From: Pseudobdellovibrionaceae bacterium
GTDB taxonomy: Bacteria; Bdellovibrionota; Bdellovibrionia; Bdellovibrionales; Bdellovibrionaceae
DNA: 64,000 nt
Assembly: GCA_019637915.1 (NCBI GenBank)
Contig: JAHBUV010000001.1
Coordinates: 620,001-684,000, forward strand
Direction: 5' to 3'
Below are positions 1 to 64,000 of this stretch, piece after piece; the stretch's first letter is position 1; every line of letters starts with the position of its first letter. Below the pieces are notes generated by a model that saw nothing but the letters and a program-made list of their open reading frames with translations, ran no database searches and was not told where the DNA came from. The position numbers and the translations under genes are program-made.

Positions 1-1383
1 GTCCTGATTTTCTTTCTCGGTCTTCTTTGTTCTCTTTCGGCCGGGGCCGTCGATTTTTCCAGCCAGCAGGAATGCCTGGAGTACCACCGCAGCCGGCTCG
101 ATCAGCGCAACCTCACCCAGCAATGCAAGGGGAAAAACCAGTCCAGCTGCCAGAACCAGTACGGCGAGGACTACGTCAGCACCATCGAGAACACCTGCCG
201 CCAGTATTTCAGCAGCCAAGACACGGCGGTGACGACGCCCCCGCAGATGGCCACCGACTGCTCCAGCGCCACGCAAAGCCAGCTGCAGGCGGCGGCCAAC
301 TCCTGCCTGTCCCTCGGAGAGGTGGCCGGCACCCGCTGCAGCACCGAGGAGGCCCAGCAGGTCATTCAGATGGCCGGGCGGCGCGCCCAAACGAATATCA
401 ACGACAGCTCCAGCCAGCAACGCGCCTGCCAGGAGATGCAAAACTTCAGCGCCCAGGCGGAATCCGCCATGCGCAACTTCGAGGCGCGCTGCGAGCCGGC
501 CATCACCGAGGGCCAGGCGGTTTGCGCCCGCGCCCGTCAGATGATCGACTCCTCCGGCTGCGCCGCCAAAGTGAAGAGCGGCTACAACCAGAGCGTCTCG
601 CGGGGCCTCGGCATGTTCACCACCCACCAGACCACGCTCGGCAATGCCCGGCAGAACGTGCAGGCCGCGAAACAGTCGGGAACGGAAACGGCGTCCTGCC
701 TCGCCAACACCGCCGCGCAAACCGCCTCCAACCTCAAGGATTCTCAAGACAAGGGCGCGGCCGCGACTCTGGCGGACACCGCGGCGGCAGCGGCCACCAC
801 GGTGTCCGCGACCGACAGCGCCGGCGGCCGGGCGCCGGGCGCGGCCGCAGGCTCGAACTCCCTCTCCTTCGAAAGCTCACCGACGGTGACGGCCAATGCC
901 GAGAAGACCGGCGCCTCCTCCGGCGCGGGCCAGGCTCTTTGGGACCTGCCGCGCTCCCCGGCCGCGAGCGCGGAAGTCGCCGCCCTGACGGCGGCTTCCG
1001 ACGGCGAAACGAAATCCGCCCCCCCTCCCGCCGGCGGGGATGAAAAAGACAAGAGCGCTCCGGCGAAGGGGACAGCCGCGGACATCCTGAGCGGCACCGA
1101 CGGCGGAAGCGGCGGCGGGCGCGGTTTCACGGGCTTCACCCTCCCCGCTTCCTCCGCCGGCCCCGCGGACAAAGCCGGCTTGAAAACGAAGAGCCCCGTC
1201 AGCCCGGAAGACAAACCGGATCTGTCGAGATTCCTGCCCTCGCAGGTGAGCGGCGCCGCCGACCGGGGCGGTTCCTGCGCCAGCGTCGCCCGCGACGGCA
1301 TCACCGGTCCCCACTGCAGTCAGTGGGAAAAAATCCGCAACCGCTATCAGTTCCTGCGCTCCGGCCTGTACGAAGGCCCTTGA
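1..1383 (+). CDS. Secreted Cys-rich protein, 5'-truncated by the window edge
   Basis: The frame is already open at base 1 and runs 460 residues to TGA at 1381. The first visible residues (VLIFFLGLLCSLSAGA) look like the hydrophobic core and cleavage site of a signal peptide, so only a few codons are probably missing. The first ~200 residues are rich in Gln/Asn/Ser with regularly spaced cysteines (for example QQEC, QQC, SSCQ, ENTC), suggesting a disulfide-bonded periplasmic or surface protein with helical segments. The second half is low-complexity Ala/Ser/Gly/Thr/Pro, and the last ~40 residues carry two more cysteines and a compact Trp/Tyr/Arg-containing end. I recognise no family. A later ATG at 229 exists in frame but would discard the signal peptide, so the upstream frame is preferred. 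Confidence 0.75.
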   Translation, partial: VLIFFLGLLCSLSAGAVDFSSQQECLEYHRSRLDQRNLTQQCKGKNQSSCQNQYGEDYVSTIENTCRQYFSSQDTAVTTPPQMATDCSSATQSQLQAAANSCLSLGEVAGTRCSTEEAQQVIQMAGRRAQTNINDSSSQQRACQEMQNFSAQAESAMRNFEARCEPAITEGQAVCARARQMIDSSGCAAKVKSGYNQSVSRGLGMFTTHQTTLGNARQNVQAAKQSGTETASCLANTAAQTASNLKDSQDKGAAATLADTAAAAATTVSATDSAGGRAPGAAAGSNSLSFESSPTVTANAEKTGASSGAGQALWDLPRSPAASAEVAALTAASDGETKSAPPPAGGDEKDKSAPAKGTAADILSGTDGGSGGGRGFTGFTLPASSAGPADKAGLKTKSPVSPEDKPDLSRFLPSQVSGAADRGGSCASVARDGITGPHCSQWEKIRNRYQFLRSGLYEGP

Positions 1384-1477
1384 AAATCATCATGCGTTTC
1401 GCGAATGATTCATTGTTCAATATTCATTGGGCAGTGAATGATCTTTCGGGCACAACAAAGACCGAAGGAGACGCACC

Positions 1478-1843
1478 ATGAAAAACCAACTGTTCCTCAT
1501 TCTCTTCCTGCTCGCCCCGCTCTCGGCCCAGGCGTTTTTCCCTCAGACCACGTCCCTGAGCTGCGACAATCCCGCCTCCGCCGTGAGCCTGGTCGTGCGC
1601 GTGGGCGCTTTCGCCGGCGAGAGCAACAATTGGGGCCTCGAGATCTACGAGTTCGACAAACAATCCCGTCGCCCCGTTGGTCTCACGGATCACCTCGCCG
1701 GCCGCCTGCAGGGCGGGGAGAAAAACGTCATGACCATGATCGAAGGACGCGCCGGCCACGTTTACGGGGTCATCCGCCGCACGGGCGCCCAGAGCTTCGT
1801 TTACCAGGACCGCCGCGGCGCCATGCCCTGCGTGATGCTCTGA
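1478..1843 (+). CDS. Small exported protein of unknown function
   Basis: This gene encodes 121 residues. The N-terminus MKNQLFLILFLLAPLSAQA is a clear Sec signal peptide with an AQA cleavage site, and an AAGGAG-type ribosome site lies just upstream (1464-1470). The mature part is ~100 residues with two cysteines (SCDN near the start and PCVML at the very end) that could pair. The middle looks beta-rich. No family recognised. It lies 94 bases after the Cys-rich gene, and a strong hairpin terminator follows at 1938-1968, so the two may share a transcript. Confidence 0.7.
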   Translation: MKNQLFLILFLLAPLSAQAFFPQTTSLSCDNPASAVSLVVRVGAFAGESNNWGLEIYEFDKQSRRPVGLTDHLAGRLQGGEKNVMTMIEGRAGHVYGVIRRTGAQSFVYQDRRGAMPCVML

Positions 1844-1937
1844 GGTCTTGTCGCTTTTCCGGCTCAAAATATCGAGGAAAGCGGAAGTCTCCGGCAGACC
1901 GTCGAGGAAAATTCCACATTCCCTGAAATTCCCGCGC

Positions 1938-1968
1938 AAACGCCCGTTGTCAGGGCGTTTTTTTCTTT
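1938..1968 (+). terminator. Rho-independent terminator
   Basis: An 8-bp perfect stem (AAACGCCC, 1938-1945, with GGGCGTTT, 1953-1960) and a 7-base loop are followed by a run of T continuing to 1964. It is placed to end the transcript of the small exported protein. Confidence 0.85.
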
Positions 1969-2140
1969 TGGTGCAACCCCTGGGCTACTGCCGACTCCCT
2001 CGACACCCGCCTCGGGGGGCCTCACCCTCTCTTCTCGCGCTCCGCGCAGGCGGCGGGGAGAACGCGCTTTCTGAGACGGCGTTCGTCCCAAAAAAGCTCA
2101 GGCACGGCCCTTGCTTTCTCCTCGGTTGGGGAAGGTCTCG

Positions 2141-2166
2141 CGAAGTTTCTTCGTGGGGGCCGATGT
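2141..2166 (+). promoter_or_regulatory. Possible sigma28 (FliA)-like promoter
   Basis: CGAAGTTT (2141-2148) and GCCGATGT (2159-2166) resemble the enterobacterial FliA consensus TAAAGTTT / GCCGATAA. The spacer is 10 rather than 11 bases. It would start transcription about 20 bases before the lipoprotein ATG. The call rests on sequence resemblance only. Confidence 0.25.
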
Positions 2167-2194
2167 TTCATTTTGAATCGCTGGGGGAAAATCA

Positions 2195-3523
2195 ATGAGA
2201 TCAAAAAATCTGCTTCGCTTGTTGTTGGGAGGAACCGGGGCCTTGGCTCTGATCGTGTCTTTCCAGAACTGCTCGAAATCGATGACGTCCATCGATGACA
2301 ATATGAAAGCGCAAACGCTGGCCACGGAAAGCGTCTTCGAGGACGGCAATCTGTCCGGAACGGCGGGCGGCAAGCAGAACAGCTCCACCAGCAACAGCGA
2401 TTGCGACGGCGACTACTGCCCGCCCGCGCCGAAACCGCCGGCTCCAGCGCCGCAACCGCAGCCGCAGCCGCAACAACCGGCTCCGTCTCCGACGCCGCAA
2501 CCTCCGGCGGCGGGACAATTGCCCGACAACGTCCCGATCTCCCGCGTCTGCTCGTCCTTTGATGGCCCGAGCAGCGGCGACAAAGCCGCCCGCGTCGTCA
2601 CGGCGAGCTCCCTCAAACTGTCCGTCGCCAGCTCCTCCGGAGCCACTCTGTGTGAAGATCAGAGCACGCACTCCATCAAGGGTGAGATCCGCGCCGGCAG
2701 CCTCAACCTCAAACGCTGCCTGGCGACGATGAGCAGCTCGAAAGTGGCCGCGGGCACCTACCGCGTGAAACTGACGAACGAAAAAGGCAACGATGTGATG
2801 ATGGACTTCCCGGCCAAAGCGACGGTGTCCGTGTCCGCCAAAGGGGCCGTCACCACGTCCTGGCAGGAAAGCGGCTTCGCCGGCCTGTACTATGACTTCA
2901 ACCCGAACCTGGGCAGCGACAGCCCCGGCTCCCTGGGCACCGGCACCGACGGCGCTTACTGCCAGGAAAAAGCCTCGCCGCTCTTCGTGGACATGCGCAA
3001 CCTGTTCGAGAAAACGGGCGCCTTCCACCTGAGCTCGCTGGAAAACGGCATCCTCTTCGACATCAAAGGGGAAAGGGCCGAACCGGCCGCCTTCACGCCT
3101 TACCGCATCTCGTGGTTCGAGACCCAGGGCTTCGCCTTCATCGCCCTGCCGAACGCCCAAGGCGAGGTGAAAGGCATCGATCAACTCTTCGGTGACAACA
3201 CCAAGGGTCCGGACGGTCAGTTCGCCGCCAACGGTTACAAAGCCCTGGCCAAGTACGACGACGACCAGGACGAACTGATCACCGACAGCGACGAGGTCTA
3301 CGGCAAGCTGCGCCTGTGGTTCGACCTGAACCGCAACGGCCGCGCCGACGCCGGCGAGCTGATGAGCCTCAAACAGGCCGGGATCGTCACCGTCGACCTG
3401 CGCTACGACGCCGGCTTCCACGAAGTCGACGAGCACGGCAACGAGGTGAAGTTCAAATCCGTCGCGAAACTGCGCAACGGCAAATACCGCCTCGTCTTCG
3501 ACGTGTGGTTCAACCTGCGCTGA
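2195..3523 (+). CDS. Lipoprotein with Pro-rich linker and EF-hand-like loops
   Basis: This gene encodes 442 residues. The N-terminus MRSKNLLRLLLGGTG... ends in a hydrophobic stretch and SFQNC, a lipobox-like site with Cys at about residue 26, so an outer-membrane or surface lipoprotein is likely. Residues ~70-105 form a Pro/Gln/Ala linker (PQPQPQPQQP). A central ~250-residue beta-rich part is followed by two EF-hand-type calcium loops near the C-terminus: DDDQDELITDSDE and DLNRNGRADAGE. Known dockerin/EF-hand surface proteins use such loops for Ca-dependent folding; ligand and function here are unknown. The start is supported by a GGGGG ribosome site at 2183-2187. A perfect 14-bp terminator follows at 3546-3582. 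Confidence 0.75.
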   Translation: MRSKNLLRLLLGGTGALALIVSFQNCSKSMTSIDDNMKAQTLATESVFEDGNLSGTAGGKQNSSTSNSDCDGDYCPPAPKPPAPAPQPQPQPQQPAPSPTPQPPAAGQLPDNVPISRVCSSFDGPSSGDKAARVVTASSLKLSVASSSGATLCEDQSTHSIKGEIRAGSLNLKRCLATMSSSKVAAGTYRVKLTNEKGNDVMMDFPAKATVSVSAKGAVTTSWQESGFAGLYYDFNPNLGSDSPGSLGTGTDGAYCQEKASPLFVDMRNLFEKTGAFHLSSLENGILFDIKGERAEPAAFTPYRISWFETQGFAFIALPNAQGEVKGIDQLFGDNTKGPDGQFAANGYKALAKYDDDQDELITDSDEVYGKLRLWFDLNRNGRADAGELMSLKQAGIVTVDLRYDAGFHEVDEHGNEVKFKSVAKLRNGKYRLVFDVWFNLR

Positions 3524-3544
3524 ACGAAAAGAAACAACCCAGCT

Positions 3545-4300
3545 TCAAAGGGTCCCCGGTTTTCCGGGGACCCTTTGTTTTTCCAGGAAACGCAACGCCC
3601 GCAGGCCGAACCAGCTGAAGCACTCGCCGTCGACGAGGGCGCCCCGCGGGCAGAGCTTTTTCAGCTCCTCGACCTGGCGGCCGAAGGGAAAGGGCTCGGA
3701 GGAGAAAAGGCAGACGGAGGATGTCACGAGCTCTTCGGGCGCTTCGGGATAAAGGCCTGCGGCGGGAATCTCGCGCAGGCGGTAGCCCACCTGCTCCAGC
3801 ACCGAGGCGATGAAGGTGCCGCGGTTCGCGAGCATCCAGGGTTTTCTCCAGATCAAGTAAATCACTTCATTTGACTCCGCCGACCACTCCCCCCAACGGC
3901 TCAGCACGCCCGCGTCCGGGGCTTGCCGCGGCGGTCCCCCGCCGCCGTGCCACAGGAGCCGGCAGCGATCGCCGTAACCGGCGAGCGTCGCGCTGTGCAG
4001 ACGGGCCGCCAGCATCTCCAGGCCCGCCGCCATGCCGGGCAGATCCGTCACGTGGGTCGCCACCCAGGGCAGAGGGCTTTCCTCGGCGAAGGATTTCGGG
4101 TTTTCTTCGCGATCGAGGACGAGGAGATCCGCGTTCAGCGCCCGGACTTTCCCCCAATCAACATTTTTTGTTCCGCCGACAATGGGAATGGCGCTCACTT
4201 TTTCCGCGGGATGAACGCAAAAACGCGTGCGACCGACGACCTCGACTCCGGCCTCCAGCAATGTCTCCGTCCAGGAGGGAACCATGGAAATCACTCTCAT
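3545..4300 (-). CDS. BtuF-like helical-backbone metal/cobalamin-binding domain protein
   Basis: This gene encodes 251 residues. The N-terminal block (VPSWTETLLEAGVEVVGRT, then RFCVHP and IPIVGGTKNVDWGKV) matches the start of the periplasmic-binding-protein family used for cobalamin and siderophore-iron uptake (BtuF/FhuD type, PF01497). LNADLLVLDREENP fits the second strand of the same fold. There is no signal peptide, so this is a cytosolic stand-alone member. Such BtuF-like proteins occur in many bacteria without an attached ABC transporter, and none is encoded nearby. The last codons lie within the terminator of the convergent lipoprotein gene. Fold assignment is good; ligand unknown. Confidence 0.75.
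   Translation of the reverse strand: MRVISMVPSWTETLLEAGVEVVGRTRFCVHPAEKVSAIPIVGGTKNVDWGKVRALNADLLVLDREENPKSFAEESPLPWVATHVTDLPGMAAGLEMLAARLHSATLAGYGDRCRLLWHGGGGPPRQAPDAGVLSRWGEWSAESNEVIYLIWRKPWMLANRGTFIASVLEQVGYRLREIPAAGLYPEAPEELVTSSVCLFSSEPFPFGRQVEELKKLCPRGALVDGECFSWFGLRALRFLEKQRVPGKPGTL
3546..3582 (+). terminator. Rho-independent terminator overlapping the convergent gene's 3' end
   Basis: A perfect 14-bp stem (3546-3559 with 3564-3577) has a TTTT loop and is followed by five T. It terminates the lipoprotein gene. The minus-strand gene at 3545-4300 ends inside it, so the hairpin also encodes that protein's last residues (PGKPGT). Confidence 0.9.
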
Positions 4301-4407
4301 GCCTTCATCCTCGGGCTCCTTACAAGATGAGTCAACGAGGGCAAAGCCTTGACCGCCCCCCGCGTTTTTTGCGACAAAGTGAGGTCACTTCGAGAGAGGA
4401 GAGCGCC

Positions 4408-5709
4408 ATGTCAAAACTGCCGGCCCTTCGTGAGGCGCCCGCATTGAGTCCTTTTCAGAAAGGCGATGTGCTGGTTCTGTTCGGCGAGCTGTTCAGCCGC
4501 GGTTACGCCAACGGTTTGGTGGAGGAGGCCGAGCGCCTGGGCATGACCATCGTGCGCGCCACCGTCGGCCGCCGCGAGAAAGACGGCGTTCTCCGCCCGC
4601 TGACGGCGGAAGAGGCGGCCACCATCCCCGCCCCCTTCATCAACGTGCCCCTGGAAGCCGGCTTCGATCTCGAACCAAACTCGCAGGGTTTGTCTCCCGT
4701 CGAGCTGATGAAGGACGTGAAACTTTCCGACTGGGAGGGTTTCCAGTTCCCCGCAGGAGCTCTGGAGGAAAGCCGCGAGCGCGGCATCGAGCGGTTCCGC
4801 CGGAACACGGCGGAATTCATGCGCCAATTGCGCCCGCTGATCCCGGCCGGCGCCAACGTCCTCTTCGCCCACTTGATGGCGGGGGGCGTTCCGCGCACCA
4901 AGGTCGTCATGCCTTTGCTGAACCGCGTGGTGAAGGGAACCGGCGATCGCTACCTGCCCTCGCAAAAACTCTGGGATTCATCGATCGGCCGTTTTTGCGC
5001 CATGAATTTCCGCGAAGTGACCGCCGAAACCCTGCGCCACCTGCTGGTGGAGTCGACCCCGCTGCGCCAGGAGATCGAGGGCCGCGGCCGGCACGTGAGC
5101 TACCTCGCCTACGGATACCACGGCACGGAGATCCTGCTGCAAGGCGATTACCGCTGGCAGACCTACACGCCCTACGTGCAGGGCTGGGCGAAGATGGACC
5201 TGGAGAACATCGCGCGCGAGTTCCATCGGGAAGGCCGCCATGTCGCCGTTTACAACTGCCCCGAGATCCTTACCAACTCGAGTTCGATCTTCCAAGGCGT
5301 TGAACTGTCGCTCTATCCCCTGATCGACGCCTTTGACAAAGAGGACGCCTCCTCCCCGGTCACGGCGAAAATCAAGCGCGCCTGCGCCGAACTCCTCGTC
5401 GACGGCGAGGCGACCTTCGAGCGCATCCGCGGCATCATCTCGTCCTACTACGCCAATCCGGAGATCCGGGCCCACTGCCTGTTCGAGCGCTGGCCCCAGC
5501 ACACCAGCCGCGAGCAGCTGGAGACCATGCTGGCGGCGTCGCAGGATCTGCAGGATCTGCACAAGGACCCGAAGCAGCTGATCACCGCCGTGCTCAGCGA
5601 GAGCGTCTTCGAGGCCTGCGGCCGCTTGATGCTGCACGATTCCTGGACCGCCAACGAGCCGGTGCGCTGGATCGGCCATGACGGCGTGACCCGCGCCTTG
5701 CTGGCATGA
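4408..5709 (+). CDS. Conserved protein resembling the FabMG-type enoyl-ACP reductase family
   Basis: This gene encodes 433 residues from ATG 4408, which has a GAGAGGAGAG ribosome site just upstream. The open frame extends further upstream, but without protein-like sequence. The early segment KGDVLVLFGELFSRGYANG followed by an EEAERLGMTIVRATVGRR helix-strand looks Rossmann-like, in keeping with a nucleotide-binding oxidoreductase. I associate this sequence type with proteins annotated as the FabMG enoyl-ACP reductase family, but this is recollection and the reaction is not proven by any residue I can point to. Other notable motifs are FAHLMAGGVPRTK and SYLAYGYHGTEIL. The stop overlaps the start of the RNase Z-like gene (ATGA), so the two are translationally coupled. 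Confidence 0.65.
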   Translation: MSKLPALREAPALSPFQKGDVLVLFGELFSRGYANGLVEEAERLGMTIVRATVGRREKDGVLRPLTAEEAATIPAPFINVPLEAGFDLEPNSQGLSPVELMKDVKLSDWEGFQFPAGALEESRERGIERFRRNTAEFMRQLRPLIPAGANVLFAHLMAGGVPRTKVVMPLLNRVVKGTGDRYLPSQKLWDSSIGRFCAMNFREVTAETLRHLLVESTPLRQEIEGRGRHVSYLAYGYHGTEILLQGDYRWQTYTPYVQGWAKMDLENIAREFHREGRHVAVYNCPEILTNSSSIFQGVELSLYPLIDAFDKEDASSPVTAKIKRACAELLVDGEATFERIRGIISSYYANPEIRAHCLFERWPQHTSREQLETMLAASQDLQDLHKDPKQLITAVLSESVFEACGRLMLHDSWTANEPVRWIGHDGVTRALLA

Positions 5710-6548
5710 GCGTCACGGCGGGCGAGAGCTGGACCTCTCACGGGCTGAAATTCCACGGCCTGTCCCTGTCGGGGATCCGCACCAGCATGGCGATGCCGGA
5801 GTTGAGTCTGAGCTTCGACGTCGCCCAGGCTTATCCTTTCGTTCTGAACCTGAAGAATTTCTTCCTCACCCACGGCCACATGGATCACGCCGTGGGGGTG
5901 CCCTACATCCTTTCGCAAAAAGCCATGACCCGGCAGCCGAAGCCGCGCTTTTACATGCCGCCGTCCTTGGTGGAGCCGCTCACGCGCATCATGAAGACGT
6001 GGGAGGAGATCGAGGAGCACACCTACGAATACGACTTCATCGGCCTGAAGCCCGATGAGCGCGTGGTTCTGAACGACAAATACTTCGTGACCGCCTGGCC
6101 CGCGCTTCATCGCATCGAGGCCCTGGGTTACACGTTGTTCGAGGTGCGCAAGCACCTGGCGCCGGAGTTCCGCGGCCTGCCGCAAGGCGAACTGGCGCGC
6201 CTGGCGCGGGAAGGCCGGCAGATCAACGAGATCGAGGAAATCCCCATGGTGAGTTTCACCGGCGACACGCGCATCGAGTTCCTCGATCAGCGGCCGTGGA
6301 TCGCGCGCTCCAAGATCCTGATGATGGAGTGCACGTACCTGGACGACAAAAAATCCATCGAGCACGCCCGCCAGTGGGGGCATCTGCATCTGGACGAGCT
6401 GCTGCCGCGTTTGTCCGCGATTGAAGCGGAAAAAATCGTCTTGATCCACGTTTCGAGCCGTTACCCGACGGCGATGGCCGAGCGGATTTTGCAGGATCGC
6501 CTGCCCGCCGCGGAGCGGGAACGCGTGGTGATTTTCCCCGGGCGCTAG
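5706..6548 (+). CDS. RNase Z-like metallo-beta-lactamase-fold hydrolase
   Basis: This gene encodes 280 residues. The zinc signature THGHMDH (HxHxDH) is at ~55-61, followed by an HRIEALGYTLFE segment typical of RNase Z-like enzymes. FTGDTRIEF supplies the bridging Asp. The late ligands GHLHLDE and HVSSRYP are also present, so all metal ligands of the family appear intact. Family members process tRNA 3' ends or act as phosphodiesterases; this compact version could be either. It is coupled to the preceding gene by an ATGA overlap, suggesting the two products are needed together. No terminator is evident before the next gene 61 bases downstream. Confidence 0.8.
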   Translation: MSVTAGESWTSHGLKFHGLSLSGIRTSMAMPELSLSFDVAQAYPFVLNLKNFFLTHGHMDHAVGVPYILSQKAMTRQPKPRFYMPPSLVEPLTRIMKTWEEIEEHTYEYDFIGLKPDERVVLNDKYFVTAWPALHRIEALGYTLFEVRKHLAPEFRGLPQGELARLAREGRQINEIEEIPMVSFTGDTRIEFLDQRPWIARSKILMMECTYLDDKKSIEHARQWGHLHLDELLPRLSAIEAEKIVLIHVSSRYPTAMAERILQDRLPAAERERVVIFPGR

Positions 6549-6609
6549 AGGTCCAGGACCGCGAAAAAGCGATTTTTCCTTTATGTAATTTTATGGTAAG
6601 TTTACGGGG

Positions 6610-7677
6610 ATGAATGATCCCCGCCTGGATTTGCGCGGCCGCGGCGCCGTCAGCAATCCCCCCAACCGTTTTGAAAGCTTGAGCTTCCACCTGGAGCTCA
6701 CCGATGAATCCCTTTTCCCCGAAGAGGAGAGGGTTCAACCCACGACGCGGTTGTTCCGCGACACCTCGCGGACCATCGTGAACAAGAACGACAGCCCGGA
6801 CGTGGGGTTCGAGTACTCGATCAATCCCTACCGCGGCTGCGAGCACGGCTGCGCTTATTGCTACGCCCGGCCCACGCACGAGTACCTGGGTTACTCGGCG
6901 GGGCTCGATTTCGAATCGAAGATCTTCGTGAAGGACAAGGCCCCGGAGCTTTTGCGCGAAAAGTTGATGTCGCGCTCCTGGCAGCCGGCGAGCCTCTTTT
7001 TCAGCGGCATCACGGATTGCTATCAGCCCATCGAGCGGCGCCTGCGGATCACGCGGGGCTGCCTCGAGGTGCTGCGGGAATTCCGCAATCCGGCGGGCAT
7101 CATCACGAAGAATCAGCTCATCACCCGCGACATCGACATTTTGCAGGACATGGCGAAACTCAACGGCATCATGGTTTTTCTCTCGGTCACGACCCTGGAC
7201 GCCGATCTCGGCGGCAAGCTCGAACCGCGCACCTCACGGCCGCAAGCCCGCCTGAAAGCCATCGAGGAGCTCGCCCGCCACGGCATTCCCGTGGGCGTGA
7301 ACGTGGCCCCGGTCATTCCGGGCCTCACGGACCATGAACTGCCGTCCATTTTGAAAGCGGCGGCCGATGCCGGCGCCCGCTGGGCGGGTTACACGCCGGT
7401 GCGCCTGCCGGGCGCGGTGCTCAATGTGTTCACGGAATGGCTCGACACCCACAAACCGGAGCGCAAAGAGAAAATCCTCTCCGCCATCCGCGACGTCCGC
7501 GGCGGCAAGCTCAACGACCCCCGTTTCGGCAGCCGCATGCGCGGCGAAGGCGCCATCGCCGAGAACCTCCGGCAAATGTTCAAGATCTACACCCGCCGCG
7601 AAAATCTGAACAGGGAAGACCTCCACCTCACCACCGAGCACTTCTCCCGCCCCGGCGACCAGCTGAGCTTCCTCTAA
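6610..7677 (+). CDS. PA0069-type radical SAM protein
   Basis: This gene encodes 355 residues. The [4Fe-4S] cluster motif CEHGCAYCYARP (CxxxCxxC) is preceded by INPYRGC, the signature of the PA0069/SplB-like radical SAM group. The rest (SGITDCYQPIERRLRITRG, TKNQLITRDIDIL, GVNVAPVIPGLTD) follows the family pattern of a TIM-barrel with SAM-binding segments. The substrate is unknown; the group is broadly distributed, and a nucleic-acid repair role is sometimes inferred from the SplB relationship. The stop codon is one base from a palindromic repeat element that fills the gap to the convergent gene. Confidence 0.88.
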   Translation: MNDPRLDLRGRGAVSNPPNRFESLSFHLELTDESLFPEEERVQPTTRLFRDTSRTIVNKNDSPDVGFEYSINPYRGCEHGCAYCYARPTHEYLGYSAGLDFESKIFVKDKAPELLREKLMSRSWQPASLFFSGITDCYQPIERRLRITRGCLEVLREFRNPAGIITKNQLITRDIDILQDMAKLNGIMVFLSVTTLDADLGGKLEPRTSRPQARLKAIEELARHGIPVGVNVAPVIPGLTDHELPSILKAAADAGARWAGYTPVRLPGAVLNVFTEWLDTHKPERKEKILSAIRDVRGGKLNDPRFGSRMRGEGAIAENLRQMFKIYTRRENLNREDLHLTTEHFSRPGDQLSFL

Positions 7678-7678
7678 A

Positions 7679-7773
7679 AGGTGCCAGGCCGTGTTTGGAG
7701 ATGCGCCGCATCTCCAAACACGGCCTGGCACCCGAAGGGGATGCGGAGCGTCCCCGAACAGGACCTGGCACCT
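7679..7773. repeat. REP-like palindrome pair between convergent genes
   Basis: The first unit is a perfect 25-bp inverted repeat (7680-7704 with 7708-7732, loop GCC) beginning GGTGCCAGGCCGTGTTTGG. The second unit (about 7736-7773) is in opposite orientation. Read on the minus strand it starts AGGTGCCAGGTCCTGTTCGG and contains a smaller imperfect hairpin. The same GGTGCCAG... head occurs on both sides of the RAYT transposase gene at 50.7 kb. The pair ends one base from each flanking stop codon and could act as a bidirectional terminator or mRNA 3' end stabiliser. Confidence 0.85.
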
Positions 7774-7774
7774 G

Positions 7775-8476
7775 TTAGCGTGGGAAGAACTCTTCGAGCT
7801 CGGGCCAGAGGCGTTTGCTCTTGTTTTTGCGGGCTTTGAGGTAGGAGGACCAGTCCTGGGGCTTGCGCTTGTTCCAGCTGCCGGCCAGGCGGCTCACGAA
7901 GTACAAAGGCGCCATGCCCTGGCCCATCAATTCTTTCGGCGGGCGGATGGCGGAGAGCATCTCCGGGCCGTAATAGCATTGCGCCAGCAGCAGATCGCGT
8001 TCGACGAGCTCGCCGATGATGATGGCGTCGTTGGCCTGACCCATCAGGGTGCGGTTCAAGGGACAGGTGCCCTCGTTGGTCGGCGGCACGCCGGCCGAAG
8101 CGATCAGCAGGCGGCCCTCGCTGATTTTCTGGTTCAAAGCGTCCAGCACCTCTTTGTTTTTCGGGCCGCTGCGCTCGTTCCAGTCGAAGAACAAAAAGCT
8201 CACGTCCTGGGGCACGGCCTCAATGGCGTCCACCAGCTTGTCGGGATTGTACTCACCCTTGCTGTTGTAAGGCGTGAGATTGCGGATCTCGCAGCCCGGG
8301 CACTTCGACTGGGTGGCGAAAAAAGGCTTCACCTTGGTGTCGAACACCGCCGCCGGCTCTTTCGAGAAGTAACCCACCACCGCGGGGGCGGCCACGGCCG
8401 TCGCCGTTCCGGAAAAAAAGGCCAGGGCTCCCCACATCGCTCGCATCGCATTCATGGTCTTTTTCATAGGCTCCAT
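7775..8476 (-). CDS. Exported protein of unknown function
   Basis: This gene encodes 233 residues. A hydrophobic stretch after several Met residues (MRAMWGALAFFSGTATAVAA) reads as a Sec signal peptide. The true start may be one of several in-frame ATGs (8476, 8467, 8455), none with a clearly spaced ribosome site. The mature part has a CPGC pair and a C...CPLN...QCYY set of cysteines, and a repeated pattern of hydrophobic strands (SFLFFDW, RLLIASAGVPP, DAIIIGEL) resembling an alpha/beta fold. The C-terminal ~40 residues are Lys/Arg-rich. I recognise no family. It converges on the radical SAM gene through the REP-like palindromes. Confidence 0.7.
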   Translation of the reverse strand: MEPMKKTMNAMRAMWGALAFFSGTATAVAAPAVVGYFSKEPAAVFDTKVKPFFATQSKCPGCEIRNLTPYNSKGEYNPDKLVDAIEAVPQDVSFLFFDWNERSGPKNKEVLDALNQKISEGRLLIASAGVPPTNEGTCPLNRTLMGQANDAIIIGELVERDLLLAQCYYGPEMLSAIRPPKELMGQGMAPLYFVSRLAGSWNKRKPQDWSSYLKARKNKSKRLWPELEEFFPR

Positions 8477-8559
8477 TTCAACTCAGTGCGCCCCGTTTTG
8501 TCGACGCCTTTTCTGTCTGATCTGTTGAACATCGCGGCGAAGTCAGGGAAGATCTCCCC

Positions 8560-9717
8560 ATGGCATCGGAAAACTGGACCCTTCGTCGCTTTCATCACTC
8601 CGGCGACGAGTATTTCAGCGACATGCTCCATGCCATCCGCCACGCCCGACGCAGCATCCTCGTCGAAACTTATATTTTCGAGTGGGACTCCCTGACCCGC
8701 CTGCTGATGGAAGAACTGCGCCGCGCCCGCGAGCGCGGCTGCGAAGTGAAAATCCTCGTGGACGGCTTCGGTTCTTTTTACTGGCTGGAAACCCTCGCCC
8801 AGGAATGCCGCGAGGCCGGCATCGAACTGCGCGTGTGGAAGCCCCTGCCCCGCGGCTTCCTCGGCCTGCAGAGTCTGATCCGTCGCGCCGGTTTCCGCGT
8901 GACCCGCCTCCTGCGGCAGTTCAACCGCCGCAATCACCGCAAACTCACTTTGATTGACGAGCGCCTGGTCTTCCTGGGCTCGATGAACTGGACGCAGGTG
9001 CACTGCGAGCGCCTGATGGGCCTGCGCGCCTGGCGGGACAGCGGCGTCGCCCTCGAGGGGCCGGCCGTGCAACACATCCTGCGCGCCATGCGCCTCGCCT
9101 GGCGGCGGGCCGGACGCAGTCAGCCCTTGCGCAAAGCCTGGCGGCGGGGCCTGCGCGACCCGCGCTACAAATCCCTGACCTCGGCGGTGCGCTTGAACCA
9201 AAGCTGGAAGGACCGCCGCCACCTCACTTCGGATCTGTTGCGGAGATTGCGCCGCTCCCAGCAGCGCGTGCGCATCGAATCGGCGTATTTCCTGCCGACG
9301 CGGGCCCTGCTGGTGGCGCTGAAAAAAGCCGCGCGCCGGGGCGTGCCCGTCGAGGTCATCCAGCCCGGCCCCTCCGATGTGCCCGCCGTGAAGTGGGCGG
9401 CGGCGGCGATGTCGCGCAACCTGATCAAGGCCGGCGTGCGGCTTTACGAGTATCAGCCGCGCATCCTGCACGCCAAATTCCTGATCATCGACGGCTGGGC
9501 CGCCCTCGGTTCGACCAACATGAATCATCGGAGTTTTTTCCATGACCTCGAGGTCGAGGCGGTCTTCGAGGACGCGGCCGACGTGGAGGGGCTGAACCGT
9601 CAATGGCAGGCCGACCGCCGCCTGTCCCGCGTGCTCACCGAGATCGAGATCAACGCGGCCCCCTGGTGGCAGCGCTGGCTGGAAAGCTGGGCCTTCCGCC
9701 TGCGCTGGTTTTTGTGA
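8560..9717 (+). CDS. Phospholipase D-family enzyme, ClsB-like cardiolipin synthase
   Basis: This gene encodes 385 residues with two HKD motifs. The first is HRKLTLID, followed by GSMN, at ~128-145. The second is HAKFLIID, followed by GSTNMN, at ~302-322. That arrangement is diagnostic of the PLD superfamily. The length and lack of N-terminal membrane helices fit ClsB-type cardiolipin/phosphatidyltransferases better than ClsA. The conserved N-terminal region (ARRSILVETYIFEWD and VKILVDGFGS) also matches. It probably forms cardiolipin or related lipids at the inner membrane face. It is transcribed divergently from the exported protein gene. Confidence 0.85.
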   Translation: MASENWTLRRFHHSGDEYFSDMLHAIRHARRSILVETYIFEWDSLTRLLMEELRRARERGCEVKILVDGFGSFYWLETLAQECREAGIELRVWKPLPRGFLGLQSLIRRAGFRVTRLLRQFNRRNHRKLTLIDERLVFLGSMNWTQVHCERLMGLRAWRDSGVALEGPAVQHILRAMRLAWRRAGRSQPLRKAWRRGLRDPRYKSLTSAVRLNQSWKDRRHLTSDLLRRLRRSQQRVRIESAYFLPTRALLVALKKAARRGVPVEVIQPGPSDVPAVKWAAAAMSRNLIKAGVRLYEYQPRILHAKFLIIDGWAALGSTNMNHRSFFHDLEVEAVFEDAADVEGLNRQWQADRRLSRVLTEIEINAAPWWQRWLESWAFRLRWFL

Positions 9718-9761
9718 TTTTTCTTGCCCACCGCGACGCTCAAAGGGCAAAGTGAAGCTTC

Positions 9762-10370
9762 ATGAAACAAGTGAAAATCGTCGTGACTGGTGGCCCCTCG
9801 GGGGGAAAAACCACCTTGATTGAAGGTCTGAAAAAAGATCTCGGCCCCCATGCGGCCCTGGTTCCCGAAGCGGCCAGCATCCTTTATCGCGGCGGCTTTC
9901 CCCGCCTGAAGCAAGAGGCCGCGCAGGAGCATGCCCAGCGCGCCATTTACCTGATCCAAAAAGAGCTCGAAGGCCTGGTCGCCGACATCAACGAGAAATC
10001 GCAGCTGCTGGTGTGCGATCGCGGCTCCCTGGACGGCATCGCCTACTGGCCGCGGGGCGAAAGCCATTTCTTCAAGGCCCTGAAAAGCAGCCGCCGCAAA
10101 GAATTGAAGCGCTACGACTGGGTCATCCACCTCGACACCGCGTCGCGGAATTTTTATGATACGACCAACCCCATCCGCACCGAGTCCTTCAGCGAAGCGC
10201 TGAAGTTGAACGAGCGCGTGAAAAAAGCCTGGCGTGATCACCCCCGCCGCATCGTCATCACCCAGAACGAGGATTTTCTGTCAAAAATGACTTTGTCCTT
10301 GTCCGTCATCCGCGCTATTCTGGACGGCCGCTCCTACGAGGAGATCCTCTCCGAACTTCTTTCGGGTTGA
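9762..10370 (+). CDS. P-loop ATPase/kinase of the NadR/Ttd14-like (AAA_28) type
   Basis: This gene encodes 202 residues. The Walker A is GGPSGGKTT at residues 10-18, and a Walker B-like LLVCDRGSLDG at ~85-95 carries the DRG motif typical of NadR-like small-molecule kinases and TTD14-type proteins. YDWVIHLDT then gives the third strand. Residues EAASILYRGGFPR after the first strand also follow the AAA_28 pattern. The substrate is unknown (nucleoside or lipid phosphate are options in this family). It lies 44 bases after the phospholipase D gene and just before an exported envelope protein, suggesting one transcript. Confidence 0.75.
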   Translation: MKQVKIVVTGGPSGGKTTLIEGLKKDLGPHAALVPEAASILYRGGFPRLKQEAAQEHAQRAIYLIQKELEGLVADINEKSQLLVCDRGSLDGIAYWPRGESHFFKALKSSRRKELKRYDWVIHLDTASRNFYDTTNPIRTESFSEALKLNERVKKAWRDHPRRIVITQNEDFLSKMTLSLSVIRAILDGRSYEEILSELLSG

Positions 10371-10402
10371 TCATTGACCGCCGGGAGGGTGACAATCTTC
10401 CC

Positions 10403-12157
10403 ATGAGAGTTTTGCTGCCCTGCCTACTGCTCGTTTTGTTGTTCGCCAAAACCGCGGCGGCGCAAAAAACCAAACTGCCCTTTCCGTCGGAGCCCAACAA
10501 TCTCCAGATCCTGGCGCAGCGTTTTCTCTACGCCCTGGTGGACGCCCACACCTTGCGCATCGGCGACATTCTCATCGATTCCAACAAACTGAGCCTCGAC
10601 ATCGCCTCCGATCCGGCGAAAGGCACCAGCCTGACCTTCACCTGGCCCGCCGCCCTGCTTTCCGAAGGGCGCATCACCCTGCTCAACAACAACGGCAAGG
10701 CCCTGTGGAGCGAGCGTTTCAACCCGAAAAAAATCGCCATCGACGGTGGCCGGAGCGAGTCCGACGAGGACCTGCGCTCCGAGAGCGCCCGCTTCACCTC
10801 CGCCCCTCTGGAGGAAAACCTGGTGAAGGAGCTGCGCCGGCTGCCGTTCCTGAATTTCTGCATCAGCAATGAAACCGCCGACACGAAAATTTACCTGTGT
10901 TCCGCCGACCTGTCCTGGCGCCAGGACAAAAGCGGGCAGGCTTCCGTCCGGCCGCGGGGTTTCAGTCGTCTGCCGGCGCAGGTGTCGATCAACGGCAGCG
11001 TCGTGAGCCCGCAGGGGATCGTGTACCTGAACCAGCCCGATCAGCAGCTCTTCATGCAGGCCCGCACGCAAAGCGGCGTTTCCATCGATATCATCACCCG
11101 GCGCAATGACATCGCCTACTCCGATGCCGTGCTCAGCGACGACGGCACGAAGATCCTCCTCACCAGTCGCGGCGCCGAACCGGCCAATCAAAAAGGCGCC
11201 CGCCTCCTGGGACCGAACGAATATCAGGTGGTGCTGCCCGTCTCTCGCCCCTACTATTATCTGCTCGGCAAGGGCGGCATCCCCCTGCGACAGGAATTTC
11301 TGGTCAAAGGCGATCTGCCCCGCGAGAGCCAACGGGCCTGGCTGAACAGCCGCCCGCCCACCCGCACCTACGCCTCGTCGATCACCCTCGAAGGCCAAGC
11401 GCCCGAGGGCGTGCGCCTGAAGGTCGACGGCAAAAAGAACTCCCTGGAGAGCCGGGGCAACCATTTCGAATGGACCCTGCGCCAGCTGGAGCCCGGGTTG
11501 AATCAACGGCGCCTGCTGATGGAGCAGGGCGATCGCCAGCTCGTCGCCCAGCACGAGATCCTGCGCGGCCGCCCCAACGAGGCCGGCGGCGACCTGCAGC
11601 TGCAGGCGTTGAACCAGATCGCCCGCGGCGAGATTTTCTATCAGCGCTGGATGGATCGCTTCTTCGGCCTGGGCGGCGAGGCCGCGGAATTCCATTGGGG
11701 CTGGGGGCTTTCCTACCGCAAGCAGCTCAACACCAAGACCGATCACTCGGAACTGGATTGGATCACCCTGGCCTTGAGCTATCGCTTCCAGGACGGCATG
11801 CCCTTCGTCGACCGCAGCTGGGGGGTGAACCTGCTCGCCTCTTCCGTGCGCGCCAACCGTCAGGGCTCGACGGCCTTCGGCCTGGATCTGGTTTACAAAT
11901 CCCCGCCCCCGGAGGACGGCCGCTGGTCGCGGCGTTTCGATTGGTGGGATGCGAAGTTGCGCCTGTGGCCGGTGTCCTCGGGCTCCAACGGCAAGCTCGC
12001 CTTCAGCTGGGAGACCGAGGCGCAAGTCTACCGCCGCGCGAGCGCGCACTCCTACTGGAAGGCCGGCGCCGGATTGTCGCAACTCAAAACCACCCCGGCC
12101 GCCCCCAAAGAGGGCCCCCAGATCGACCTCAAGCTCGGCTACCTGATCAACTTCTGA
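10403..12157 (+). CDS. Large exported envelope protein with C-terminal beta-barrel-like region
   Basis: This gene encodes 584 residues from ATG 10403, with GGGAGGG upstream. An in-frame TTG at 10367 would spoil the signal peptide. The signal peptide is MRVLLPCLLLVLLFAKTAAA. The C-terminal ~170 residues alternate polar and aromatic residues (FHWGWGLSYRKQL, WITLALSYRFQ) and finish with ...LGYLINF, a terminal Phe typical of outer-membrane barrels. It is a distant paralogue of the 672-residue protein at 38690-40708: both share HTLRIG near the start, an FC...LCS pair in the middle, and a barrel-like end. Function unknown. A 45-bp perfect palindrome separates it from the convergent regulator gene. 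Confidence 0.72.
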   Translation: MRVLLPCLLLVLLFAKTAAAQKTKLPFPSEPNNLQILAQRFLYALVDAHTLRIGDILIDSNKLSLDIASDPAKGTSLTFTWPAALLSEGRITLLNNNGKALWSERFNPKKIAIDGGRSESDEDLRSESARFTSAPLEENLVKELRRLPFLNFCISNETADTKIYLCSADLSWRQDKSGQASVRPRGFSRLPAQVSINGSVVSPQGIVYLNQPDQQLFMQARTQSGVSIDIITRRNDIAYSDAVLSDDGTKILLTSRGAEPANQKGARLLGPNEYQVVLPVSRPYYYLLGKGGIPLRQEFLVKGDLPRESQRAWLNSRPPTRTYASSITLEGQAPEGVRLKVDGKKNSLESRGNHFEWTLRQLEPGLNQRRLLMEQGDRQLVAQHEILRGRPNEAGGDLQLQALNQIARGEIFYQRWMDRFFGLGGEAAEFHWGWGLSYRKQLNTKTDHSELDWITLALSYRFQDGMPFVDRSWGVNLLASSVRANRQGSTAFGLDLVYKSPPPEDGRWSRRFDWWDAKLRLWPVSSGSNGKLAFSWETEAQVYRRASAHSYWKAGAGLSQLKTTPAAPKEGPQIDLKLGYLINF

Positions 12158-12165
12158 AGGTACTG

Positions 12166-12259
12166 AAGGTACCGCCTACTTTCTGGTACCCCTTTGCGTC
12201 AAAGGTTCGGTGGGCCGAACCTTTGACGCAAAGGGGTACCAGAAAGTAGGCGGTACCTT
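12166..12259. repeat. Perfect 45-bp inverted repeat with 4-base loop
   Basis: The left arm at 12166-12210 is exactly the reverse complement of 12215-12259, with loop TGGG. Each arm begins AAGGTACCGCCTACTTTCTG, contains two GGTACC blocks, and ends in GGTTCGG. A partial copy of the outer end (AAGGTACTG) precedes it. It fills the gap between convergent stop codons (12157 and 12264). There is no coding content. A single copy is seen in this window. It could form a cruciform or a very stable RNA hairpin that terminates both transcripts. Confidence 0.95.
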
Positions 12260-12263
12260 TTCC

Positions 12264-14183
12264 TTAGCGGCGTTTGAAGAGACCGCCGACGAAGCCTTTG
12301 AGGTCGACGTTGGCGAAGATGTCTTTTTCTTTTTTCAGCTGGGACTCGATGGTCGACAGCTCGCGACGGGCGGGAATCAGGGACGGATTCATGGCGATGG
12401 CGCGCTCGAGTTGTTTCTTGGCGCCCATGGTGTCGCCCTTGGCCCGCTGGAACAACCCCATCACCAAGGGATAGTGGGCGTCGTAGCGCTCCTCCGCGGG
12501 GACTTGCACCAGCTCGAATTCCACTTCTTTCAGAAGATTGGTTTTTTTGCCGCCTTCGGACTGCCCCACCTTGGCCCAAGCCATCAGGATGTGCAGGTGC
12601 TCCAGCTGCGGATGGGTGCGCTGCACTTCGTGCAGAAGTTCGGCGGCCACGCTGAACTGCCCGATCGCGAGCTTCTGACGAGCCTCCTCCATGCGCTTGC
12701 TCGCCTGCAGTTTGCTCTCGGCCTCTTTGCCGACGGCTTCCGTGTAGCTCTTCTCGCGGAAACCGCTGTCCAGGCTCACCTGGTAAGCCTCGGTCAGTTT
12801 GACGCGCAGGTTTTTCCACAAGGTCATGGTGGGGGACGAAGCGTCCTTCGGCTGCGGGCCCAGCAAGGACGCCAGACCCATTTCATCGAGGTTTTCCGGT
12901 CCCAGGAAATCAATGATCTGGATGGGCGTTTTCCCCTGCACGTCACTCCAGATTTTGCGCAAGGCCGCGTGCTGTTCGATGTCGGTCTTGAACGCCGACT
13001 TCGGGCCGAACATGATCAGGCCCTTCGACAGCAGCAGGTGCAGGCCCTTGTAGATCGCGGCCTCGGGGTTCTGCTTGTCCTCCAGCAACTGCGTGAGGGT
13101 GACGCCCTGGCGGATGCGGCTGAGGAATCCGTGCAGCGTTTTCACCAGGGCCATCTCGAGCACCGGATGGTCCTCGCGGAAAGCCGGCGACACCGTGATG
13201 ACGTTGCCCGCCCACAGCATGTAAAGGGACTTGAGCCATCCGGTCGTCACCTTCGAGGCGATCCAGTCGTGGAGGTAATACTGCAAGCGATCGGAGTCGA
13301 TGCTGGGCTGGCTGGCCTCGACGTCGGCGGCGGCGAAGTTGATCCGGATCGTCTGATCCGAGATGGTGCGCGACAGGCGGATGTTCATCTGCTCCATCAG
13401 GATCAGGTCGAAGGCATGGGGGCTCAGCTGGTTGGCGCGCAGCAGACGCAGGCCGATCTTCTGGTTGGTGCGCTCGGCCAGGGCCTCCTGCACGTGGTGA
13501 GGCAAGGCGTAGCCGCTCTGGATCAGCATCTCGCCGAGGTAGGTGGTGCGGTCCTCGACGTCGACGCCGACGATCTGCCCCTGGCTGAAGGAGATGCCCG
13601 ACACCGAGCCGTTTTTTTCGTAGATGTTCAAATAGCCCGAGGAATCGGTTTCCACCAGCAGGCTGTAGATGAAGGGCAGGTCGAAACCGCTCACCTCTTC
13701 GAGGGACTCGATGATCTTGCGTTTTTCCCGCTGCGAGACTTTTTCCTTGGCGAAAATCTGATAGAGGGTCTTCCTCACCGGGGCGGCTTCGCCTTTGCCC
13801 TCGTCGGGCGCGATCAAAGCCAGCACCGGGGCGGCGTCGAAGGGGGATTTTTTCTCGACGAAGGACAATGCCTTGGTGCGGGTCATGGCGTCCTTGATGA
13901 AGTCCTTGTCCGTGAAGATCCCGCTCATCAGGATGAACTTCATGCCGCTTCGCGGGTTGCCCTGCTTGACGTTCATGACGAAGTCGACGCCGCTGACGCT
14001 GCCCTGGAGCATGCAATCGGCGATGACGTAATCGAATTTCTGCTTGGCCAAAGCGGTGAGGGCCTCGTCGGGACGGAGGCAGTGCTGAACCTGGTGGCCT
14101 TCTTTTTCCAAAGCCTTGGTCAGAGCTTCGCCCTGACCCAGTTCATCACCCAGTAAAAGAATGCGGATTTTCTCATTGGCCAC
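12264..14183 (-). CDS. Response regulator: receiver + DUF4388 (PATAN) + TPR-like C-terminus
   Basis: This gene encodes 639 residues. Residues ~5-125 form a CheY-like receiver (LLLGDELGQGEAL, phospho-acceptor Asp in FDYVIADCM, then LMSG and a late Lys). After a linker, ~165-330 has the DUF4388/PATAN pattern (SGYLNIYEKNGSVSGISFSQG, then YLGEMLIQSGYALP), a domain found in delta-proteobacterial and cyanobacterial regulators. The last ~140 residues contain helical TPR-like segments (AAELLHEVQRTHPQLEHLH, AKKQLERAIAMNPSLIPAR). It has no DNA-binding domain, so it probably acts by protein contact. It belongs to the same minus-strand cluster as the STAS-like and SpoIIE genes, 56 bases downstream of them, and may receive their output. 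Confidence 0.8.
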   Translation of the reverse strand: MANEKIRILLLGDELGQGEALTKALEKEGHQVQHCLRPDEALTALAKQKFDYVIADCMLQGSVSGVDFVMNVKQGNPRSGMKFILMSGIFTDKDFIKDAMTRTKALSFVEKKSPFDAAPVLALIAPDEGKGEAAPVRKTLYQIFAKEKVSQREKRKIIESLEEVSGFDLPFIYSLLVETDSSGYLNIYEKNGSVSGISFSQGQIVGVDVEDRTTYLGEMLIQSGYALPHHVQEALAERTNQKIGLRLLRANQLSPHAFDLILMEQMNIRLSRTISDQTIRINFAAADVEASQPSIDSDRLQYYLHDWIASKVTTGWLKSLYMLWAGNVITVSPAFREDHPVLEMALVKTLHGFLSRIRQGVTLTQLLEDKQNPEAAIYKGLHLLLSKGLIMFGPKSAFKTDIEQHAALRKIWSDVQGKTPIQIIDFLGPENLDEMGLASLLGPQPKDASSPTMTLWKNLRVKLTEAYQVSLDSGFREKSYTEAVGKEAESKLQASKRMEEARQKLAIGQFSVAAELLHEVQRTHPQLEHLHILMAWAKVGQSEGGKKTNLLKEVEFELVQVPAEERYDAHYPLVMGLFQRAKGDTMGAKKQLERAIAMNPSLIPARRELSTIESQLKKEKDIFANVDLKGFVGGLFKRR

Positions 14184-14239
14184 GGCTTTATATCGGTCAA
14201 AGGCCGGGCCGGGATGAGGCGGGGAAACCTGACCTTGGT

Positions 14240-14707
14240 CTATTTCTTGATGAACTTGAAGTACTTCGCCTCGATGACGTCCATCTCCATGGCGTTGCCG
14301 TCGTCATCTTTGACATCCGCGGGAGGATTCAGGGAACCCTCCTTGAATTCCGTCCCATAACGGAACAGGACGTTCTTCTCGGAGCCGGCGTCGTCGTTGT
14401 AGTAAGGCACGAAAAAGGACATGACCTTGGCGTTGGCGGGCAGGAAGCCTTCCACCATGTTGATCTGGTCGACGATGACCTTGGGGCACTCGTGCCAGGT
14501 GATCTGGCTGGCGGCGGCCGTGCCCATCCACTTGATCCACTCGCGGATGCCGCAGGAGTTGATGCTCTTGATGCCGCTCATCTGGATGTCGATCTGGCCG
14601 CCGGACAGGGGGATCTGGTTGAAATCGATGTCCTCATCGATCGTGCCGGCCAGAATCAGGTTCAGGCGGTCCCCGGCGGTCTCTTTTTTCACATCCAATT
14701 TTCCCAT
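14240..14707 (-). CDS. STAS-like (anti-anti-sigma-type) protein
   Basis: This gene encodes 155 residues. The start is ATG at 14707, which overlaps the stop of the SpoIIE gene (TGATG). An extra GTG one codon upstream is less likely. A short N-terminal beta pair (LNLILAGTIDEDIDF) leads to GQIDIQMSGIKSINSCGIREW, which matches the STAS phosphorylation-site region (D-S-x-G in classical members, here N-S-C-G). The remaining ~90 residues extend past a minimal STAS domain. In partner-switching systems a SpoIIE/RsbU phosphatase dephosphorylates such a Ser. The direct coupling to the phosphatase gene supports that pairing. No RsbW-type kinase gene is nearby. Confidence 0.75.
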   Translation of the reverse strand: MGKLDVKKETAGDRLNLILAGTIDEDIDFNQIPLSGGQIDIQMSGIKSINSCGIREWIKWMGTAAASQITWHECPKVIVDQINMVEGFLPANAKVMSFFVPYYNDDAGSEKNVLFRYGTEFKEGSLNPPADVKDDDGNAMEMDVIEAKYFKFIKK

Positions 14708-16608
14708 CACACCCCTCCGCTTTCTTCATTCTTGATCACAAAAAAGGTCACGTCATCCGCCAGTTGACTGCCCTGGCGGAAAGACTGGAAAGTCCCCACG
14801 AAGCGCTCCACCGAGTCCTCGGCCGAGGGGAAGTCCTTGTAGACCGACACGAGGGTGCGGATGAACTCGCGTTCGCCCCAGGCCTCGTTGCCCGGGGAGC
14901 GCACGTCCGGCACGCCGTCGGTGTAGAAAAAGATCATGTCCCCGGGCTGCAGCTGCACCGAGGTTTCCTGGTATTCCGTGTCTTTCGCCTGACCCAAACG
15001 GGGGCTGTTCACCTCGTTGAGGGGAATCAGGTCGCGCTTCTTCAGCTCGCTCTCCCCGCGGCGGATCAGGAACGGCGCCTCGTGGGAGGCGTTCGCGTAG
15101 GTCAGGGTCTGGGTGCGGCGGTCGAAAGCGGCCAGGAAGAAGGTCATCATGATGCGGCCGCGGGACACCTCGCAAATCGCCTTGTTCAGGAAGGTCATGG
15201 CCTGCGCCGGGTTGACGTTCATGCTCTCGATGATGGTGGCGGCCGACTTGGCGGCGCTGGTGATCAGGGCGGCGGGGGCGCCGTGCCCGGTGGCGTCGCC
15301 GATCCACAGGAAAACCCGCTGCCCGACCTCGCAGTAGTGCCACCAATCGCCGCCGCACTCGGAGGCCGGCTCGTAAAAGCCCGCGATCTCCAGGCCCGGC
15401 AAACGGCTGCGGGTCTCGGGGAAGAGCGTTTCCTGCACGGTCTTGGCGGTCTGCAGTTCGGATTCCATGCGGGCTTTTTCGGCGGTCTGCTCGAGCAGGC
15501 GCGAGACTTCGGCCGCCATGACGTTGAAGTTGTCCGCCAGGGCGCCGACCTCGTCGTTGGAGGTGACGTCCACGCGGATGTCGAACTGCCCTTCCGAGAC
15601 TTTCTGCGTGGCCGCGAAAAGCGAGGTCAGGGCGCGGGTGATGGTGCCCGACGCGATCAGGCTGATGACCACCGTCAGGCAGATCAGGATCACGAAAAAG
15701 ATCAGGGATTTGCGCAGCAGCATGGACACCGCGCTCAGGGCTTTTTCGCGGGACACGGTGGACACGACGATCAGATCGCCGAAGCCGGCGTTCGAGTAGG
15801 AGACGAGCAGCGGCCGTCCGTCGGCGCCGTTGCTGGTTTCCGCGCCCTGCACGACCTTTTTGCCCGGATCGGCGAGGATCGACAACGACATCAGGTCGCG
15901 CAGGTTTCTGACCCCGGTGTCTTGCGGGCCGAACAGGATGCTGCCGGAACGGTCGATGAGGTACATCTGCTGCGACATCGCCGTCTTGAACATCTCGGAA
16001 ATCTCCGAAAGGCTCGTCACCACCGCGAAGATCGTCGTCTCCTGGCCGGTTTCGAATTTTTCGAAGAGCAGCACGCGGTCGTCGCCGAAGGGCGCGCGCA
16101 GCAAACGGCCTTGTTTTTGCGCCAGCCCGAAGTCCGCCGAGATCGTCGCCCGCTGGCTCTCGAGGATCCGCGACCACAGGCCCGGCTCGCGCTCGACCAG
16201 CGAGGTCTGCTCGAAACCGCCGTCCTCTTTCACCCGGTAGGCGGCCACCGCGCCGATCAATGGTTCTTGTTGAAGGCTCACGCCGGCCGCGGGCGAAAAA
16301 GCCCTCTGCCCGGTGCGCGAAAAAGTCGAGAAGTAATCCTGGAAAATCGGTTTGCAGGTGATCAGCACCGAGTTCAGCTGGGTCTTCACCTGCGTGGCCA
16401 GCGTGCCCGACATGTTGCTGGTGGAGTCGAAGACGTAGGCGATCTTGTCCGACTCGAAGACCCGCATGGCCAGGACGAGATAAGCGGCCAAGGTCAGAAC
16501 CGGAATGGTCGTGAGCAATATGAGGATTTTGTAACGAAGGGAAATTCCACGGCGTTTCACAGTGCCCAGGATAGCCCCCTCCACGCCCCCGCGGCCAGTC
16601 CGGATCAC
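14707..16608 (-). CDS. Membrane-bound SpoIIE/RsbU-type PP2C phosphatase with HAMP
   Basis: The open frame gives 633 residues. The protein probably starts at GTG 16560 (VKRRGISLRYKILILL), because the first 16 codons look non-protein-like. The order is: TM helix (~25-45); periplasmic sensor region of ~250 residues; second TM (FFVILICLTVVISLIASG); HAMP (~320-375); short coiled coil with the LQTAKTVQETLFP linker; PP2C-type SpoIIE domain (~395-630). The metal ligands are in SECGGDWW, WIGDATGHG, FFYTDGVPD and LADDVTFF. It should dephosphorylate a STAS Ser/Thr in response to a periplasmic signal. It is coupled by TGATG to the STAS-like gene and divergent from the FecR-like gene. Confidence 0.88.
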   Translation of the reverse strand: MIRTGRGGVEGAILGTVKRRGISLRYKILILLTTIPVLTLAAYLVLAMRVFESDKIAYVFDSTSNMSGTLATQVKTQLNSVLITCKPIFQDYFSTFSRTGQRAFSPAAGVSLQQEPLIGAVAAYRVKEDGGFEQTSLVEREPGLWSRILESQRATISADFGLAQKQGRLLRAPFGDDRVLLFEKFETGQETTIFAVVTSLSEISEMFKTAMSQQMYLIDRSGSILFGPQDTGVRNLRDLMSLSILADPGKKVVQGAETSNGADGRPLLVSYSNAGFGDLIVVSTVSREKALSAVSMLLRKSLIFFVILICLTVVISLIASGTITRALTSLFAATQKVSEGQFDIRVDVTSNDEVGALADNFNVMAAEVSRLLEQTAEKARMESELQTAKTVQETLFPETRSRLPGLEIAGFYEPASECGGDWWHYCEVGQRVFLWIGDATGHGAPAALITSAAKSAATIIESMNVNPAQAMTFLNKAICEVSRGRIMMTFFLAAFDRRTQTLTYANASHEAPFLIRRGESELKKRDLIPLNEVNSPRLGQAKDTEYQETSVQLQPGDMIFFYTDGVPDVRSPGNEAWGEREFIRTLVSVYKDFPSAEDSVERFVGTFQSFRQGSQLADDVTFFVIKNEESGGV

Positions 16609-16721
16609 GGGCGGCCTGGACCTTCATCCAGAAGCCCCTCCCCTGTTCAGGGCGATTGAATTCCAGACCTTCGTCTGTGGACTAATTCCTCGCATATTCC
16701 GAAGAGAGCCCTGGGAGAACT

Positions 16722-18617
16722 ATGTCCAGAACGAACTCGGGATCGGCAGATCGTTTCATTCTTGCCGTGGCAACGCTTCTTTTGTTGCTGTTCTCGTACT
16801 TTTTGTACGACGACTCCCTGTTGTTCCCGCAACGCGATGAGAGCGGCCTGCGCCGCATCGGGCGGATCAACGTCTCCGGCAACGACGTGCGCGTGAAAAG
16901 CGCCACCGCCTTCACCTGGTTCCCCGCCCAGCAGGTCGACGTGGTTCACTTGAACGACGCCATCTTCACCGGCGAAAGATCCAAGGCCCAGGTGCGCCTC
17001 GAGGACGGCTCCCTCCTCGAGGTGTCCGAGAACTCGCTGATCACCCTCAACACCCGCGACGGCCAGATGAACCTGGAACTGCGTTACGGGGACCTCGACA
17101 CCAAGCTGTCCCCGAACAAGCCGCTGAAGATCCAGGCCGACGGCAAGACCTACGAACTCAGCGGCAGCGGCACCGTGCGCATCAACAAGAGCGGCAACGG
17201 CATCGACGTCAGCGTCACCGAAGGCAGCGCCAAGGTCAAAGGTCAGAAAGGCGAACAGAACGTCGCCGCCGGCCGCCGCCTGAAAGTCTCCGCGGACGGC
17301 GCCATCGAGACCGCCGCCACCCCGGTGATCACGACGCCGCCGGAAAAGTCCGTCGTCACGCAGGTCTTCCGCACCATCGACGCCGGGGAAAAACGCACCG
17401 CCTCCACCGCCCTCAGCTGGACGACGGATCCGCTCTACGAGAAATACCAGTACGAGATCTCCCGCGACCCGGTTTTCCTCGAACGCGTGCACCTGGCCGA
17501 AACCAGGCAAGCCGGCGTCGAGACGCCGGCCCTGGGCAACGGCGTTTACTCCTACCGCGTGCGCGGCGTTTACAAGGACGGCCGCAAGAGCCCGTGGAGC
17601 GGGATCGCCGAGTACCGCATCGAGCTCACGCCGGAACTGATCCCGCCGCCCGAGGCCCCGGTCATGAGCCGCAAGCAATACGAATTCAACGCCGGCGAGC
17701 AGAGAAAACGCGCCCCGTCCTCCGTGCCGAAGCCGGTGGTGTCGTGGTCGAAAGTGGACCGCGCCAAGTCCTACCGCGTGCAGTTCTCGCGGCGCCCGGA
17801 TTTCGAAAACGCCCAATCGTACAGCGTCGAGGGCCAAAGCCTCGCCTGGCCGGACTCCAAGCCCGGCACCTGGCACGTGCGCGTCGCCGCCGTTTCGGAG
17901 GAGGGCCTGAACAGCGCGCCCAGCGAAGCGTCGAAGCTGCAGGTGAATCTCGACGAATTGCGCCTGGATCCGATGAACAAGCTGAGCGTCAGCGGCCCCC
18001 TGCCCTTCGAGCAGGCGCCGCCGGGCGAAGTGAAGGCCCGCTGGACGCCGGTTCCGGGAGCGAGCTCCTACCTCGTGCAGCTGGACGGCTCGTCCGACTT
18101 CGCGGCCCCGCAGCAGTTCAGTCTGCCGGCCGAATCCGATTCCGCCGCCTTGCCCCTGCCGCGCCCGGGGCAATACCACGTGCGCGTGCGCGCCCTCGGT
18201 GAGGACGGCCGGCCGGTCACCGCTTTCTCGAACAGCGAGATGGCGGAGTACGAGTACGTGCACGAGAAATCCGCGCCGCCGCCGGCCGCCTTGCGCGCCC
18301 CCGCCCTGGTCGAACCTTTCGATCAGGCGGCGATCTTCCTGCAGTCGACCCGTCAGCCGATGATCTGGCTGGAGTGGAGAAAAGTCCTGAACGTCAGCCG
18401 CTATGAAATCGAAGTCGCCCTGGAGCCGGAATTCAAAAGGCCCCTGCTGACGGAGCGTCTGGAGAACAACCGCTACCTCCTGCGCCGCCAGATCCCGGTC
18501 GGCAAATTCTACTGGCGGGTGCGCGCTTACTCCGAAGACGGCGTCAAGGCTTCCGAATGGACCGACGCCCGGCAGTTCACGATCTACAGTCAGAAAAACG
18601 AGGCTTACATCCCATGA
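16722..18617 (+). CDS. FecR-domain membrane protein with fibronectin III-like repeats
   Basis: This gene encodes 631 residues. A single N-terminal TM/signal anchor (ILAVATLLLLLFSYFLYD) is followed by a FecR-type domain (~45-200: ARVRLEDGSLLEVSEN-like strand pattern, RYGDLDTKL, VTEGSAKV, VAAGRRLKV). Then come about four fibronectin-III-like modules of ~90 residues, each with a YEIS/YRVQFS/YLVQL/YEIEVAL strand and a closing WHVRVAA/YHVRVRA/FYWRVRA strand. FecR domains usually sense signals for ECF sigma factors, but none is encoded here. The stop overlaps the start of a CheA-like kinase (ATGA), so periplasmic sensing may feed that kinase. It is divergent from the SpoIIE phosphatase. Confidence 0.82.
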   Translation: MSRTNSGSADRFILAVATLLLLLFSYFLYDDSLLFPQRDESGLRRIGRINVSGNDVRVKSATAFTWFPAQQVDVVHLNDAIFTGERSKAQVRLEDGSLLEVSENSLITLNTRDGQMNLELRYGDLDTKLSPNKPLKIQADGKTYELSGSGTVRINKSGNGIDVSVTEGSAKVKGQKGEQNVAAGRRLKVSADGAIETAATPVITTPPEKSVVTQVFRTIDAGEKRTASTALSWTTDPLYEKYQYEISRDPVFLERVHLAETRQAGVETPALGNGVYSYRVRGVYKDGRKSPWSGIAEYRIELTPELIPPPEAPVMSRKQYEFNAGEQRKRAPSSVPKPVVSWSKVDRAKSYRVQFSRRPDFENAQSYSVEGQSLAWPDSKPGTWHVRVAAVSEEGLNSAPSEASKLQVNLDELRLDPMNKLSVSGPLPFEQAPPGEVKARWTPVPGASSYLVQLDGSSDFAAPQQFSLPAESDSAALPLPRPGQYHVRVRALGEDGRPVTAFSNSEMAEYEYVHEKSAPPPAALRAPALVEPFDQAAIFLQSTRQPMIWLEWRKVLNVSRYEIEVALEPEFKRPLLTERLENNRYLLRRQIPVGKFYWRVRAYSEDGVKASEWTDARQFTIYSQKNEAYIP

Positions 18618-20542
18618 AAACGCCTTTTCAGCTTTTTGACAGTCTGTTGGAGCCCTGTTTCATCCTGAACAAGGATCTGAAAGTGGTCTACGCCAACGAG
18701 ACCGCCGCCACCGTCTGCGGCCAGACCGTCCGTCGCATGCAGCGCCTGACCTTCCCCGAGCTGATGAGCTTCAGCGAGCCGCTCGAATGGATGGGCGGGA
18801 TCGAGGCCGTCACCGACGCCACTCCCTACAAAGAAGTGCATTTCAAGACCTCCGAAGGCGGCGAAGGCAAAGTGCAGATCACCTGCCAGGAGATCAACGG
18901 CGGCCAGGACGAGCGCCACTGGGTCGTCTTCGTGCGCGACGTGACCCTGGAGGAGCGCCTGCAGAACAAATACCGCGGCGAACTCGAGCAGAAAGAGGGC
19001 TACATCCTCGAGCTGCAAAAGGCCCAGGGCGAGCTGGAGAAATACAGCAAGAACCTCGAGAAAATGGTCGAGGAGCGCACCGCCGAGATCCGCCAGTTGA
19101 ACCGCCTGATGAGCGCCCTCCTCGATTCCCTGAACCAGGGCTTCTTCGTCTTCGACCGCGAGGGCCTCTGCCTCGACTTCTCCTCGAAAGCCTGCGAGAA
19201 CGTCCTGGAAGGCCGCCCGAACAAGCGCCCGGTGTGGGACGTGCTGGGCCTGCAGGCGTCCCAGGTCGAGGGCTTCAAAAAATGGCTCCTCACCCTGTTC
19301 GCCGAGATGCTGCCCTTCGAGGACCTCGCCGTCCTGGGGCCGGCCGCTTTCCCGCACAGCGAGGGCAAGCACATCAAGCTCGAGTACTTCCCCCTGAAGG
19401 GCGAGGGCGGCATGGAAGGCATCGTCGTCGTCGCCTCGGACATCACCTCCCTGGTGGAAGCGCAGCGCGAGGCCGAGAGCGAGCGCGAGAACGCCCGCCT
19501 GATCCTCAACCTCATCAACAAAAAGCAGCAGATCACGCGTTTCGTGCGCGAGACGCGCATCATCCTGAACGGCCTGCAGAAGTTCCTGCTGAAGGATCAG
19601 GGGGAGTGGGACACGGAGGAGATCTTCCGCGCCCTGCACACCATCAAGGGCGGCTGCGCCTCGTACAACGTGCTGGCGACGACCAAGGCCGCCCACGAGG
19701 CGGAAAACCGTCTGAGCGCCTACAACGACTCGCCCACGCCGGAAAACGCCGAATCGCTGCGCCGCCAGACGTCGTTCATGTCCTCCACCTTCGAGACCTT
19801 CCTGAAGGAAACGCGCGAGATCTTCGGCGCCAGCGCCTTCTCGGACGAACGCATGATCGAGGTGCCGGTGACGGACCTGCAGAAAACCTGTTCGGTTTTA
19901 TCGGCGAGCCCCGCCGGCGAGCTCATGGCCCGCGGCCTGCGGGAAAAATTCCTGTTCGAGCCGGTGAAAGCCCACTTCGAGCCCTACAACGACGTCATCC
20001 AGAAAGTCGCCGAGAACGAAGGCAAACGCGTGCACCCGCTGGTCATGAAAAACGCCGAGCTGCGCGTGCTGCCGGAAGCCTACTCGAACCTCTTCGCCAC
20101 CTTCGTGCACGCCTTCCGCAACGCCGTCGACCACGGCATCGAGACCCCGGCGCGCCGCCGCGAACTGGGCAAATCCCCCCTCGGCACGCTGACCATGGGC
20201 TTCGAGCAGGAAGGCGGCATGCTGCGCCTGCGCCTGCGCGACGACGGCGGCGGCATCGATCCGGCCAGGATCCGCGCCCGCCTCAAGGACCGCGGCGTCC
20301 CCTGCGACGCCGAGACGGACCAGCAGGTCATCCAGCACGTCTTCGACTCCTCCTTCTCGACCCGCACTGAAATCAGCGAAACCAGCGGCCGCGGCGTCGG
20401 CATGGACGCCATCAAAATCGCCGCCGAAGACCTCGGCGGCCGCTGCCACGTCATTTCAGAAGTGAACACCGGCACGGAACTGATCGTCGAAGTCCCCTGG
20501 ATCACCGACATCCCGGAAACAGCCAAGCGGGACGCGGCTTAG
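18614..20542 (+). CDS. CheA-like hybrid sensor kinase: PAS, coiled coil, PAS, Hpt, HATPase
   Basis: This gene encodes 642 residues. The start is ATG 18614, overlapping the FecR-like stop (ATGA). A PAS-like domain occupies ~1-115, a coiled coil ~120-165 (ending MVEERTAEIRQLNRL), and a second PAS ~168-290. The Hpt domain has its phospho-His in RALHTIKGGCAS at ~342. The CheA-class ATPase shows an N-box (FRNAVDHGIE), G1 (DDGGGID) and G2 (GRGVGMDAIK). There are no membrane helices, CheW-like P5 domain or receiver. In CheA-class enzymes the ATPase phosphorylates the Hpt His and passes phosphate to CheY-type partners. A CheY gene lies 0.6 kb away in convergent orientation and is a plausible partner. 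Confidence 0.87.
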   Translation: MKTPFQLFDSLLEPCFILNKDLKVVYANETAATVCGQTVRRMQRLTFPELMSFSEPLEWMGGIEAVTDATPYKEVHFKTSEGGEGKVQITCQEINGGQDERHWVVFVRDVTLEERLQNKYRGELEQKEGYILELQKAQGELEKYSKNLEKMVEERTAEIRQLNRLMSALLDSLNQGFFVFDREGLCLDFSSKACENVLEGRPNKRPVWDVLGLQASQVEGFKKWLLTLFAEMLPFEDLAVLGPAAFPHSEGKHIKLEYFPLKGEGGMEGIVVVASDITSLVEAQREAESERENARLILNLINKKQQITRFVRETRIILNGLQKFLLKDQGEWDTEEIFRALHTIKGGCASYNVLATTKAAHEAENRLSAYNDSPTPENAESLRRQTSFMSSTFETFLKETREIFGASAFSDERMIEVPVTDLQKTCSVLSASPAGELMARGLREKFLFEPVKAHFEPYNDVIQKVAENEGKRVHPLVMKNAELRVLPEAYSNLFATFVHAFRNAVDHGIETPARRRELGKSPLGTLTMGFEQEGGMLRLRLRDDGGGIDPARIRARLKDRGVPCDAETDQQVIQHVFDSSFSTRTEISETSGRGVGMDAIKIAAEDLGGRCHVISEVNTGTELIVEVPWITDIPETAKRDAA

Positions 20543-20615
20543 AACGGCGGCGGCGAGACCGACGGCGAGCCCTCGCTTTCCATCACCGCCTGACCGCGAA
20601 AGGTCCTGAAAAAAC

Positions 20616-21185
20616 CTAAAAGCTCTCCATGCAGCGGGATGAATACACCGCGCGCACCGCGCTGGGGCCGCGGCGTTCAAGGCGGCCGTCGCCGTCCGTC
20701 TCCAGCACCAGGCTCACCCGATCGCGGCCGAGCGCGCCCTCGAGGCGGAAGGTGCGTCCGTCCACCGAGCGATGCCCGCGCAGCGCCACCACGCCGTCGA
20801 ATTCGGACTCATCGCCCCGGCCGCGCAAGGACAAGCGGGCCTCGCCCCTCACCCGGGCCTCCCCGGCCGCGCCGTCCTCCGCCATCGCCCCCGCGGCAGC
20901 ACCGGCACCGGCCGGATTTCCCGCGCCCGGCGCGGCTTCCGCCAGCCCCCGTGCCGGCGCCGTCTCTTCCCCGTAAACGATGTTCATCGCGCCGGGTTCG
21001 GCGGAAAACTGGAACACGTCCTCCGCGATGGCCGGGCCCGAACAAACAATTTTCATTGGAAAGGACACGGTCCCCCGCGCCAAAGACGCCGGTTCCCGCG
21101 ACGAGGCCCCCGGCATCGGGCGGGACGCCCACCAAGCCGAAGCCCCGAAGGCCACCACGAAAATCACCGCGCCGGCGCGTTTCAC
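20616..21185 (-). CDS. Exported hypothetical protein coupled to cheY
   Basis: This gene encodes 189 residues from GTG 21185, which overlaps the cheY stop (GTGA). Upstream in-frame sequence is antisense-like and was excluded. MKRAGAVIFVVAFGASAWWA is a signal peptide or membrane anchor. There is a low-complexity Ala/Gly stretch at ~85-110, and then a beta-rich Arg/Asp/Glu region with repeated charged strands (ARLSLRGRG, FRLEGALGRDRVSLVLE). One early Cys (IVCSG) and one late Cys (SSRCMESF) could form a disulfide. No family recognised. Co-translation with CheY suggests a link to the signalling island. Confidence 0.65.
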   Translation of the reverse strand: MKRAGAVIFVVAFGASAWWASRPMPGASSREPASLARGTVSFPMKIVCSGPAIAEDVFQFSAEPGAMNIVYGEETAPARGLAEAAPGAGNPAGAGAAAGAMAEDGAAGEARVRGEARLSLRGRGDESEFDGVVALRGHRSVDGRTFRLEGALGRDRVSLVLETDGDGRLERRGPSAVRAVYSSRCMESF

Positions 21186-21586
21186 TTGTTGTGCTTCGCC
21201 CAGACGGTTTTCAGTTTTTCCTCGAAGATCTTCGCCGCGAAGGGCTTGACGATGTATTGCGAAACGCCGGCCAGGACGGCCTCGGTCACCTGCTCGCGCT
21301 CCGATTCGGAGGTCAGCAGCACGAAGGGCAGATCCACCCACTCCGGCACGGCCCGCACCATCTTCAGCAGGTCCAGGCCCTTGAGCTTGGGCATGTTCCA
21401 ATCCGAAATCACCAGCTGCACCGGCGTCCCGGCGGTGTTGCGCTCCTTCAGAATGCGCAAACCCTCTTCACCGTCCTCCGCCTCCTGGATGTTCTTGTAA
21501 CCCATGGCGCGCAGCTGGTTTTTCACCAGGTCGCGGATGGAAGGCATGTCGTCAATCACCAGGATGCGGGTCTCAGGGGGAAACAT
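21182..21586 (-). CDS. CheY-like single-domain response regulator
   Basis: This gene encodes 134 residues from ATG 21586, preceded by a GAGGAGAG ribosome site; an upstream ATG at 21604 is weaker. It is a complete receiver: acidic pair in ILVIDDMPS, phospho-Asp in LVISDWNMPK, Thr/Ser in VLLTSES, and Lys in YIVKPFA. The sequence is close to chemotaxis CheY, including WNMPKLKGLDLL. It probably takes phosphate from the CheA-like kinase encoded opposite. It is preceded by a sigma70-like promoter at 21616-21644 and coupled by GTGA to the following exported protein. Confidence 0.92.
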   Translation of the reverse strand: MFPPETRILVIDDMPSIRDLVKNQLRAMGYKNIQEAEDGEEGLRILKERNTAGTPVQLVISDWNMPKLKGLDLLKMVRAVPEWVDLPFVLLTSESEREQVTEAVLAGVSQYIVKPFAAKIFEEKLKTVWAKHNK

Positions 21587-21615
21587 GATTCTCTCCTCAC
21601 TCAAGGTCTCTCCTG

Positions 21616-21644
21616 ATTGTAGAGACCGCGGGAGCTCCCCACAA
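21616..21644 (-). promoter_or_regulatory. Sigma70-like promoter for cheY
   Basis: On the minus strand, TTGTGG (21639-21644) and TACAAT (21616-21621) are separated by exactly 17 bases. They lie about 30 bases before the CheY start codon. Confidence 0.5.
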
Positions 21645-21646
21645 GT

Positions 21647-22534
21647 TCAGGGTGAGGCAACCGGACTTTCCGACACCCAGACCCAGTGAGCCCGGACCCC
21701 GTCCCGCGGCGAAGGCCGCACGGCCGCGGCGATCTCGTCGGAAGACCAGCCGCTGACGTTCAGCTGCGACAGGGTGAAGACACCCACACCCGGCGCCCGG
21801 GCCCGCAGACGATCCGGCAGGCCGCCACCGTACTGCACATGGAACTCACCGACCACGATCACCAGCGTCTGCCCGGGGTTCTGGCGCAAAAACTCAACCG
21901 CCCGCCAGGCCATGGTGTCGTCCCACAGGCTCTGCGCCAAAAAGTAGCGCTCCCCCACGGACGGGTCCGGCAGATGCGGCATCATCTCCAAAAAACGCCG
22001 CCGGTAAGACTCCCGCCCGAGACTGAACCGCGGCGGCAGGTGCGCGCGCTCCGCCGCCGACAGGCCCTCCAATCCCACCTTCACCAGGCGGGAACTCAAA
22101 CCGGGGGGCGAGTTCAACGCCCAGGTTCGCGAGCCTTCCTCAAGACGCGGAAACTCCGCCTGAGGACGGTAAAACTCAAAAGGCGTGCGCCCCCATTGAA
22201 TGCGCTCCAGGAACAAAGCCTCCGGAAAACGCCCCTGCCGCCACTCGTCGACGAGAGGTTGAAAGGGGAAAGGAAAAAATTCCAGCCCCACGGACACCCG
22301 GTGGCCCCCGTCCCGCAACCCCCGCAACAAAGTCAGATGCTGGTCCCGGTGCGCCGCCAGGCCGTGATTTTCCCCCAAAATCAGCACCGATCCCGGGGGA
22401 ATCCGGCGAACCACCTCGGCCGGCGTCACCTCGCGCAAATCATCCCCCCGCCGCAACCCCGTCAGACCATGGGCGCAGGCCGATGAAACGAAAAACAGCG
22501 GTAAAATCAGCAGGGGAAAAGCGCGGGAGAGCAT
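21647..22534 (-). CDS. ChaN-family (Tiki/TraB-like superfamily) exported protein
   Basis: This gene encodes 295 residues. The signal peptide has a Cys at a lipobox-like site (FVSSACAHG), so it may be a lipoprotein. Family motifs are VLILGENHGLAAHRDQHL at ~48-65, an EFFPFPFQPLVDEW segment, and VIVVGEFHVQYGGGLPDRL at ~225-243. The GExH pairs are characteristic of ChaN-type proteins, some of which bind haem. It lies immediately upstream of the cheY promoter in the same orientation and is divergent from rpmG. Confidence 0.82.
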   Translation of the reverse strand: MLSRAFPLLILPLFFVSSACAHGLTGLRRGDDLREVTPAEVVRRIPPGSVLILGENHGLAAHRDQHLTLLRGLRDGGHRVSVGLEFFPFPFQPLVDEWRQGRFPEALFLERIQWGRTPFEFYRPQAEFPRLEEGSRTWALNSPPGLSSRLVKVGLEGLSAAERAHLPPRFSLGRESYRRRFLEMMPHLPDPSVGERYFLAQSLWDDTMAWRAVEFLRQNPGQTLVIVVGEFHVQYGGGLPDRLRARAPGVGVFTLSQLNVSGWSSDEIAAAVRPSPRDGVRAHWVWVSESPVASP

Positions 22535-22650
22535 CGGAATCCTTCTTTAAGGCTTGAGATTCACTTCTTCCTTTGATAGCTTGCATCGGCTTTCAGGACC
22601 AATACCAGGACGGCGCGTTGCAATCCCGCCGACCTCGAAGAGGAGATTTT

Positions 22651-22830
22651 ATGGCGAAAAAAACCGGTCGCATCGTTGTGACTCTGGAATGCACCGAAGC
22701 TCGTGGCGAAGGCAAGCCCGTGTCGCGCTACACGACGACCAAAAACAAAACCAAGACCCCCGGTCGTCTGGAAAAGAAAAAGTACAACCCGAATCTGCAG
22801 CGCCACACGGTTCACCGCGAGACCAAGTAA
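22651..22830 (+). CDS. rpmG: 50S ribosomal protein L33
   Basis: This gene encodes 59 residues from ATG 22651, with AGGAG 7-8 bases upstream; longer in-frame starts have no L33 similarity. The core [20 protein letters not shown] followed by [15 protein letters not shown] is the L33 signature. Only one Cys is present and there is no CxxC pair, so this is the zinc-independent form. dcd follows after six bases. Confidence 0.95.
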
Positions 22831-22836
22831 GCCGCG

Positions 22837-23373
22837 ATGATTCTCAGCGACGCCGAGATTTTGGAAAGCATCGAAAGGGGCGACATCAAGGTCGACCCTT
22901 TTCGCCGCGAATGCCTGGGCACGAATTCTTACGATGTCCATCTCGGCCGCACGCTGGGCGTCTACAAGGACTCCGTCCTGGACGCCAAAAAACACAACTC
23001 CATCGAAACCTTCGAGATTCCCGACGAGGGCCACGTGCTCACGCCGGACAATTTCTATCTGGGCGTCACGCTCGAGTACACGGAAACCCTGAAGCATGTG
23101 CCTTTCCTGGAGGGCAAATCCAGCGTGGGCCGCCTGGGGATCGACATCCACGCCACGGCGGGAAAAGGCGACGTGGGGTTCTGCAACTTCTGGACGCTGG
23201 AAATTTCCGTGAAAAAGCCCGTGCGGGTCTATCACGGCATGCCCATCGGCCAACTGATCTATTTCAAGATCGAAGGGGCCATCCTCAACCCCTACAATCA
23301 AAAACCCTCCGCGAAATACAACGAGATCAAGCCCATCCCCGTGGAGAGCATGATGTGGAAAAACAGCTTCTGA
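22837..23373 (+). CDS. dcd: dCTP deaminase
   Basis: This gene encodes 178 residues. The N-terminal MILSDAEILESIERGDIKVDPF and LGTNSYDVHLG, then EGKSSVGRLGIDIHATAG and GFCNFWTLEIS, follow the Dcd family; the last block includes the expected catalytic Glu region. The enzyme deaminates dCTP to dUTP for dTMP synthesis (a bifunctional dUTPase activity cannot be judged). The length is close to the usual 170-195. It is six bases downstream of rpmG and ends before a strong bidirectional terminator. Confidence 0.92.
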   Translation: MILSDAEILESIERGDIKVDPFRRECLGTNSYDVHLGRTLGVYKDSVLDAKKHNSIETFEIPDEGHVLTPDNFYLGVTLEYTETLKHVPFLEGKSSVGRLGIDIHATAGKGDVGFCNFWTLEISVKKPVRVYHGMPIGQLIYFKIEGAILNPYNQKPSAKYNEIKPIPVESMMWKNSF

Positions 23374-23470
23374 ACTCGCCCGGCCTTTGATCCCGCGGCG
23401 CCCTTCCATCGATCCTGAACGCAAGGCCACGCTCTTCCTCGCCCGCCCTCAGCGAAGGAACGATGAACAT

Positions 23471-23506
23471 AAAAAAAACGACGGTGGCGACACCGTCGTT
23501 TTTTTT
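23471..23506. terminator. Bidirectional Rho-independent terminator
   Basis: A 16-bp perfect stem (23471-23486 with 23491-23506) has loop GCGA. The outer part is A8/T8, so both strands end in a T tract. It lies between dcd and the convergent exported protein gene. Confidence 0.92.
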
Positions 23507-23553
23507 GACCGAACGTGGGCGGCGCTTTCCGGGGATCCCGCCGGGAAGGTCCC

Positions 23554-23946
23554 TTAGAGGGAGGCGGCCTGCGGTTGTCCGGCGAAGCACTGGGCGCCGT
23601 GACGGCTGGTCTCGATCAGCGCTTTCACGGGCGAACCCTGGGCCGCGCCCGCCACAATAAAATATGTTTCAATGCGGGTCTGGGCGTTCTGCGAGATCCT
23701 CTTCAAAGCCTGGATCCGCACCGTCGTGGCGCCGCCCAGCACTTTCGACTTCAGCGAAAAGAGAGCGGCGCGGGCGCAGGAGTCTTCCGCCAGCAACACC
23801 ATGGTGGCCCGGTCCGGGGCCTCAGCGAAGAAATCAGGGAAAATGATGCGCAGGGCGTTCGAGGCCGAGGCGTTCAGGACAAAAACGGACAACAAAACAA
23901 AAATGAGCATTTTCAAAACAAGACTCCTTGTGAAGAAGGGCATCAT
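23554..23946 (-). CDS. Small exported protein of unknown function
   Basis: This gene encodes 130 residues; the start may be the Met at 23910 or 23946. LKMLIFVLLSVFVLNASA is a signal peptide. The mature ~100 residues contain two cysteines (EDSCARA and AQCFAGQ) and an Arg-rich amphipathic middle (TTVRIQALKRISQNAQTR). No family recognised. It is transcribed divergently from the hybrid kinase gene. Confidence 0.65.
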   Translation of the reverse strand: MMPFFTRSLVLKMLIFVLLSVFVLNASASNALRIIFPDFFAEAPDRATMVLLAEDSCARAALFSLKSKVLGGATTVRIQALKRISQNAQTRIETYFIVAGAAQGSPVKALIETSRHGAQCFAGQPQAASL

Positions 23947-24098
23947 AATGCGGTTCCGGGGGGCCCCACAATCCCCCTGAAATCATTCTAAAAAAACGCC
24001 GGATTTGAAGCCGCCTTCCCCCCTTGCCAGGGATGCCGTTTTGTGAAAGAGTTTCACCTGTTCTTGTTTGGGGAACTTTCGGTCACACGGGAATCATC

Positions 24099-25733
24099 AT
24101 GCACAAGCTCGATCCAGAACCCCCTTCCGAATCGCCTTTTCCCGGGTCGAATCCGCGGCTTGAAATCGCCAAGCTCGAGTCCATGTTCATGCAGGCCCCC
24201 ACCGCCATGGCGCTCTGGCGCGGGGAGGATCTGGTCTTCGAGAAAATCAATCCGGCCTATCAGAAAATCTTCCCGGGACGGACCCTGCTGGGGTTGCCCT
24301 TCGAAATCGCCGTGCCGGAGATGCGCAGCCAACCCTTCCCAGCCATGATCCGGCAGGTGCTGCGCACCGGGGAGCCCATCATCGGCACGGAATTCCCCGC
24401 CATGATCCGGCGCTCGCCCGACGGACCCCTGGAAGAGCGTTTTTACGACTTCACTTACGTGCGCATCTGCGGCGCGGAAGGCGAGCCCTACGGCGTTTAC
24501 GATCACGCCATCGACGTCACCGATCGCGTGCAGGCGAAGCGGACGGCGGCGCGGCTGACGGACGACCTGCGCACCGCCCGCGACCACGCCGAAGCCGCCA
24601 ACCTCGCCAAAAGCACCTTTCTGGCCAACATGTCCCATGAAATCCGCACGCCCCTCGGGGCCATCATGGGCTTCTCGGAGCTGGCCGTGCAGAAAGATCT
24701 GAGCCGCCAGGACCTGGACAACTACCTCGCCATCATCAACCGCAACTCCAAGCAGGTCTTGCGCATCATCGACGACATCCTCGACCTGTCGAAGGTGGAG
24801 GCGGGCCGCCTGTCGATCGAGAAGGTGGATTTCTCGCTGATCGAATTCCTGTCGGACTTCTCCGCCGTGATGAAGTTCCGGGCCCGCGAAAACGGCATCA
24901 ACTACTTCACCACGGTGGGCAGCGCCCTTCCCCAGCGCGTGATCTCCGACCCCACGCGCCTGCGGCAGATCCTGATCAACTCCGTCGGCAACGCCATCAA
25001 ATTCACCACCAAAGGCCACGTGCGCCTGCACGTGACCGCCGACCAGGGGGTCTTGCGTTTTCTGGTGGCGGACACCGGCCGCGGCATCTCGCCGGAGCAG
25101 GCTGAAAATCTTTTTCAGCCCTTCGCGCAGGCCGACTCCTCCACCACGAGGAAATTCGGCGGCACGGGTTTGGGGCTCGTGCTCACCCGCCATCTTTGCG
25201 AGCTCATGGGCGGTTCCTACGTTCTGGAGGAAAGCTCCCTCGGGCAGGGCTCCAGTTTCGCGGCCTCCGTCCGCGTCGCCCCCTCGCCGGGCAGCGACGT
25301 CGTCCCTCCCCAGGAGATCCACTTCGAAAGCGTGGTCAACCTGCCCAAACCGCTCGAGCCCGATCAGCTGAAAAACCTGAACGTGCTCCTCGTCGAGGAC
25401 TCCCTGGACAACCAGCTCCTGCTCAAGATCTTCCTGACCCAGCAAGGGGCCCGTTTTCAAATCGCCGCCGACGGTTCGGAGGGCGTGCGCAAAGCCCGCG
25501 AGGGCGACTTCGACCTGGTGCTGATGGACATTCAGATGCCGAAAATGGACGGTCACGAAGCGGTCAGGACCCTGCGCGCGCAGGGCTACGCCAAACCCAT
25601 CATCGCCCTCAGCGCCCACGCCATGAGGGAGGAAATGGAAAAGGCCGCGCAGTCGGGTTTCACCGGTTATGTGTCAAAACCCATTCACAAGCCGGAATTG
25701 ATCGCCACCATCCTGGAACTGACGGAGCGCTGA
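24099..25733 (+). CDS. Hybrid histidine kinase: PAS, HisKA, HATPase, receiver
   Basis: This gene encodes 544 residues from ATG 24099; the 25 upstream in-frame codons are not protein-like. A PAS-type sensor occupies ~30-160 (MFMQAPTAMALWRGEDLVFE). HisKA carries the phospho-His in FLANMSHEIRTPLGA at ~190. The HATPase has an N-box (INSVGNAIKFT), DTGRGIS and GGTGLGL. The C-terminal receiver (~430-544) has LLVEDSLDN, phospho-Asp in LVLMDIQMPKMDG, and YVSKPI. There is no membrane helix, so it is a soluble kinase. No cognate response regulator is adjacent. It ends 14 bases from the convergent membrane protein gene. Confidence 0.9.
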   Translation: MHKLDPEPPSESPFPGSNPRLEIAKLESMFMQAPTAMALWRGEDLVFEKINPAYQKIFPGRTLLGLPFEIAVPEMRSQPFPAMIRQVLRTGEPIIGTEFPAMIRRSPDGPLEERFYDFTYVRICGAEGEPYGVYDHAIDVTDRVQAKRTAARLTDDLRTARDHAEAANLAKSTFLANMSHEIRTPLGAIMGFSELAVQKDLSRQDLDNYLAIINRNSKQVLRIIDDILDLSKVEAGRLSIEKVDFSLIEFLSDFSAVMKFRARENGINYFTTVGSALPQRVISDPTRLRQILINSVGNAIKFTTKGHVRLHVTADQGVLRFLVADTGRGISPEQAENLFQPFAQADSSTTRKFGGTGLGLVLTRHLCELMGGSYVLEESSLGQGSSFAASVRVAPSPGSDVVPPQEIHFESVVNLPKPLEPDQLKNLNVLLVEDSLDNQLLLKIFLTQQGARFQIAADGSEGVRKAREGDFDLVLMDIQMPKMDGHEAVRTLRAQGYAKPIIALSAHAMREEMEKAAQSGFTGYVSKPIHKPELIATILELTER

Positions 25734-25747
25734 CCGCGCCGCGCCCC

Positions 25748-27073
25748 CTACCATTCGCATTGGTTCGAGGCCGTGGCGCGGAACTGCAGCCACGGCAACA
25801 GCCACCGGTCGCCGGCCTTTTCAAGGCTCGGTTCGCGGGCGATGTCGTGGCTGTCGAGAAAACCCTTCTCCCACAAAGGCCCGGTCAGGCGCCCCGCCAG
25901 GGGGCCCTCTTTGTCGCGGTGTTTGCGGATTTGCTTGAGCAGCTCCAGGCGCGGCACCCATTTGTGGTTCAGGCGCTGCAGCTCCCAGGAACGCGGCCAG
26001 ATCTCGAAATCCGCCCGCACCAAATCATGCTGGTACGGGAACAGGCGCGCCCAGGAGGACGGCACCAGGACGTGATTGCCGCGGTCGTTCTCGGTGAGCA
26101 GGTTGCTGTACATATTGAACACGCCGTTGGTGCGCAAACCGATGTAGGGCTGGAATCCCCAGAGGAACATCAAGGACCCCAGCACCGCCGCCGACAGCCG
26201 GGTGGGACCGGGGGGCCGCTCCGGCACCGCCGGCCGCCAGCAACGGACAACGGAAAGAAAGGCCGGCAGCGAACCCGTGAACACCGGCACGAAACGCCAG
26301 GGCAAGGCCGGCACCGTCCGCCACCACTCGAAGATGAACAGGCCCGCCGCCGACAGCAGCGCGAAGAACAGGACATCGCGCTTCGCCGTGGTCTCAAGCC
26401 ATCTCCGCCGCACGGACTCGGGCAGGAGCAGGATCAAAAACGCGTACAAAGGAATCGTGAAAGGACCGAAGTCCGCCAGCAGCAGCGCCGAGTGGAAAAG
26501 GAAAGCCAGCAGCAGCACCGGGCCGCGGGCCCGGTTCAACAAAAGCAAGGCGCCGAGCAGGATCTCCCCGCCCGCCACCAGGGCCGCCGTTCCCGGCAGC
26601 AGGAACGAGGGCAAAGGCGGCAGGGGCAGGCGCGCCCACATGGCGTTCATGCAACTGAAGGGCGCGAAGAAAAAATCCGGATTGAGTTTGTGGAAGCCCG
26701 CCCACAGGTACATGGCGCCGATCACGACGGGCAAACGCCGGCGCAAACGGTCCACGGCGTCCGTCCGGTGCACCGAGCGCGACACGTCCCACAGGAAGGA
26801 GATCTCGAGGACAAACAGCACCACCTCGTGGTTGGTGATGTCCGGGAAATACCAGGCGATGTAAAACACCTGCAGCGCGAAGAGCGAAGTCAGTCCGAGC
26901 CGCGCCGCCAGCGCGTCGGCCCGCGCAGCGAGGCTCAGGGACATCAGCCAGACGGCGGTCCACACCACCCAGGCCGAGGGCGTCACGTAGATGTCCGAGG
27001 TGTGGGCCAGCAATCCCGTGCTCAGGACGAGGGCGAGGACCGCTTCTTCCGGGATGCCTTTCATTTTCGGCAT
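25748..27073 (-). CDS. Polytopic membrane protein B (HTTM/VKGC-like), paralogue of the preceding gene
   Basis: This gene encodes up to 441 residues. The start is 27073, or 27064, which would give an ATGA overlap with the upstream stop. About ten hydrophobic helices are visible. Two landmarks are shared with its neighbour at 27061-28338: a GFHKLNPDF block in the first half, like the K-L-N-x-D motif of vitamin-K-carboxylase/HTTM-type membrane domains, and a late GFQPYIGLRTNGVFNMYSNL segment followed by LTE and NH. The ~120-residue C-terminal part after it is hydrophilic. HTTM proteins are membrane enzymes or carriers of mostly unknown function, and the family link here is inferred from motif and topology. 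It is the last gene of the operon with the pilin-Hint gene. Confidence 0.68.
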   Translation of the reverse strand: MPKMKGIPEEAVLALVLSTGLLAHTSDIYVTPSAWVVWTAVWLMSLSLAARADALAARLGLTSLFALQVFYIAWYFPDITNHEVVLFVLEISFLWDVSRSVHRTDAVDRLRRRLPVVIGAMYLWAGFHKLNPDFFFAPFSCMNAMWARLPLPPLPSFLLPGTAALVAGGEILLGALLLLNRARGPVLLLAFLFHSALLLADFGPFTIPLYAFLILLLPESVRRRWLETTAKRDVLFFALLSAAGLFIFEWWRTVPALPWRFVPVFTGSLPAFLSVVRCWRPAVPERPPGPTRLSAAVLGSLMFLWGFQPYIGLRTNGVFNMYSNLLTENDRGNHVLVPSSWARLFPYQHDLVRADFEIWPRSWELQRLNHKWVPRLELLKQIRKHRDKEGPLAGRLTGPLWEKGFLDSHDIAREPSLEKAGDRWLLPWLQFRATASNQCEW

Positions 27074-28338
27074 CGGTTCGGCCCCGGATGATCATAAGGA
27101 CGGAAAATCAAATACTGCCTCCATCCCAGGCGTTCGCCGCGGCAAAAAGCGGCGCGTTTTTCCGCTTCGAAGCGCGGCATCCATTCGAACTCCCCGAAGG
27201 GCACATGGCCGAATTCCGCCAACGGCGTGAACAAAGGCATGGCGTGCACGAGGGACGAAGGACAATGGCTCAGCATCTGACGGTACTCTTGCCAGGTGAC
27301 GGCGTCATTTTGAAAATCAAAAATCGGCGGCAGCCAGCCCAGCAACAGATGGTTGGACGATTTTTCGGTGCGCAGGTTGGAGTGCATGATCATGCTGTGG
27401 GCGGTGCTGAGTCCCAGGTAGGGCTGCAATCCCCAGAGCAGCATCACGATGAGCAGCGCCACCCCCCGCCGCGAGCGCTTCCATTCCGGCCAGGACAAAG
27501 CCCGCGCCGGGGTCCGCGTGAAGATCGCGGCCGCCGCGAAATGCAGGATCACCAGGGCGTTCGAGATCAGGAAAATGAAATACGTGGTGCTCCAGCCCCA
27601 GCCGAAAAACCACGCCGGCGAAGGGGCGCCCCAGGACATCATGATTTTCCGCCACAGGAAGGGCGCGGCCAGCGCCAAGTGCCAGGCGACGAAATGCCGC
27701 GCCCGCCGGGCGGTCCAAAAAGGCGCGTCGAACAGGAAGTAGCCGGTGAACAGCAGCATCAGGATCTGCGGGATGGCGTAGATCTCCGCCGGCGACATGG
27801 CCAGATGGAACATCACCGCCACCAGAAAAGACCAGGGCATGGTCACCCGCCACAGAAGCCCGAACGCGAGAAACCCCTCCACCGCCAGGGCGGCCCCAGG
27901 GAGGACCTCCCGCAACCACGCCACCTCCATCCAGGGGCGCAGGAAAGGCGCCAGCGTCAGCACGTCGCCCGCGCAGGACAGGGACGGATCCAGGAAATCG
28001 CGGTTGAGCTTGTGGAAGAAGGCGAGGCCGTAACCGAGGAACAGGGCCAGGCGGAGATTGTTTTTTTCCGCCGCATCGAAAGCCAGCAGCGCGGTGGCCG
28101 CGGTCAGCAGGAAGAAAGTCCCCGGCATCTCGTCGAAGGCCACCAGGAAATACGCCAGGGTGAAGCAGGCCAGGACGCGCAGCATGGCTTGTGAAAAGCC
28201 GCTGAAAACGAACAAGGCGATCAGAACCAGATGGGCGGTGTTCCACAGGGGATGCACCTGCAGCACGGCGAACAGGTGCGCCGTCGCCAGCATTCCACCG
28301 GCGATGATCTGATTCGGCGTCCGTTCCGTGTCCATCAT
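27061..28338 (-). CDS. Polytopic membrane protein A (HTTM/VKGC-like)
   Basis: This gene encodes 425 residues with about ten TM helices. The block FFHKLNRDFLDPSLSC at ~130 and the late stretch GLQPYLGLSTAHSMIMHSNL, then RTE and SNH, align with the downstream paralogue, pointing to tandem duplication. A hydrophilic C-terminal tail carries EFEWMPRFEAEKRAAFC. The start ATG 28338 comes one base after the stop of the pilin-Hint gene (TGA-C-ATG), and its own stop overlaps the next gene, so all three are translationally coupled. A role in modifying or handling the upstream surface proteins is only inference. Confidence 0.68.
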   Translation of the reverse strand: MMDTERTPNQIIAGGMLATAHLFAVLQVHPLWNTAHLVLIALFVFSGFSQAMLRVLACFTLAYFLVAFDEMPGTFFLLTAATALLAFDAAEKNNLRLALFLGYGLAFFHKLNRDFLDPSLSCAGDVLTLAPFLRPWMEVAWLREVLPGAALAVEGFLAFGLLWRVTMPWSFLVAVMFHLAMSPAEIYAIPQILMLLFTGYFLFDAPFWTARRARHFVAWHLALAAPFLWRKIMMSWGAPSPAWFFGWGWSTTYFIFLISNALVILHFAAAAIFTRTPARALSWPEWKRSRRGVALLIVMLLWGLQPYLGLSTAHSMIMHSNLRTEKSSNHLLLGWLPPIFDFQNDAVTWQEYRQMLSHCPSSLVHAMPLFTPLAEFGHVPFGEFEWMPRFEAEKRAAFCRGERLGWRQYLIFRPYDHPGPNRCRK

Positions 28339-28339
28339 G

Positions 28340-29758
28340 TCAATGCTTATTGTGCACGAGATAGCCGTCGGCGAAGTACGTGTGGTCGCCGGTGAGCACC
28401 GGATTGTACACCACCGTGTTCTCGTCCTCGGTGAAGGAGCCCAGGGACTCGATCTTCACCCAGGCGCCGTCGCGTCTCACCTGATCGCCCGCCTTGAGGG
28501 CGCCGACAATGGCGACCTTGGGATTCTCATACGCCGTGGCGACCGGATCGATCGACTTCCAGCCTTGCGGCGTCCAGAACGGATGCTCCGCCGTGACGAA
28601 GGCCTTCTCGCCGTTCAGGGAGTACAGCCTGCGTCCGCCCATGCGCACGCGCTCCAGGCGCACCACGCGGTTCGGTCGGCCGCTGGCGGAAGCGACCTCG
28701 TCGCCGGGTCTGAGGTCCTCGATGTTGATCAGGGAACCGTCCGCCCGGGTCACGCGCGTGCCCATGGTGAAGCAGGAAACCCGCATCTGCGAGCTCGTGG
28801 AACAGCTGTGGAGGGCCCAGACTCCGTTCACGCAGACACGGTCGCAAGCCATGGTGATGTCGGAATCATTGATCGACCACATGCCTCCGCCGGCTTCGCT
28901 GGGGAGGACGCTGCCGCTCGGATAGTCCTTGTCCGCCATGCCGGGCATTTTATTCCTGCCCGCGTAATAGACCGGACCGCGGCAGGTCTTCGGTTCCGGC
29001 GGCGGCAATTGACAGCCCGCTTCGCCCATCTGACCGCCCAGGGCCTTGCAGGATTCCGCGCCGGAGGGGGTTTTCAGGACGCAGCTGCGCGCGCCCTCAT
29101 TGTAGGTCCCACCCATCGACGTGCAGATGGTGCTGAGCTGCTTCGACAGCGTGTCGCACTCGCGGGTCGTCGGATTGTAGAGGCCGTTGAATTTGGCGCA
29201 GGCCAGGGCCAGCAGATCGTCGCCCGACTCCAGCGCGTAGCACTTCTGGATTTTCGCGCCCGTCGGATCGAGTTCGAAGTAGGTCATGCCGGCATGGGAG
29301 GACTTGAACTGGCGACCCGGCTCGCCGGGAGCGAGGGCCATTTCCTGCGCCTCCAACATCAGCTCGCCCACGTACAGCGGGGTGCCGTTCACCGAGGCCC
29401 CGGCCGAAACCGGGTTGCTGGCGTAGAAACGTTTGATCTGCAGGCCGTACTCCGGCAGCGTGACCCCGTCCTTCACCTGGATCTTGGAATTCGGCAGCTG
29501 CGCGACGAGGGGCGTTTCACCCTTCGGGTCGCGGTTGTAAGCCTGCCCGCCCAGGGTGTCCGTGCAGGTCTTGGAATCGGCCAGGATCACGCGCAGATCC
29601 TGGGCGAGGTTGATCTTGTTCATTTTGTTGCCGAGGGATTTGGTCTCGCGGCTCATGTTGTTGAGCAGGCCGGCCAGGCCCATGGACATCAGGGCGATCA
29701 AAGCCGTCGCGATCATGACATTGACCAATGAGAAACCGTCTTGGCGATTCAGTTTCAT
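28340..29758 (-). CDS. Type IV pilin-like protein with C-terminal Hint (intein/Hedgehog) domain
   Basis: This gene encodes 472 residues from ATG 29758, with AGGGGGAG upstream. MKLNRQDG|FSLVNVMIATALIA is a prepilin-peptidase site and pilin helix, but position +5 is Asn instead of the usual Glu, as in some tip-type minor pseudopilins. Residues ~30-325 form a Cys-rich periplasmic region. From Cys329 (CFTMGTRVTRADGS) a complete Hint domain follows: PGDEV, TAEHPFW (block B His at ~392), then GDHTYFADGYLVHN and only KH before the stop. The residues needed for N-S acyl shift (Cys1, TxxH) and C-terminal Asn cleavage (HN) are present. No toxin domain follows. It may self-cleave or be covalently attached. 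It is coupled to two membrane protein genes. Confidence 0.85.
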   Translation of the reverse strand: MKLNRQDGFSLVNVMIATALIALMSMGLAGLLNNMSRETKSLGNKMNKINLAQDLRVILADSKTCTDTLGGQAYNRDPKGETPLVAQLPNSKIQVKDGVTLPEYGLQIKRFYASNPVSAGASVNGTPLYVGELMLEAQEMALAPGEPGRQFKSSHAGMTYFELDPTGAKIQKCYALESGDDLLALACAKFNGLYNPTTRECDTLSKQLSTICTSMGGTYNEGARSCVLKTPSGAESCKALGGQMGEAGCQLPPPEPKTCRGPVYYAGRNKMPGMADKDYPSGSVLPSEAGGGMWSINDSDITMACDRVCVNGVWALHSCSTSSQMRVSCFTMGTRVTRADGSLINIEDLRPGDEVASASGRPNRVVRLERVRMGGRRLYSLNGEKAFVTAEHPFWTPQGWKSIDPVATAYENPKVAIVGALKAGDQVRRDGAWVKIESLGSFTEDENTVVYNPVLTGDHTYFADGYLVHNKH

Positions 29759-29821
29759 CGCTCCCCCTGCCACTATCCATCATCAATCAAAATGAACCGA
29801 AATAGAAGGCTTTGTCTCAAT

Positions 29822-32800
29822 TCAGGACCGGGGGGAGGCCTTGACGGGGGGGTCGGGGATCATGCGCTCGTTCGTCTGCCCGTTGATCTGGTCGGCGATG
29901 AAGGCCAGAATCTGAGCAATCATCGCCCGGTCCGTCGCCAGGGACCAGGACTGGGGGTTGTCCCTCCAGGGGGACCATTTGAAAATCCCCTCGAAGAAAC
30001 CGCCGGGCGGCTTCCCGTACTTCAGGATGTAAGTGAACAGGGCCAGCAGGTCGCGCTCCCGGATCGTGCCCGCCTCGAGGTCTTTTTTGGCGAGTTTGCG
30101 GAACAGGTCCTCGAACACCGGGAAGGCCAGGCGGGCCTCCGGGACCGAGATCACCCCGTCGCCGTCCGCGTCGAAGCGCGCATAAACGTTTTCAATGTAC
30201 TGCAGGAGCTGCGGCAGCAGGCTCGCGTCCCCGAGTTTCACCTCGTTCGCGCCGTTGGGGATCCAGCCCGCCCCTTTGAGGCCGTTGCGGATGAAACTGT
30301 TGTATTGCTCCGGCTTCTGGGCCGACACGAACTGCAGCAGCTCCGGCATGGAGCTCATCTGCCAGGGGGCGATGGACTGGTAGACCCAGAGCAGGCAGTC
30401 GTAGGGGATCGGGGTCTCGCTGCGCACGGGCCGCCCGACGGGCACGCAGCGCTCGACCAGTTTGGGTTTGATGCGGGCGTCGATCTCGAGACCCGAGATG
30501 ATCGAATAGACCATCTCATGGACCTCGACGAAGCTCGCCAGGTCGTTGCCGTCGGACCGGTGCATGAAGATGTTCGCCTCGCGGAAGCGGTTCTCCATGA
30601 ACTTCATGTTGTCCTTTTCGATCAGGTCCAGGGACACGGCCAGGGAGCGGAAATCGACGAAGGCCTGCTGCGCCTCCGCGACGTTGAGGCCCAAGCCGCT
30701 CTCGATGCGGTCCTTCTCGCCGGAGTAAGAGGCGATGAACAGGCGGCTCAAGGCCCGCACCAGATTGTGGCGCTCAACGCTGACCAGATTGAATTTCAAG
30801 CGGCTCTTCGGCGTGATGTACAGCCGGTTGTCGGGATCCAGGGCCTGCGGGCCGTCGGAAGAGAAAATCAGGTTCAACTCGGTGAGGCCGGTGCGCAGAA
30901 CGGACGCGCCGGGCTCTTCCGCCAGGCGCGCGGCGATCTTCTCCCGCAGCTGCGCCGCCGACAGGACGGAGTTCTCGTCCTCGAACAGCCCCGCCAGGAA
31001 GCTCTGCGCGCGCAGGAAAATATGCGCCTCCTGGCGCAGGGACTCGACGCTGGCGGGCCCCAGGGCGTTGGGCCGGAAGCCGCGCAGGCGCAGGTCCGGC
31101 GGCTGGGCCAGGCGGTTCAGCACCGGCGTCAGCACCATCTCGAAATCCGACGATTTGAGCTTTTCCGGCAGCAACCGGCTGCTCTCCAGGTCCCTCAGCA
31201 GGAACACGATCTCGTTGTGCGAGATTTTTTTGGACGGTTTTCCCTCGAGGATCTCGCGCGTGAAATCAAAACCGCGGTCCACGAACAGGCTCAGCCAATC
31301 GACGCCCGCCTGATCCCGCCAATGCGGGCGCGGTTCCAGGAGGTAGGCGTAAAAAAGCCACAGACCGTAGGAGCGGCCCGCCGTGCCCAGCATCAGGGGC
31401 CACTGCTTGCGGTGAACCAGGCTGCTTTCGTCCTCGGTCAGCAGGCTCTTCAGCCGCAGCACCAGGGGCGTGAAGCGATCCGGGGCCGGCGCCGCCTCGT
31501 CCGTTTTTTCATCGACATAAAGACGGTGCCACTCTTTCAGCAGCACCGAAAGATGGCTGAGGTCGTAACCGGATTCCAGCGCCGCGCCCAGCGCCTGGCC
31601 GGCGCGATCCAGGGTCGCCCGCGTTCGATCGAGTTCCGCCAGGGCCTGCTCCGGCGGCAAGACCTCGGGCTTCCACTCCCCGCTCAACAGGGACAGATGC
31701 GGCAGGCACCACTCCGCGATGGCTTTGAAAACGCCCACCTTGAGCCGGGCGTTCTGGAAATCCGTCTCGGCGAAAGAATCCAGGGCGCCGCCGAAAAAGA
31801 CCTGCTTCAGGCGCATGAACTCGCGGGTGAGGACCTCGGAGGTCTTGAAGGCCGGCCACGCCGTCGAAAAGCTCTCGAGGATCCCGTCGATCTCGGCGCG
31901 GCTCACCTGGTGGCCGGGTTTCTCATGAACCAGGTCCTCGAAAATCGACACGCTGTCCTCGAGGGTGCGGGCGACGTAATTCAAACGCACGGAACGGCCG
32001 GCGCGCTGCGGGGCCTCGACGAAATAGCGATAGCGCAGGAACTGCACGTAGCCGCGCGCGCCCATGATCAGGATAGTGCGCCACTCGTCGGGCAGGATGG
32101 CGTTCTCGGTGCCGCCCGTCAGGGCTTTTTTGACTTTTTTCGCCACCGGCATGAAGCGCTGGAGGTTCTCCACGATGTCCCAGCGTTCTTCCGCGAAATC
32201 CGACATGGCGGCGATGAAACGCACGAAATCGTCCATGTCGTAGGCGGGATGGTTTTTCTGGATCAAGGCGCCCAGGTCGCGGGCCACGGCCTGCACCGTT
32301 TGATTGGCCTGCTCGAAGCGCTCGAGGTCGCGGTCGCGGGTGCCGAAATCCTCGGGCCGCCAGTTCAGCGCGAAGATCGACATGTGCGGGTTCAAACGCA
32401 GGCTGAGATCCTTGAACTGATCGATCTGGCGCACCAGGCTCAGGAGCTCCTGGCGCGACAGATGCTCCGCGCTGCCGCCGATAAAAACCTGCTTCAGCTT
32501 CATGAACTGCCGCTGCAGCTCGGTGGGGATCTTCAGGTGCCGCACGTCCCCGGTGACGGGATCGCGGTCTTCCAGGAAATTGTCCTCGAAAAAGCGGGCG
32601 ATCTCGGCGGCGGTGTAGAGATCGCGGTTCTCGCCGCGCACGTATTTGTAGAACAGCGTGAAGGCCGAACCGAAGCACTGCCAGGCGCCCGCCACCTCGC
32701 GGTCCTGCGCCCGCCCTTCGACGAAACGACCGGCCACTTCCATGGAATGGGTCAGGCACGCCGTGCCCGCCACCTCGGGACCTTTGGTCTCCGGGGCCTC

Positions 32801-32884
32801 TTCCCCCAGGCGCGGCAGGCAGGACACCGTCCCGGCCGCGAGCGCCACCACCAGGAAACGCGACAGCCATTTTTCAGAAGACAT
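29822..32884 (-). CDS. 1020-residue lipoprotein with internal repeats and EF-hand
   Basis: The signal peptide LVVALAAGTVSC ends in a lipobox with Cys at about residue 22. The protein is largely alpha-helical. At least two, probably three, repeats of ~230 residues can be recognised: QFMKLKQVFIGG...LNPHMSIFALNWRPE; EFMRLKQVFFGG...CLPHLSLLSGEWKPE; and a more divergent copy around EKLKSSDFEMVLTPVLNRL. Near the C-terminus FDADGDGVISVPE is a canonical EF-hand calcium loop. Function unknown. Its start lies 11 bases inside the end of the outer-membrane protein gene, and the pilin-Hint gene follows after 63 bases, so these products probably form one envelope complex. Confidence 0.8.
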   Translation of the reverse strand: MSSEKWLSRFLVVALAAGTVSCLPRLGEEAPETKGPEVAGTACLTHSMEVAGRFVEGRAQDREVAGAWQCFGSAFTLFYKYVRGENRDLYTAAEIARFFEDNFLEDRDPVTGDVRHLKIPTELQRQFMKLKQVFIGGSAEHLSRQELLSLVRQIDQFKDLSLRLNPHMSIFALNWRPEDFGTRDRDLERFEQANQTVQAVARDLGALIQKNHPAYDMDDFVRFIAAMSDFAEERWDIVENLQRFMPVAKKVKKALTGGTENAILPDEWRTILIMGARGYVQFLRYRYFVEAPQRAGRSVRLNYVARTLEDSVSIFEDLVHEKPGHQVSRAEIDGILESFSTAWPAFKTSEVLTREFMRLKQVFFGGALDSFAETDFQNARLKVGVFKAIAEWCLPHLSLLSGEWKPEVLPPEQALAELDRTRATLDRAGQALGAALESGYDLSHLSVLLKEWHRLYVDEKTDEAAPAPDRFTPLVLRLKSLLTEDESSLVHRKQWPLMLGTAGRSYGLWLFYAYLLEPRPHWRDQAGVDWLSLFVDRGFDFTREILEGKPSKKISHNEIVFLLRDLESSRLLPEKLKSSDFEMVLTPVLNRLAQPPDLRLRGFRPNALGPASVESLRQEAHIFLRAQSFLAGLFEDENSVLSAAQLREKIAARLAEEPGASVLRTGLTELNLIFSSDGPQALDPDNRLYITPKSRLKFNLVSVERHNLVRALSRLFIASYSGEKDRIESGLGLNVAEAQQAFVDFRSLAVSLDLIEKDNMKFMENRFREANIFMHRSDGNDLASFVEVHEMVYSIISGLEIDARIKPKLVERCVPVGRPVRSETPIPYDCLLWVYQSIAPWQMSSMPELLQFVSAQKPEQYNSFIRNGLKGAGWIPNGANEVKLGDASLLPQLLQYIENVYARFDADGDGVISVPEARLAFPVFEDLFRKLAKKDLEAGTIRERDLLALFTYILKYGKPPGGFFEGIFKWSPWRDNPQSWSLATDRAMIAQILAFIADQINGQTNERMIPDPPVKASPRS

Positions 32885-34331
32885 AAGTCATGCCCCCGTA
32901 AACGCGGTCATTGGCGCGGAATTGGTTGAGGAAACCCGAAGGACGGAAGGAGTCGTCCTCCACGCCCAGCACGTCGGCCCCCGCCATCAGGGCCCACTCT
33001 TTCGCCGGGGAGTACGTGAACTCGGCGCTGAACAAAGAGCCTTTTTGCGCCCGATCATACAGCGAGCGCCATTGCACCGTCAGAGGGCGCCCTTTGAAGC
33101 GCGTGATCTCCGTTTGCAATCCGATGGACAGCACGTCGGTGAACTTCACGCGCTGATCGAACATGTTGAAATCGTCCGACCAACCTTCCGCGGTGATGTC
33201 GGTGATGCCGCCCCCCTGCACCTTGAGGTATCCCAGCTGCAGGAGAACCTGCCGCGACAGGATCCTGGGCGGACGGATGTCCATCTGGAAGGAGGTGGCG
33301 CTCAAGGGGTCGATTCTCTGCACCACCCAATCGGCGGCGGGACGCTTTTCGCGGGGAAGGTCCGCCAGGTGGGAAAGCGAGACATCCACCCGCTCCGTCG
33401 CGTAACCCAAATCGGCTGAAACCAGCTCGTGGTAGGTCACGTCGGGGGACACGGTGACATCGAAACGGTCCTGGTCGACGACCTTGAAATTGGCGCGCTT
33501 CAACAGCAGTTCATTGACGGGTTTGTAACCCCAGGCCGCCGCCACGCGCGGGCCCCGGTCGCGATCGCCCCAGCGCACCCGCAGCGCCGAACCCGGATTG
33601 CCCACGAGCTTTTCCGCCTCCGGCACGTCGAGGCGGTAAACCAGGGAGTTGATGCGGTTGTTGAAGTCGTAACGCGAACTCGGCTGACGGTACCAGCGGC
33701 TGTCCGACACGAGGCTGCCATTCTCCTCGCGGATCTCCGGACCCATGGTCGGGATGAAAATCGGCGTGGCGAAGCCCAGGATCTCGAACCGCCCGTGGCG
33801 GTGCTCGAGGAAAACCCCGGTCAAACCCTGGGACTCCGGCCGCAGGGAATCCATGGCGAAATGCGGTTGCCAAAGCCCGAGCTGCCAGCGCTCGTCCATC
33901 TCGCTCCAGCTGGCTTTTTTGCGGCCGGCGCTCAGCGAGGTGTCGGAACCGAACCCGGCGTTCAGGAAGAGCTCATGCACGACGAACTGATTAAGGCCCC
34001 TTTTGAAGAAGGTGCCGGCGGCGAAATCGCCGCCATAAGCCAGCCACTCGGAACCCGCCACGGGACCCTGGAGCTGGGCGCGCACGGAGAGCAATTGGCT
34101 GCGGGTCAGATCCGGCGATTCCGGCACCGTGCTCAGGTACTGCATGGACTCAAAACGCAGCTGACCGCTCAAATGATGGGGGGAGGCCAAACCGGGGTTT
34201 TTGCGCGAGCTTGTGCCCGTGGGCGCCGGCGCTTTGACGGACTGGGCCGAAACGGACAAGGGCGCGAAAAGTCCCCAGGTCAGGACCCTCCGCCACCAAC
34301 GTCGATGTCGCGGCCAACGCCGCCTTTTCAC
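32874..34331 (-). CDS. Outer-membrane beta-barrel-like protein heading the pilin-Hint operon
   Basis: The preferred start is GTG 34331, giving an Arg-rich signal peptide ending PLSVSAQS and ~485 residues; ATGs at 34370 and 34436 are alternatives without good ribosome sites. The mature protein alternates aromatic and polar residues over its whole length (LSGQLRFESMQYL, VQWRSLYDRAQ, FSAEFTYSPAKEW) and ends GGMTYVF with a terminal Phe, as outer-membrane barrels do. Roughly 16 or more strands are plausible. Its last codons overlap the lipoprotein start by 11 bases. A sigma70-like promoter lies at 34455-34483. Ligand unknown; possibly the outer-membrane channel or anchor for the lipoprotein and pilin. 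Confidence 0.75.
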   Translation of the reverse strand: MKRRRWPRHRRWWRRVLTWGLFAPLSVSAQSVKAPAPTGTSSRKNPGLASPHHLSGQLRFESMQYLSTVPESPDLTRSQLLSVRAQLQGPVAGSEWLAYGGDFAAGTFFKRGLNQFVVHELFLNAGFGSDTSLSAGRKKASWSEMDERWQLGLWQPHFAMDSLRPESQGLTGVFLEHRHGRFEILGFATPIFIPTMGPEIREENGSLVSDSRWYRQPSSRYDFNNRINSLVYRLDVPEAEKLVGNPGSALRVRWGDRDRGPRVAAAWGYKPVNELLLKRANFKVVDQDRFDVTVSPDVTYHELVSADLGYATERVDVSLSHLADLPREKRPAADWVVQRIDPLSATSFQMDIRPPRILSRQVLLQLGYLKVQGGGITDITAEGWSDDFNMFDQRVKFTDVLSIGLQTEITRFKGRPLTVQWRSLYDRAQKGSLFSAEFTYSPAKEWALMAGADVLGVEDDSFRPSGFLNQFRANDRVYGGMTYVF

Positions 34332-34454
34332 CAAGACCCCACGTTCATACGCCCCCAATGAGAAACGCATCCGATGAAAGGCGTCAACGACCCTTGCGGG
34401 GGGTCTTTCCGAAGGAGGAAAAAACCCCGATGGCACTCAGAAGACATGCCCCTG

Positions 34455-34483
34455 ATTGTAGAAATAACAGGGTCAAAAGCCAA
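34455..34483 (-). promoter_or_regulatory. Sigma70-like promoter of the barrel-lipoprotein-pilin-Hint operon
   Basis: On the minus strand, TTGGCT (34478-34483) and TACAAT (34455-34460) are spaced by 17 bases, just downstream of the hydrolase stop at 34486. This would make the five-gene run an independent transcript. Confidence 0.5.
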
Positions 34484-34485
34484 GC

Positions 34486-35223
34486 TCAGAAGAGCTGTTC
34501 CAGCAGCCAGGCCGGGTCATCCACCGCCAGATCATGGCCGGCCGTGGGGTGAATCCGCGGCGTCAAGCCCCAACGCCGCGCCAAAATGCGGGAATTCTCA
34601 ACGGAAACCAGGCGATCCCCGGCGGCGGCGATGATCTCCGTCGGCACCGGCGCCCGCTCCGGGAACACCATGCGCGAGGCCGCCCACAGCTGGCGGAGGG
34701 CGTTCGACCAGCGCACCGGATGCGCGGCCGTGTAAGCGGACAAGACCGGCAGCACGTGGCGGATCCGTTCCGCGTTGTTGGCGATCACCGACAGGGTGAC
34801 GCGCTCGTGGTCGTAGGCGTCGCGGGCCCGCAACAGGCGCGCGTACTTCGGCAGGTTCCGGAAATTGAAACGCCGGTGCGGCCCCGTGAGGTTCCTGGCG
34901 CTCGTGTTCATCAGGTACAGGCGCTCGAAATCCTGGGGATAGCGGACCGCCCACTCCACCGCCACCATGGCGCCCAGGGAATGGGCGAAAAAGCGGGGCT
35001 TGCGGCCCTCGGCGATCAACCGCGAGCGGCCGCGCAGGTCCTCGACGATCCCCGCGATCCGCCACAGGCTGGTCTCGCGGAAGCGTTCGCCGTTGCCGGG
35101 CAGATCCAGGCACTCGAGGCGCGCCCCCGGATGACGCTCGCGGAACATCGTCAGGAAATCGGCCCAATGCCCCTGCCCGCGCGTCAGGCCGCGAATGAAA
35201 ATCCAGTCGGCGGAAGCGCTCAC
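34486..35223 (-). CDS. Alpha/beta-hydrolase
   Basis: This gene encodes 245 residues from GTG 35223, which overlaps the peptidase stop (GTGA); a longer frame upstream is antisense-like. The nucleophile elbow is AHSLGAM, placing Ser in H-S-L-G. The acid Asp is in IIAAAGDRLVS and the final His in TAGHDLAVDDP, so the catalytic triad is intact. The LPGNGERF oxyanion-side segment is typical of the family. The substrate cannot be inferred. Coupling to an M14 peptidase suggests shared use in peptide or cell-wall fragment metabolism. Confidence 0.85.
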   Translation of the reverse strand: MSASADWIFIRGLTRGQGHWADFLTMFRERHPGARLECLDLPGNGERFRETSLWRIAGIVEDLRGRSRLIAEGRKPRFFAHSLGAMVAVEWAVRYPQDFERLYLMNTSARNLTGPHRRFNFRNLPKYARLLRARDAYDHERVTLSVIANNAERIRHVLPVLSAYTAAHPVRWSNALRQLWAASRMVFPERAPVPTEIIAAAGDRLVSVENSRILARRWGLTPRIHPTAGHDLAVDDPAWLLEQLF

Positions 35224-36290
35224 GGAGTGACTCCGTTGAGGTGGGCGTACCACAGCTGCAAGGCTCTTTCCTGGTGCTTCATTTTCTGCTCTTCATTCAA
35301 ATTCGCCCAGGCCTCGGGGGAGGAGATGGCGCGCAGGAGGAATTCGAAAAACGTGTTGTGCCGGCGCAAAACCCGGCGCAAGCGATGGCGCTTGACGGGA
35401 TTGAAAGACCCGTCGGCGCTGAAGAACTGGAAGGGGTTCTTTTTCACCCAGTTCCAGGAGCCCATCTCGACGGCCAGGGGCAGGTACGGGCCGGCGGCTT
35501 TCGCCTCGAGATGGCGGTCGTAGAGGTAATCCCACAGATCGCCGTGCGTGGTGTAGTTCACGGCCTGGGGCTCGATGCGGTAAAAATGATGGGGATAGGT
35601 GCGCTCCAGCAGATTCGTGAAAGAGTGCATGAGGCCCACATCGGGATAGGGCTCGACGGTTTTGGCGTAAGGGAACCAGATGCGGTCCTGCAAACCGAAA
35701 CCCGAATGGAAGTCGACGGTGATGGACAGCGGCGAGTGGCGGATCTCCTTCTCCACCGCCGACACCAGGGCCTGGGCCTCGGGCTGCAGGGGCGCCCCGT
35801 TCTCGCCGCGGTACCAGGGCAGGCGGCGCGAGTAGCGCTGACCGCCCAGCATCCAGGGGACTTTGCCCAGGGCCTCCACAGGGGCGTTGCGCATCAGATC
35901 CACGCCGCCGGGATTGCAGCGGTGCTTGGTGAGGATGCCCCAGGGATTCACGGTGGGGATGAAAAAGACGCGGACTTTCTCGAGGACGCTTTGCGTGTTG
36001 CGATCCCACAAAACCAGTTGAGACAGGGAATTGAGGAGGGACACGCACACCTGGGCGCCGATGCGCTCCAGGCCGTGCACCCCGCCCACCAGGCCGAGCA
36101 CCGGCGCCGCCGGGTCCGTCGTGCCGAAAGTGACTTTGTAGATCGGCAAGGACAGGCCGCCCTCATCGGCGCGCGCCAGAACCTCGGTGCGCGCCAGGGT
36201 GCCGAGGGGGGCCGTCAGGCGTTCGATCTCGGTGATTTCCTCGAGTGTCTTCACGGTCCTCAGTGTCACCCTCTTTTCGGAGGGCTCCAA
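35220..36290 (-). CDS. M14-family zinc carboxypeptidase
   Basis: The open frame gives 356 residues. The start codon is uncertain (TTG 36290, or GTG 36269 or 36254). Zinc ligands are HGLE in GLVGGVHGLERIG, then the distal His in TVDFHSGFG. Substrate-binding NPGGVDLMRN (N-P-x-G-x-D-x-x-R-N) and the catalytic Glu in PLAVEMGSW complete the M14 set. There is no signal peptide, so it acts in the cytosol, as murein-peptide amidases such as MpaA do; that substrate is possible but not shown. The stop overlaps the alpha/beta-hydrolase start. Confidence 0.88.
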   Translation of the reverse strand: MEPSEKRVTLRTVKTLEEITEIERLTAPLGTLARTEVLARADEGGLSLPIYKVTFGTTDPAAPVLGLVGGVHGLERIGAQVCVSLLNSLSQLVLWDRNTQSVLEKVRVFFIPTVNPWGILTKHRCNPGGVDLMRNAPVEALGKVPWMLGGQRYSRRLPWYRGENGAPLQPEAQALVSAVEKEIRHSPLSITVDFHSGFGLQDRIWFPYAKTVEPYPDVGLMHSFTNLLERTYPHHFYRIEPQAVNYTTHGDLWDYLYDRHLEAKAAGPYLPLAVEMGSWNWVKKNPFQFFSADGSFNPVKRHRLRRVLRRHNTFFEFLLRAISSPEAWANLNEEQKMKHQERALQLWYAHLNGVTP

Positions 36291-36345
36291 GAATTGACGC
36301 TTGGCCCCCGGTCATGATTCGATCAAGATGACTTGAGGAGGTCCC

Positions 36346-37143
36346 ATGACTCTCGAACAACTGCTGCAGGATATGTGGCTGGACTACTGCGCTCTCAACC
36401 CATCCGCCAAGAGCATTTACGATCTGCTGACCCGGCAAGGGGAAACGGTGTTGAACGACCACATCGCCTTCCGCACTTACAACCTGCCGAAGGTGGGCCT
36501 GGACCGTCTGGCCGAGCCTTTCCTGAACTTCGGCTACAAAGCCAAAGGCGAGTACCACTTCAAAGAGAAAAAGCTTTTCGCCCGCCACTACGAACCGACC
36601 GACATGCGCCTGCCGAAGATCTTCATCAGCGAGTTGCTGGTGGGCGAGTTCTCCCCGGCTTTGCAGAAAAAAGTGCGCGAGCTCGTGGAGCAGGTGCCGG
36701 AGAGCAAGGTGAAGGACCCGCGATTTTTATGCTCCGGCCGCCCCTGGCAGGTGGCCCACGCCGATTACGAGATGCTCGCCAAAGAGAGCGAGTACGCGGC
36801 CTGGATGTCGGCCTTCGGCTACCGCCCGAACCATTTCACCGTGAACGTCAACGCCATGGAAAAGTTCAACGATATCCACCGGCTGAATCAATTCCTGCAG
36901 GAAAACGGTCATGTGATGAACGCGTCGGGCGGTTTGGTGAAGGGCTCCCCGGAGGCCATGCTCGAACAGAGCTCCACCATGGCCCGCGAAGTGCCGGTGG
37001 ATTTCACCGACGGGCGTTTTCAGGTGCCGGCCTGCTACTATGAATTCGCCAAGCGCTACCCGCAGCCGAACGGCGAGCTCTACCACGGCTTCATCGAGAA
37101 ATCGGCGGACAAGATTTTTGAGAGCACGGACCGGATGAAGTGA
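36346..37143 (+). CDS. DUF1338 / 2-oxoadipate dioxygenase-decarboxylase (HglS/YdcJ)-family protein
   Basis: This gene encodes 265 residues with a GGAGG site before ATG 36346. The family pattern is clear: LNDHIAFRTYN with the first metal His at ~39, a GEYHFKEKKLFARHY strand, FGYRPNHFTVNVN with a second His at ~165, and ACYYEFAKRY with a late Glu. In characterised HglS enzymes two His and a Glu bind iron for conversion of 2-oxoadipate to 2-hydroxyglutarate in lysine catabolism. This shorter member keeps the ligands, but its substrate is unproven. It stands alone, divergent from the M14 gene. Confidence 0.85.
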   Translation: MTLEQLLQDMWLDYCALNPSAKSIYDLLTRQGETVLNDHIAFRTYNLPKVGLDRLAEPFLNFGYKAKGEYHFKEKKLFARHYEPTDMRLPKIFISELLVGEFSPALQKKVRELVEQVPESKVKDPRFLCSGRPWQVAHADYEMLAKESEYAAWMSAFGYRPNHFTVNVNAMEKFNDIHRLNQFLQENGHVMNASGGLVKGSPEAMLEQSSTMAREVPVDFTDGRFQVPACYYEFAKRYPQPNGELYHGFIEKSADKIFESTDRMK

Positions 37144-37158
37144 GGGGCGACGGCCCCG

Positions 37159-37797
37159 TCACGCCACTTTGATGATCTTGGCTTTGGTTTCGGCTTCGTC
37201 CTCCTGGTTTTTCCAGGTGGCGTGGGCCTGCAGGAAGATGCGCACGAGTTGCGCGTCGAACTGGGTGCCGGCGCAGCGCTTGAGTTCCGCGTACACCACT
37301 TCATCGGGAAGGCCCTTGCGGTAAGCGCGGGTCTGCGACATGGCGTCGTAGGTGTCCACGACCAGGATCACGCGGGCGATCAGCGGCACGTCCTCGCCCA
37401 TCAGGCGGTCCGGGTAGCCCTCGCCGTCCATGCGCTCGTGATGGCCGCGGATGTTCGGCAGGAGCCGGGCGAAAAAATCATGCACCGCCAGGGGCTTGAT
37501 GATGTCCTCGCTCAGGATCGGATGGTTGCGCATGATATCGAGTTCTTTGGGATCGAGTTTGCCGGGCTTGGCGATGATTTCCTGGCTGATGCCGATCTTG
37601 CCGATGTCGTGGAACATGCCGGAGAACTCGGCGATTTTCTGCTCGAACTCGTTGAGGCCGGCGTCGCGGGCGAGCTTGCGCGACATCTCGCCGACGCGCA
37701 GGCAGTGCTGGTAGGTCAGGGGATCCACGGTGTTCAACGAGGCCATCAAGGCCTTGGCGGCCTCATAGGTCCACTCCGGAATTTGTCCCCAACTCAT
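37159..37797 (-). CDS. HD-GYP-domain protein (probable c-di-GMP phosphodiesterase)
   Basis: This gene encodes 212 residues from ATG 37797 with a strong AGGAGA site; the longer frame adds seven doubtful residues. HD at FHDIGKIG, the HHERMDGEGYP block (HHExxDGxGYP) and the RVILVVDTYDAM segment make a complete HD-GYP domain with only a short N-terminal lead. No sensory or receiver domain is attached, so control must come from partners. HD-GYP enzymes hydrolyse cyclic di-GMP; in predatory delta-proteobacteria such proteins influence lifestyle switching. Confidence 0.92.
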   Translation of the reverse strand: MSWGQIPEWTYEAAKALMASLNTVDPLTYQHCLRVGEMSRKLARDAGLNEFEQKIAEFSGMFHDIGKIGISQEIIAKPGKLDPKELDIMRNHPILSEDIIKPLAVHDFFARLLPNIRGHHERMDGEGYPDRLMGEDVPLIARVILVVDTYDAMSQTRAYRKGLPDEVVYAELKRCAGTQFDAQLVRIFLQAHATWKNQEDEAETKAKIIKVA

Positions 37798-37951
37798 AGA
37801 TTCTCCTGTGAAACGCATCGGATTCCGCGGGGCGCGCCTTGAGGGTTTCGCGCGCCGCCGCCCCGACCTCCGTCGAGCCGTCCCGCCAAGCCCTGATTTT
37901 TTTCCCGAAATGGGACAGAATCGAAGTCACTTTCCACGATCGGAGTCCCGG

Positions 37952-38653
37952 ATGAAAAGCCTGCTGCCCGCCCTGTTTCCCGCCCTGCTTTTTCTCGCCG
38001 AAGGCGCTTCGGCGCAGACCGTGGTGGTCCGCCGCGTGAAGGGCAAACAGGCCGTGGTTCACATCACCGAAGGCCAGCTGAAAGACGGCGCCACCTACAG
38101 GCTCAGCGCGCCCGGCGCCGAAAGCGAAACGATCCCCGCCGCCGAGGGCCCGGGCTCCGCCGGGGCCGAGGATAGCTCCCGCCATCGCAGCCTGGGGTTG
38201 AGTTTCACCCTGTCCTCATTGAAGGTGAGCACGGACTTCGGCGACAGCAGCAGCAACACCCTGTCGCTGAGCGGCCGCTACGGATGGAACTTCGGCCAGT
38301 CCGAGCTGGGCCCCACCCTGGTGCTCGGCACCACGGACCGCGGCACCGGCGCCGCCACCACCTTCGGCTTCGGCGGATTTTTCGACTGGAACTTCGGCCT
38401 CAACAAACCCGGCGTGACCCGCCTCTACGGCGTGGGCTTCGAAGCCGCCTTCCTCAACACCAGCGGCCCCGCCGGGGCCGGCAGCAACAACCTGAGTCTG
38501 TTCCCTTCCGTTTTCGTGAAGTGGTTCCCGCTCGGCAACTCCTGCGCCCTGCGCGCCGACCTCGGCTACAGCCACCAGGACGACAACACCGGCGGACGGA
38601 AATCAAAAACCCAGGGCTTCCTCGCCCAAGGCGGCCTGGCCGTGTACTACTGA
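37952..38653 (+). CDS. Exported outer-membrane beta-barrel-like protein
   Basis: This gene encodes 233 residues from ATG 37952, with CGGAG upstream. The signal peptide is MKSLLPALFPALLFLAEGASA. A short N-terminal beta region (VVVRRVKGKQAVVHITEGQL) precedes ~150 residues of alternating Gly/aromatic strands (LSGRYGWNFGQSELG, FGGFFDWNFGL, ALRADLGYSHQDD) ending LAVYY, consistent with a small 8-stranded barrel. No specific family recognised. It converges with the 672-residue envelope protein. Confidence 0.7.
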   Translation: MKSLLPALFPALLFLAEGASAQTVVVRRVKGKQAVVHITEGQLKDGATYRLSAPGAESETIPAAEGPGSAGAEDSSRHRSLGLSFTLSSLKVSTDFGDSSSNTLSLSGRYGWNFGQSELGPTLVLGTTDRGTGAATTFGFGGFFDWNFGLNKPGVTRLYGVGFEAAFLNTSGPAGAGSNNLSLFPSVFVKWFPLGNSCALRADLGYSHQDDNTGGRKSKTQGFLAQGGLAVYY

Positions 38654-38689
38654 AATGGGAACGGAAAGCCCGCCGCGCGCGGGCGGTCG

Positions 38690-40708
38690 CTAGAACTTCA
38701 CGCCCACGCCGACGGTGGCGTAGAAGGTGTCCAGGCGGGCCTCTTTGCTCAACAGGATGTTCTGAAAACCGTAGCGTTTGTAGCCGAAGCCGGCTTCGCC
38801 GAAGTAGTTCTTCTTCCACAGGACCTGGCCGTGGAAATTGAGGGCCATGCTGCGGTTCAGGCGGATGTTTTTGTCCATGGAGTTCACGAAATAAATGAAC
38901 TCCACGTCCACCCATTTCGGGTAATCCATGAAAGGGAGCAGATTGAACATGTCATCGATCGAGCGCGGCATCGAGCGCGCCCACATCAGGCCCACCCCGG
39001 TCATCGGGGCCTTGAGCGCGCCGAAGTTCACGTCCTGATAAGCCAGCATCAGGACCAGGGTTTCATCGCGCGTCCACAAGCCGGGCGTCAAACGGTACTT
39101 CAGATCCGCCGTCGTCACGCTCAGATCCGCTTTTTCCACGCCGCCCACCGGCAGCTGGGTCATCGTTTTGAAGTAACGCGCCGACACGCCCCAGCGCTGC
39201 GTCGTCACCCAGTACTGATCCCAACCGAACCAGTTCTCGAACCAATGATTGTAGGACACCTCGCCCACGAACAAAGGCCGCCCCGAAGCGACGAAGCCGC
39301 TCAGGCGCGCCGACAGCTCGTTGGCGTAAGCGCGGTGCACCTCGAAGAAACTCCTGTAGGTCTTGCCCTGGTAATTCACCGACAAATAACTTTTATTGAG
39401 CTGCCCGGGCTCGGTGGCGCGGAATTTCCAGTAAAACAAAGTCGGGTCCGAGGAGTTCGTCTTGATGGCGTACTCGTCCGAGGTCACCGCGGAGTCCGGC
39501 AGCTTGCGCCCGCGCAGCACGACGCCATCGATGTAGGTGCCCTTCGTCGTCTGCGAATCCAGGTGCGGCCGCGCCGCCGCCCGCGGGATTTCCGACAGCT
39601 CGAAGCGCTGGCGGAAAACACCGCCGCCCTCGCCGGGGAAGAACAGCTTCGCGTCACGCAGGGGCACCGGGGCCGCCCAGAATTTGCGGCGATCCCCGAT
39701 GGTGGGCTCGAAACCCAGCATCACCACCCAGGCGCTGTAGCGGTCCGGGTTCAACAGAATATGCCGATCCAAGGGACGCACGCCGAAGCCCGACACGCGC
39801 AGCAGGCCCGGGCGGACCGTGTCGCTCATGTCCATCAGATCGAGGCTCGGGGGAAAGGACTGGAACTCGTAACTCTCGCCGCCCGCGAGATCGGCGTAGA
39901 ACTGCCCTTTCTGATCGGGCGGCACCGCCACCACCCCCGACAAGGGGGCCGCGCGGTTCATCACCACCACCCGCGGCGCCACCGCCGAGGGGACTTTTTG
40001 CAAGCGCACGTTTTGCTTTTCACCCTGGATGACGTAGCGGGAAGAGCACAGGCGCGACTGCCCCGCCCCTTCCGTCTGCGTGAAACAGAAACGGAACACC
40101 TCGAAGCGCCGCCAGAACGCCGTGTGCGACGCCGGCAGATTCTCCAGCAGCATCTGCGTCGCGAAGAGCCCGGTTTTCAACTGGCTTTCGGGAACGCCGC
40201 GCTTTTGCAGGGTCTGCCGCCACATCGCGCGCCGCTTCTGCCAGCCCTCCACCTCGTCCGGCGTGATGGTGGTTTCCCACAGCACGGTGCCGGCGCGGGA
40301 GATCATCTCGAGATGGCCCCCCTTCATCAAAACCTCGGGCCAGCGCAAAGCCAGAACCACTTTCTGGCCGTCCACCCCCGGCAGACGCGCCACTTCGGCG
40401 TTCAGATGGGCCAGCGATCCCAAAGTGAAAGAAAAGCTGCCGGCATTCACCAGGGTCGCCCCGATGCGCAGCGTGTGTCCCTCATCCAAGGTGGCGTCGT
40501 AATCGATTTCGGGACGCGGCAAAACCACGCCGCTCTCGTTCGGATCGAAAGACATCGGCATGTCGAAACGTTTGTTTTTCGTGGTTTTCAGCAAAGATTG
40601 ACGGGCGGCGGGAATCTCGGCGGTCGCGTCCGTCGCGCTTTGGGCGAACCCGGACGGCGCCCCGAGCAAAATCACTCCCAAAAAGCCGAACCACTGGAGC
40701 TTGTTCAC
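38690..40708 (-). CDS. Large exported envelope protein, paralogue of the 10.4-12.2 kb protein
   Basis: This gene encodes 672 residues with a GTG start. WFGFLGVILLGAPSGFAQS is the signal peptide. The early GHTLRIGATL, the mid FRFCFTQ...RLCSS pair and the barrel-like C-terminus ending VGVGVKF correspond to HTLRIG, FCISN...YLCSA and ...GYLINF in the protein at 10403-12157, in the same order. Overall identity is low. The C-terminal ~250 residues have aromatic-rich strands (WGVSARYFKTM, LVLMLAYQDV, AGFGYKRYGFQ). I infer an outer-membrane protein with a large periplasmic N-terminal part. Function unknown. Confidence 0.72.
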   Translation of the reverse strand: MNKLQWFGFLGVILLGAPSGFAQSATDATAEIPAARQSLLKTTKNKRFDMPMSFDPNESGVVLPRPEIDYDATLDEGHTLRIGATLVNAGSFSFTLGSLAHLNAEVARLPGVDGQKVVLALRWPEVLMKGGHLEMISRAGTVLWETTITPDEVEGWQKRRAMWRQTLQKRGVPESQLKTGLFATQMLLENLPASHTAFWRRFEVFRFCFTQTEGAGQSRLCSSRYVIQGEKQNVRLQKVPSAVAPRVVVMNRAAPLSGVVAVPPDQKGQFYADLAGGESYEFQSFPPSLDLMDMSDTVRPGLLRVSGFGVRPLDRHILLNPDRYSAWVVMLGFEPTIGDRRKFWAAPVPLRDAKLFFPGEGGGVFRQRFELSEIPRAAARPHLDSQTTKGTYIDGVVLRGRKLPDSAVTSDEYAIKTNSSDPTLFYWKFRATEPGQLNKSYLSVNYQGKTYRSFFEVHRAYANELSARLSGFVASGRPLFVGEVSYNHWFENWFGWDQYWVTTQRWGVSARYFKTMTQLPVGGVEKADLSVTTADLKYRLTPGLWTRDETLVLMLAYQDVNFGALKAPMTGVGLMWARSMPRSIDDMFNLLPFMDYPKWVDVEFIYFVNSMDKNIRLNRSMALNFHGQVLWKKNYFGEAGFGYKRYGFQNILLSKEARLDTFYATVGVGVKF

Positions 40709-40848
40709 GTTTGCCGGACCCCTGACGCGCTGATGATTTTTGCTGCGTTCAGATTAACCGATCACGTCGAAGACGGACAAGGTAAAATGTTGGACTGTCT
40801 GGGCTTTTCGTTCTAAGTTCAGTCTTCTTTTTTGGCGAAAGGATCCCG

Positions 40849-41565
40849 ATGTCGGCCCGCACAATTTACCAGATGAAGGTCGTGGAATTGATTGATCACA
40901 CTCACAACATCCGTGAGTTGGTGATGCAGACCCAGGAACCCGCCCAGTTCCGTTTTAAAGCCGGCCAGTTTGTGATGCTTCACGTGCCCCAGGCCACGGG
41001 CAAGCCGGCCCTGCGCGCTTACTCCATCGCTTCGGACGAACGGCAGGACAACGGTTTCCGCCTGATTTTCAAATACGTCGAAAACGGCCTCGCCTCCAAA
41101 TACGTCTGGGATCTCCAAGGCGGCGAGACCCTGCAATTCACCGGTCCCTTCGGTAAGGTGTTTTTCCAGGAGCCGCCCACCGAACAGATCGTCTTCCTCA
41201 ACACCGGCTCGGGCGTCTCCCAGCACCTCTGCTACCTGCTGTCGAAAAAAGAGCAGTACCCGAACCTGCGCTACCGCATGCTCTTCGGCGTGCGGCACGA
41301 GAAAGACATTTATCACCGCGAGCTGCTCGACCGCCTGGCCGCGGAGCTGCCGGACTTCAAATACGAATTCATCCTGAGCCGCCCCGAAGCCGGCTGGACG
41401 GGCCGTCAGGGCTACATCCAGAATTTCATGCGCGAGTTCGGTTACGTCGAGCGTCCCACCACTTTCTACCTGTGCGGCAACGGCGCCATGATCAAAGACG
41501 CCAAAAAAATCTTCGAGGAAGACGGCGTCGAAAAAAGCCGCATCTGGGCCGAAGCTTTCGATTGA
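40849..41565 (+). CDS. Ferredoxin/flavodoxin-NADP+ reductase-like flavoprotein
   Basis: This gene encodes 238 residues with AAAGGA before ATG 40849. The FAD site is ALRAYSIASD (RxYS), followed by LASKYVWDL and a G-P-F-G-K-V strand. The NAD(P) domain has NTGSGVSQ in place of the commoner GTGIAP, and the C-terminus is FYLCGNGAMIKDAKK. There is no ferredoxin domain, so it is a stand-alone reductase module that would need a separate electron carrier. The stop overlaps the EamA transporter start (TGATG). Confidence 0.87.
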   Translation: MSARTIYQMKVVELIDHTHNIRELVMQTQEPAQFRFKAGQFVMLHVPQATGKPALRAYSIASDERQDNGFRLIFKYVENGLASKYVWDLQGGETLQFTGPFGKVFFQEPPTEQIVFLNTGSGVSQHLCYLLSKKEQYPNLRYRMLFGVRHEKDIYHRELLDRLAAELPDFKYEFILSRPEAGWTGRQGYIQNFMREFGYVERPTTFYLCGNGAMIKDAKKIFEEDGVEKSRIWAEAFD

Positions 41566-42473
41566 TGAGCCGGCGCCAGGCCCTCATTGAGCTCGTTTTC
41601 GCCGGAGCCCTCTGGGGCTTCGGTTTCGTCGCCGCCGTCTGGGCCCTCAGGGCCTTCACCCCCGCCGAAACCCTGCTCTGGCGTTTTTTGCTGGCCGCCG
41701 TCGCGGGGGAATTTTTGTGGCGGCTCCTGCTGCGCCCCCGGGGCCGCGCTTTTTTCGGAGCCGACGCCCAAGCGGATCTGCGTCGCTCCGCCCCCGGCGG
41801 CGTTCTGCTCGCCGCCATGCTGCTGCCGCAAACCATCGGACTGCAGTCCACCACAGCGGCGAAGAGCGGGTTCCTCACCGCGCTCTACGTGATCTTCGTG
41901 CCCCTCATCACGCATTTCATCCTGCGTCGGCCGGTGAAGAAACCGGTGTTTTTCTATGCGGCCATCGCCCTGGGCGGGGCCTTCGTGCTGATGGGCGCGG
42001 ACCTCTCCGATCTCAATCACGGCGATCTGTGGACCGTGCTGTGCGCCCTGCTCGCGGCCCTGCACATCCTGTACATCGACCGCATCTCGAACCGGATCCG
42101 CGACCCTTTCCGCTTCAACGCCTATCAAACGCTTTTTTGCCTGCTCAGCATCCTGCCTTTTCTCGCCCTGCAGCCGCGGATCACCTGGTTCAGCGCCGAT
42201 CCCCTCGCCTGGGCCGGCGTGGGATTCCTCGCTGTGGCGTCCACCATCGTGGGCTTCACCATCCAGGTGAGAACGCAGCGGGTCCTCGACTCGACGACGG
42301 CGAGCATGCTGTTCCTGTTGGAATCCCCCTTCGCCCTGGCGGCGGGGGTGGTCTTTCTCGGGGAAAAATTCACGGCCCCGCAGGCCTTGGGCGCGAGCCT
42401 TATTTTGCTGGCATCGCTGCTGACGATTTCATCTTCCGCACCCTCAGGCTCGACCAGAAAGCTGCCGCGATGA
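41565..42473 (+). CDS. EamA/DMT-family permease
   Basis: This gene encodes 302 residues from ATG 41565, coupled to the reductase by TGATG. Ten hydrophobic helices in two repeated EamA halves are visible: the first with FAGALWGFGFVAAVWALR, the second with the typical LLESPFALAAGVVFLGEKF end motif. It probably exports or imports a small metabolite; the substrate is unknown. Its last 74 bases overlap the 3' end of the convergent DUF475 gene. Confidence 0.88.
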   Translation: MSRRQALIELVFAGALWGFGFVAAVWALRAFTPAETLLWRFLLAAVAGEFLWRLLLRPRGRAFFGADAQADLRRSAPGGVLLAAMLLPQTIGLQSTTAAKSGFLTALYVIFVPLITHFILRRPVKKPVFFYAAIALGGAFVLMGADLSDLNHGDLWTVLCALLAALHILYIDRISNRIRDPFRFNAYQTLFCLLSILPFLALQPRITWFSADPLAWAGVGFLAVASTIVGFTIQVRTQRVLDSTTASMLFLLESPFALAAGVVFLGEKFTAPQALGASLILLASLLTISSSAPSGSTRKLPR

Positions 42474-43446
42474 AGACGGCGCCGATCAAACCGGTGATCC
42501 ACTCCGGGATGTGCACGACGGGATCGCACAACATCAGGATGGCCAGAGCGCCGATGGCGTAAAACGCGCCGTGCTCCAGGTAAGTGAAGTGATCCAGGGT
42601 CTCTTTCTCGACGAACAGGATCGTCAGACTGCGCACGAAGAAGGCGCCGATGCTGAGACCGATCATGATGATGAACAGATTGTTGGTGATGGCGAAAGCC
42701 CCCACCACGCCGTCGAAGCTGAAAGACGCGTCCAGCACCTCGAGGTAAAGAAATAAACCGGCGCTGGCGCGATGCATGTCGGCGCTGCTGGCGCCGAAGC
42801 GCTCGAGGTAACCGCTGATGCCGTCCACCACCACGTAGACGACGATGCCGGCCATGCCGGAGATCAGGAACGACGCCTGGCCTTCCGGCGGCGCCCAACG
42901 GCTCAAGACCGCCAGGAAACCGAGGGTGATGGCGATCTCGATCGCCTCCACCTTGCCGAGCTCCGCCGTGATCCTCTCGATCCAGACGATCCAGTGCAGT
43001 TCCTTGTTCTCGTCATAGAAGTACTTCAGCGCCACCATCATCAGGAAGCAGCCCCCGAAGGCGGCGACGTTGGCGTGGGCCGAGAGCATGATTTCGGAGT
43101 AGCGGTTCGGCTCGCTCGCGGCCAGCACCAAGGCGTCCCAAGGGTTCAAGCCCGCCGCGAAGGTCACGATCAAGAGCGGAAAAACCAGGCGCATGCCGAA
43201 AACGGCGATGAGCATCCCCCAGGTCAGGAAGCGGTGCCGCCACTTCGGCGTCATCTCTTTCAGGACGACGGCGTTGACGATGGCGTTGTCGAAGGACAGC
43301 GACACCTCCAGCACCGCCAGGACGGTGGCGATGAAAAAAGCCTGGATGGCCGCGGCCGGCGTCGGATTGTAGTAGTAACCGACGTAGGCGCACAACGGCA
43401 GGCCCAGAAGCGTGAAGATGAACGAGCTGCGGAAATACCTGAGCAT
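42400..43446 (-). CDS. DUF475/TerC-superfamily membrane protein
   Basis: This gene encodes 348 residues with about nine TM helices. The TerC-type acidic motifs are present twice: VSLSFDNAIVNAVVL in the first half and DASFSFDGVVGAFAITNN in the second, each with the F-D-N/G pattern thought to bind metal ions. The intervening SGYLERFGA segment is typical of DUF475. Relatives are linked to tellurite resistance or metal export. The 3' end overlaps the EamA gene on the other strand by 74 bases. A long inverted repeat lies 23 bases upstream of the start. Confidence 0.87.
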   Translation of the reverse strand: MLRYFRSSFIFTLLGLPLCAYVGYYYNPTPAAAIQAFFIATVLAVLEVSLSFDNAIVNAVVLKEMTPKWRHRFLTWGMLIAVFGMRLVFPLLIVTFAAGLNPWDALVLAASEPNRYSEIMLSAHANVAAFGGCFLMMVALKYFYDENKELHWIVWIERITAELGKVEAIEIAITLGFLAVLSRWAPPEGQASFLISGMAGIVVYVVVDGISGYLERFGASSADMHRASAGLFLYLEVLDASFSFDGVVGAFAITNNLFIIMIGLSIGAFFVRSLTILFVEKETLDHFTYLEHGAFYAIGALAILMLCDPVVHIPEWITGLIGAVFIAAAFWSSLRVRKMKSSAAMPAK

Positions 43447-43468
43447 AAGGCCCCTCCCGAATGACGAC

Positions 43469-43523
43469 GAAAGAAGCCCGCATGGCCCGCGGTCCGGGAA
43501 CGCGCGCCATGCGGGCTTCTTTC
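43469..43523. repeat. 18-bp perfect inverted repeat between L,D-transpeptidase and DUF475 genes
   Basis: The arms 43469-43486 and 43506-43523 (GAAAGAAGCCCGCATGGC and its complement) are perfect, with a 19-base GC-rich loop. There is no U tract on the minus strand, so it may be a processing or attenuation structure rather than a standard terminator. Confidence 0.7.
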
Positions 43524-43553
43524 ACCCGCTTTGTCTGATTCGGGAGCAGTCTA

Positions 43554-44222
43554 CTATTGATTGTAGTAAACGTACAACAGGCTGCCGCCTTGCAACTTCG
43601 GCAGCCACTCAGGCACGTAGCGGCGCTCGATGGCCGGGCAGCCCAGGCTGCGGCCGGCGCGGGTCGGCGTCACATAGTCGGCCCCGTGCATGACGATGGC
43701 CCGCTGGTAGGCGTTGGAATTGGTTTTCTCCAGGCCGTGCAGGTACATGGAGCGGCCGTTGCGGCCGTCGTACAAGCCCCCGGTCAGGTAAAACCCGATG
43801 GAGCTCATGTTCGAGCCGCTGACGTTCGAGAACTTCGTCGCCCAGCCGTCGTTGTCGGCGTCGCTGCCCTTGCCGTGGGACACGGTGAAGCGGCGCACTT
43901 CGCCGGTGCTCATGTCGACCAGGGACATGCGGGCCTTGCCGGAGTGCTGGCTCAGGTCGACGATCGTGATGTAGCGCTGATTGCGGATTTTGGATTTATT
44001 CAGCTCATAGAAACGCACCGCCTGCTCGAGGGGGCGATCGGCCACTTTCCGGTCGGCGTCCAAAACGTCGTACTGGCGCAGATCGACGGACATGTTTTCC
44101 GGGGAAAGAAAATACCCGGAGGGGATGTTCTCCGGCCGGTCGTCGCCTTCGCGAACACCGTCTTGGGCGAAGCCGCTGACCGTGATGAATAAAGCCGTGA
44201 TGAGCGTGAAGCCGAAGCGCAT
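43554..44222 (-). CDS. Murein L,D-transpeptidase catalytic-domain protein (YkuD_2 type)
   Basis: This gene encodes 222 residues from ATG 44222 with SD GGAGG five bases upstream; a GTG two codons earlier is less likely. FTLITALFITVSGFA is a signal peptide. The catalytic region has HGLEKTNSNAY, IVMHGADYV and GRSLGCPAI, giving the His, Ser/Gly and nucleophile Cys of the family. Such enzymes cross-link or exchange peptidoglycan peptides in the periplasm; in Bdellovibrio relatives, L,D-transpeptidases remodel prey wall, but that role is only possible here. A hairpin overlaps its ribosome site. Confidence 0.88.
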   Translation of the reverse strand: MRFGFTLITALFITVSGFAQDGVREGDDRPENIPSGYFLSPENMSVDLRQYDVLDADRKVADRPLEQAVRFYELNKSKIRNQRYITIVDLSQHSGKARMSLVDMSTGEVRRFTVSHGKGSDADNDGWATKFSNVSGSNMSSIGFYLTGGLYDGRNGRSMYLHGLEKTNSNAYQRAIVMHGADYVTPTRAGRSLGCPAIERRYVPEWLPKLQGGSLLYVYYNQ

Positions 44223-44242
44223 AACCACCTCCGATGGTGGTT
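44223..44242 (-). promoter_or_regulatory. Hairpin overlapping the Shine-Dalgarno of the L,D-transpeptidase gene
   Basis: On the transcript AACCACC (44242-44236) pairs with GGTGGTT (44229-44223), and the AUG follows immediately. The GGAGG ribosome site spans the loop and the 3' arm, so the structure would partly hide it. Confidence 0.45.
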
Positions 44243-44348
44243 CTTCGGCTCGTTCAAAGGCTCACTTCACGGGCTTCACGGTTTCTTGACCGCAAATCAG
44301 ACGATGGGCCAGAGGGAAATCCCGGCCCGCGCCTCCCCGTGTCTCATC

Positions 44349-44996
44349 TCAAAACAACAATCCGACGCTGACTTCGAAACCCAGGGAGGACTCGATCTCC
44401 GTGGTCAACTCGTAGGCTTTGTCGTTGAAGGTTCCCTTGTTGTCCAGGGTGTGCAGGCGCAGGCGGTTGCCCTCGCCGTAATTCGCCGCCAGGTTGACGA
44501 GGAAACGGGAGCTTCCCAGGTTCGCGCCCGTGAACAGATAGCCGGCGCTCAGCAGGGTGCCGGTTTTGCTGTCGGAGTCCTCGCCGCTGAGGCCGCTCAA
44601 AGACCCTTTGCCGGAGGCTTTGGCTTCCACTTGCGTGAGGGCCAAAGCGGCGTACCCGGTTCCCTGCGAAGGATGGCGCAAGGTCAGCAGGCCCCGCGCG
44701 CCGAGGCGCTGCACGCGGCTGCGCAGGGCCTGGCCCTCGGAGGATCCGTCGATCTTGTAGGTGTTGATGAAAGCCCCCGCGCCGAAATGATCGCTGAAGA
44801 AGTGGTCGTAGCGCGCGCCCACCCCGTCCATCAGGACATCGAAGGTTTCCAGGGCGACGTAGTTCCGGCTCTTGACGGGCTGGGCGACGCTGAAGGCCGC
44901 CTTATAAGTGCCGCGCGTCTGAGCCGGGGCGGACACCGCCGCCATCACGCCGAGACAACCCAGAGACAACGCCTTCAAAATTTTCCAGGAACCCAT
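44349..44996 (-). CDS. Exported outer-membrane beta-barrel-like protein
   Basis: This gene encodes 215 residues. ALSLGCLGVMAAVSAPAQT is a signal peptide. The mature part consists of alternating strands (GTYKAAFSVAQP, GVGARYDHFFSDHFGAGAFI, KTGTLLSAGYLFTGANL) and ends SVGLLF with a terminal Phe, as expected for a small (8-10 strand) barrel. Function unknown. It precedes the L,D-transpeptidase gene in the same orientation. The 208 bases upstream, towards uvrA, hold a weak hairpin (45104-45122) followed by TTTT on the minus strand that may end uvrA transcription. Confidence 0.72.
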   Translation of the reverse strand: MGSWKILKALSLGCLGVMAAVSAPAQTRGTYKAAFSVAQPVKSRNYVALETFDVLMDGVGARYDHFFSDHFGAGAFINTYKIDGSSEGQALRSRVQRLGARGLLTLRHPSQGTGYAALALTQVEAKASGKGSLSGLSGEDSDSKTGTLLSAGYLFTGANLGSSRFLVNLAANYGEGNRLRLHTLDNKGTFNDKAYELTTEIESSLGFEVSVGLLF

Positions 44997-45204
44997 GGAA
45001 ACCTCCGTGAAGCCCGGGACTTCAGCAAAGCCGGGACCAGGGCCGCAGAGCCCTCATTTCCAGAAGGTCTGTCGAAATTCTGTTCAAGGGACTGAAAACG
45101 TCGGGACGGCCAAGGACCGTCCGTTCAGAGCGTGAAATCGGCTTCACAACCGGTCCCGGGCATCCTCCTCCGGGCACGCGCGTTCCGGGCGTCGTGGCTC
45201 GGGT

Positions 45205-47805
45205 TCACAGCGCCTTTTTCAGGAACTTGCCGGTCTCGGAGTCCTTCACTTTGGCCACTTCCTCCGGCGTGCCCTGGGCGACGATGAGGCCGCCCTGACT
45301 GCCGCCGTCGGGACCGAGATCGATGACGTGGTCGGCGGTTTTCACCACCTCCATGCTGTGCTCGATCACGAGAAGCGTGTTGCCCTGATCGGTGAGCTCC
45401 TGCAGAAGCTCGACGAGCTTGCGCACGTCATCGAAGTGCAGGCCCGTCGTCGGTTCGTCCAGGATGTAGAGCGTCTTGCCCGTGCCCCGGCGCGAAAGCT
45501 CCTTCGAAAGCTTCACGCGCTGGGCCTCCCCGCCCGACAAGGTCGTCGAGCTCTGGCCGAGGGTCATGTAATCCAGGCCCACGCGATGCAAGGTTTCCAG
45601 CTTGCGGTGGATCTGGCTGTGGTTCTTGAAAAACCCCAGCGCCTCCTCGACGGACATGTTCAGGACGTCGGCGATGCTCTTGTCCTTGTACTTGATCAGC
45701 AGGGTCTCGCGGTTGTAGCGGTTGCCGTTGCAGACGTCGCACTTCACGAAGACGTCGCTCAGGAAGTGCATCTCGACGCGGATCTGGCCGTAGCCCTGGC
45801 AGGTCTCGCAGCGCCCGCCTTTGACGTTGAAACTGAAACGCCCCGGCTCGTAGCCGCGCAATTTGGATTCCGGCAGCGCCGCGAACAGGTCGCGGATCAT
45901 CGGCAGCAGACCCACGTAAGTGGCCGGCGTCGAGCGCGGCGTGCGCCCGATGGGTTTTTGGTTGATGTCGATGACCTTGTCGAGATGCTCGAGGCCTTTG
46001 ATCTCGCGGTAAGGCGAGGGCAGCGTCTGCGCCTTGTGGAATTCCTTCGCCAGGATCCGGTACAGGGTGTCCAGCACGAGGGTGCTCTTGCCGGATCCGG
46101 ACACGCCGGTGATGGCGGTGAAAACGCCGAGGGGGATTTTCAGGTCGACGTTTTTGAGATTGTTGCCGGTCGCGCCCTTCAAGACCAGGCTGTGGCCGTT
46201 CCCCCGGCGACGGGTTTTGGGAACGGGAATCGTCTTTTTCCCCGAAAGGTATTGTCCCGTCAGCGACTGGGGATTCTTCGAGATCTCCTCCGGCGTCCCC
46301 GCCGCCATGACGGCGCCGCCCAGGGAGCCGGCCCGCGGCCCGAGGTCGACGACGTGGTCGGCGTAGCGGATGGTGTCCTCATCGTGCTCCACGAGGAGGA
46401 TGGTGTTGCCGCGCTCGCGCAGCTCGCCGATGATGTGCAGCAGCCGGTGATGGTCGCGGGGGTGCAGGCCGATGCTCGGCTCGTCCATGACGTAAAGCAC
46501 GCCGATCAGGCCGCTGCCCACCTGGGTCGCCAGGCGGATGCGCTGGGCCTCCCCGCCCGACAAGGTGCGGGCGGTGCGGCTCATCGACAGGTAACCGGTG
46601 CCGACGCGGATCAGGTAATCGAGGCGCGCCAGGATCTGCTTGGTGATTTTTTCGGCGATCAGGCTTTCCTTCGACGACCACTTGAGGCCGCCGAACCACG
46701 CCCGCAAATCCGTCGCCGACATGTCCGACAGCTCGGCGATCTGCTTGCCGTGCACGCGGATGTTCAGGGCGTCCGGCTTGAGGCGCGCCCCCTGGCAGTC
46801 CGGGCACACCGAGAACTGCAACTCCTCCTCGTCGCCCTCGTCCTCGTCGCCGCCGACTTTTTTCCCTTTGTAGCTGTAGCGGACCTGCTCGAGCTTGCGG
46901 CCGCCGACCTCGCCCTCACTGAAAACTTCCTCCTCGACGAGATCGAGGGTGCCCAGGCCGTTGCAGGTGGCGCAGGCGCCGCGCGGGTTGTTGAAGCTGA
47001 ACAGGCGCGGTTCGATTTCCGGGAAGCTGTAACCGCACACGGGACAGGCCGAGTGCAGGGAGTAGGCCGTGCGCTCGCCGCTCAGGGTTTCGATCACCAG
47101 GCGGCCGCCGGCCAGGGACAGCGCCGTGTTCACACTCTCGCCCAGGCGCAGGCGCATGTTGTCCTTCAGGATGATCTGGTCGACGACGAGGTCGATGTCG
47201 TGGGCTTTGGTTTTGGCGAGCTTCTGGGCTTTTTCGAGCTCGATGAATTTGCCGTCGACCTTGGCCTTGACGAAGCCCTTCTTCGCCCAGCGCTGGAACT
47301 CGGCGAGGAACTCGCCCTTTTTTCCCTGCGCCATGGGGGCGAGGATCAGGAACTTCGCGCCCTGGCCTTTTTTGTTGATCTCCTCGAGGATCTGCTGCGG
47401 CGTCGTGCTGCTCACCGGGATGTGGTGCTCCGGGCATTCCGGCACGCCGACCTTGGCGAAGAGCAGGCGCATGTAATCGTAGATCTCGGTGACGGTGCCG
47501 ACCGTGGAGCGCGGGTTGGTGCCGACGGATTTCTGGTCGATGGCGATGGCCGGCGACAATCCCGTCACGGAATCGACTTCGGGTTTTTTCAGCTGCTCGA
47601 GGAAGTTGCGCGCGTAGGCCGAAAGGCTTTCGACGTAACGGCGCTGGCCCTCGGCGTACACGGTGTCGAAAGCGAGGGAGGATTTGCCGCTGCCGCTGAG
47701 TCCCGTGAAAACGGTGATCTTGTTGCGCGGGATGCGCACCGAGACGTCTTTCAGATTGTGTTCGCGGGCGCCTTTAACGAGGATGCCGTCATCATGTCGA
47801 GCCAT
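45205..47805 (-). CDS. uvrA: Excinuclease ABC subunit A
   Basis: This gene encodes 866 residues, shorter than the ~940 of E. coli. Two ABC ATPase halves are intact: Walker [12 protein letters not shown] (~35-45) and [10 protein letters not shown] (~560), signatures [12 protein letters not shown] and [12 protein letters not shown], and Walker [13 protein letters not shown] and [12 protein letters not shown]. Both Cys4 zinc modules are present (CPVCG...CATC and CETC...CDVC). An acidic insert ([11 protein letters not shown]) lies in the first half, and the UvrB-binding/insertion region looks reduced. The protein recognises DNA lesions for nucleotide excision repair with UvrB and UvrC, which are not in this window. 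Confidence 0.97.
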
Positions 47806-48030
47806 TGAACGAGATTAACAGCGAACACGGCCCGCCGCCAATGCTGACGCGGGCCCTCTGAGGCGCGGCCCTGTCTTCTGACAAGAGACCGCGAGGGGGA
47901 CAAGGACCTCCGCCGGGACCGGTCCCGCGCGGGGACGGTCACCGGCATGCCGTGGACGGCGGCGGTCCGTTGCCCCGCGACCGGCCCGCGAGGGACGGTT
48001 GCCAGGGCGATCCGGCACCGGGAGAGAGCC
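47806..48030. other. GC-rich gap between fur and uvrA
   Basis: This is 225 bases with several imperfect GC palindromes (for example GGGACCGGTCCC at 47916-47927). I see no gene in it and no clear promoter. Confidence 0.4.
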
Positions 48031-48543
48031 TTAGCTTTTCTTCGCCTGGCAGGACGGGCAGACGCCGTAGAGCTCGAGAATGTGGTGCGTGAGATGGAAG
48101 CCGAACTGCTTGGCGACCTTCTCCTGCAGGGTCTCGATGGTGCGGTTTTCGAACTCGACGATCTTGCCGCAATCCGTGCAGGTCAGGTGATCGTGGTGGC
48201 GCTTCGGCGCGAGCTCGTAGCGCGCCGGCAGGCCGCCCATGCGGACTTCCGTCACGAAGTGGCCTTCGGTCAGGGTGCGCAGGAAACGGTAGACGGTGGC
48301 GAAACCGATCTCGGGATTTCTCACGCTGACTTTTTCGAAGAGCTCCTGGGCCGTCACGTGGCGGCGGCCCTCGTGCAGGCACTTGAGGATGGCCAGGCGC
48401 TGGGTGGTGACCTTCAGATTGAGCTGACGGATGATGCGTTTGAAGTCCGCGTCCTCACGCTCTTCCTGCACCAAAACGATGTCTTCATCCTGCTGCCGGG
48501 GAAGAAAGGGAACTTCGCTGCCACTGCCTTCGGACTTACTCAT
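48031..48543 (-). CDS. fur: Fur-family metalloregulator
   Basis: This gene encodes 170 residues from ATG 48543, spaced six bases after AAGGAG. A ~35-residue acidic N-terminal extension precedes the winged helix (LKVTTQRLAILKCLHEG, IGFATVYRFLRTL). The metal-sensing centre is HHDHLTCTDCGKIVEFEN, followed by CPSC for the structural zinc site; both CxxC pairs are present. Fur, Zur or PerR cannot be separated by eye, though the adjacent palindromes match Fur-type boxes and folE2 upstream is often Zur-controlled in other bacteria. It is probably autoregulated. Confidence 0.85.
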   Translation of the reverse strand: MSKSEGSGSEVPFLPRQQDEDIVLVQEEREDADFKRIIRQLNLKVTTQRLAILKCLHEGRRHVTAQELFEKVSVRNPEIGFATVYRFLRTLTEGHFVTEVRMGGLPARYELAPKRHHDHLTCTDCGKIVEFENRTIETLQEKVAKQFGFHLTHHILELYGVCPSCQAKKS

Positions 48544-48577
48544 GATCACTCCTTCGTGAGAGTGCTCTTGTTGTCAT

Positions 48578-48592
48578 TGAGAACCATTTTCA
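48578..48592. promoter_or_regulatory. Fur-box-like operator 1
   Basis: TGAGAACCATTTTCA is a 7-1-7 near-palindrome close to TGATAAT-n-ATTATCA. On the minus strand it lies between a TTGACT -35-like hexamer and the fur start codon. Confidence 0.6.
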
Positions 48593-48604
48593 AGTCAAGG
48601 AAGT

Positions 48605-48619
48605 TGAAAATCAGTCTCA
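48605..48619. promoter_or_regulatory. Fur-box-like operator 2
   Basis: TGAAAATCAGTCTCA is a weaker 7-1-7 element. Its centre is 27 bases from that of operator 1, in the same fur upstream region and just after the folE2 stop. Confidence 0.4.
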
Positions 48620-48649
48620 ATTAACTGAATACCAATTGAGAAAACAGGC

Positions 48650-49567
48650 TCAGCGGCGAATAAAACTGATGGCGCTGTGGGGGTGGAGGCTTTCGACGTG
48701 GTTGAAACTCGCCTCATAGCCCAGGATGGCCGGCTCGGCGTCGAGGGCTTTTTTCACGCGGCGGGCGGCGTCCTCGCAGAACATCAGATTTTGGCCGTTG
48801 CGCAGGGCGAACTCCTGCTCGTCCTCCCGCTTGACGGCCCCCTGCACGGCGGTCTGCAGGGCGTCCTCCACCCGATCGATGAGATCGCGCAGGCGGAAAG
48901 GGCTTTCGGGCGCGAGCCGCACGCGCACGCGCGCTAGGCTGCGCTGGGCGTGCGGGGTGGCGACGACGCCGTCGGTGGTGCCGAGCCACTGGTGCAGATC
49001 CTCGAAGGACAATTCATCGGCGCGGCCGGCGTACCGCGCGCGGAAATTCTCCTGGATCAGCTGGCGCGACAGGGCGGCCGAAGCGGGGCAGGTGCTCGAG
49101 TAAGTGACGGTGGTCTCGAGGAAGAATTTCTCCTCCCCGTTCACGCTCTCGAAATCCAGGCGGGCCGGATAGGTGCGCCAGGCTTTGTTGGCGCTCTTCA
49201 GCGCCGGTCGCTCGAGGGGCCAGTCGAAGCGCACGCGCAGGCGCGCGGAACGGCTGAGGCTCTCGTGGCTTTTCAGGAATTCGCGCACCAGATCGCGCAG
49301 CAGCTCCGCGCCCAAGGCCCGACGGGCCAGGCCTTGCTGCACGAGCAGGTACAAACGCGACATGTGAATGCCGCGCGAAGGGGATTTGTCGAGGCTAACG
49401 TGGGCGTCGGCGCGGGCGGCTTGGCGGTAAGCGCCGTCCTCGGCCTCGAGGATCACGGGCACTTCGATGTCGGACATGCCCACCCACTCGAGGGGGGCGT
49501 AAAAATCGCGGTCGGTCTCGTGGGCGACATCGGGGAGACGGCGGGGTTGAGGCTCGAGCGTGTCCAT
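48650..49567 (-). CDS. folE2: GTP cyclohydrolase FolE2 (type IB)
   Basis: This gene encodes 305 residues from ATG 49567; 37 upstream codons lack similarity and run into the antisense of maf. Family landmarks are DVAHETDRDFYAPLEWVGMSDIEVPV at the start (conserved in outline), SRGIHMSRLY, TVTYSSTCPASAALS with the catalytic Cys, ATPHAQRS with the His, and CEDAARRV. FolE2 makes 7,8-dihydroneopterin triphosphate from GTP for folate or queuosine and does not depend on zinc. fur lies directly downstream, which suggests metal-linked control. Confidence 0.93.
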   Translation of the reverse strand: MDTLEPQPRRLPDVAHETDRDFYAPLEWVGMSDIEVPVILEAEDGAYRQAARADAHVSLDKSPSRGIHMSRLYLLVQQGLARRALGAELLRDLVREFLKSHESLSRSARLRVRFDWPLERPALKSANKAWRTYPARLDFESVNGEEKFFLETTVTYSSTCPASAALSRQLIQENFRARYAGRADELSFEDLHQWLGTTDGVVATPHAQRSLARVRVRLAPESPFRLRDLIDRVEDALQTAVQGAVKREDEQEFALRNGQNLMFCEDAARRVKKALDAEPAILGYEASFNHVESLHPHSAISFIRR

Positions 49568-49652
49568 GCGGGTTTCTCTATCACAAAGCGCGGGCGCGGG
49601 CGTGCTTTTTCCCGGCTTGAGTTCCCTGACGCGGCGGCGTAACTTGCCAAGC

Positions 49653-50225
49653 ATGAAAAAGATTCTGCTCGCCAGCACGTCCCCCTATCGCCGCGAACTT
49701 CTGGAGCGGCTGGCCGTGCCGTTTGAAAGCGCCCGCCCCTTGATCGATGAGGAAAAAGAGAAGGACCCGCGTTTGTCGCCGCGGGCTTTGGCGGAGCATC
49801 TGGCTTTGTTGAAGGCGCGCAGCCTGGCGGCGCCGGGCCTGGTGGTGATCGGCGGCGATCAGCTGGTGGCCTTCGAGGGCCGGATCCTCGGCAAGCCCGG
49901 CTCGCGCGATCGCGCCATCGGGCAATTGACGGCGATGAGCGGCAAGACCCATGAATTGATGACGGCGATCTGCGTGATCGACGGGGAGCGGGTCCTGTCC
50001 CACACCGACGTCACGCGTTTGACTTTGAAAAGCCTGTCGCGGGCGCAGATCGAAAAGATCGTCGACCGGGATGAACCTTTCGATTGCGCCGGCTCGTATA
50101 AAATCGAAAAGCACGGCATCGCCCTCATCGAGCGTCTGGAGAGCGATGATTTCACGGCGATCCAGGGTTTGCCTTTGCTCGCCTTATCGCGGATGCTGAC
50201 AGCATGCGGAATCGAAAATCCTTAG
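49653..50225 (+). CDS. Maf/YceF-family nucleotide pyrophosphatase
   Basis: This gene encodes 190 residues from ATG 49653. MKKILLASTSPYRRELLERL at the start, then VVIGGDQLVAFEGRILGKPG, SGKTHELMTAICV, and DEPFDCAGSYKIEKHG match the Maf family; the order and residues resemble the YceF branch. Such house-cleaning enzymes remove modified NTPs (m7GTP for YceF). It is divergent from folE2, and its last 22 bases overlap the cytidine deaminase gene. Confidence 0.92.
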   Translation: MKKILLASTSPYRRELLERLAVPFESARPLIDEEKEKDPRLSPRALAEHLALLKARSLAAPGLVVIGGDQLVAFEGRILGKPGSRDRAIGQLTAMSGKTHELMTAICVIDGERVLSHTDVTRLTLKSLSRAQIEKIVDRDEPFDCAGSYKIEKHGIALIERLESDDFTAIQGLPLLALSRMLTACGIENP

Positions 50226-50620
50226 ATCCGGACGTGTTGTTTCGTGAAGCCAAAAAAGCGCAGAAGAACGCCCATGCGCCTTATTCCAAGCACAAGATCG
50301 GCGCGGCCCTGCGCACGGCGAACGGCCGGATTTTCTCCGGCTGCAACGTCGAGAACGCCTCCTATGGCGGCACCGTCTGCGCCGAGCGCGTCGCCGTGTT
50401 CAAGGCCGTCAGCGAAGGCCTCAAAGGTCCCATCACCGACATCTGCGTGATCAGCTCGCAAAAAGACCCCTGGCCCCCTTGCGGATTCTGCCGCCAGGTC
50501 CTCGCCGAATTCGCCACTGAAAACACCCGCATCTTCCTCGCCAACCCCCGCGGCATCACCAAGATGTTCACCCTCGGCGAACTCTTCCCCGAATCCTTCA
50601 CCCCCACCCACCTCAAATAG
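50204..50620 (+). CDS. cdd: Cytidine deaminase
   Basis: This gene encodes 138 residues. Zinc/catalytic motifs are GCNVENASYGGTVCAERVA (C-x-V-E) and PPCGFCRQVL (PCxxC). HAPYSKHKIGAAL is the substrate-side strand. The length is typical of the small tetrameric class. It deaminates cytidine and deoxycytidine in pyrimidine salvage. The start lies 22 bases inside maf. The stop TAG at 50618-50620 uses the first two bases of the repeat that begins the RAYT element. Confidence 0.95.
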   Translation: MRNRKSLDPDVLFREAKKAQKNAHAPYSKHKIGAALRTANGRIFSGCNVENASYGGTVCAERVAVFKAVSEGLKGPITDICVISSQKDPWPPCGFCRQVLAEFATENTRIFLANPRGITKMFTLGELFPESFTPTHLK

Positions 50621-50694
50621 GTGCCAGCTCCTCTTTCGGGCCGCACCGCATCCCCCCAAGGTGCCAGGTCCTGTTTACGGACACGCTGCATCCC
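50619..50694. repeat. Left REP-like repeats of the RAYT element
   Basis: Two tandem heads are present: AGGTGCCAGCTCCTCTTTCG (50619 on) and AGGTGCCAGGTCCTGTTTAC (50659 on). Both lead into CGCATCCC/TGCATCCC ends. The second variant is nearly the same as the inverted unit at 7736-7773. Confidence 0.85.
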
Positions 50695-50749
50695 ACTTTC
50701 TGCTTAAAACGAGACTGAGAACGACCGAGATTTTGCTTTAGACCTGCAT

Positions 50750-51388
50750 ATGCCGAGAGCAAAAGTCATTCTTCAATCAGAATTTCCGTACAACATCAGT
50801 GCCCGGTGTATTAACCGAGAATGGTTTCAGCTGCCAATGCCCCTGGTCTGGGAGACCTTCTGCTCAGAATTATCTCGCGCCATTGAAAAACAGAAATTGG
50901 TCGTTCACAGCTTTGTTTTAATGAGCAATCACTTTCATCTGATTGCTTCAACTCCAGAGGCAAACATCAGTCAGTGCATGCAACAATTTATGTTTCGCAC
51001 AAGCCGCCGGCTGACCTTGGCTGGAAATCGCATCAATGAAACTTTTGCAGGAAGGCATTACAAGTGCATTCTGCAGCACCCGAACTATTACCTCAATGCC
51101 TACAAATACAACTATCGGAATCCGGTGAGTGCAGGCCTTTGCACTCGTGTTGAGGACTATCCATATAGCACTTTGTCCGGGAAGCTGAAGCACTCTCCAT
51201 TGCTGATTCCTGTTGTGGAAGACTTCACCTTAATGGCTCACCCTCCCAGTACCATCGAGTGGCTCAATACCGCCCCTTCGCCAGAAAAACTGGAAGGGGT
51301 TCGGTTCGGGCTCAAACATCAGTATTTCAAATCAAAGAAGGATCGAGTGACAAAAAAATTGCTGATTCGCGATGGTGACATTCTGTGA
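50750..51388 (+). CDS. REP-associated tyrosine transposase (RAYT, IS200/IS605-like Y1)
   Basis: This gene encodes 212 residues. The HUH metal site is in HSFVLMSNHFHLIAS (HFH), and the nucleophile Tyr is probably in AYKYNYRNPVSAGL; both are classical for the TnpA-REP/RAYT group. The overall length and the C-terminal PYSTLSG region fit. The DNA is visibly AT-richer than the neighbours (about 44% GC by count in the first 75 bases) and its codon use differs, indicating recent acquisition. RAYTs are single-copy transposase relatives thought to mobilise REP palindromes, which bracket it here and recur at 7.7 kb. Confidence 0.93.
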   Translation: MPRAKVILQSEFPYNISARCINREWFQLPMPLVWETFCSELSRAIEKQKLVVHSFVLMSNHFHLIASTPEANISQCMQQFMFRTSRRLTLAGNRINETFAGRHYKCILQHPNYYLNAYKYNYRNPVSAGLCTRVEDYPYSTLSGKLKHSPLLIPVVEDFTLMAHPPSTIEWLNTAPSPEKLEGVRFGLKHQYFKSKKDRVTKKLLIRDGDIL

Positions 51389-51395
51389 CAACCAT

Positions 51396-51450
51396 CAGGA
51401 CCTGGCACCCTGGGGGGATGCGGTGCGGCCCGAAAGAGGAGCTGGCACCT
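51396..51450. repeat. Right REP-like inverted repeat of the RAYT element
   Basis: It starts CAGGACCTGGCACC and ends GAGGAGCTGGCACCT. It is the reverse complement of the left flank apart from one base. Confidence 0.85.
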
Positions 51451-54025
51451 AACGGTGGGAGGTGAAGAATTGGGCTTCGAATTTTTTGAAGGACTCGAGG
51501 CGGACTTGGGTGCCGAGGATTTCGCGCAAGCGCTCGATGGTTTCGCGCTCCTGCTCCTGCATCTTGGCGATGCCCTCTTTGACGAAGTCGGGATGGATCT
51601 TCTCTTTGCGCTCGGCGAGCGCGCGCACCAGGGCTGACGCGGCCGACAGGGCCTGCAGCGAGCGGTCCTCGTCCAGGCGCCATGTTTTGAACAGGTAAGC
51701 GGACGCCGCCTTGAACCACTCCCTCTGGAAACTCTCGTCAAGGTAGATCTCCGCGAAGCGGCTCGTCGAGAGGACAGAGTCCGTGTAGGTGGCCTTGATC
51801 TCCGGATCCTGCGGCGGATTGAACTTGCGCTCTTCCAAATCCCTGATCCGGGCCTCGCGCTCGCTCGCCATCAAACGGGTCATCGGCGATTTGTCCTCGT
51901 TCACCTTCATCAAGGCCGTCTGCGCCCCCCACAGCGCCAACACACCGAACGCCAAACCGCTCACCAGCCATGAGGCGCGCTCGCGCCCGCGACCGGCGAA
52001 AAGCTGGCGACGCGCTTCCTTCGCGGCCGACCCCGGCTTCAACGTCGTCGGCTGACCCGAAAGGATGTTGGAGATCTCCGTGTGCAATGACGGCGACAAA
52101 GAGGACCAGTCCACGTCCTTGCCGGCGTTCTTCACCGCCAGCTCGGTGGCGAGCAGGATCTCCTTCTCGACCAACTGCCGGCGTTTGCCGAGGTCCGCCA
52201 GAAGCTCCTTCTCGAACCTCTCCACTTTGCGGGTCGTCTCGAGCTGCAACTGCTGCAGACGCTCTTCCTCCGCCCTGCGCAAAGACTCCTCTTCCTCCGC
52301 CAGGCGGGTCTTCATCTGCGCCTGACGGGCCTCATGTTCCTTCTCCGCCTGCTGAAGCTGCTCTTTCACGGCACTCAAACGCAAACCCGCCTGCTCAAGC
52401 TCTTTGTTCTTCTCGGCGGCGCGGTTTTTCAGGGCCTCGATCTCGGCGCGCTGCTGATCGCCCTCGCGCTGCAGACGGATCATCGTCTCTTTGACGTCGC
52501 TGAGCTCCGATTTTTCCTTCGCGTCGTTCGCCAGCATCTCGCGGTACCGGATCTCCTGCTCGGCGATCCGCGCCTGGAGATCCTCCGAGGTTTTCTTCTC
52601 GGCGTCACGGGCGGCGATGGTTTTCTCCAAATCCGCCTTCAACGCCGCCAGCCGGTCCTGATGGGCCTGCAACTCACGGACGCTCTTCTCCTCATGGGCG
52701 CGGCGGGCTTCCTGCATTTGGCGTTCATGGTCCTCGAGGGCCTGGCGCAAACGCTCCTCTTGATCACGCTTCTGACGCGTCAAAGCCGTCTCCAAATCGC
52801 CGGTGGCGCGAGCCACGTGCTCCTGATGTGATTTCAATTCCTGCGCGAGGCGCTGTTCCTGCGACCGCGCCTCCGCCGCCAAGCGTTCCTGATGCTCTTT
52901 CAGCTCGCGGGCCAGTTTGTCCGCCTGGGCGCCCTTCTCCGTCGCCAGCCGCTCCTCATGCGCGCTCAGCTGCGAGGCCAAGCGATCTTCCTGAGTTTTT
53001 TTCTCAACGGCCAGACGTTCCTTTTGCCCGTCTTCCTCCGCCTGCAAACGCTCGCGGGTCGAAGCCAGCAACTCGTTCTCCTGGCGCCGGATGATCTCGT
53101 CCGCCTCTTTCAGGCGTTCCTCGCGGGCGACGCGCGCCTGCTCCTGCATCTGACGGAGCAAATTCTCGCACTCCTCTTCCGTGCGCTGGCGCAAAGCCTG
53201 CATCGAGCGCTCCGTCTCTTCCCGGATCCGCTGGCTCTGCTGACGGGCCTCCTGCACGAGGGCCTTGCCCTCTTCGCGGGATTTCGCGTACAGGGAGTCC
53301 GCCTCGCGGGCCGCCTCCTGCAGGTGCGTCTTGTAAAACACCTCCGCCTTGCGCTGGGTGTTCAGGGCGCGGTCGACGATCTCCTGGGCGCGCTTTTCCG
53401 CCGCCACCTCGGCCTCCTGCATGGTGCGGGCGGCCTGGATGCGCGCCTGCTGCAGGGTCTTTTCCGCCTCGGCGGTCTTCGCCTGGGGCCGGGCGAAAAT
53501 CTTGGTGTCGGCGTGCTCTTCATCCGGCGGCGGCGGCGGCGCGGCCTCCGCCGGTTTCACGGCCGGGATCGACGGGGCTTTCTCCCCCGGCAGTTCCGGC
53601 GTCACCGCCGACTGCTCGCGCACCAGGGCGCGCGGCACCGTCACGGATTCCTCTTTCGGCGGGACGGGAACGCTCTTCGGCAGGGCGATCTCCTCCTCGG
53701 CGCGCTCGATCAGAACGAAAATGGAAAAGCCGGATTTGCCGAGCTTGATCTCCTCGGATCCCTTCAGGGAGCGCGGCTTGTTGGCGGGCAGACGTTCCCC
53801 GTCGATGAACGTGCCGTTCGACGACCCGTGGTCCTCGACCCAGGCGCCGCCGTCCTTCTCGAAAATCGACAGGTGCTTGCGGCTGACGTTGGCGTTCTCG
53901 ACGATGAAATGGCAGTCGGGAGCGCGACCCATGGTCCAGCGCTCCCCTCCGGAAAGGTCCACCCGCGAAGAGCCGTCCGGCCCCGTGATGGTGATATGCA
54001 GGGTGCAACTCCCGCCCTTTTTCAT
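51449..54025 (-). CDS. FHA-domain, long coiled-coil, single-TM protein
   Basis: This gene encodes 858 residues. The FHA domain at ~10-105 has all phosphothreonine-reading residues (MGRAPDCHF, VSRKHLS, DHGSSNGTFIDG). A Pro/Glu linker (~115-180) leads to ~450 residues of Ala/Glu/Gln/Arg coiled coil (~180-640). A single TM (WLVSGLAFGVLALWGAQTAL, ~685-705) places the last ~150 residues in the periplasm. The AGAGGAG ribosome site lies five bases before the start, ten bases after the proton-channel gene. I infer a cytoplasmic phospho-signal reader and scaffold tethered to the motor encoded upstream. The stop codon is shared with the RAYT repeat. Not assignable to a named family. Confidence 0.85.
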   Translation of the reverse strand: MKKGGSCTLHITITGPDGSSRVDLSGGERWTMGRAPDCHFIVENANVSRKHLSIFEKDGGAWVEDHGSSNGTFIDGERLPANKPRSLKGSEEIKLGKSGFSIFVLIERAEEEIALPKSVPVPPKEESVTVPRALVREQSAVTPELPGEKAPSIPAVKPAEAAPPPPPDEEHADTKIFARPQAKTAEAEKTLQQARIQAARTMQEAEVAAEKRAQEIVDRALNTQRKAEVFYKTHLQEAAREADSLYAKSREEGKALVQEARQQSQRIREETERSMQALRQRTEEECENLLRQMQEQARVAREERLKEADEIIRRQENELLASTRERLQAEEDGQKERLAVEKKTQEDRLASQLSAHEERLATEKGAQADKLARELKEHQERLAAEARSQEQRLAQELKSHQEHVARATGDLETALTRQKRDQEERLRQALEDHERQMQEARRAHEEKSVRELQAHQDRLAALKADLEKTIAARDAEKKTSEDLQARIAEQEIRYREMLANDAKEKSELSDVKETMIRLQREGDQQRAEIEALKNRAAEKNKELEQAGLRLSAVKEQLQQAEKEHEARQAQMKTRLAEEEESLRRAEEERLQQLQLETTRKVERFEKELLADLGKRRQLVEKEILLATELAVKNAGKDVDWSSLSPSLHTEISNILSGQPTTLKPGSAAKEARRQLFAGRGRERASWLVSGLAFGVLALWGAQTALMKVNEDKSPMTRLMASEREARIRDLEERKFNPPQDPEIKATYTDSVLSTSRFAEIYLDESFQREWFKAASAYLFKTWRLDEDRSLQALSAASALVRALAERKEKIHPDFVKEGIAKMQEQERETIERLREILGTQVRLESFKKFEAQFFTSHR

Positions 54026-54035
54026 CCGTCTCCTC

Positions 54036-54971
54036 TTAAGAGGCCTTCACCGGCCGCACTTGGTCCATATCGCGGGTGCGCGAGGCGCGTCCGGCCTCGG
54101 CGTTGACCGCGTCCTCCGCCAGCGCCTCCACCGGGTCGCGATGCTCGTCGAAAGCCTTCTCGTCCAGCGGGTAGTCGTTGTTGTCGCTGCGGTACCACAG
54201 CAGATCCAGGGAGCTTTCAAAACGGTCCACCATCGACACGTAGACGCGCTCCGGGGAGTACATGACGTTCACGATGTGCGAGAGCAGCGAGAACACGATG
54301 CCCGCGATCGAGGTCTGCATGGCGAAAGAGATCTCCTGGAGGAAGCGGTCCATGATGTTCTTGGTGTTCTCCAGATCCTGCAGGTTCATGCCGCCGAGCT
54401 CCTGCAGGCCGCCGGCGATCCCGACGAAGGTTCCCAGGATCCCCGCGATCACGAAAAGACCCGGCAGGATCGAGATCAGATCGTTGAAGGCCGTCATCGG
54501 CAGGACGCCGAAGACGCGGTTGAAACAGGGGTTGTGGTGGAAGGTGGCCCGCGTGATGCCCAACAGCTTCGGCGTTTCCTGCGTCCACTTCAGGAACTTC
54601 AGCTGATTGAGGATGTCCTTCACCAGCCAGGCGCAGCCTTGCTTCACCAGGAAAACGCGGTCGCTCAGCGCCATGACGCCGTCGCCGCGGCGGCGGCGCA
54701 GGCGATCGCGGACCGCGAAGCCCTCGTAGAAGGAGCGCTCGAGCATGCGTTTCGCCAGCACGTAGAAAGAGACGTTTTTCACGACCCCGGGTTTTTCGCT
54801 CTCCATGAAGCGGGCGACGCGCTTTTCGAACTCGCGCGCGAACCATTCGTGGCGTTTCACCGTGTACCAGATCACCACCCGGAAGAAGGCCCCACCCAGG
54901 AAGACCAGGCCCATCACGTAGGGCAGGGTCAGGATGAAATACTCCGCGAAAATCTTCGTGCTCATGGTCAT
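54036..54971 (-). CDS. MotA/TolQ/ExbB (ZorA-like) proton-channel protein
   Basis: This gene encodes 311 residues starting at an ATGA overlap with the upstream gene. There is an N-terminal TM (~8-33), a basic cytoplasmic region (~35-155), then two TMs with the family pore motifs PGLFVIAGILGTFVGIAGG (~168-186) and SFAMQTSIAGIVFSLLSHIV (~215-235). It has three TMs, as in TolQ/ExbB, and lacks ZorA's long C-terminal coiled coil; the last ~60 residues are acidic and soluble. It should form the pentameric proton channel around the MotB-like partner encoded just upstream. Confidence 0.88.
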   Translation of the reverse strand: MTMSTKIFAEYFILTLPYVMGLVFLGGAFFRVVIWYTVKRHEWFAREFEKRVARFMESEKPGVVKNVSFYVLAKRMLERSFYEGFAVRDRLRRRRGDGVMALSDRVFLVKQGCAWLVKDILNQLKFLKWTQETPKLLGITRATFHHNPCFNRVFGVLPMTAFNDLISILPGLFVIAGILGTFVGIAGGLQELGGMNLQDLENTKNIMDRFLQEISFAMQTSIAGIVFSLLSHIVNVMYSPERVYVSMVDRFESSLDLLWYRSDNNDYPLDEKAFDEHRDPVEALAEDAVNAEAGRASRTRDMDQVRPVKAS

Positions 54972-56668
54972 TTCCCCTTGTTTTCCATGTTGAAGCGAAC
55001 GATGACCCGCTGGGCCTTGCGGCAGTCGTTTTGCCGGCAGAACTCGGCGGCGTTGGCGACGCCGCGGCTCTGCACTTTCATGACTTCCAGGAAGCTGCGG
55101 CCGGAGACTTTCATCAGGGCCAGCAATTCCCGCTGATGCTGGAAGTTCGGATCCTTCTCCTCCACCAGGTGCGTGAAGATGGCGTTGGCCCGGCGGTAAC
55201 TGAGATCCATGTTGTATTTCAAGGCGGCGCGGTCATCCGCCTTGGTGCTGTAAGGGTCGACGAAGCGGCCCTTGTAAGTCGGCGAAGCGAAACCCACCAC
55301 CTCGACGGAGGAGATCTTGCCCGCGAGCTTGGGATTGCCGAACAACGAACGCGAGTAAGCCGGCATGGCTTTTTCCAGGACGTTGCGCATCTCCGGCTTC
55401 AGGTTGGCCGAGTCGTTCTCGAAGTAGGCGTCGCCGAAATCGAGCACGACCTCGCCGGTCTGCATGTCGATGTCCGCCTTCACGCCCGCCTGCTTGAAGG
55501 CTTTCTGGATGTCCTTGGCGATCTCGCGGCGGGCATCGATCTCTTCCTTGGCGCGGGCCAGGGCGCCCTCCGTGTCGTGCAGGCGGCCCTGCAGCCCCGC
55601 CAGCCGCCCTTGCAGCTCTTTCTCTTTGCGTTCAGCGGCGGCGCGGAACTCGCCCTCGCGGCGGGCCCTTTCCGCGGCGCCCAGTTTTTGCTTCTTCAGT
55701 TCGCCCTCGAAAGCGGCGCGATCGCGGGCTTTTTCCGCGGCGTGCCCGGCCTGCAAAGAGGCGATCTGGCCTTTCAAGCCATCGGCTTCCCCCGCCGCCC
55801 GGGCCAGCTGCCCTTTCAGGCCTTCCGCCTCGCCGGAAGCGCGCGCCAGTTGCCCCTGCAGCTTCTTCGCCTCGGACTCCTTCTCGCTGAGCGCCGACTG
55901 CGTCGACTGCAGCTCGCCCGAGAGCTGGCTCAGCTGGCCGGCGTATTTCTGGTTGGCGTCCGCCAGGCGCTGGATTTTCTCCTCGCTTTCGGCTTTGAGC
56001 TGCTGCTGCCTCTGCTCGAAGATCTTTTTGCTGATCTTGTTGGCCTTGTAGGAACGGCGCAGTTCCTTCATGCGCTCGTCCAGGGCGGCCTCGGCGGCGG
56101 CGATCTTGCGTTCGCCCTCGCTGATCTGATTTTTCTTCGCGTCGATGTCTTTTTTCAGGTCGCCGATGTCGCGCTCCTGGCGGTCGATCTCGATGTCCTG
56201 CTCCTGAATCAGGTCATTGCGCGCGATGATGCGCGATTTCGCCACTTTGTTGGCGTTCAGGACGTTGCGCACCATCTGCTGGTACTTGTTCAGGGCCTTG
56301 GCCTTCCTCTCGTTTTCCAGGGACTGCTGCGCCAGGCGGGTTTTTTCGTCCTTCGCCTCCGACTCCAGCAGGGTCAGCTTGTCGATCAGCTCCTGGTACT
56401 CCTGCACCTCGTCCTGGCTGGCGGACTTCTGCATGTAATCGCTTTTCACGGACTCGTACATCTTGAGCTGGTTGCGCAGCTCCTCCACCTGCATGGTGAG
56501 CTTCTGGTTCTCCACCTGGTTCTGCAAGGCATCAGTGCCGGTGCGCAGGCTCGAGGTCACGTAGAGCAGCAGGAAGATCGTGCTCAGACCCAGGAAAAGG
56601 TCGGAGTACGACGTCCAAAAACTGTCGTTCGAGTGGGCCTGCTTGTTCTTTTCATAATTGAATGCCAT
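54968..56668 (-). CDS. MotB/OmpA-like stator protein with long coiled coil
   Basis: This gene encodes 566 residues from ATG 56668 with GAGGG upstream; a longer frame upstream is noise. The single TM SYSDLFLGLSTIFLLLYV holds Asp23 in the position of the proton-carrying MotB Asp. About 350 residues of coiled coil follow (~45-400), far longer than in MotB, with repeats such as LARASGEAEGLKGQLARA. The C-terminal OmpA/MotB peptidoglycan-binding-like domain has FENDSANLKPE, VVGFASPTYKG and NMDLSYRRANAI. It would span from a TolQ-type channel to the cell wall. It is the first gene of the three-gene motor operon. Confidence 0.87.
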   Translation of the reverse strand: MAFNYEKNKQAHSNDSFWTSYSDLFLGLSTIFLLLYVTSSLRTGTDALQNQVENQKLTMQVEELRNQLKMYESVKSDYMQKSASQDEVQEYQELIDKLTLLESEAKDEKTRLAQQSLENERKAKALNKYQQMVRNVLNANKVAKSRIIARNDLIQEQDIEIDRQERDIGDLKKDIDAKKNQISEGERKIAAAEAALDERMKELRRSYKANKISKKIFEQRQQQLKAESEEKIQRLADANQKYAGQLSQLSGELQSTQSALSEKESEAKKLQGQLARASGEAEGLKGQLARAAGEADGLKGQIASLQAGHAAEKARDRAAFEGELKKQKLGAAERARREGEFRAAAERKEKELQGRLAGLQGRLHDTEGALARAKEEIDARREIAKDIQKAFKQAGVKADIDMQTGEVVLDFGDAYFENDSANLKPEMRNVLEKAMPAYSRSLFGNPKLAGKISSVEVVGFASPTYKGRFVDPYSTKADDRAALKYNMDLSYRRANAIFTHLVEEKDPNFQHQRELLALMKVSGRSFLEVMKVQSRGVANAAEFCRQNDCRKAQRVIVRFNMENKGK

Positions 56669-56697
56669 GGACCATCCCTCGGTTTTCCCCGAGGAAC

Positions 56698-56724
56698 TTA
56701 TCGATGTTTCATGGCGGGACTTGA
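56698..56724 (-). promoter_or_regulatory. Sigma28-like promoter of the FHA-motor operon
   Basis: On the minus strand, TCAAGTCC (56717-56724), 11 bases, then ATCGATAA (56698-56705), against the FliA consensus TAAAGTTT-N11-GCCGATAA. The start codon lies 30 bases downstream, leaving room for the GAGGG ribosome site. Confidence 0.4.
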
Positions 56725-56747
56725 GGCGAACAGGACCTTCCCCGAGC

Positions 56748-57086
56748 TTAGGTCGGGCCCCGCAAAAGCACATCCCGACTTTCGCCGGTCTCGAGGAGGA
56801 AAAAATCCTCGTCTGCGACAGCTTTTTCGCGGCGGGCTTCCGTCAAGGCGCGGACCGGCTCGTCGAACCCTTCATCGGTCAAGCGCCACGTCCCGAAGTG
56901 GATTCCCATCGAGTGCCACGCCCTCAGATCCAGATGCGCCCGCACGGCGTCCCGCGGATTCATGTGCTGGCCGCGCATGAACCAACGCGGTTCATAAGCG
57001 CCGATCGGCAGCAGGGCCAGATCCATCTTCGGCCAACGCCGCGCGATCTCGGCGAAGTGCGCGCCGGCGTCGAAAAAACATCGACT
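56748..57086 (-). pseudogene. 5'-truncated UlaG/NAPE-PLD-like metallo-beta-lactamase relic
   Basis: The open region is 112 codons after a TGA at 57087-57089. DLALLPIGAYEPRWFM, then QHMNPRDAV and SMGIHFGTWRLTDEGFDEPV are the C-terminal signature of MBL-fold N-acyl-PE phospholipase D/UlaG-like hydrolases. The first two thirds, including the HxHxDH zinc site, are absent; the DNA upstream is the start of the antiporter gene on the other strand. A short ORF could start at 57026, but it could not make an active enzyme. It lies over the upstream region of the motor operon. Confidence 0.75.
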
Positions 57087-57103
57087 TCAGCTTCCCACAT
57101 CCG

Positions 57104-59308
57104 ATGAATTTTGCAATGATTCCATCCATGGCCCACCTTCCGAGCCTGATTCAAGATCTGGCCGTCATTCTCGTCACCGCCGCCATCGTCACCTTGATTT
57201 TCCGCCGCTTGCGCCAACCCGTCGTGCTGGGCTACCTGATGGCCGGCGTGCTGATCGGCCCCCACACCGGTCTTCTGCCGCAGGTGACGGACCGGGCGGG
57301 CCTGCAAACCTGGGCCGAGATCGGCGTCATCATTTTCCTCTTCACCCTCGGTCTCGAGTTCAGCTTCCGGCGCCTGGCGCGCTCGGGCCGCAGCGCCTTC
57401 GTCACCGGCTTCGTGGAGATCCCCCTGATGATGGGACTGGGTTACCTCACCGGCCGCAGCCTCGGATGGACCGTGACGGACAGCCTTTTCCTGGGCGGCG
57501 TCCTGTCGATCTCCTCAACCACCATCATCTTCAAATCCATCGAGGACCTGGGACAGAAAAACCGTTCCTTCGTTCCCCTGGTGTTCGGCGTCCTCATCAT
57601 CGAGGACCTGATCGCGGTCCTTCTTCTCGTGCTGCTGGCCACCGTCGCGCTGTCGAAAAACTTTTCGGGTCTCGATCTGCTGACGTCGGCCGGGCGCCTG
57701 GGGTTTTTCCTGGCCCTCTGGACCATCCTCGGCACCCTGCTCCTGCCGGCCTTTTTACGCAAAATCAAAAAAGAGCTCAGCGACGAAACCGGCCTCATCG
57801 TCGGGCTCGGGCTGTGCCTTCTGATGGTGGTCGCCGCCACCCAGGCGGGATTTTCCCCCGCCCTCGGCGCCTTCGTCATGGGCTCCCTGCTGTCCGAAAC
57901 CCTGCTCGGACCGCGGCTGCAGCATTTGGTCAAACCGGTGAAGGACCTGTTCGGCGCTGTCTTCTTCGTCTCCATGGGCATGCTGGTCGATCCCGCCATG
58001 GTCTGGGCGAAATTCGACGTTATCCTGCTGCTGGTGGCGGTGGTGATCTTCGGCAAAATCCTGGCGGTGACGTTGGGCGCCCTGCTCTCCGGCGCGCCCG
58101 TCAAGCGCAGCGTTCAGACCGGGCTTTGCCTCACCCAGATCGGGGAATTCTCTTTCATCATCGCGGGCTTGGCGGCCAGCATGCAAGTGACGCGTGAAAG
58201 CCTGCCGGTGCTCGCCGTGTCGGTCTCGGTGATCACCACCTTCACCACGCCGTGGTTCATCCGCCACTCCGACAGCCTGGCGCAACGCTTTGAAAACGCC
58301 CTGCCCTTGGCGCTTCGGCACCGCCTGCAGGCGTACCAAACAAGCCTGCGCGATCAGCAATCGGGCTCGCTCCTGCGGCTCCTGCTGCGCGCTTACGGCC
58401 CGAAGATCCTCGTGCACACCACCCTCATCATCGCCATCGTCTGGGTGGGGAAACACCATGTGCTCCCCATGGTGATGGGGATGACCGATCCCCTGATCGC
58501 GTCCCTGATCACCCTGCTCGCCGTGCTCATCGCCGCCGCGCCTTTTTTCTGGGGCCTGGTCATGAGTTCGCCCCTCACCGTCAAGCTGCCCAAACTGCGC
58601 GGCATGGAGATCGGCGTCAGCACCGCGCGCGGCCTCCTCGGCGCCGCCCTGCTCGCTTACTGCGTGGGCCATTTCCTGAGCGCGCTCGCCGCCTCCGGGC
58701 TGCTCCTCCTGGTGCTGTGCCTGGGGACCTTTTTTTTCACCCGGCACGCCGAGCCTTTTTACCGCGTCTTCGAAGGCCGCTGGCGGGAGAGCACCGCCAA
58801 AAAAGGTTTCTCCTCCCCGGACCTGGCCCCCTGGGACGCGACGCTCACGGAATTCATCCTGTCGGCGGACTCCGAACTGGTCGGGCAAAACCTGATGTCG
58901 GCGGCGATCAAGGAACGCTACGGGGTGATGGTGGCCCTGATCGAGCGCGGTTCGCGCCGCCTGCTCGCCCCGGGCGCCGAGACCCTGCTTCTGCCCGGCG
59001 ACCGGATTTTTTTGATCGGCACCGAAAGCCAGATCACCAACATCGCCCCGGTCCTGGAAAAGACCGCCGCCCCCGAGCGCGGCGACGGCAACTACGGCCT
59101 GCAGAGCCTGGTGCTGAAGGAGCAATCGCCCTTCGCCGGCCGCAGCATCCGCGAGTGCGGTCTGCGCGAAAAAATCCAGGGCTTGATCATCGGCATCGAG
59201 CGCGAAGGCAACCGCGTGCTGAATCCCGATTCGGGTTTGACCCTCAAACAAGGCGATCTGCTGTGGATCGTGGGCGATCTGGAATTGATCGCGGGGCTGC
59301 AGCGCTAA
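57104..59308 (+). CDS. CPA2-family cation:proton antiporter with two RCK_C domains
   Basis: This gene encodes up to 734 residues; starts at 57104, 57119 or 57128 are possible. About twelve TM helices are followed by cytosolic TrkA-C/RCK_C modules. The KefB-like core shows LRQPVVLGYLMAGVLIGPHT, FLFTLGLEFS, SISSTTIIFKSIEDL and LTQIGEFSFIIAGL. An extra hydrophobic segment (~430-570) separates it from two RCK_C domains (~590-655 and ~665-734: FILSADSELVGQNL and FAGRSIRECGLR). There is no RCK_N NAD-binding domain. It exchanges K+ or Na+ for protons. The gene starts within the promoter side of the broken hydrolase and ends overlapping the ClC gene. Confidence 0.88.
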   Translation: MNFAMIPSMAHLPSLIQDLAVILVTAAIVTLIFRRLRQPVVLGYLMAGVLIGPHTGLLPQVTDRAGLQTWAEIGVIIFLFTLGLEFSFRRLARSGRSAFVTGFVEIPLMMGLGYLTGRSLGWTVTDSLFLGGVLSISSTTIIFKSIEDLGQKNRSFVPLVFGVLIIEDLIAVLLLVLLATVALSKNFSGLDLLTSAGRLGFFLALWTILGTLLLPAFLRKIKKELSDETGLIVGLGLCLLMVVAATQAGFSPALGAFVMGSLLSETLLGPRLQHLVKPVKDLFGAVFFVSMGMLVDPAMVWAKFDVILLLVAVVIFGKILAVTLGALLSGAPVKRSVQTGLCLTQIGEFSFIIAGLAASMQVTRESLPVLAVSVSVITTFTTPWFIRHSDSLAQRFENALPLALRHRLQAYQTSLRDQQSGSLLRLLLRAYGPKILVHTTLIIAIVWVGKHHVLPMVMGMTDPLIASLITLLAVLIAAAPFFWGLVMSSPLTVKLPKLRGMEIGVSTARGLLGAALLAYCVGHFLSALAASGLLLLVLCLGTFFFTRHAEPFYRVFEGRWRESTAKKGFSSPDLAPWDATLTEFILSADSELVGQNLMSAAIKERYGVMVALIERGSRRLLAPGAETLLLPGDRIFLIGTESQITNIAPVLEKTAAPERGDGNYGLQSLVLKEQSPFAGRSIRECGLREKIQGLIIGIEREGNRVLNPDSGLTLKQGDLLWIVGDLELIAGLQR

Positions 59309-60534
59309 AAAATCCGGCGCCGCCGGAACGCCGCCAAAAGCCGTTCGTGCTTCGGCCCCGTCCTTTGAGAACGGTAAAGCCCTTCCGGCCCGGAGCACAG
59401 GTAACTCATGAAGCAAGCCACCGCCGCCGGCAGGGCGACCGGCCAGCCGAAGATCTCGATCGCCATCAGCGTGCAGGCGATGGGGGTGTTCGCCGCCCCC
59501 GCGAAGACCGCCGCGAAACCCGACGCCGCGAGCGCGTTGCCGGACAAAGCGAATGCTCCCGCCAGAGCGCTCCCCAGCGTGGTCCCCATGAACACCAAGG
59601 GCACGAATTCGCCGCCCTTGAAACCGGACCCCACGCTCAAAACCGTGAATAATCCCTTCCACAGCGGATCCGTCCAAGGCGCCGCCTGCTGCAAAGCCTG
59701 CTGAATCACCGGAATGCCCAGGCCCAGATAGCGATCCGTGCCGAGAAGCAGAAACAAACCCAGCACCAGAAAGCCGCCCAGCATGGGTTTCAAAGGCGAC
59801 CAGGAAATCAAACGCTCCTGCCCCCATTCAACCGCGTGCGTGAGGCGACAAAAAAGCCGCGCCGTCAGGCCGAAAAGGACTCCGCCCGCGGCCGCGGCCA
59901 ACAGGGTCGGCCCGTCAAACCAGGACGAGGTCACCGGGGGGAGAAAGGAGTGAGGAGCCCCCAGCAAACGCGCCACGCCGTACGCCACGAAGGCCGCGAT
60001 CAAGCATTCGAGCCAGGCGGCAACCCGCAGGCGGCCGACCTCGATCAGCTCCATGCCGAAAACCACCCCTGCCCAGGGCGCGCCGATGGCGGCGCTGAAG
60101 CCCGCTCCGGCGCCGGCCACGAGCAAGGAACGACGTTCTTCCGCCGAGACGCGGAAAAACCGCGTCAGCTGATCCGCCAGGCTCGCGCTCATCTGCACCG
60201 CCGTGCCCTCGCGGCCGACGGAGCCGCCGAAAAGATGGGTCAGGACCGTCGTCACCAGGATCAGGGGCGCCATGCGCACCGGAATGATTTTTTTTGGATC
60301 GTGGATCTCGTCGAGCACGAGGTTCGTGCCGGGCGCGATGTCACGGCCGTAACGATGATAAATCCAGCCGATGAAAAAACCCGCCGCCGGCAGGAACCAG
60401 ATCAGCCCCGGCCGCAGTTCGCGGGCGGAGGTCGCCGCGTCGATCAGGATCAAGAACAGGGAGGACGAGGCCCCGGCCAGGATCCCCGCCAGGGCGCTCA
60501 ACAAAATCCATCGAAAGGAAAACCGCCTTTTCAT
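59305..60534 (-). CDS. ClC-family voltage-gated chloride channel/transporter
   Basis: This gene encodes 409 residues with ten or more TM segments. Selectivity-filter-type motifs are GGSVGREGTAVQM (GREGP-like, helix F region) and VGSGFKGGEFVPL (GxFxP-like region). AGAGAGFSAAIGAPWAGVVFG between them is the usual helix G stretch. The first GSGIP motif is not obvious, and the protein is short for a ClC, with no CBS domains. It lies 13 bases after the thiolase gene, so the two may be co-transcribed. Its end overlaps the antiporter gene by four bases. Confidence 0.87.
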   Translation of the reverse strand: MKRRFSFRWILLSALAGILAGASSSLFLILIDAATSARELRPGLIWFLPAAGFFIGWIYHRYGRDIAPGTNLVLDEIHDPKKIIPVRMAPLILVTTVLTHLFGGSVGREGTAVQMSASLADQLTRFFRVSAEERRSLLVAGAGAGFSAAIGAPWAGVVFGMELIEVGRLRVAAWLECLIAAFVAYGVARLLGAPHSFLPPVTSSWFDGPTLLAAAAGGVLFGLTARLFCRLTHAVEWGQERLISWSPLKPMLGGFLVLGLFLLLGTDRYLGLGIPVIQQALQQAAPWTDPLWKGLFTVLSVGSGFKGGEFVPLVFMGTTLGSALAGAFALSGNALAASGFAAVFAGAANTPIACTLMAIEIFGWPVALPAAVACFMSYLCSGPEGLYRSQRTGPKHERLLAAFRRRRIF

Positions 60535-60547
60535 CGACTTGATCCGC

Positions 60548-61828
60548 TCAAGGCGTGCGCAGCAAAGCGGCCACGCCCATGCCGCCGGCCGTGCAGATCG
60601 AGATCAGGCCGTAAGAGCCCGACGGCCGGGCCGCCAGGGACTTCGCCAGGGTGCCGACGATGCGGGCGCCGGTGGCGCCGAAGGGATGGCCGACGGCGAT
60701 GCTGCCGCCGTGCACGTTCATCTTCTCCCGCGGCACGGAACCCAAAGGGGAATCCAGTTTCAGCACGTCCCGGCAGTAGCGTTCCGACTCCCAGGCTTTG
60801 AGCGTGCACAGCACCTGGCCCGCGAAGGCCTCGTGGATCTCGAACTCGGCGATGTCCTTGAAGCCCAGGCCGTTGCGCTTCAGCAGTTTCGCCACGGCTT
60901 TGGCGGGGGCCATCAACAGGCCTTCGCCGGCGATGTAATCCAGACCCGCCATCTCGGCATCGATGAATTCGGCGCGCAAGGGCAGGTTGCGGGACTTCAG
61001 ATACTCCGCGCTGCCCAACAGCACCGCGGCCGAGCCGTCCGACAAAGGACTGCTGTTGCCGGCGGTCAAGGTGCCTTTGCCGGTGACATCAAAAGCCGGG
61101 GACAACTTGGCGAGCTTCTCCAGGCTCGTGTCCGAGCGCACGAAGCTGTCTTTTTTCAAGCCCGAGAAGGGCACGACGAGATCATCGAAGAAGCCCGCGG
61201 CCTGGGCGGCGGCGGCCTTCTGGTGGCTTTCCAAAGCCAGCTGATCCTGTTCGGCGCGGCCGATCCCCCACTGCTGCACCATCTTTTCGGTGTGTTCGCC
61301 CATGGAGAGGCCGGTGCGTTTCTCCACCACGCCCACGAAGCGCGGCGAAAAATCGCCGGGACGGATCCTGAAGGCGGCCTTGATTTTGTCGGCGGTGTTT
61401 TTGGCCTTGCTCATGGTCAGCAGCTTCTGGCTCATCTCGCGGGAGAAAGACGCCACCAGATCGCTGTTGGTGTCCAGTCCCAGCGCGATGCCGGAATCCA
61501 TCATGCCCGCCGAGATCTTCAAGGCGATCTGCAAGGTCGCTTCGAGGCCCGAACCGCAGGCCCGCGCCAGATCGTAGGCGGGGGTTTCGCGATGCAGCCC
61601 CGACCCCAGCACGACGTCACGACCGAAGTTCCAATCCAGCCCGCTTCGCATCATGAAGCCCGTCGCCACGTCGCCCACGGCCTGGCCTTCCAGGTGCGCG
61701 TCGCGGACCAGGGCTTTCAAAGAAGCCTCGGCCAATTCGAAAGAGGTGTTCTTGGCGTAAGAACCGAAGGATTTGGTGAAAGGAATGCGTTTGGAGACGG
61801 AAATGTATGCCGGACGACCTGTTTTCAT
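60548..61828 (-). CDS. fadI: Acetyl-CoA C-acyltransferase (thiolase, FadI-like)
   Basis: This gene encodes 426 residues. The active-site Cys is in DLARACGSGLEATLQ, followed by FEIHEAFAGQVL, GGSIAVGHPFGATGARI (His) and ICTAGGMGVA (second Cys), the four thiolase signatures. The N-terminal RIPFTKSFGSYAKNTSFEL and the length match FadI of beta-oxidation better than biosynthetic thiolases. It cleaves 3-ketoacyl-CoA with CoA. The partner FadJ-type gene is not in the window. A palindromic operator lies between its -10 box and start codon. Confidence 0.92.
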   Translation of the reverse strand: MKTGRPAYISVSKRIPFTKSFGSYAKNTSFELAEASLKALVRDAHLEGQAVGDVATGFMMRSGLDWNFGRDVVLGSGLHRETPAYDLARACGSGLEATLQIALKISAGMMDSGIALGLDTNSDLVASFSREMSQKLLTMSKAKNTADKIKAAFRIRPGDFSPRFVGVVEKRTGLSMGEHTEKMVQQWGIGRAEQDQLALESHQKAAAAQAAGFFDDLVVPFSGLKKDSFVRSDTSLEKLAKLSPAFDVTGKGTLTAGNSSPLSDGSAAVLLGSAEYLKSRNLPLRAEFIDAEMAGLDYIAGEGLLMAPAKAVAKLLKRNGLGFKDIAEFEIHEAFAGQVLCTLKAWESERYCRDVLKLDSPLGSVPREKMNVHGGSIAVGHPFGATGARIVGTLAKSLAARPSGSYGLISICTAGGMGVAALLRTP

Positions 61829-61833
61829 GCAAC

Positions 61834-61849
61834 CCTACCTTTTGGTAGG
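61834..61849. promoter_or_regulatory. Palindromic operator upstream of fadI
   Basis: CCTACCTTTTGGTAGG is a perfect 6-4-6 palindrome. It sits 6-21 bases before the fadI start and just downstream of the -10 box, a position suited to repression. TetR- or GntR-type fatty-acid regulators use sites of this form; the protein is not identified. Confidence 0.6.
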
Positions 61850-61852
61850 TAG

Positions 61853-61880
61853 AATATACCCAAAGGCGGGAGGTCGACAA
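61853..61880 (-). promoter_or_regulatory. Sigma70-like promoter of fadI
   Basis: On the minus strand, TTGTCG (61875-61880), a 16-base spacer, then TATATT (61853-61858). The palindromic operator follows immediately. Confidence 0.5.
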
Positions 61881-61965
61881 GACAAGATCAACGAATGGAA
61901 TTTCCCGTGACACCCCCGCCTCCTTTTCGTCATGATCAGCCCATCGATCATCCGAGGAGCCCCCC

Positions 61966-62859
61966 TTGTCCCCCCACTGGCAATCCATTCTTTTCGCATC
62001 GGGGGCCTCGTTCAGTTTCGCCACGGCCAGCGTCGTTTACGCGCGCTTCTCGCAAAAGATCTCCCCTTTGTGGATGAACAGCACCAAGGCCCTCGTCTGC
62101 TGGCTGGCCCTGGCGTTGACGCTGCTCCTCACCTCCACCTGGATCTGGCCGGAACAGCGCAGCCTGTACGGCCTCCTCGGCAGCGGCGCCTTGGGTTTGG
62201 CGCTGGGCGATCTCTTCCTGCTCGGCGCGTTCGCCCGCATCGGCGCCTCCCGCACCTTGATGGTCTTCGGTTTTCAGCCCCTGATCATGACCATCGCCGG
62301 CGCCTTGCTGTTCGGCCAGCCCCTGCACGGGGCCCAAGGCCTCGGCATTCTGTTTTTCATGGCCTGTTTGTTTTTCCTGAGCTTCGAGCGCTACCGCGAC
62401 GAGGGCCGTTGGGAGTGGCAGGGTTTGGTGTTCGCTTTGATCGGCGTCCTGATGGACAACGCCGGCATCCTGCTCACGCGCTGGTCCTTCGACCTCTCGC
62501 CGGCCCTCGAGGCGACGCAAGCCAACTTCCTGCGCGCCACCGGGGCCCTGATGTTTTTCGCCCTGCTGTCGCGCCTCCGTCCCATCGGTTTGATCAGGCA
62601 CTTCCGCGCCCTGAACGCCCAGGAGCGCGGCACCGTCCTCTTCGCCTCCCTGGCCGGAACTTTTTTGTCCCTGAGCCTCTACCTGCAGGCGCTCAAGGTG
62701 GGTCACCTCGCCTCGCTGTCGGCCATCGTCCTGACGGGGCCTTTTTACTCGGGCGCGATCGAGTGCTGGGTGCGGAAAAAAGCTCCCAGCCGTTTTCTGG
62801 TGGCCTCCTTCGTCTGCTTGCTGGCGGGAATGTCCCTGGTTCTTTTTTCCCCGCACTGA
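61966..62859 (+). CDS. EamA/DMT-family transporter
   Basis: This gene encodes 297 residues from TTG 61966, with GAGGAG seven bases upstream. Ten TM helices are arranged as two EamA repeats: FSFATASVVYARFSQKISP at the start, FGFQPLIMTIAGALLFGQP closing the first half, and LTGPFYSGAIECWVRKK with a final helix closing the second. The substrate is unknown. It is divergent from fadI and 41 bases upstream of the Gcr-like gene. Confidence 0.85.
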   Translation: MSPHWQSILFASGASFSFATASVVYARFSQKISPLWMNSTKALVCWLALALTLLLTSTWIWPEQRSLYGLLGSGALGLALGDLFLLGAFARIGASRTLMVFGFQPLIMTIAGALLFGQPLHGAQGLGILFFMACLFFLSFERYRDEGRWEWQGLVFALIGVLMDNAGILLTRWSFDLSPALEATQANFLRATGALMFFALLSRLRPIGLIRHFRALNAQERGTVLFASLAGTFLSLSLYLQALKVGHLASLSAIVLTGPFYSGAIECWVRKKAPSRFLVASFVCLLAGMSLVLFSPH

Positions 62860-62900
62860 GGCATTGCCCGCGCCGGCGCTTTTGGTTATTTTAGATCCAC

Positions 62901-64000
62901 ATGTTCGCGCAACTTCGCCAATTCATCCGTCAGATCCAGGCCGGGGAAAAACTCGACCTCCCCTATATCATGCAAGGCGCCAACCCGGGCGCCCCCTTGG
63001 CCGCGAAGGTCGATTGGGCCGCCAGCCTCGTGGAATGGATCCGTTCCCCGGGGGATCAGAAAAGCCCCACGGTGCGGGTGCGTTTCATTCTGCAATTGCT
63101 CGAACGCCAGCCGGAATGGAAGAGCCGCAGCGCCCTTGTCCTGCGCAGCCTGCTGCGCGACACCCGTCACGTGCGCCTGTACACCGAAGTCGGCCTGCCG
63201 TCGCAACCGACGTTCACCAGCGAGTTCCGCCGCCGCCTGTTCAATGTCTTCGTGCCCCACTACGAGGACCCCGAGAACCTGGTGGGCGTGCAGGAAAAGA
63301 TCTTCTACCAGATCGACGACGCCACCTGGGTCGCCAATCTGCCCGAGGACCTGCTGAAAGACGTGGTCCAATGGCTGCGCACCGGCCTGCCCCCCGGGGA
63401 GGAACTCGTTCCGGGATGGCGGGCGCAGGTGCTGGACGCCATGCGGATCCTGTCGGCCCGCAGCCTCGCCATCGCTTACCGCGAGGATGTGGCGTTGCGC
63501 GCGCCCGAATTCGCCACCGCCAACCATCCGCTGTCGCAGCTGCATGACCGGCTCGGCGTTCTGCGCGGGCAGGTCCTGGCCGGGCATCGTTGCACCGCGG
63601 AGTTCGAGAACCTGCGCCAGGACCTCGCCGAATCCCGCCGCTTCCTGCAGGCGGTGCGCTCCCACCTCGAACAGTTCGGCGTCAGCGTCGACCTGGTTTT
63701 CCAGATGGACCGCATCCGCAACGACCTGGTCCGACTGAGCCGCCTGATGACCCTGCTGGAAACGGACCTGAGCGGGCGCGAGGTCCTTCCCGTGGCGCAC
63801 GGGCTGTGGTTCGAGCTCCTGCGCGGGCAGGAACGCGACAGCGATTTCAACGCGATCCTGCGCAAGAATTTCGGCATCCTGTCGCGCAAGATCGTCGAGC
63901 GCACCGGGCACACCGGAGAGCACTACATCACCCACAACCGCAAGGAGTATTACCACATGCTGATCCTGGCGGGCGGCGGGGGCGCGCTCACCGCGGTGAC
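62901..64000 (+). CDS. Gcr-type 'site-specific recombinase' family protein, 3'-truncated by the window
   Basis: At least 366 residues from ATG 62901 are visible, and the frame is still open at base 64000. The segment KIVERTGHTGEHYITHNRKE followed by YYHML is the hallmark of the PF10136 'SpecificRecomb'/Gcr family, with the preceding Leu/Arg-rich helical region (RLSRLMTLLETDLSG) as expected. The family name comes from gonococcal Gcr; members are predicted membrane proteins, and recombinase activity is poorly supported. Only the soluble N-terminal half and the first hydrophobic residues (LILAGGGGALTAV) are seen. Confidence 0.85.
   Translation, partial: MFAQLRQFIRQIQAGEKLDLPYIMQGANPGAPLAAKVDWAASLVEWIRSPGDQKSPTVRVRFILQLLERQPEWKSRSALVLRSLLRDTRHVRLYTEVGLPSQPTFTSEFRRRLFNVFVPHYEDPENLVGVQEKIFYQIDDATWVANLPEDLLKDVVQWLRTGLPPGEELVPGWRAQVLDAMRILSARSLAIAYREDVALRAPEFATANHPLSQLHDRLGVLRGQVLAGHRCTAEFENLRQDLAESRRFLQAVRSHLEQFGVSVDLVFQMDRIRNDLVRLSRLMTLLETDLSGREVLPVAHGLWFELLRGQERDSDFNAILRKNFGILSRKIVERTGHTGEHYITHNRKEYYHMLILAGGGGALTAV

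Follow-up and report, generated by a model that had tools for sequence, protein, structure and literature searches.

Three adjacent minus-strand genes of a 3.3 Mb Bdellovibrionales genome probably encode a signal-gated, ion-driven envelope motor. The best reading of our results is that this motor is anchored to peptidoglycan and gated by phosphothreonine (F type) or, in a sister type, by a cyclic nucleotide (N type). The genes, arranged in the order B-A-F, lie in window G000:C1:620001-684000, where the window is the whole stretch of 64,000 nucleotides that was analysed. They encode a MotB/ZorB-like stator subunit (B), a ZorA-like channel subunit (A) and an FHA protein (F). That the predicted A-B pair belongs to the ZorAB superfamily, and not to MotAB, TolQR, ExbBD or AglRQS, is well supported, as profiles, a tree of the channel core and the predicted fold of B agree on this placement. 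A first-pass annotation of the same DNA had described a three-gene locus of this kind, and all of the elements that it listed are present.

Locus organization

Gene B (54968..56668, minus strand) encodes a protein of 566 amino acids, gene A (54036..54971, minus strand) one of 311 amino acids, and gene F (51449..54025, minus strand) one of 858 amino acids. The stop codon of B and the start codon of A share an ATGA overlap (54968..54971, minus strand), which we read as translational coupling, as had been proposed before, and F starts at 54025, 10 bases past A, with a good ribosome-binding site (GAGGAG). Of the extent originally given to the locus, 51449-56724, the end of F stands, but B starts at the ATG at 56668, position 56724 being located slightly upstream of it. 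On the 3' side of the set are a Y1-type transposase-like gene, cdd, maf, folE2, fur and uvrA, and on the 5' side are kefB-like and CLC-type channel genes; no Zorya effector-like gene was found among the neighbours of the set in the window. A metallo-beta-lactamase-fold gene (PF12706, E 9e-9) has left a 3' remnant of 110 residues directly upstream of B, at 56752-57080 on the minus strand; this remnant is devoid of a start and truncated by the opposite-strand kefB-like gene.

The motor pair

The sole transmembrane (TM) helix of B spans residues 23-41, and the predicted ion-carrying residue, Asp23 (codon at 56600..56602, minus strand), sits at the edge of this helix within a WTSYSDLF motif. Asp23, which had been recognised in the first-pass annotation, and Trp18 are both invariant in the 39 B proteins that were aligned, and Asp23 is the equivalent of D24/D21 of ZorB (PMC11890865). 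The helical part of about 350 residues that had been placed on the MotB side is borne out by structure prediction, in which approximately residues 45-394 (55487..56536, minus strand) form four long helices with breaks near residues 81-85, 208-214 and 326-331. For residues 138-289, the AlphaFold2 model (mean pLDDT 76.9) shows a hairpin of antiparallel helices with p85 iSH2-like matches, and hence this long periplasmic region need not be one straight rod. The OmpA-like end is likewise in place, as residues 395-566 (54971..55486, minus strand) make up an OmpA/ZorB-like C-terminal domain of the peptidoglycan-binding type, in which the motifs GxASPTY, YNxDLSxxRA and FCxxxDC are conserved. Because the peptidoglycan motif is altered, however, with GFASP where OmpA and MotB have GHTD, peptidoglycan binding by B is not certain.

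A has three TM candidates (residues 12-30, 165-183 and 216-234), in line with the three-TM channel described earlier, and its C-terminus is reached about 77 residues past the last of them, with no long cytosolic tail; the short tail that it has contains a conserved FDEHRDPxEALA sequence. Thr180 (codon at 54432..54434, minus strand) and Ser220 (codon at 54312..54314, minus strand) are invariant and align with Thr147 and Ser184, respectively, of ZorA, whose structures are retrieved from the PDB by a profile of A. At L060 (8001-8847) and in genome G038 (C119), A is broken by a frameshift or stop, and B and F remain.

Both A and B score under the Pfam cut-offs, and the models that point them to ZorA and ZorB are those of NCBIfam and PADLOC. 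All of the 38 A proteins match ZorA models and, among stator families, ZorA models only; their scores lie below the curated cut-offs for full-length ZorA, and our claim is therefore one of superfamily kinship, not of A being a ZorA. Similarly, 39 of 39 B proteins match the ZorB1 and ZorB2 profiles, and no match of B to the ExbD/TolR model was found. In the tree of the channel core, which was built on 102 columns only and has its long branches flagged, three ZorA sequences fall together with A and its sister types in one group (support 99/96), inside which ZorA is a group of its own (94/82). Outside of the larger group lie MotA, TolQ and ExbB of E. coli, along with the nine further proteins of MotA/TolQ/ExbB/AglR type that this genome encodes. 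The model of B has its best matches in ZorB of Sulfuricurvum, Shewanella and E. coli (Z 15.9, 14.8 and 14.2), followed by MotS, MotB and OmpA domains. A flagellar, Tol, Ton or Agl placement of A is ruled out by the models and the tree. The first-pass annotation had seen a likeness to ZorAB in domain types and had called the locus neither flagellar nor Zorya. The likeness and the non-flagellar nature are both upheld by these matches and by the position of A outside the MotA group. The exclusion of Zorya holds for the defence system, given the tail and the effectors, but not for the motor pair, which is a branch of the ZorAB superfamily.

The FHA protein

The description of the third gene product as an FHA-coiled-coil-TM protein also proved accurate. 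The FHA domain of F covers residues 30-96 (53738..53938, minus strand; Pfam FHA, E 1e-15), and the residues of its phosphothreonine-binding motif (GR, SRxH, SxNGT) are conserved over 62 F sequences. It is followed by a coiled-coil-like region rich in E, K, R, Q and A, at approximately residues 185-645 (52091..53473, minus strand), which is cytosolic by topology, then by a single TM helix at residues 687-705 (51911..51967, minus strand), and finally by a C-terminal domain at approximately residues 730-858 (51452..51838, minus strand) that is predicted to be periplasmic. The last 125 residues are modelled confidently as all-helical (pLDDT ~90-98), and no fold match with E < 0.001 was found for this domain in the PDB, which does not prove that the fold is new. 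Neither an enzymatic nor a TonB domain was found in F. This genome encodes one Hanks-type kinase. A second, shorter F-like protein of 542 amino acids, with an FHA domain and the same C-terminal domain, is present in another genome (G075, L208 4900-6528), with no A-B pair adjoining.

The association of an FHA protein with a channel is reminiscent of a gliding or surface-motility motor of the Agl-Glt working type, given that in Myxococcus the FHA-TM protein GltG is linked to the proton channel AglRQS (PMC3169522). Gliding is also seen in Bdellovibrio, whose agl genes are of importance for predation (PMC6561027); clusters of the GltG/AglRQS kind are, in fact, also found in this genome. We nevertheless hold such a function for B-A-F to be unlikely. 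A is not an AglR according to the tree, B is OmpA/ZorB-like and not ExbD-like, and F, besides being devoid of a TonB domain, matches the GltG model weakly, with an E of 0.89 that is far under the model cut-off. Moreover, no TPR Glt genes adjoin the set, and the Glt-type clusters lie elsewhere in the genome. A Glt-like cluster at G000:C1:2556000-2570000 (L107), which comprises a large repeat-type protein, an FHA protein, an AglR-type channel and two ExbD-type proteins, is this genome's ordinary FHA-linked motor.

Conservation and co-inheritance

All of the genomes searched for A, B and F belong to the phylum Bdellovibrionota. Among 100 related genomes, A is present in 67 and B in 69, and the C-terminal domain of F is present in 62, all of which have A; A without F occurs in five genomes, all of one genus (G071, G076, G088, G090 and G096). 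Conservation to this extent goes far past what chance would produce. In 61 of these 62 F-bearing genomes, F is the gene that immediately follows A (two of these loci being judged from the FHA part at a contig end). A search for FHA-TolQ-OmpA triplets and their neighbours had been suggested in the first-pass annotation, and the B-A-F order indeed recurs in relatives; the FHA gene is conserved beside the motor, and the pair lies outside the flagellar MotAB and TolQR groups. The exception to linkage is G043, a complete genome with A-B at 2.11 Mb and an intact F at 1.196 Mb, 0.9 Mb apart, and that F was kept after unlinking argues for a function shared with A-B. The moved F gene (L206 4382-6457) adjoins small genes resembling a toxin-antitoxin pair. 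In pairwise comparisons, A, B and F diverge in parallel (r 0.78-0.85), which fits co-inheritance, even though common ancestry alone can also give such a correlation. When the profile of A was used across the phylum, 151 of 291 genomes were retrieved in two tiers, the first of which keeps the B-A-F order in other classes as well. The same three genes, at 99-100% identity, were also seen on a contig filed under the Actinomycetota MAG ACE_ACT2 (L039, JAHBSN010000147.1), which is most likely a misbinned Bdellovibrionales contig.

A genome that we take to be that of B. bacteriovorus HD100 carries the set. A is missing from 33 of the 100 relatives. One of these, G045, is a complete genome from the genus group to which HD100 belongs; as all three genes are missing there, the set is dispensable in some genomes. 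Two genomes, presumably those of the epibiotic predators P. exovorus JSS and B. qaytius, are also without the set. As G045 lacks it too, we do not propose a link to prey invasion, and a connection between the absence of the set and epibiotic predation is a lead only. F is not always needed, as there are lineages, one genus and several others, that have retained the A-B pair with no recognised third gene. In the article texts that we searched, comparative-genomics and Tn-seq studies included and supplements aside, no published description of this gene set or of the HD100 locus was found.

Another candidate is an envelope-integrity or division motor that does the job of Tol-Pal, in which F would serve for localisation or as a scaffold and not as a gate. 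The trans-envelope layout, the peptidoglycan-type domain on B, and the coiled coil and periplasmic domain of F would all suit this role, and the pairing of phosphothreonine with FHA domains is widespread in the control of division and of the wall. We regard it as doubtful, however, as a TolQ-type protein that groups beside E. coli TolQ/ExbB (L061) is also encoded in this genome, and many relatives live without the set.

Because ZorA and ZorB are the nearest kin of A and B, and because the Zorya motor has been proposed to be a sensor of disturbed peptidoglycan (PMC11890865), an anti-phage system of the Zorya type, reduced or divergent, was considered as well, in which A-B would sense envelope damage and F, or the cyclic-nucleotide protein described below, would be the effector or relay. 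We hold this to be the least likely reading. No nuclease, helicase or other effector adjoins the set. As the first-pass annotation had stated, no ZorC, ZorD or ZorE lies beside the set in the window, and the 135 neighbour proteins examined at related loci do not include any either. This genome is devoid of the ZorC family PF15611, and so are 58 of 59 others that were searched. An enzymatic domain is missing from F, and A is without the long cytosolic tail of ZorA. The set is spread over the phylum, usually as a single copy per genome, and beyond B-A-F its neighbours are ordinary genes that vary by lineage, no Pfam family being represented in more than 3 of the 135 proteins, and do not form a defence island. 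In viral contigs no close relative was found, only two distant ZorA-like fragments. Membership in Zorya is ruled out by the short tail of A and the missing effectors, and among the roles originally suggested for this locus (motility, division or defence), defence is the least supported.

A sister motor with a different third gene

The second tier of the A-profile search (E about 1e-36 to 1e-46), in which complete B proteins measure 565 to 1758 amino acids, consists of motors with a different third gene. Directly after A, 17 of the 18 loci examined encode a protein of 146-168 amino acids. The two of these proteins that were tested contain a cyclic-nucleotide-binding domain (PF00027, E 8e-22 and 2e-18), and the remaining ones were recognised through mutual similarity. 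The channel tree supports the N type as a group (98/88), which nests beside the F-type lineages and those devoid of a third gene. Loci of the sister motor are L167-L181, L184 and L185, the B protein of 1758 amino acids being that of L173. Two unrelated cytosolic ligand readers occupy the same gene position, which is our strongest indication that the third gene may be an exchangeable cytosolic signal input, and the replacement of an FHA by a cyclic-nucleotide-binding protein supports a signal input better than the FHA gene alone would. More generally, the chances seem to us evenly balanced that Bdellovibrionota possess a non-defence branch of ZorAB, made of envelope motors that are set by an exchangeable sensor (FHA or cNMP) and carry their long helical reach in B, a subunit that attains ~1,750 residues in some species.

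Proposed mechanism and significance

The 5:2 motors MotAB and ZorAB (PMC11890865, PMC12505986) are the basis on which we picture the working of the B-A-F motor. Our data show which genes are there, how they are conserved and co-occur, to which family the pair belongs and that its key residues are intact; the 5:2 stoichiometry, the flow of ions, the hold on peptidoglycan, the control by F and the role in the cell are inferred. By homology, the inner membrane would harbour a 5:2 complex of five A and two B subunits, where Asp23 of B would act against Thr180 and Ser220, arranged in a ring by the A subunits. Ions that flow past Asp23 would either turn A around B or change the A-B contact, while B holds the wall. 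The grip on peptidoglycan would be provided by the OmpA/ZorB-like domain at the end of the long periplasmic helical hairpin, which would replace the short linker of ZorB and MotB. The length that ZorA has in its tail would here reside in the periplasmic part of B and the cytosolic part of F. The latter protein would be a separate regulatory or coupling subunit whose FHA domain reads phosphothreonine in the cytosol, and its coiled coil, TM helix and periplasmic helical domain would pass the phospho-state on to the motor or to its load. As a cytosolic arm, F would stand in for the ZorA tail; that this arm would respond to phosphothreonine is suggested by the intact FHA motif in 62 sequences and by the single Hanks-type kinase of this genome. 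In the sister clade, the small cyclic-nucleotide-binding protein would take the place of F. Alternatively, F could serve the motor as its load or as a scaffold and not gate it. The output of the signal-gated motor is probably mechanical work or tension on the envelope, put to use in growth, division, shape or surface movement; phage defence is a less probable output.

To our knowledge, Zorya motors are known only from phage defence. A ZorAB-like motor that is phylum-wide, usually single-copy and effector-less suggests an envelope role, present or past, for this branch of motors, and it is possible that defence was recruited from an envelope motor, or the reverse. If the exchange of FHA and cyclic-nucleotide readers at the same position is indeed a change of input, this would be one of few rotary-type motors with a built-in signal input. 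A 2025 stator phylogeny omitted ZorAB from its tree as a remote homologue (PMC12505986).

Comparison with known motor systems

The system closest to this set is Zorya, types I and II, which has the same Thr/Ser ion-path pair in A, as well as the TM aspartate and the C-terminal domain in B, the latter being closest to that of ZorB. In Zorya, B binds peptidoglycan and the long cytosolic tail of A, which is required for defence, relays to nucleases (PMC11890865). That tail extends for several hundred residues (PMC11890865), whereas A ends here shortly after its last TM helix. Furthermore, the long helical part is in B, the gene order is B-A-F, and the third gene encodes a signal-binding protein in place of ZorC, ZorD or ZorE. 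The set is also chromosomal and usually single-copy, in varied ordinary neighbourhoods. MotAB and PomAB share with it the TM aspartate and the OmpA-like domain of the peptidoglycan-binding type on B, but MotA crosses the membrane with four TM helices and carries a torque-generating domain, unlike A, with its three TM candidates and its position outside the MotA group. TolQR and ExbBD have a three-TM channel subunit in common with the set; their partner subunit, however, carries an ExbD/TolR-type domain, where that of B is of the OmpA/ZorB type, and A falls outside the TolQ/ExbB group of the tree. Finally, Agl-Glt resembles the set in the genetic linkage of an FHA-TM protein to a proton-channel motor, and differs from it in that AglR, AglQ and AglS are of the TolQ/ExbD type, GltG has a TonB end, and TPR proteins are part of the system.
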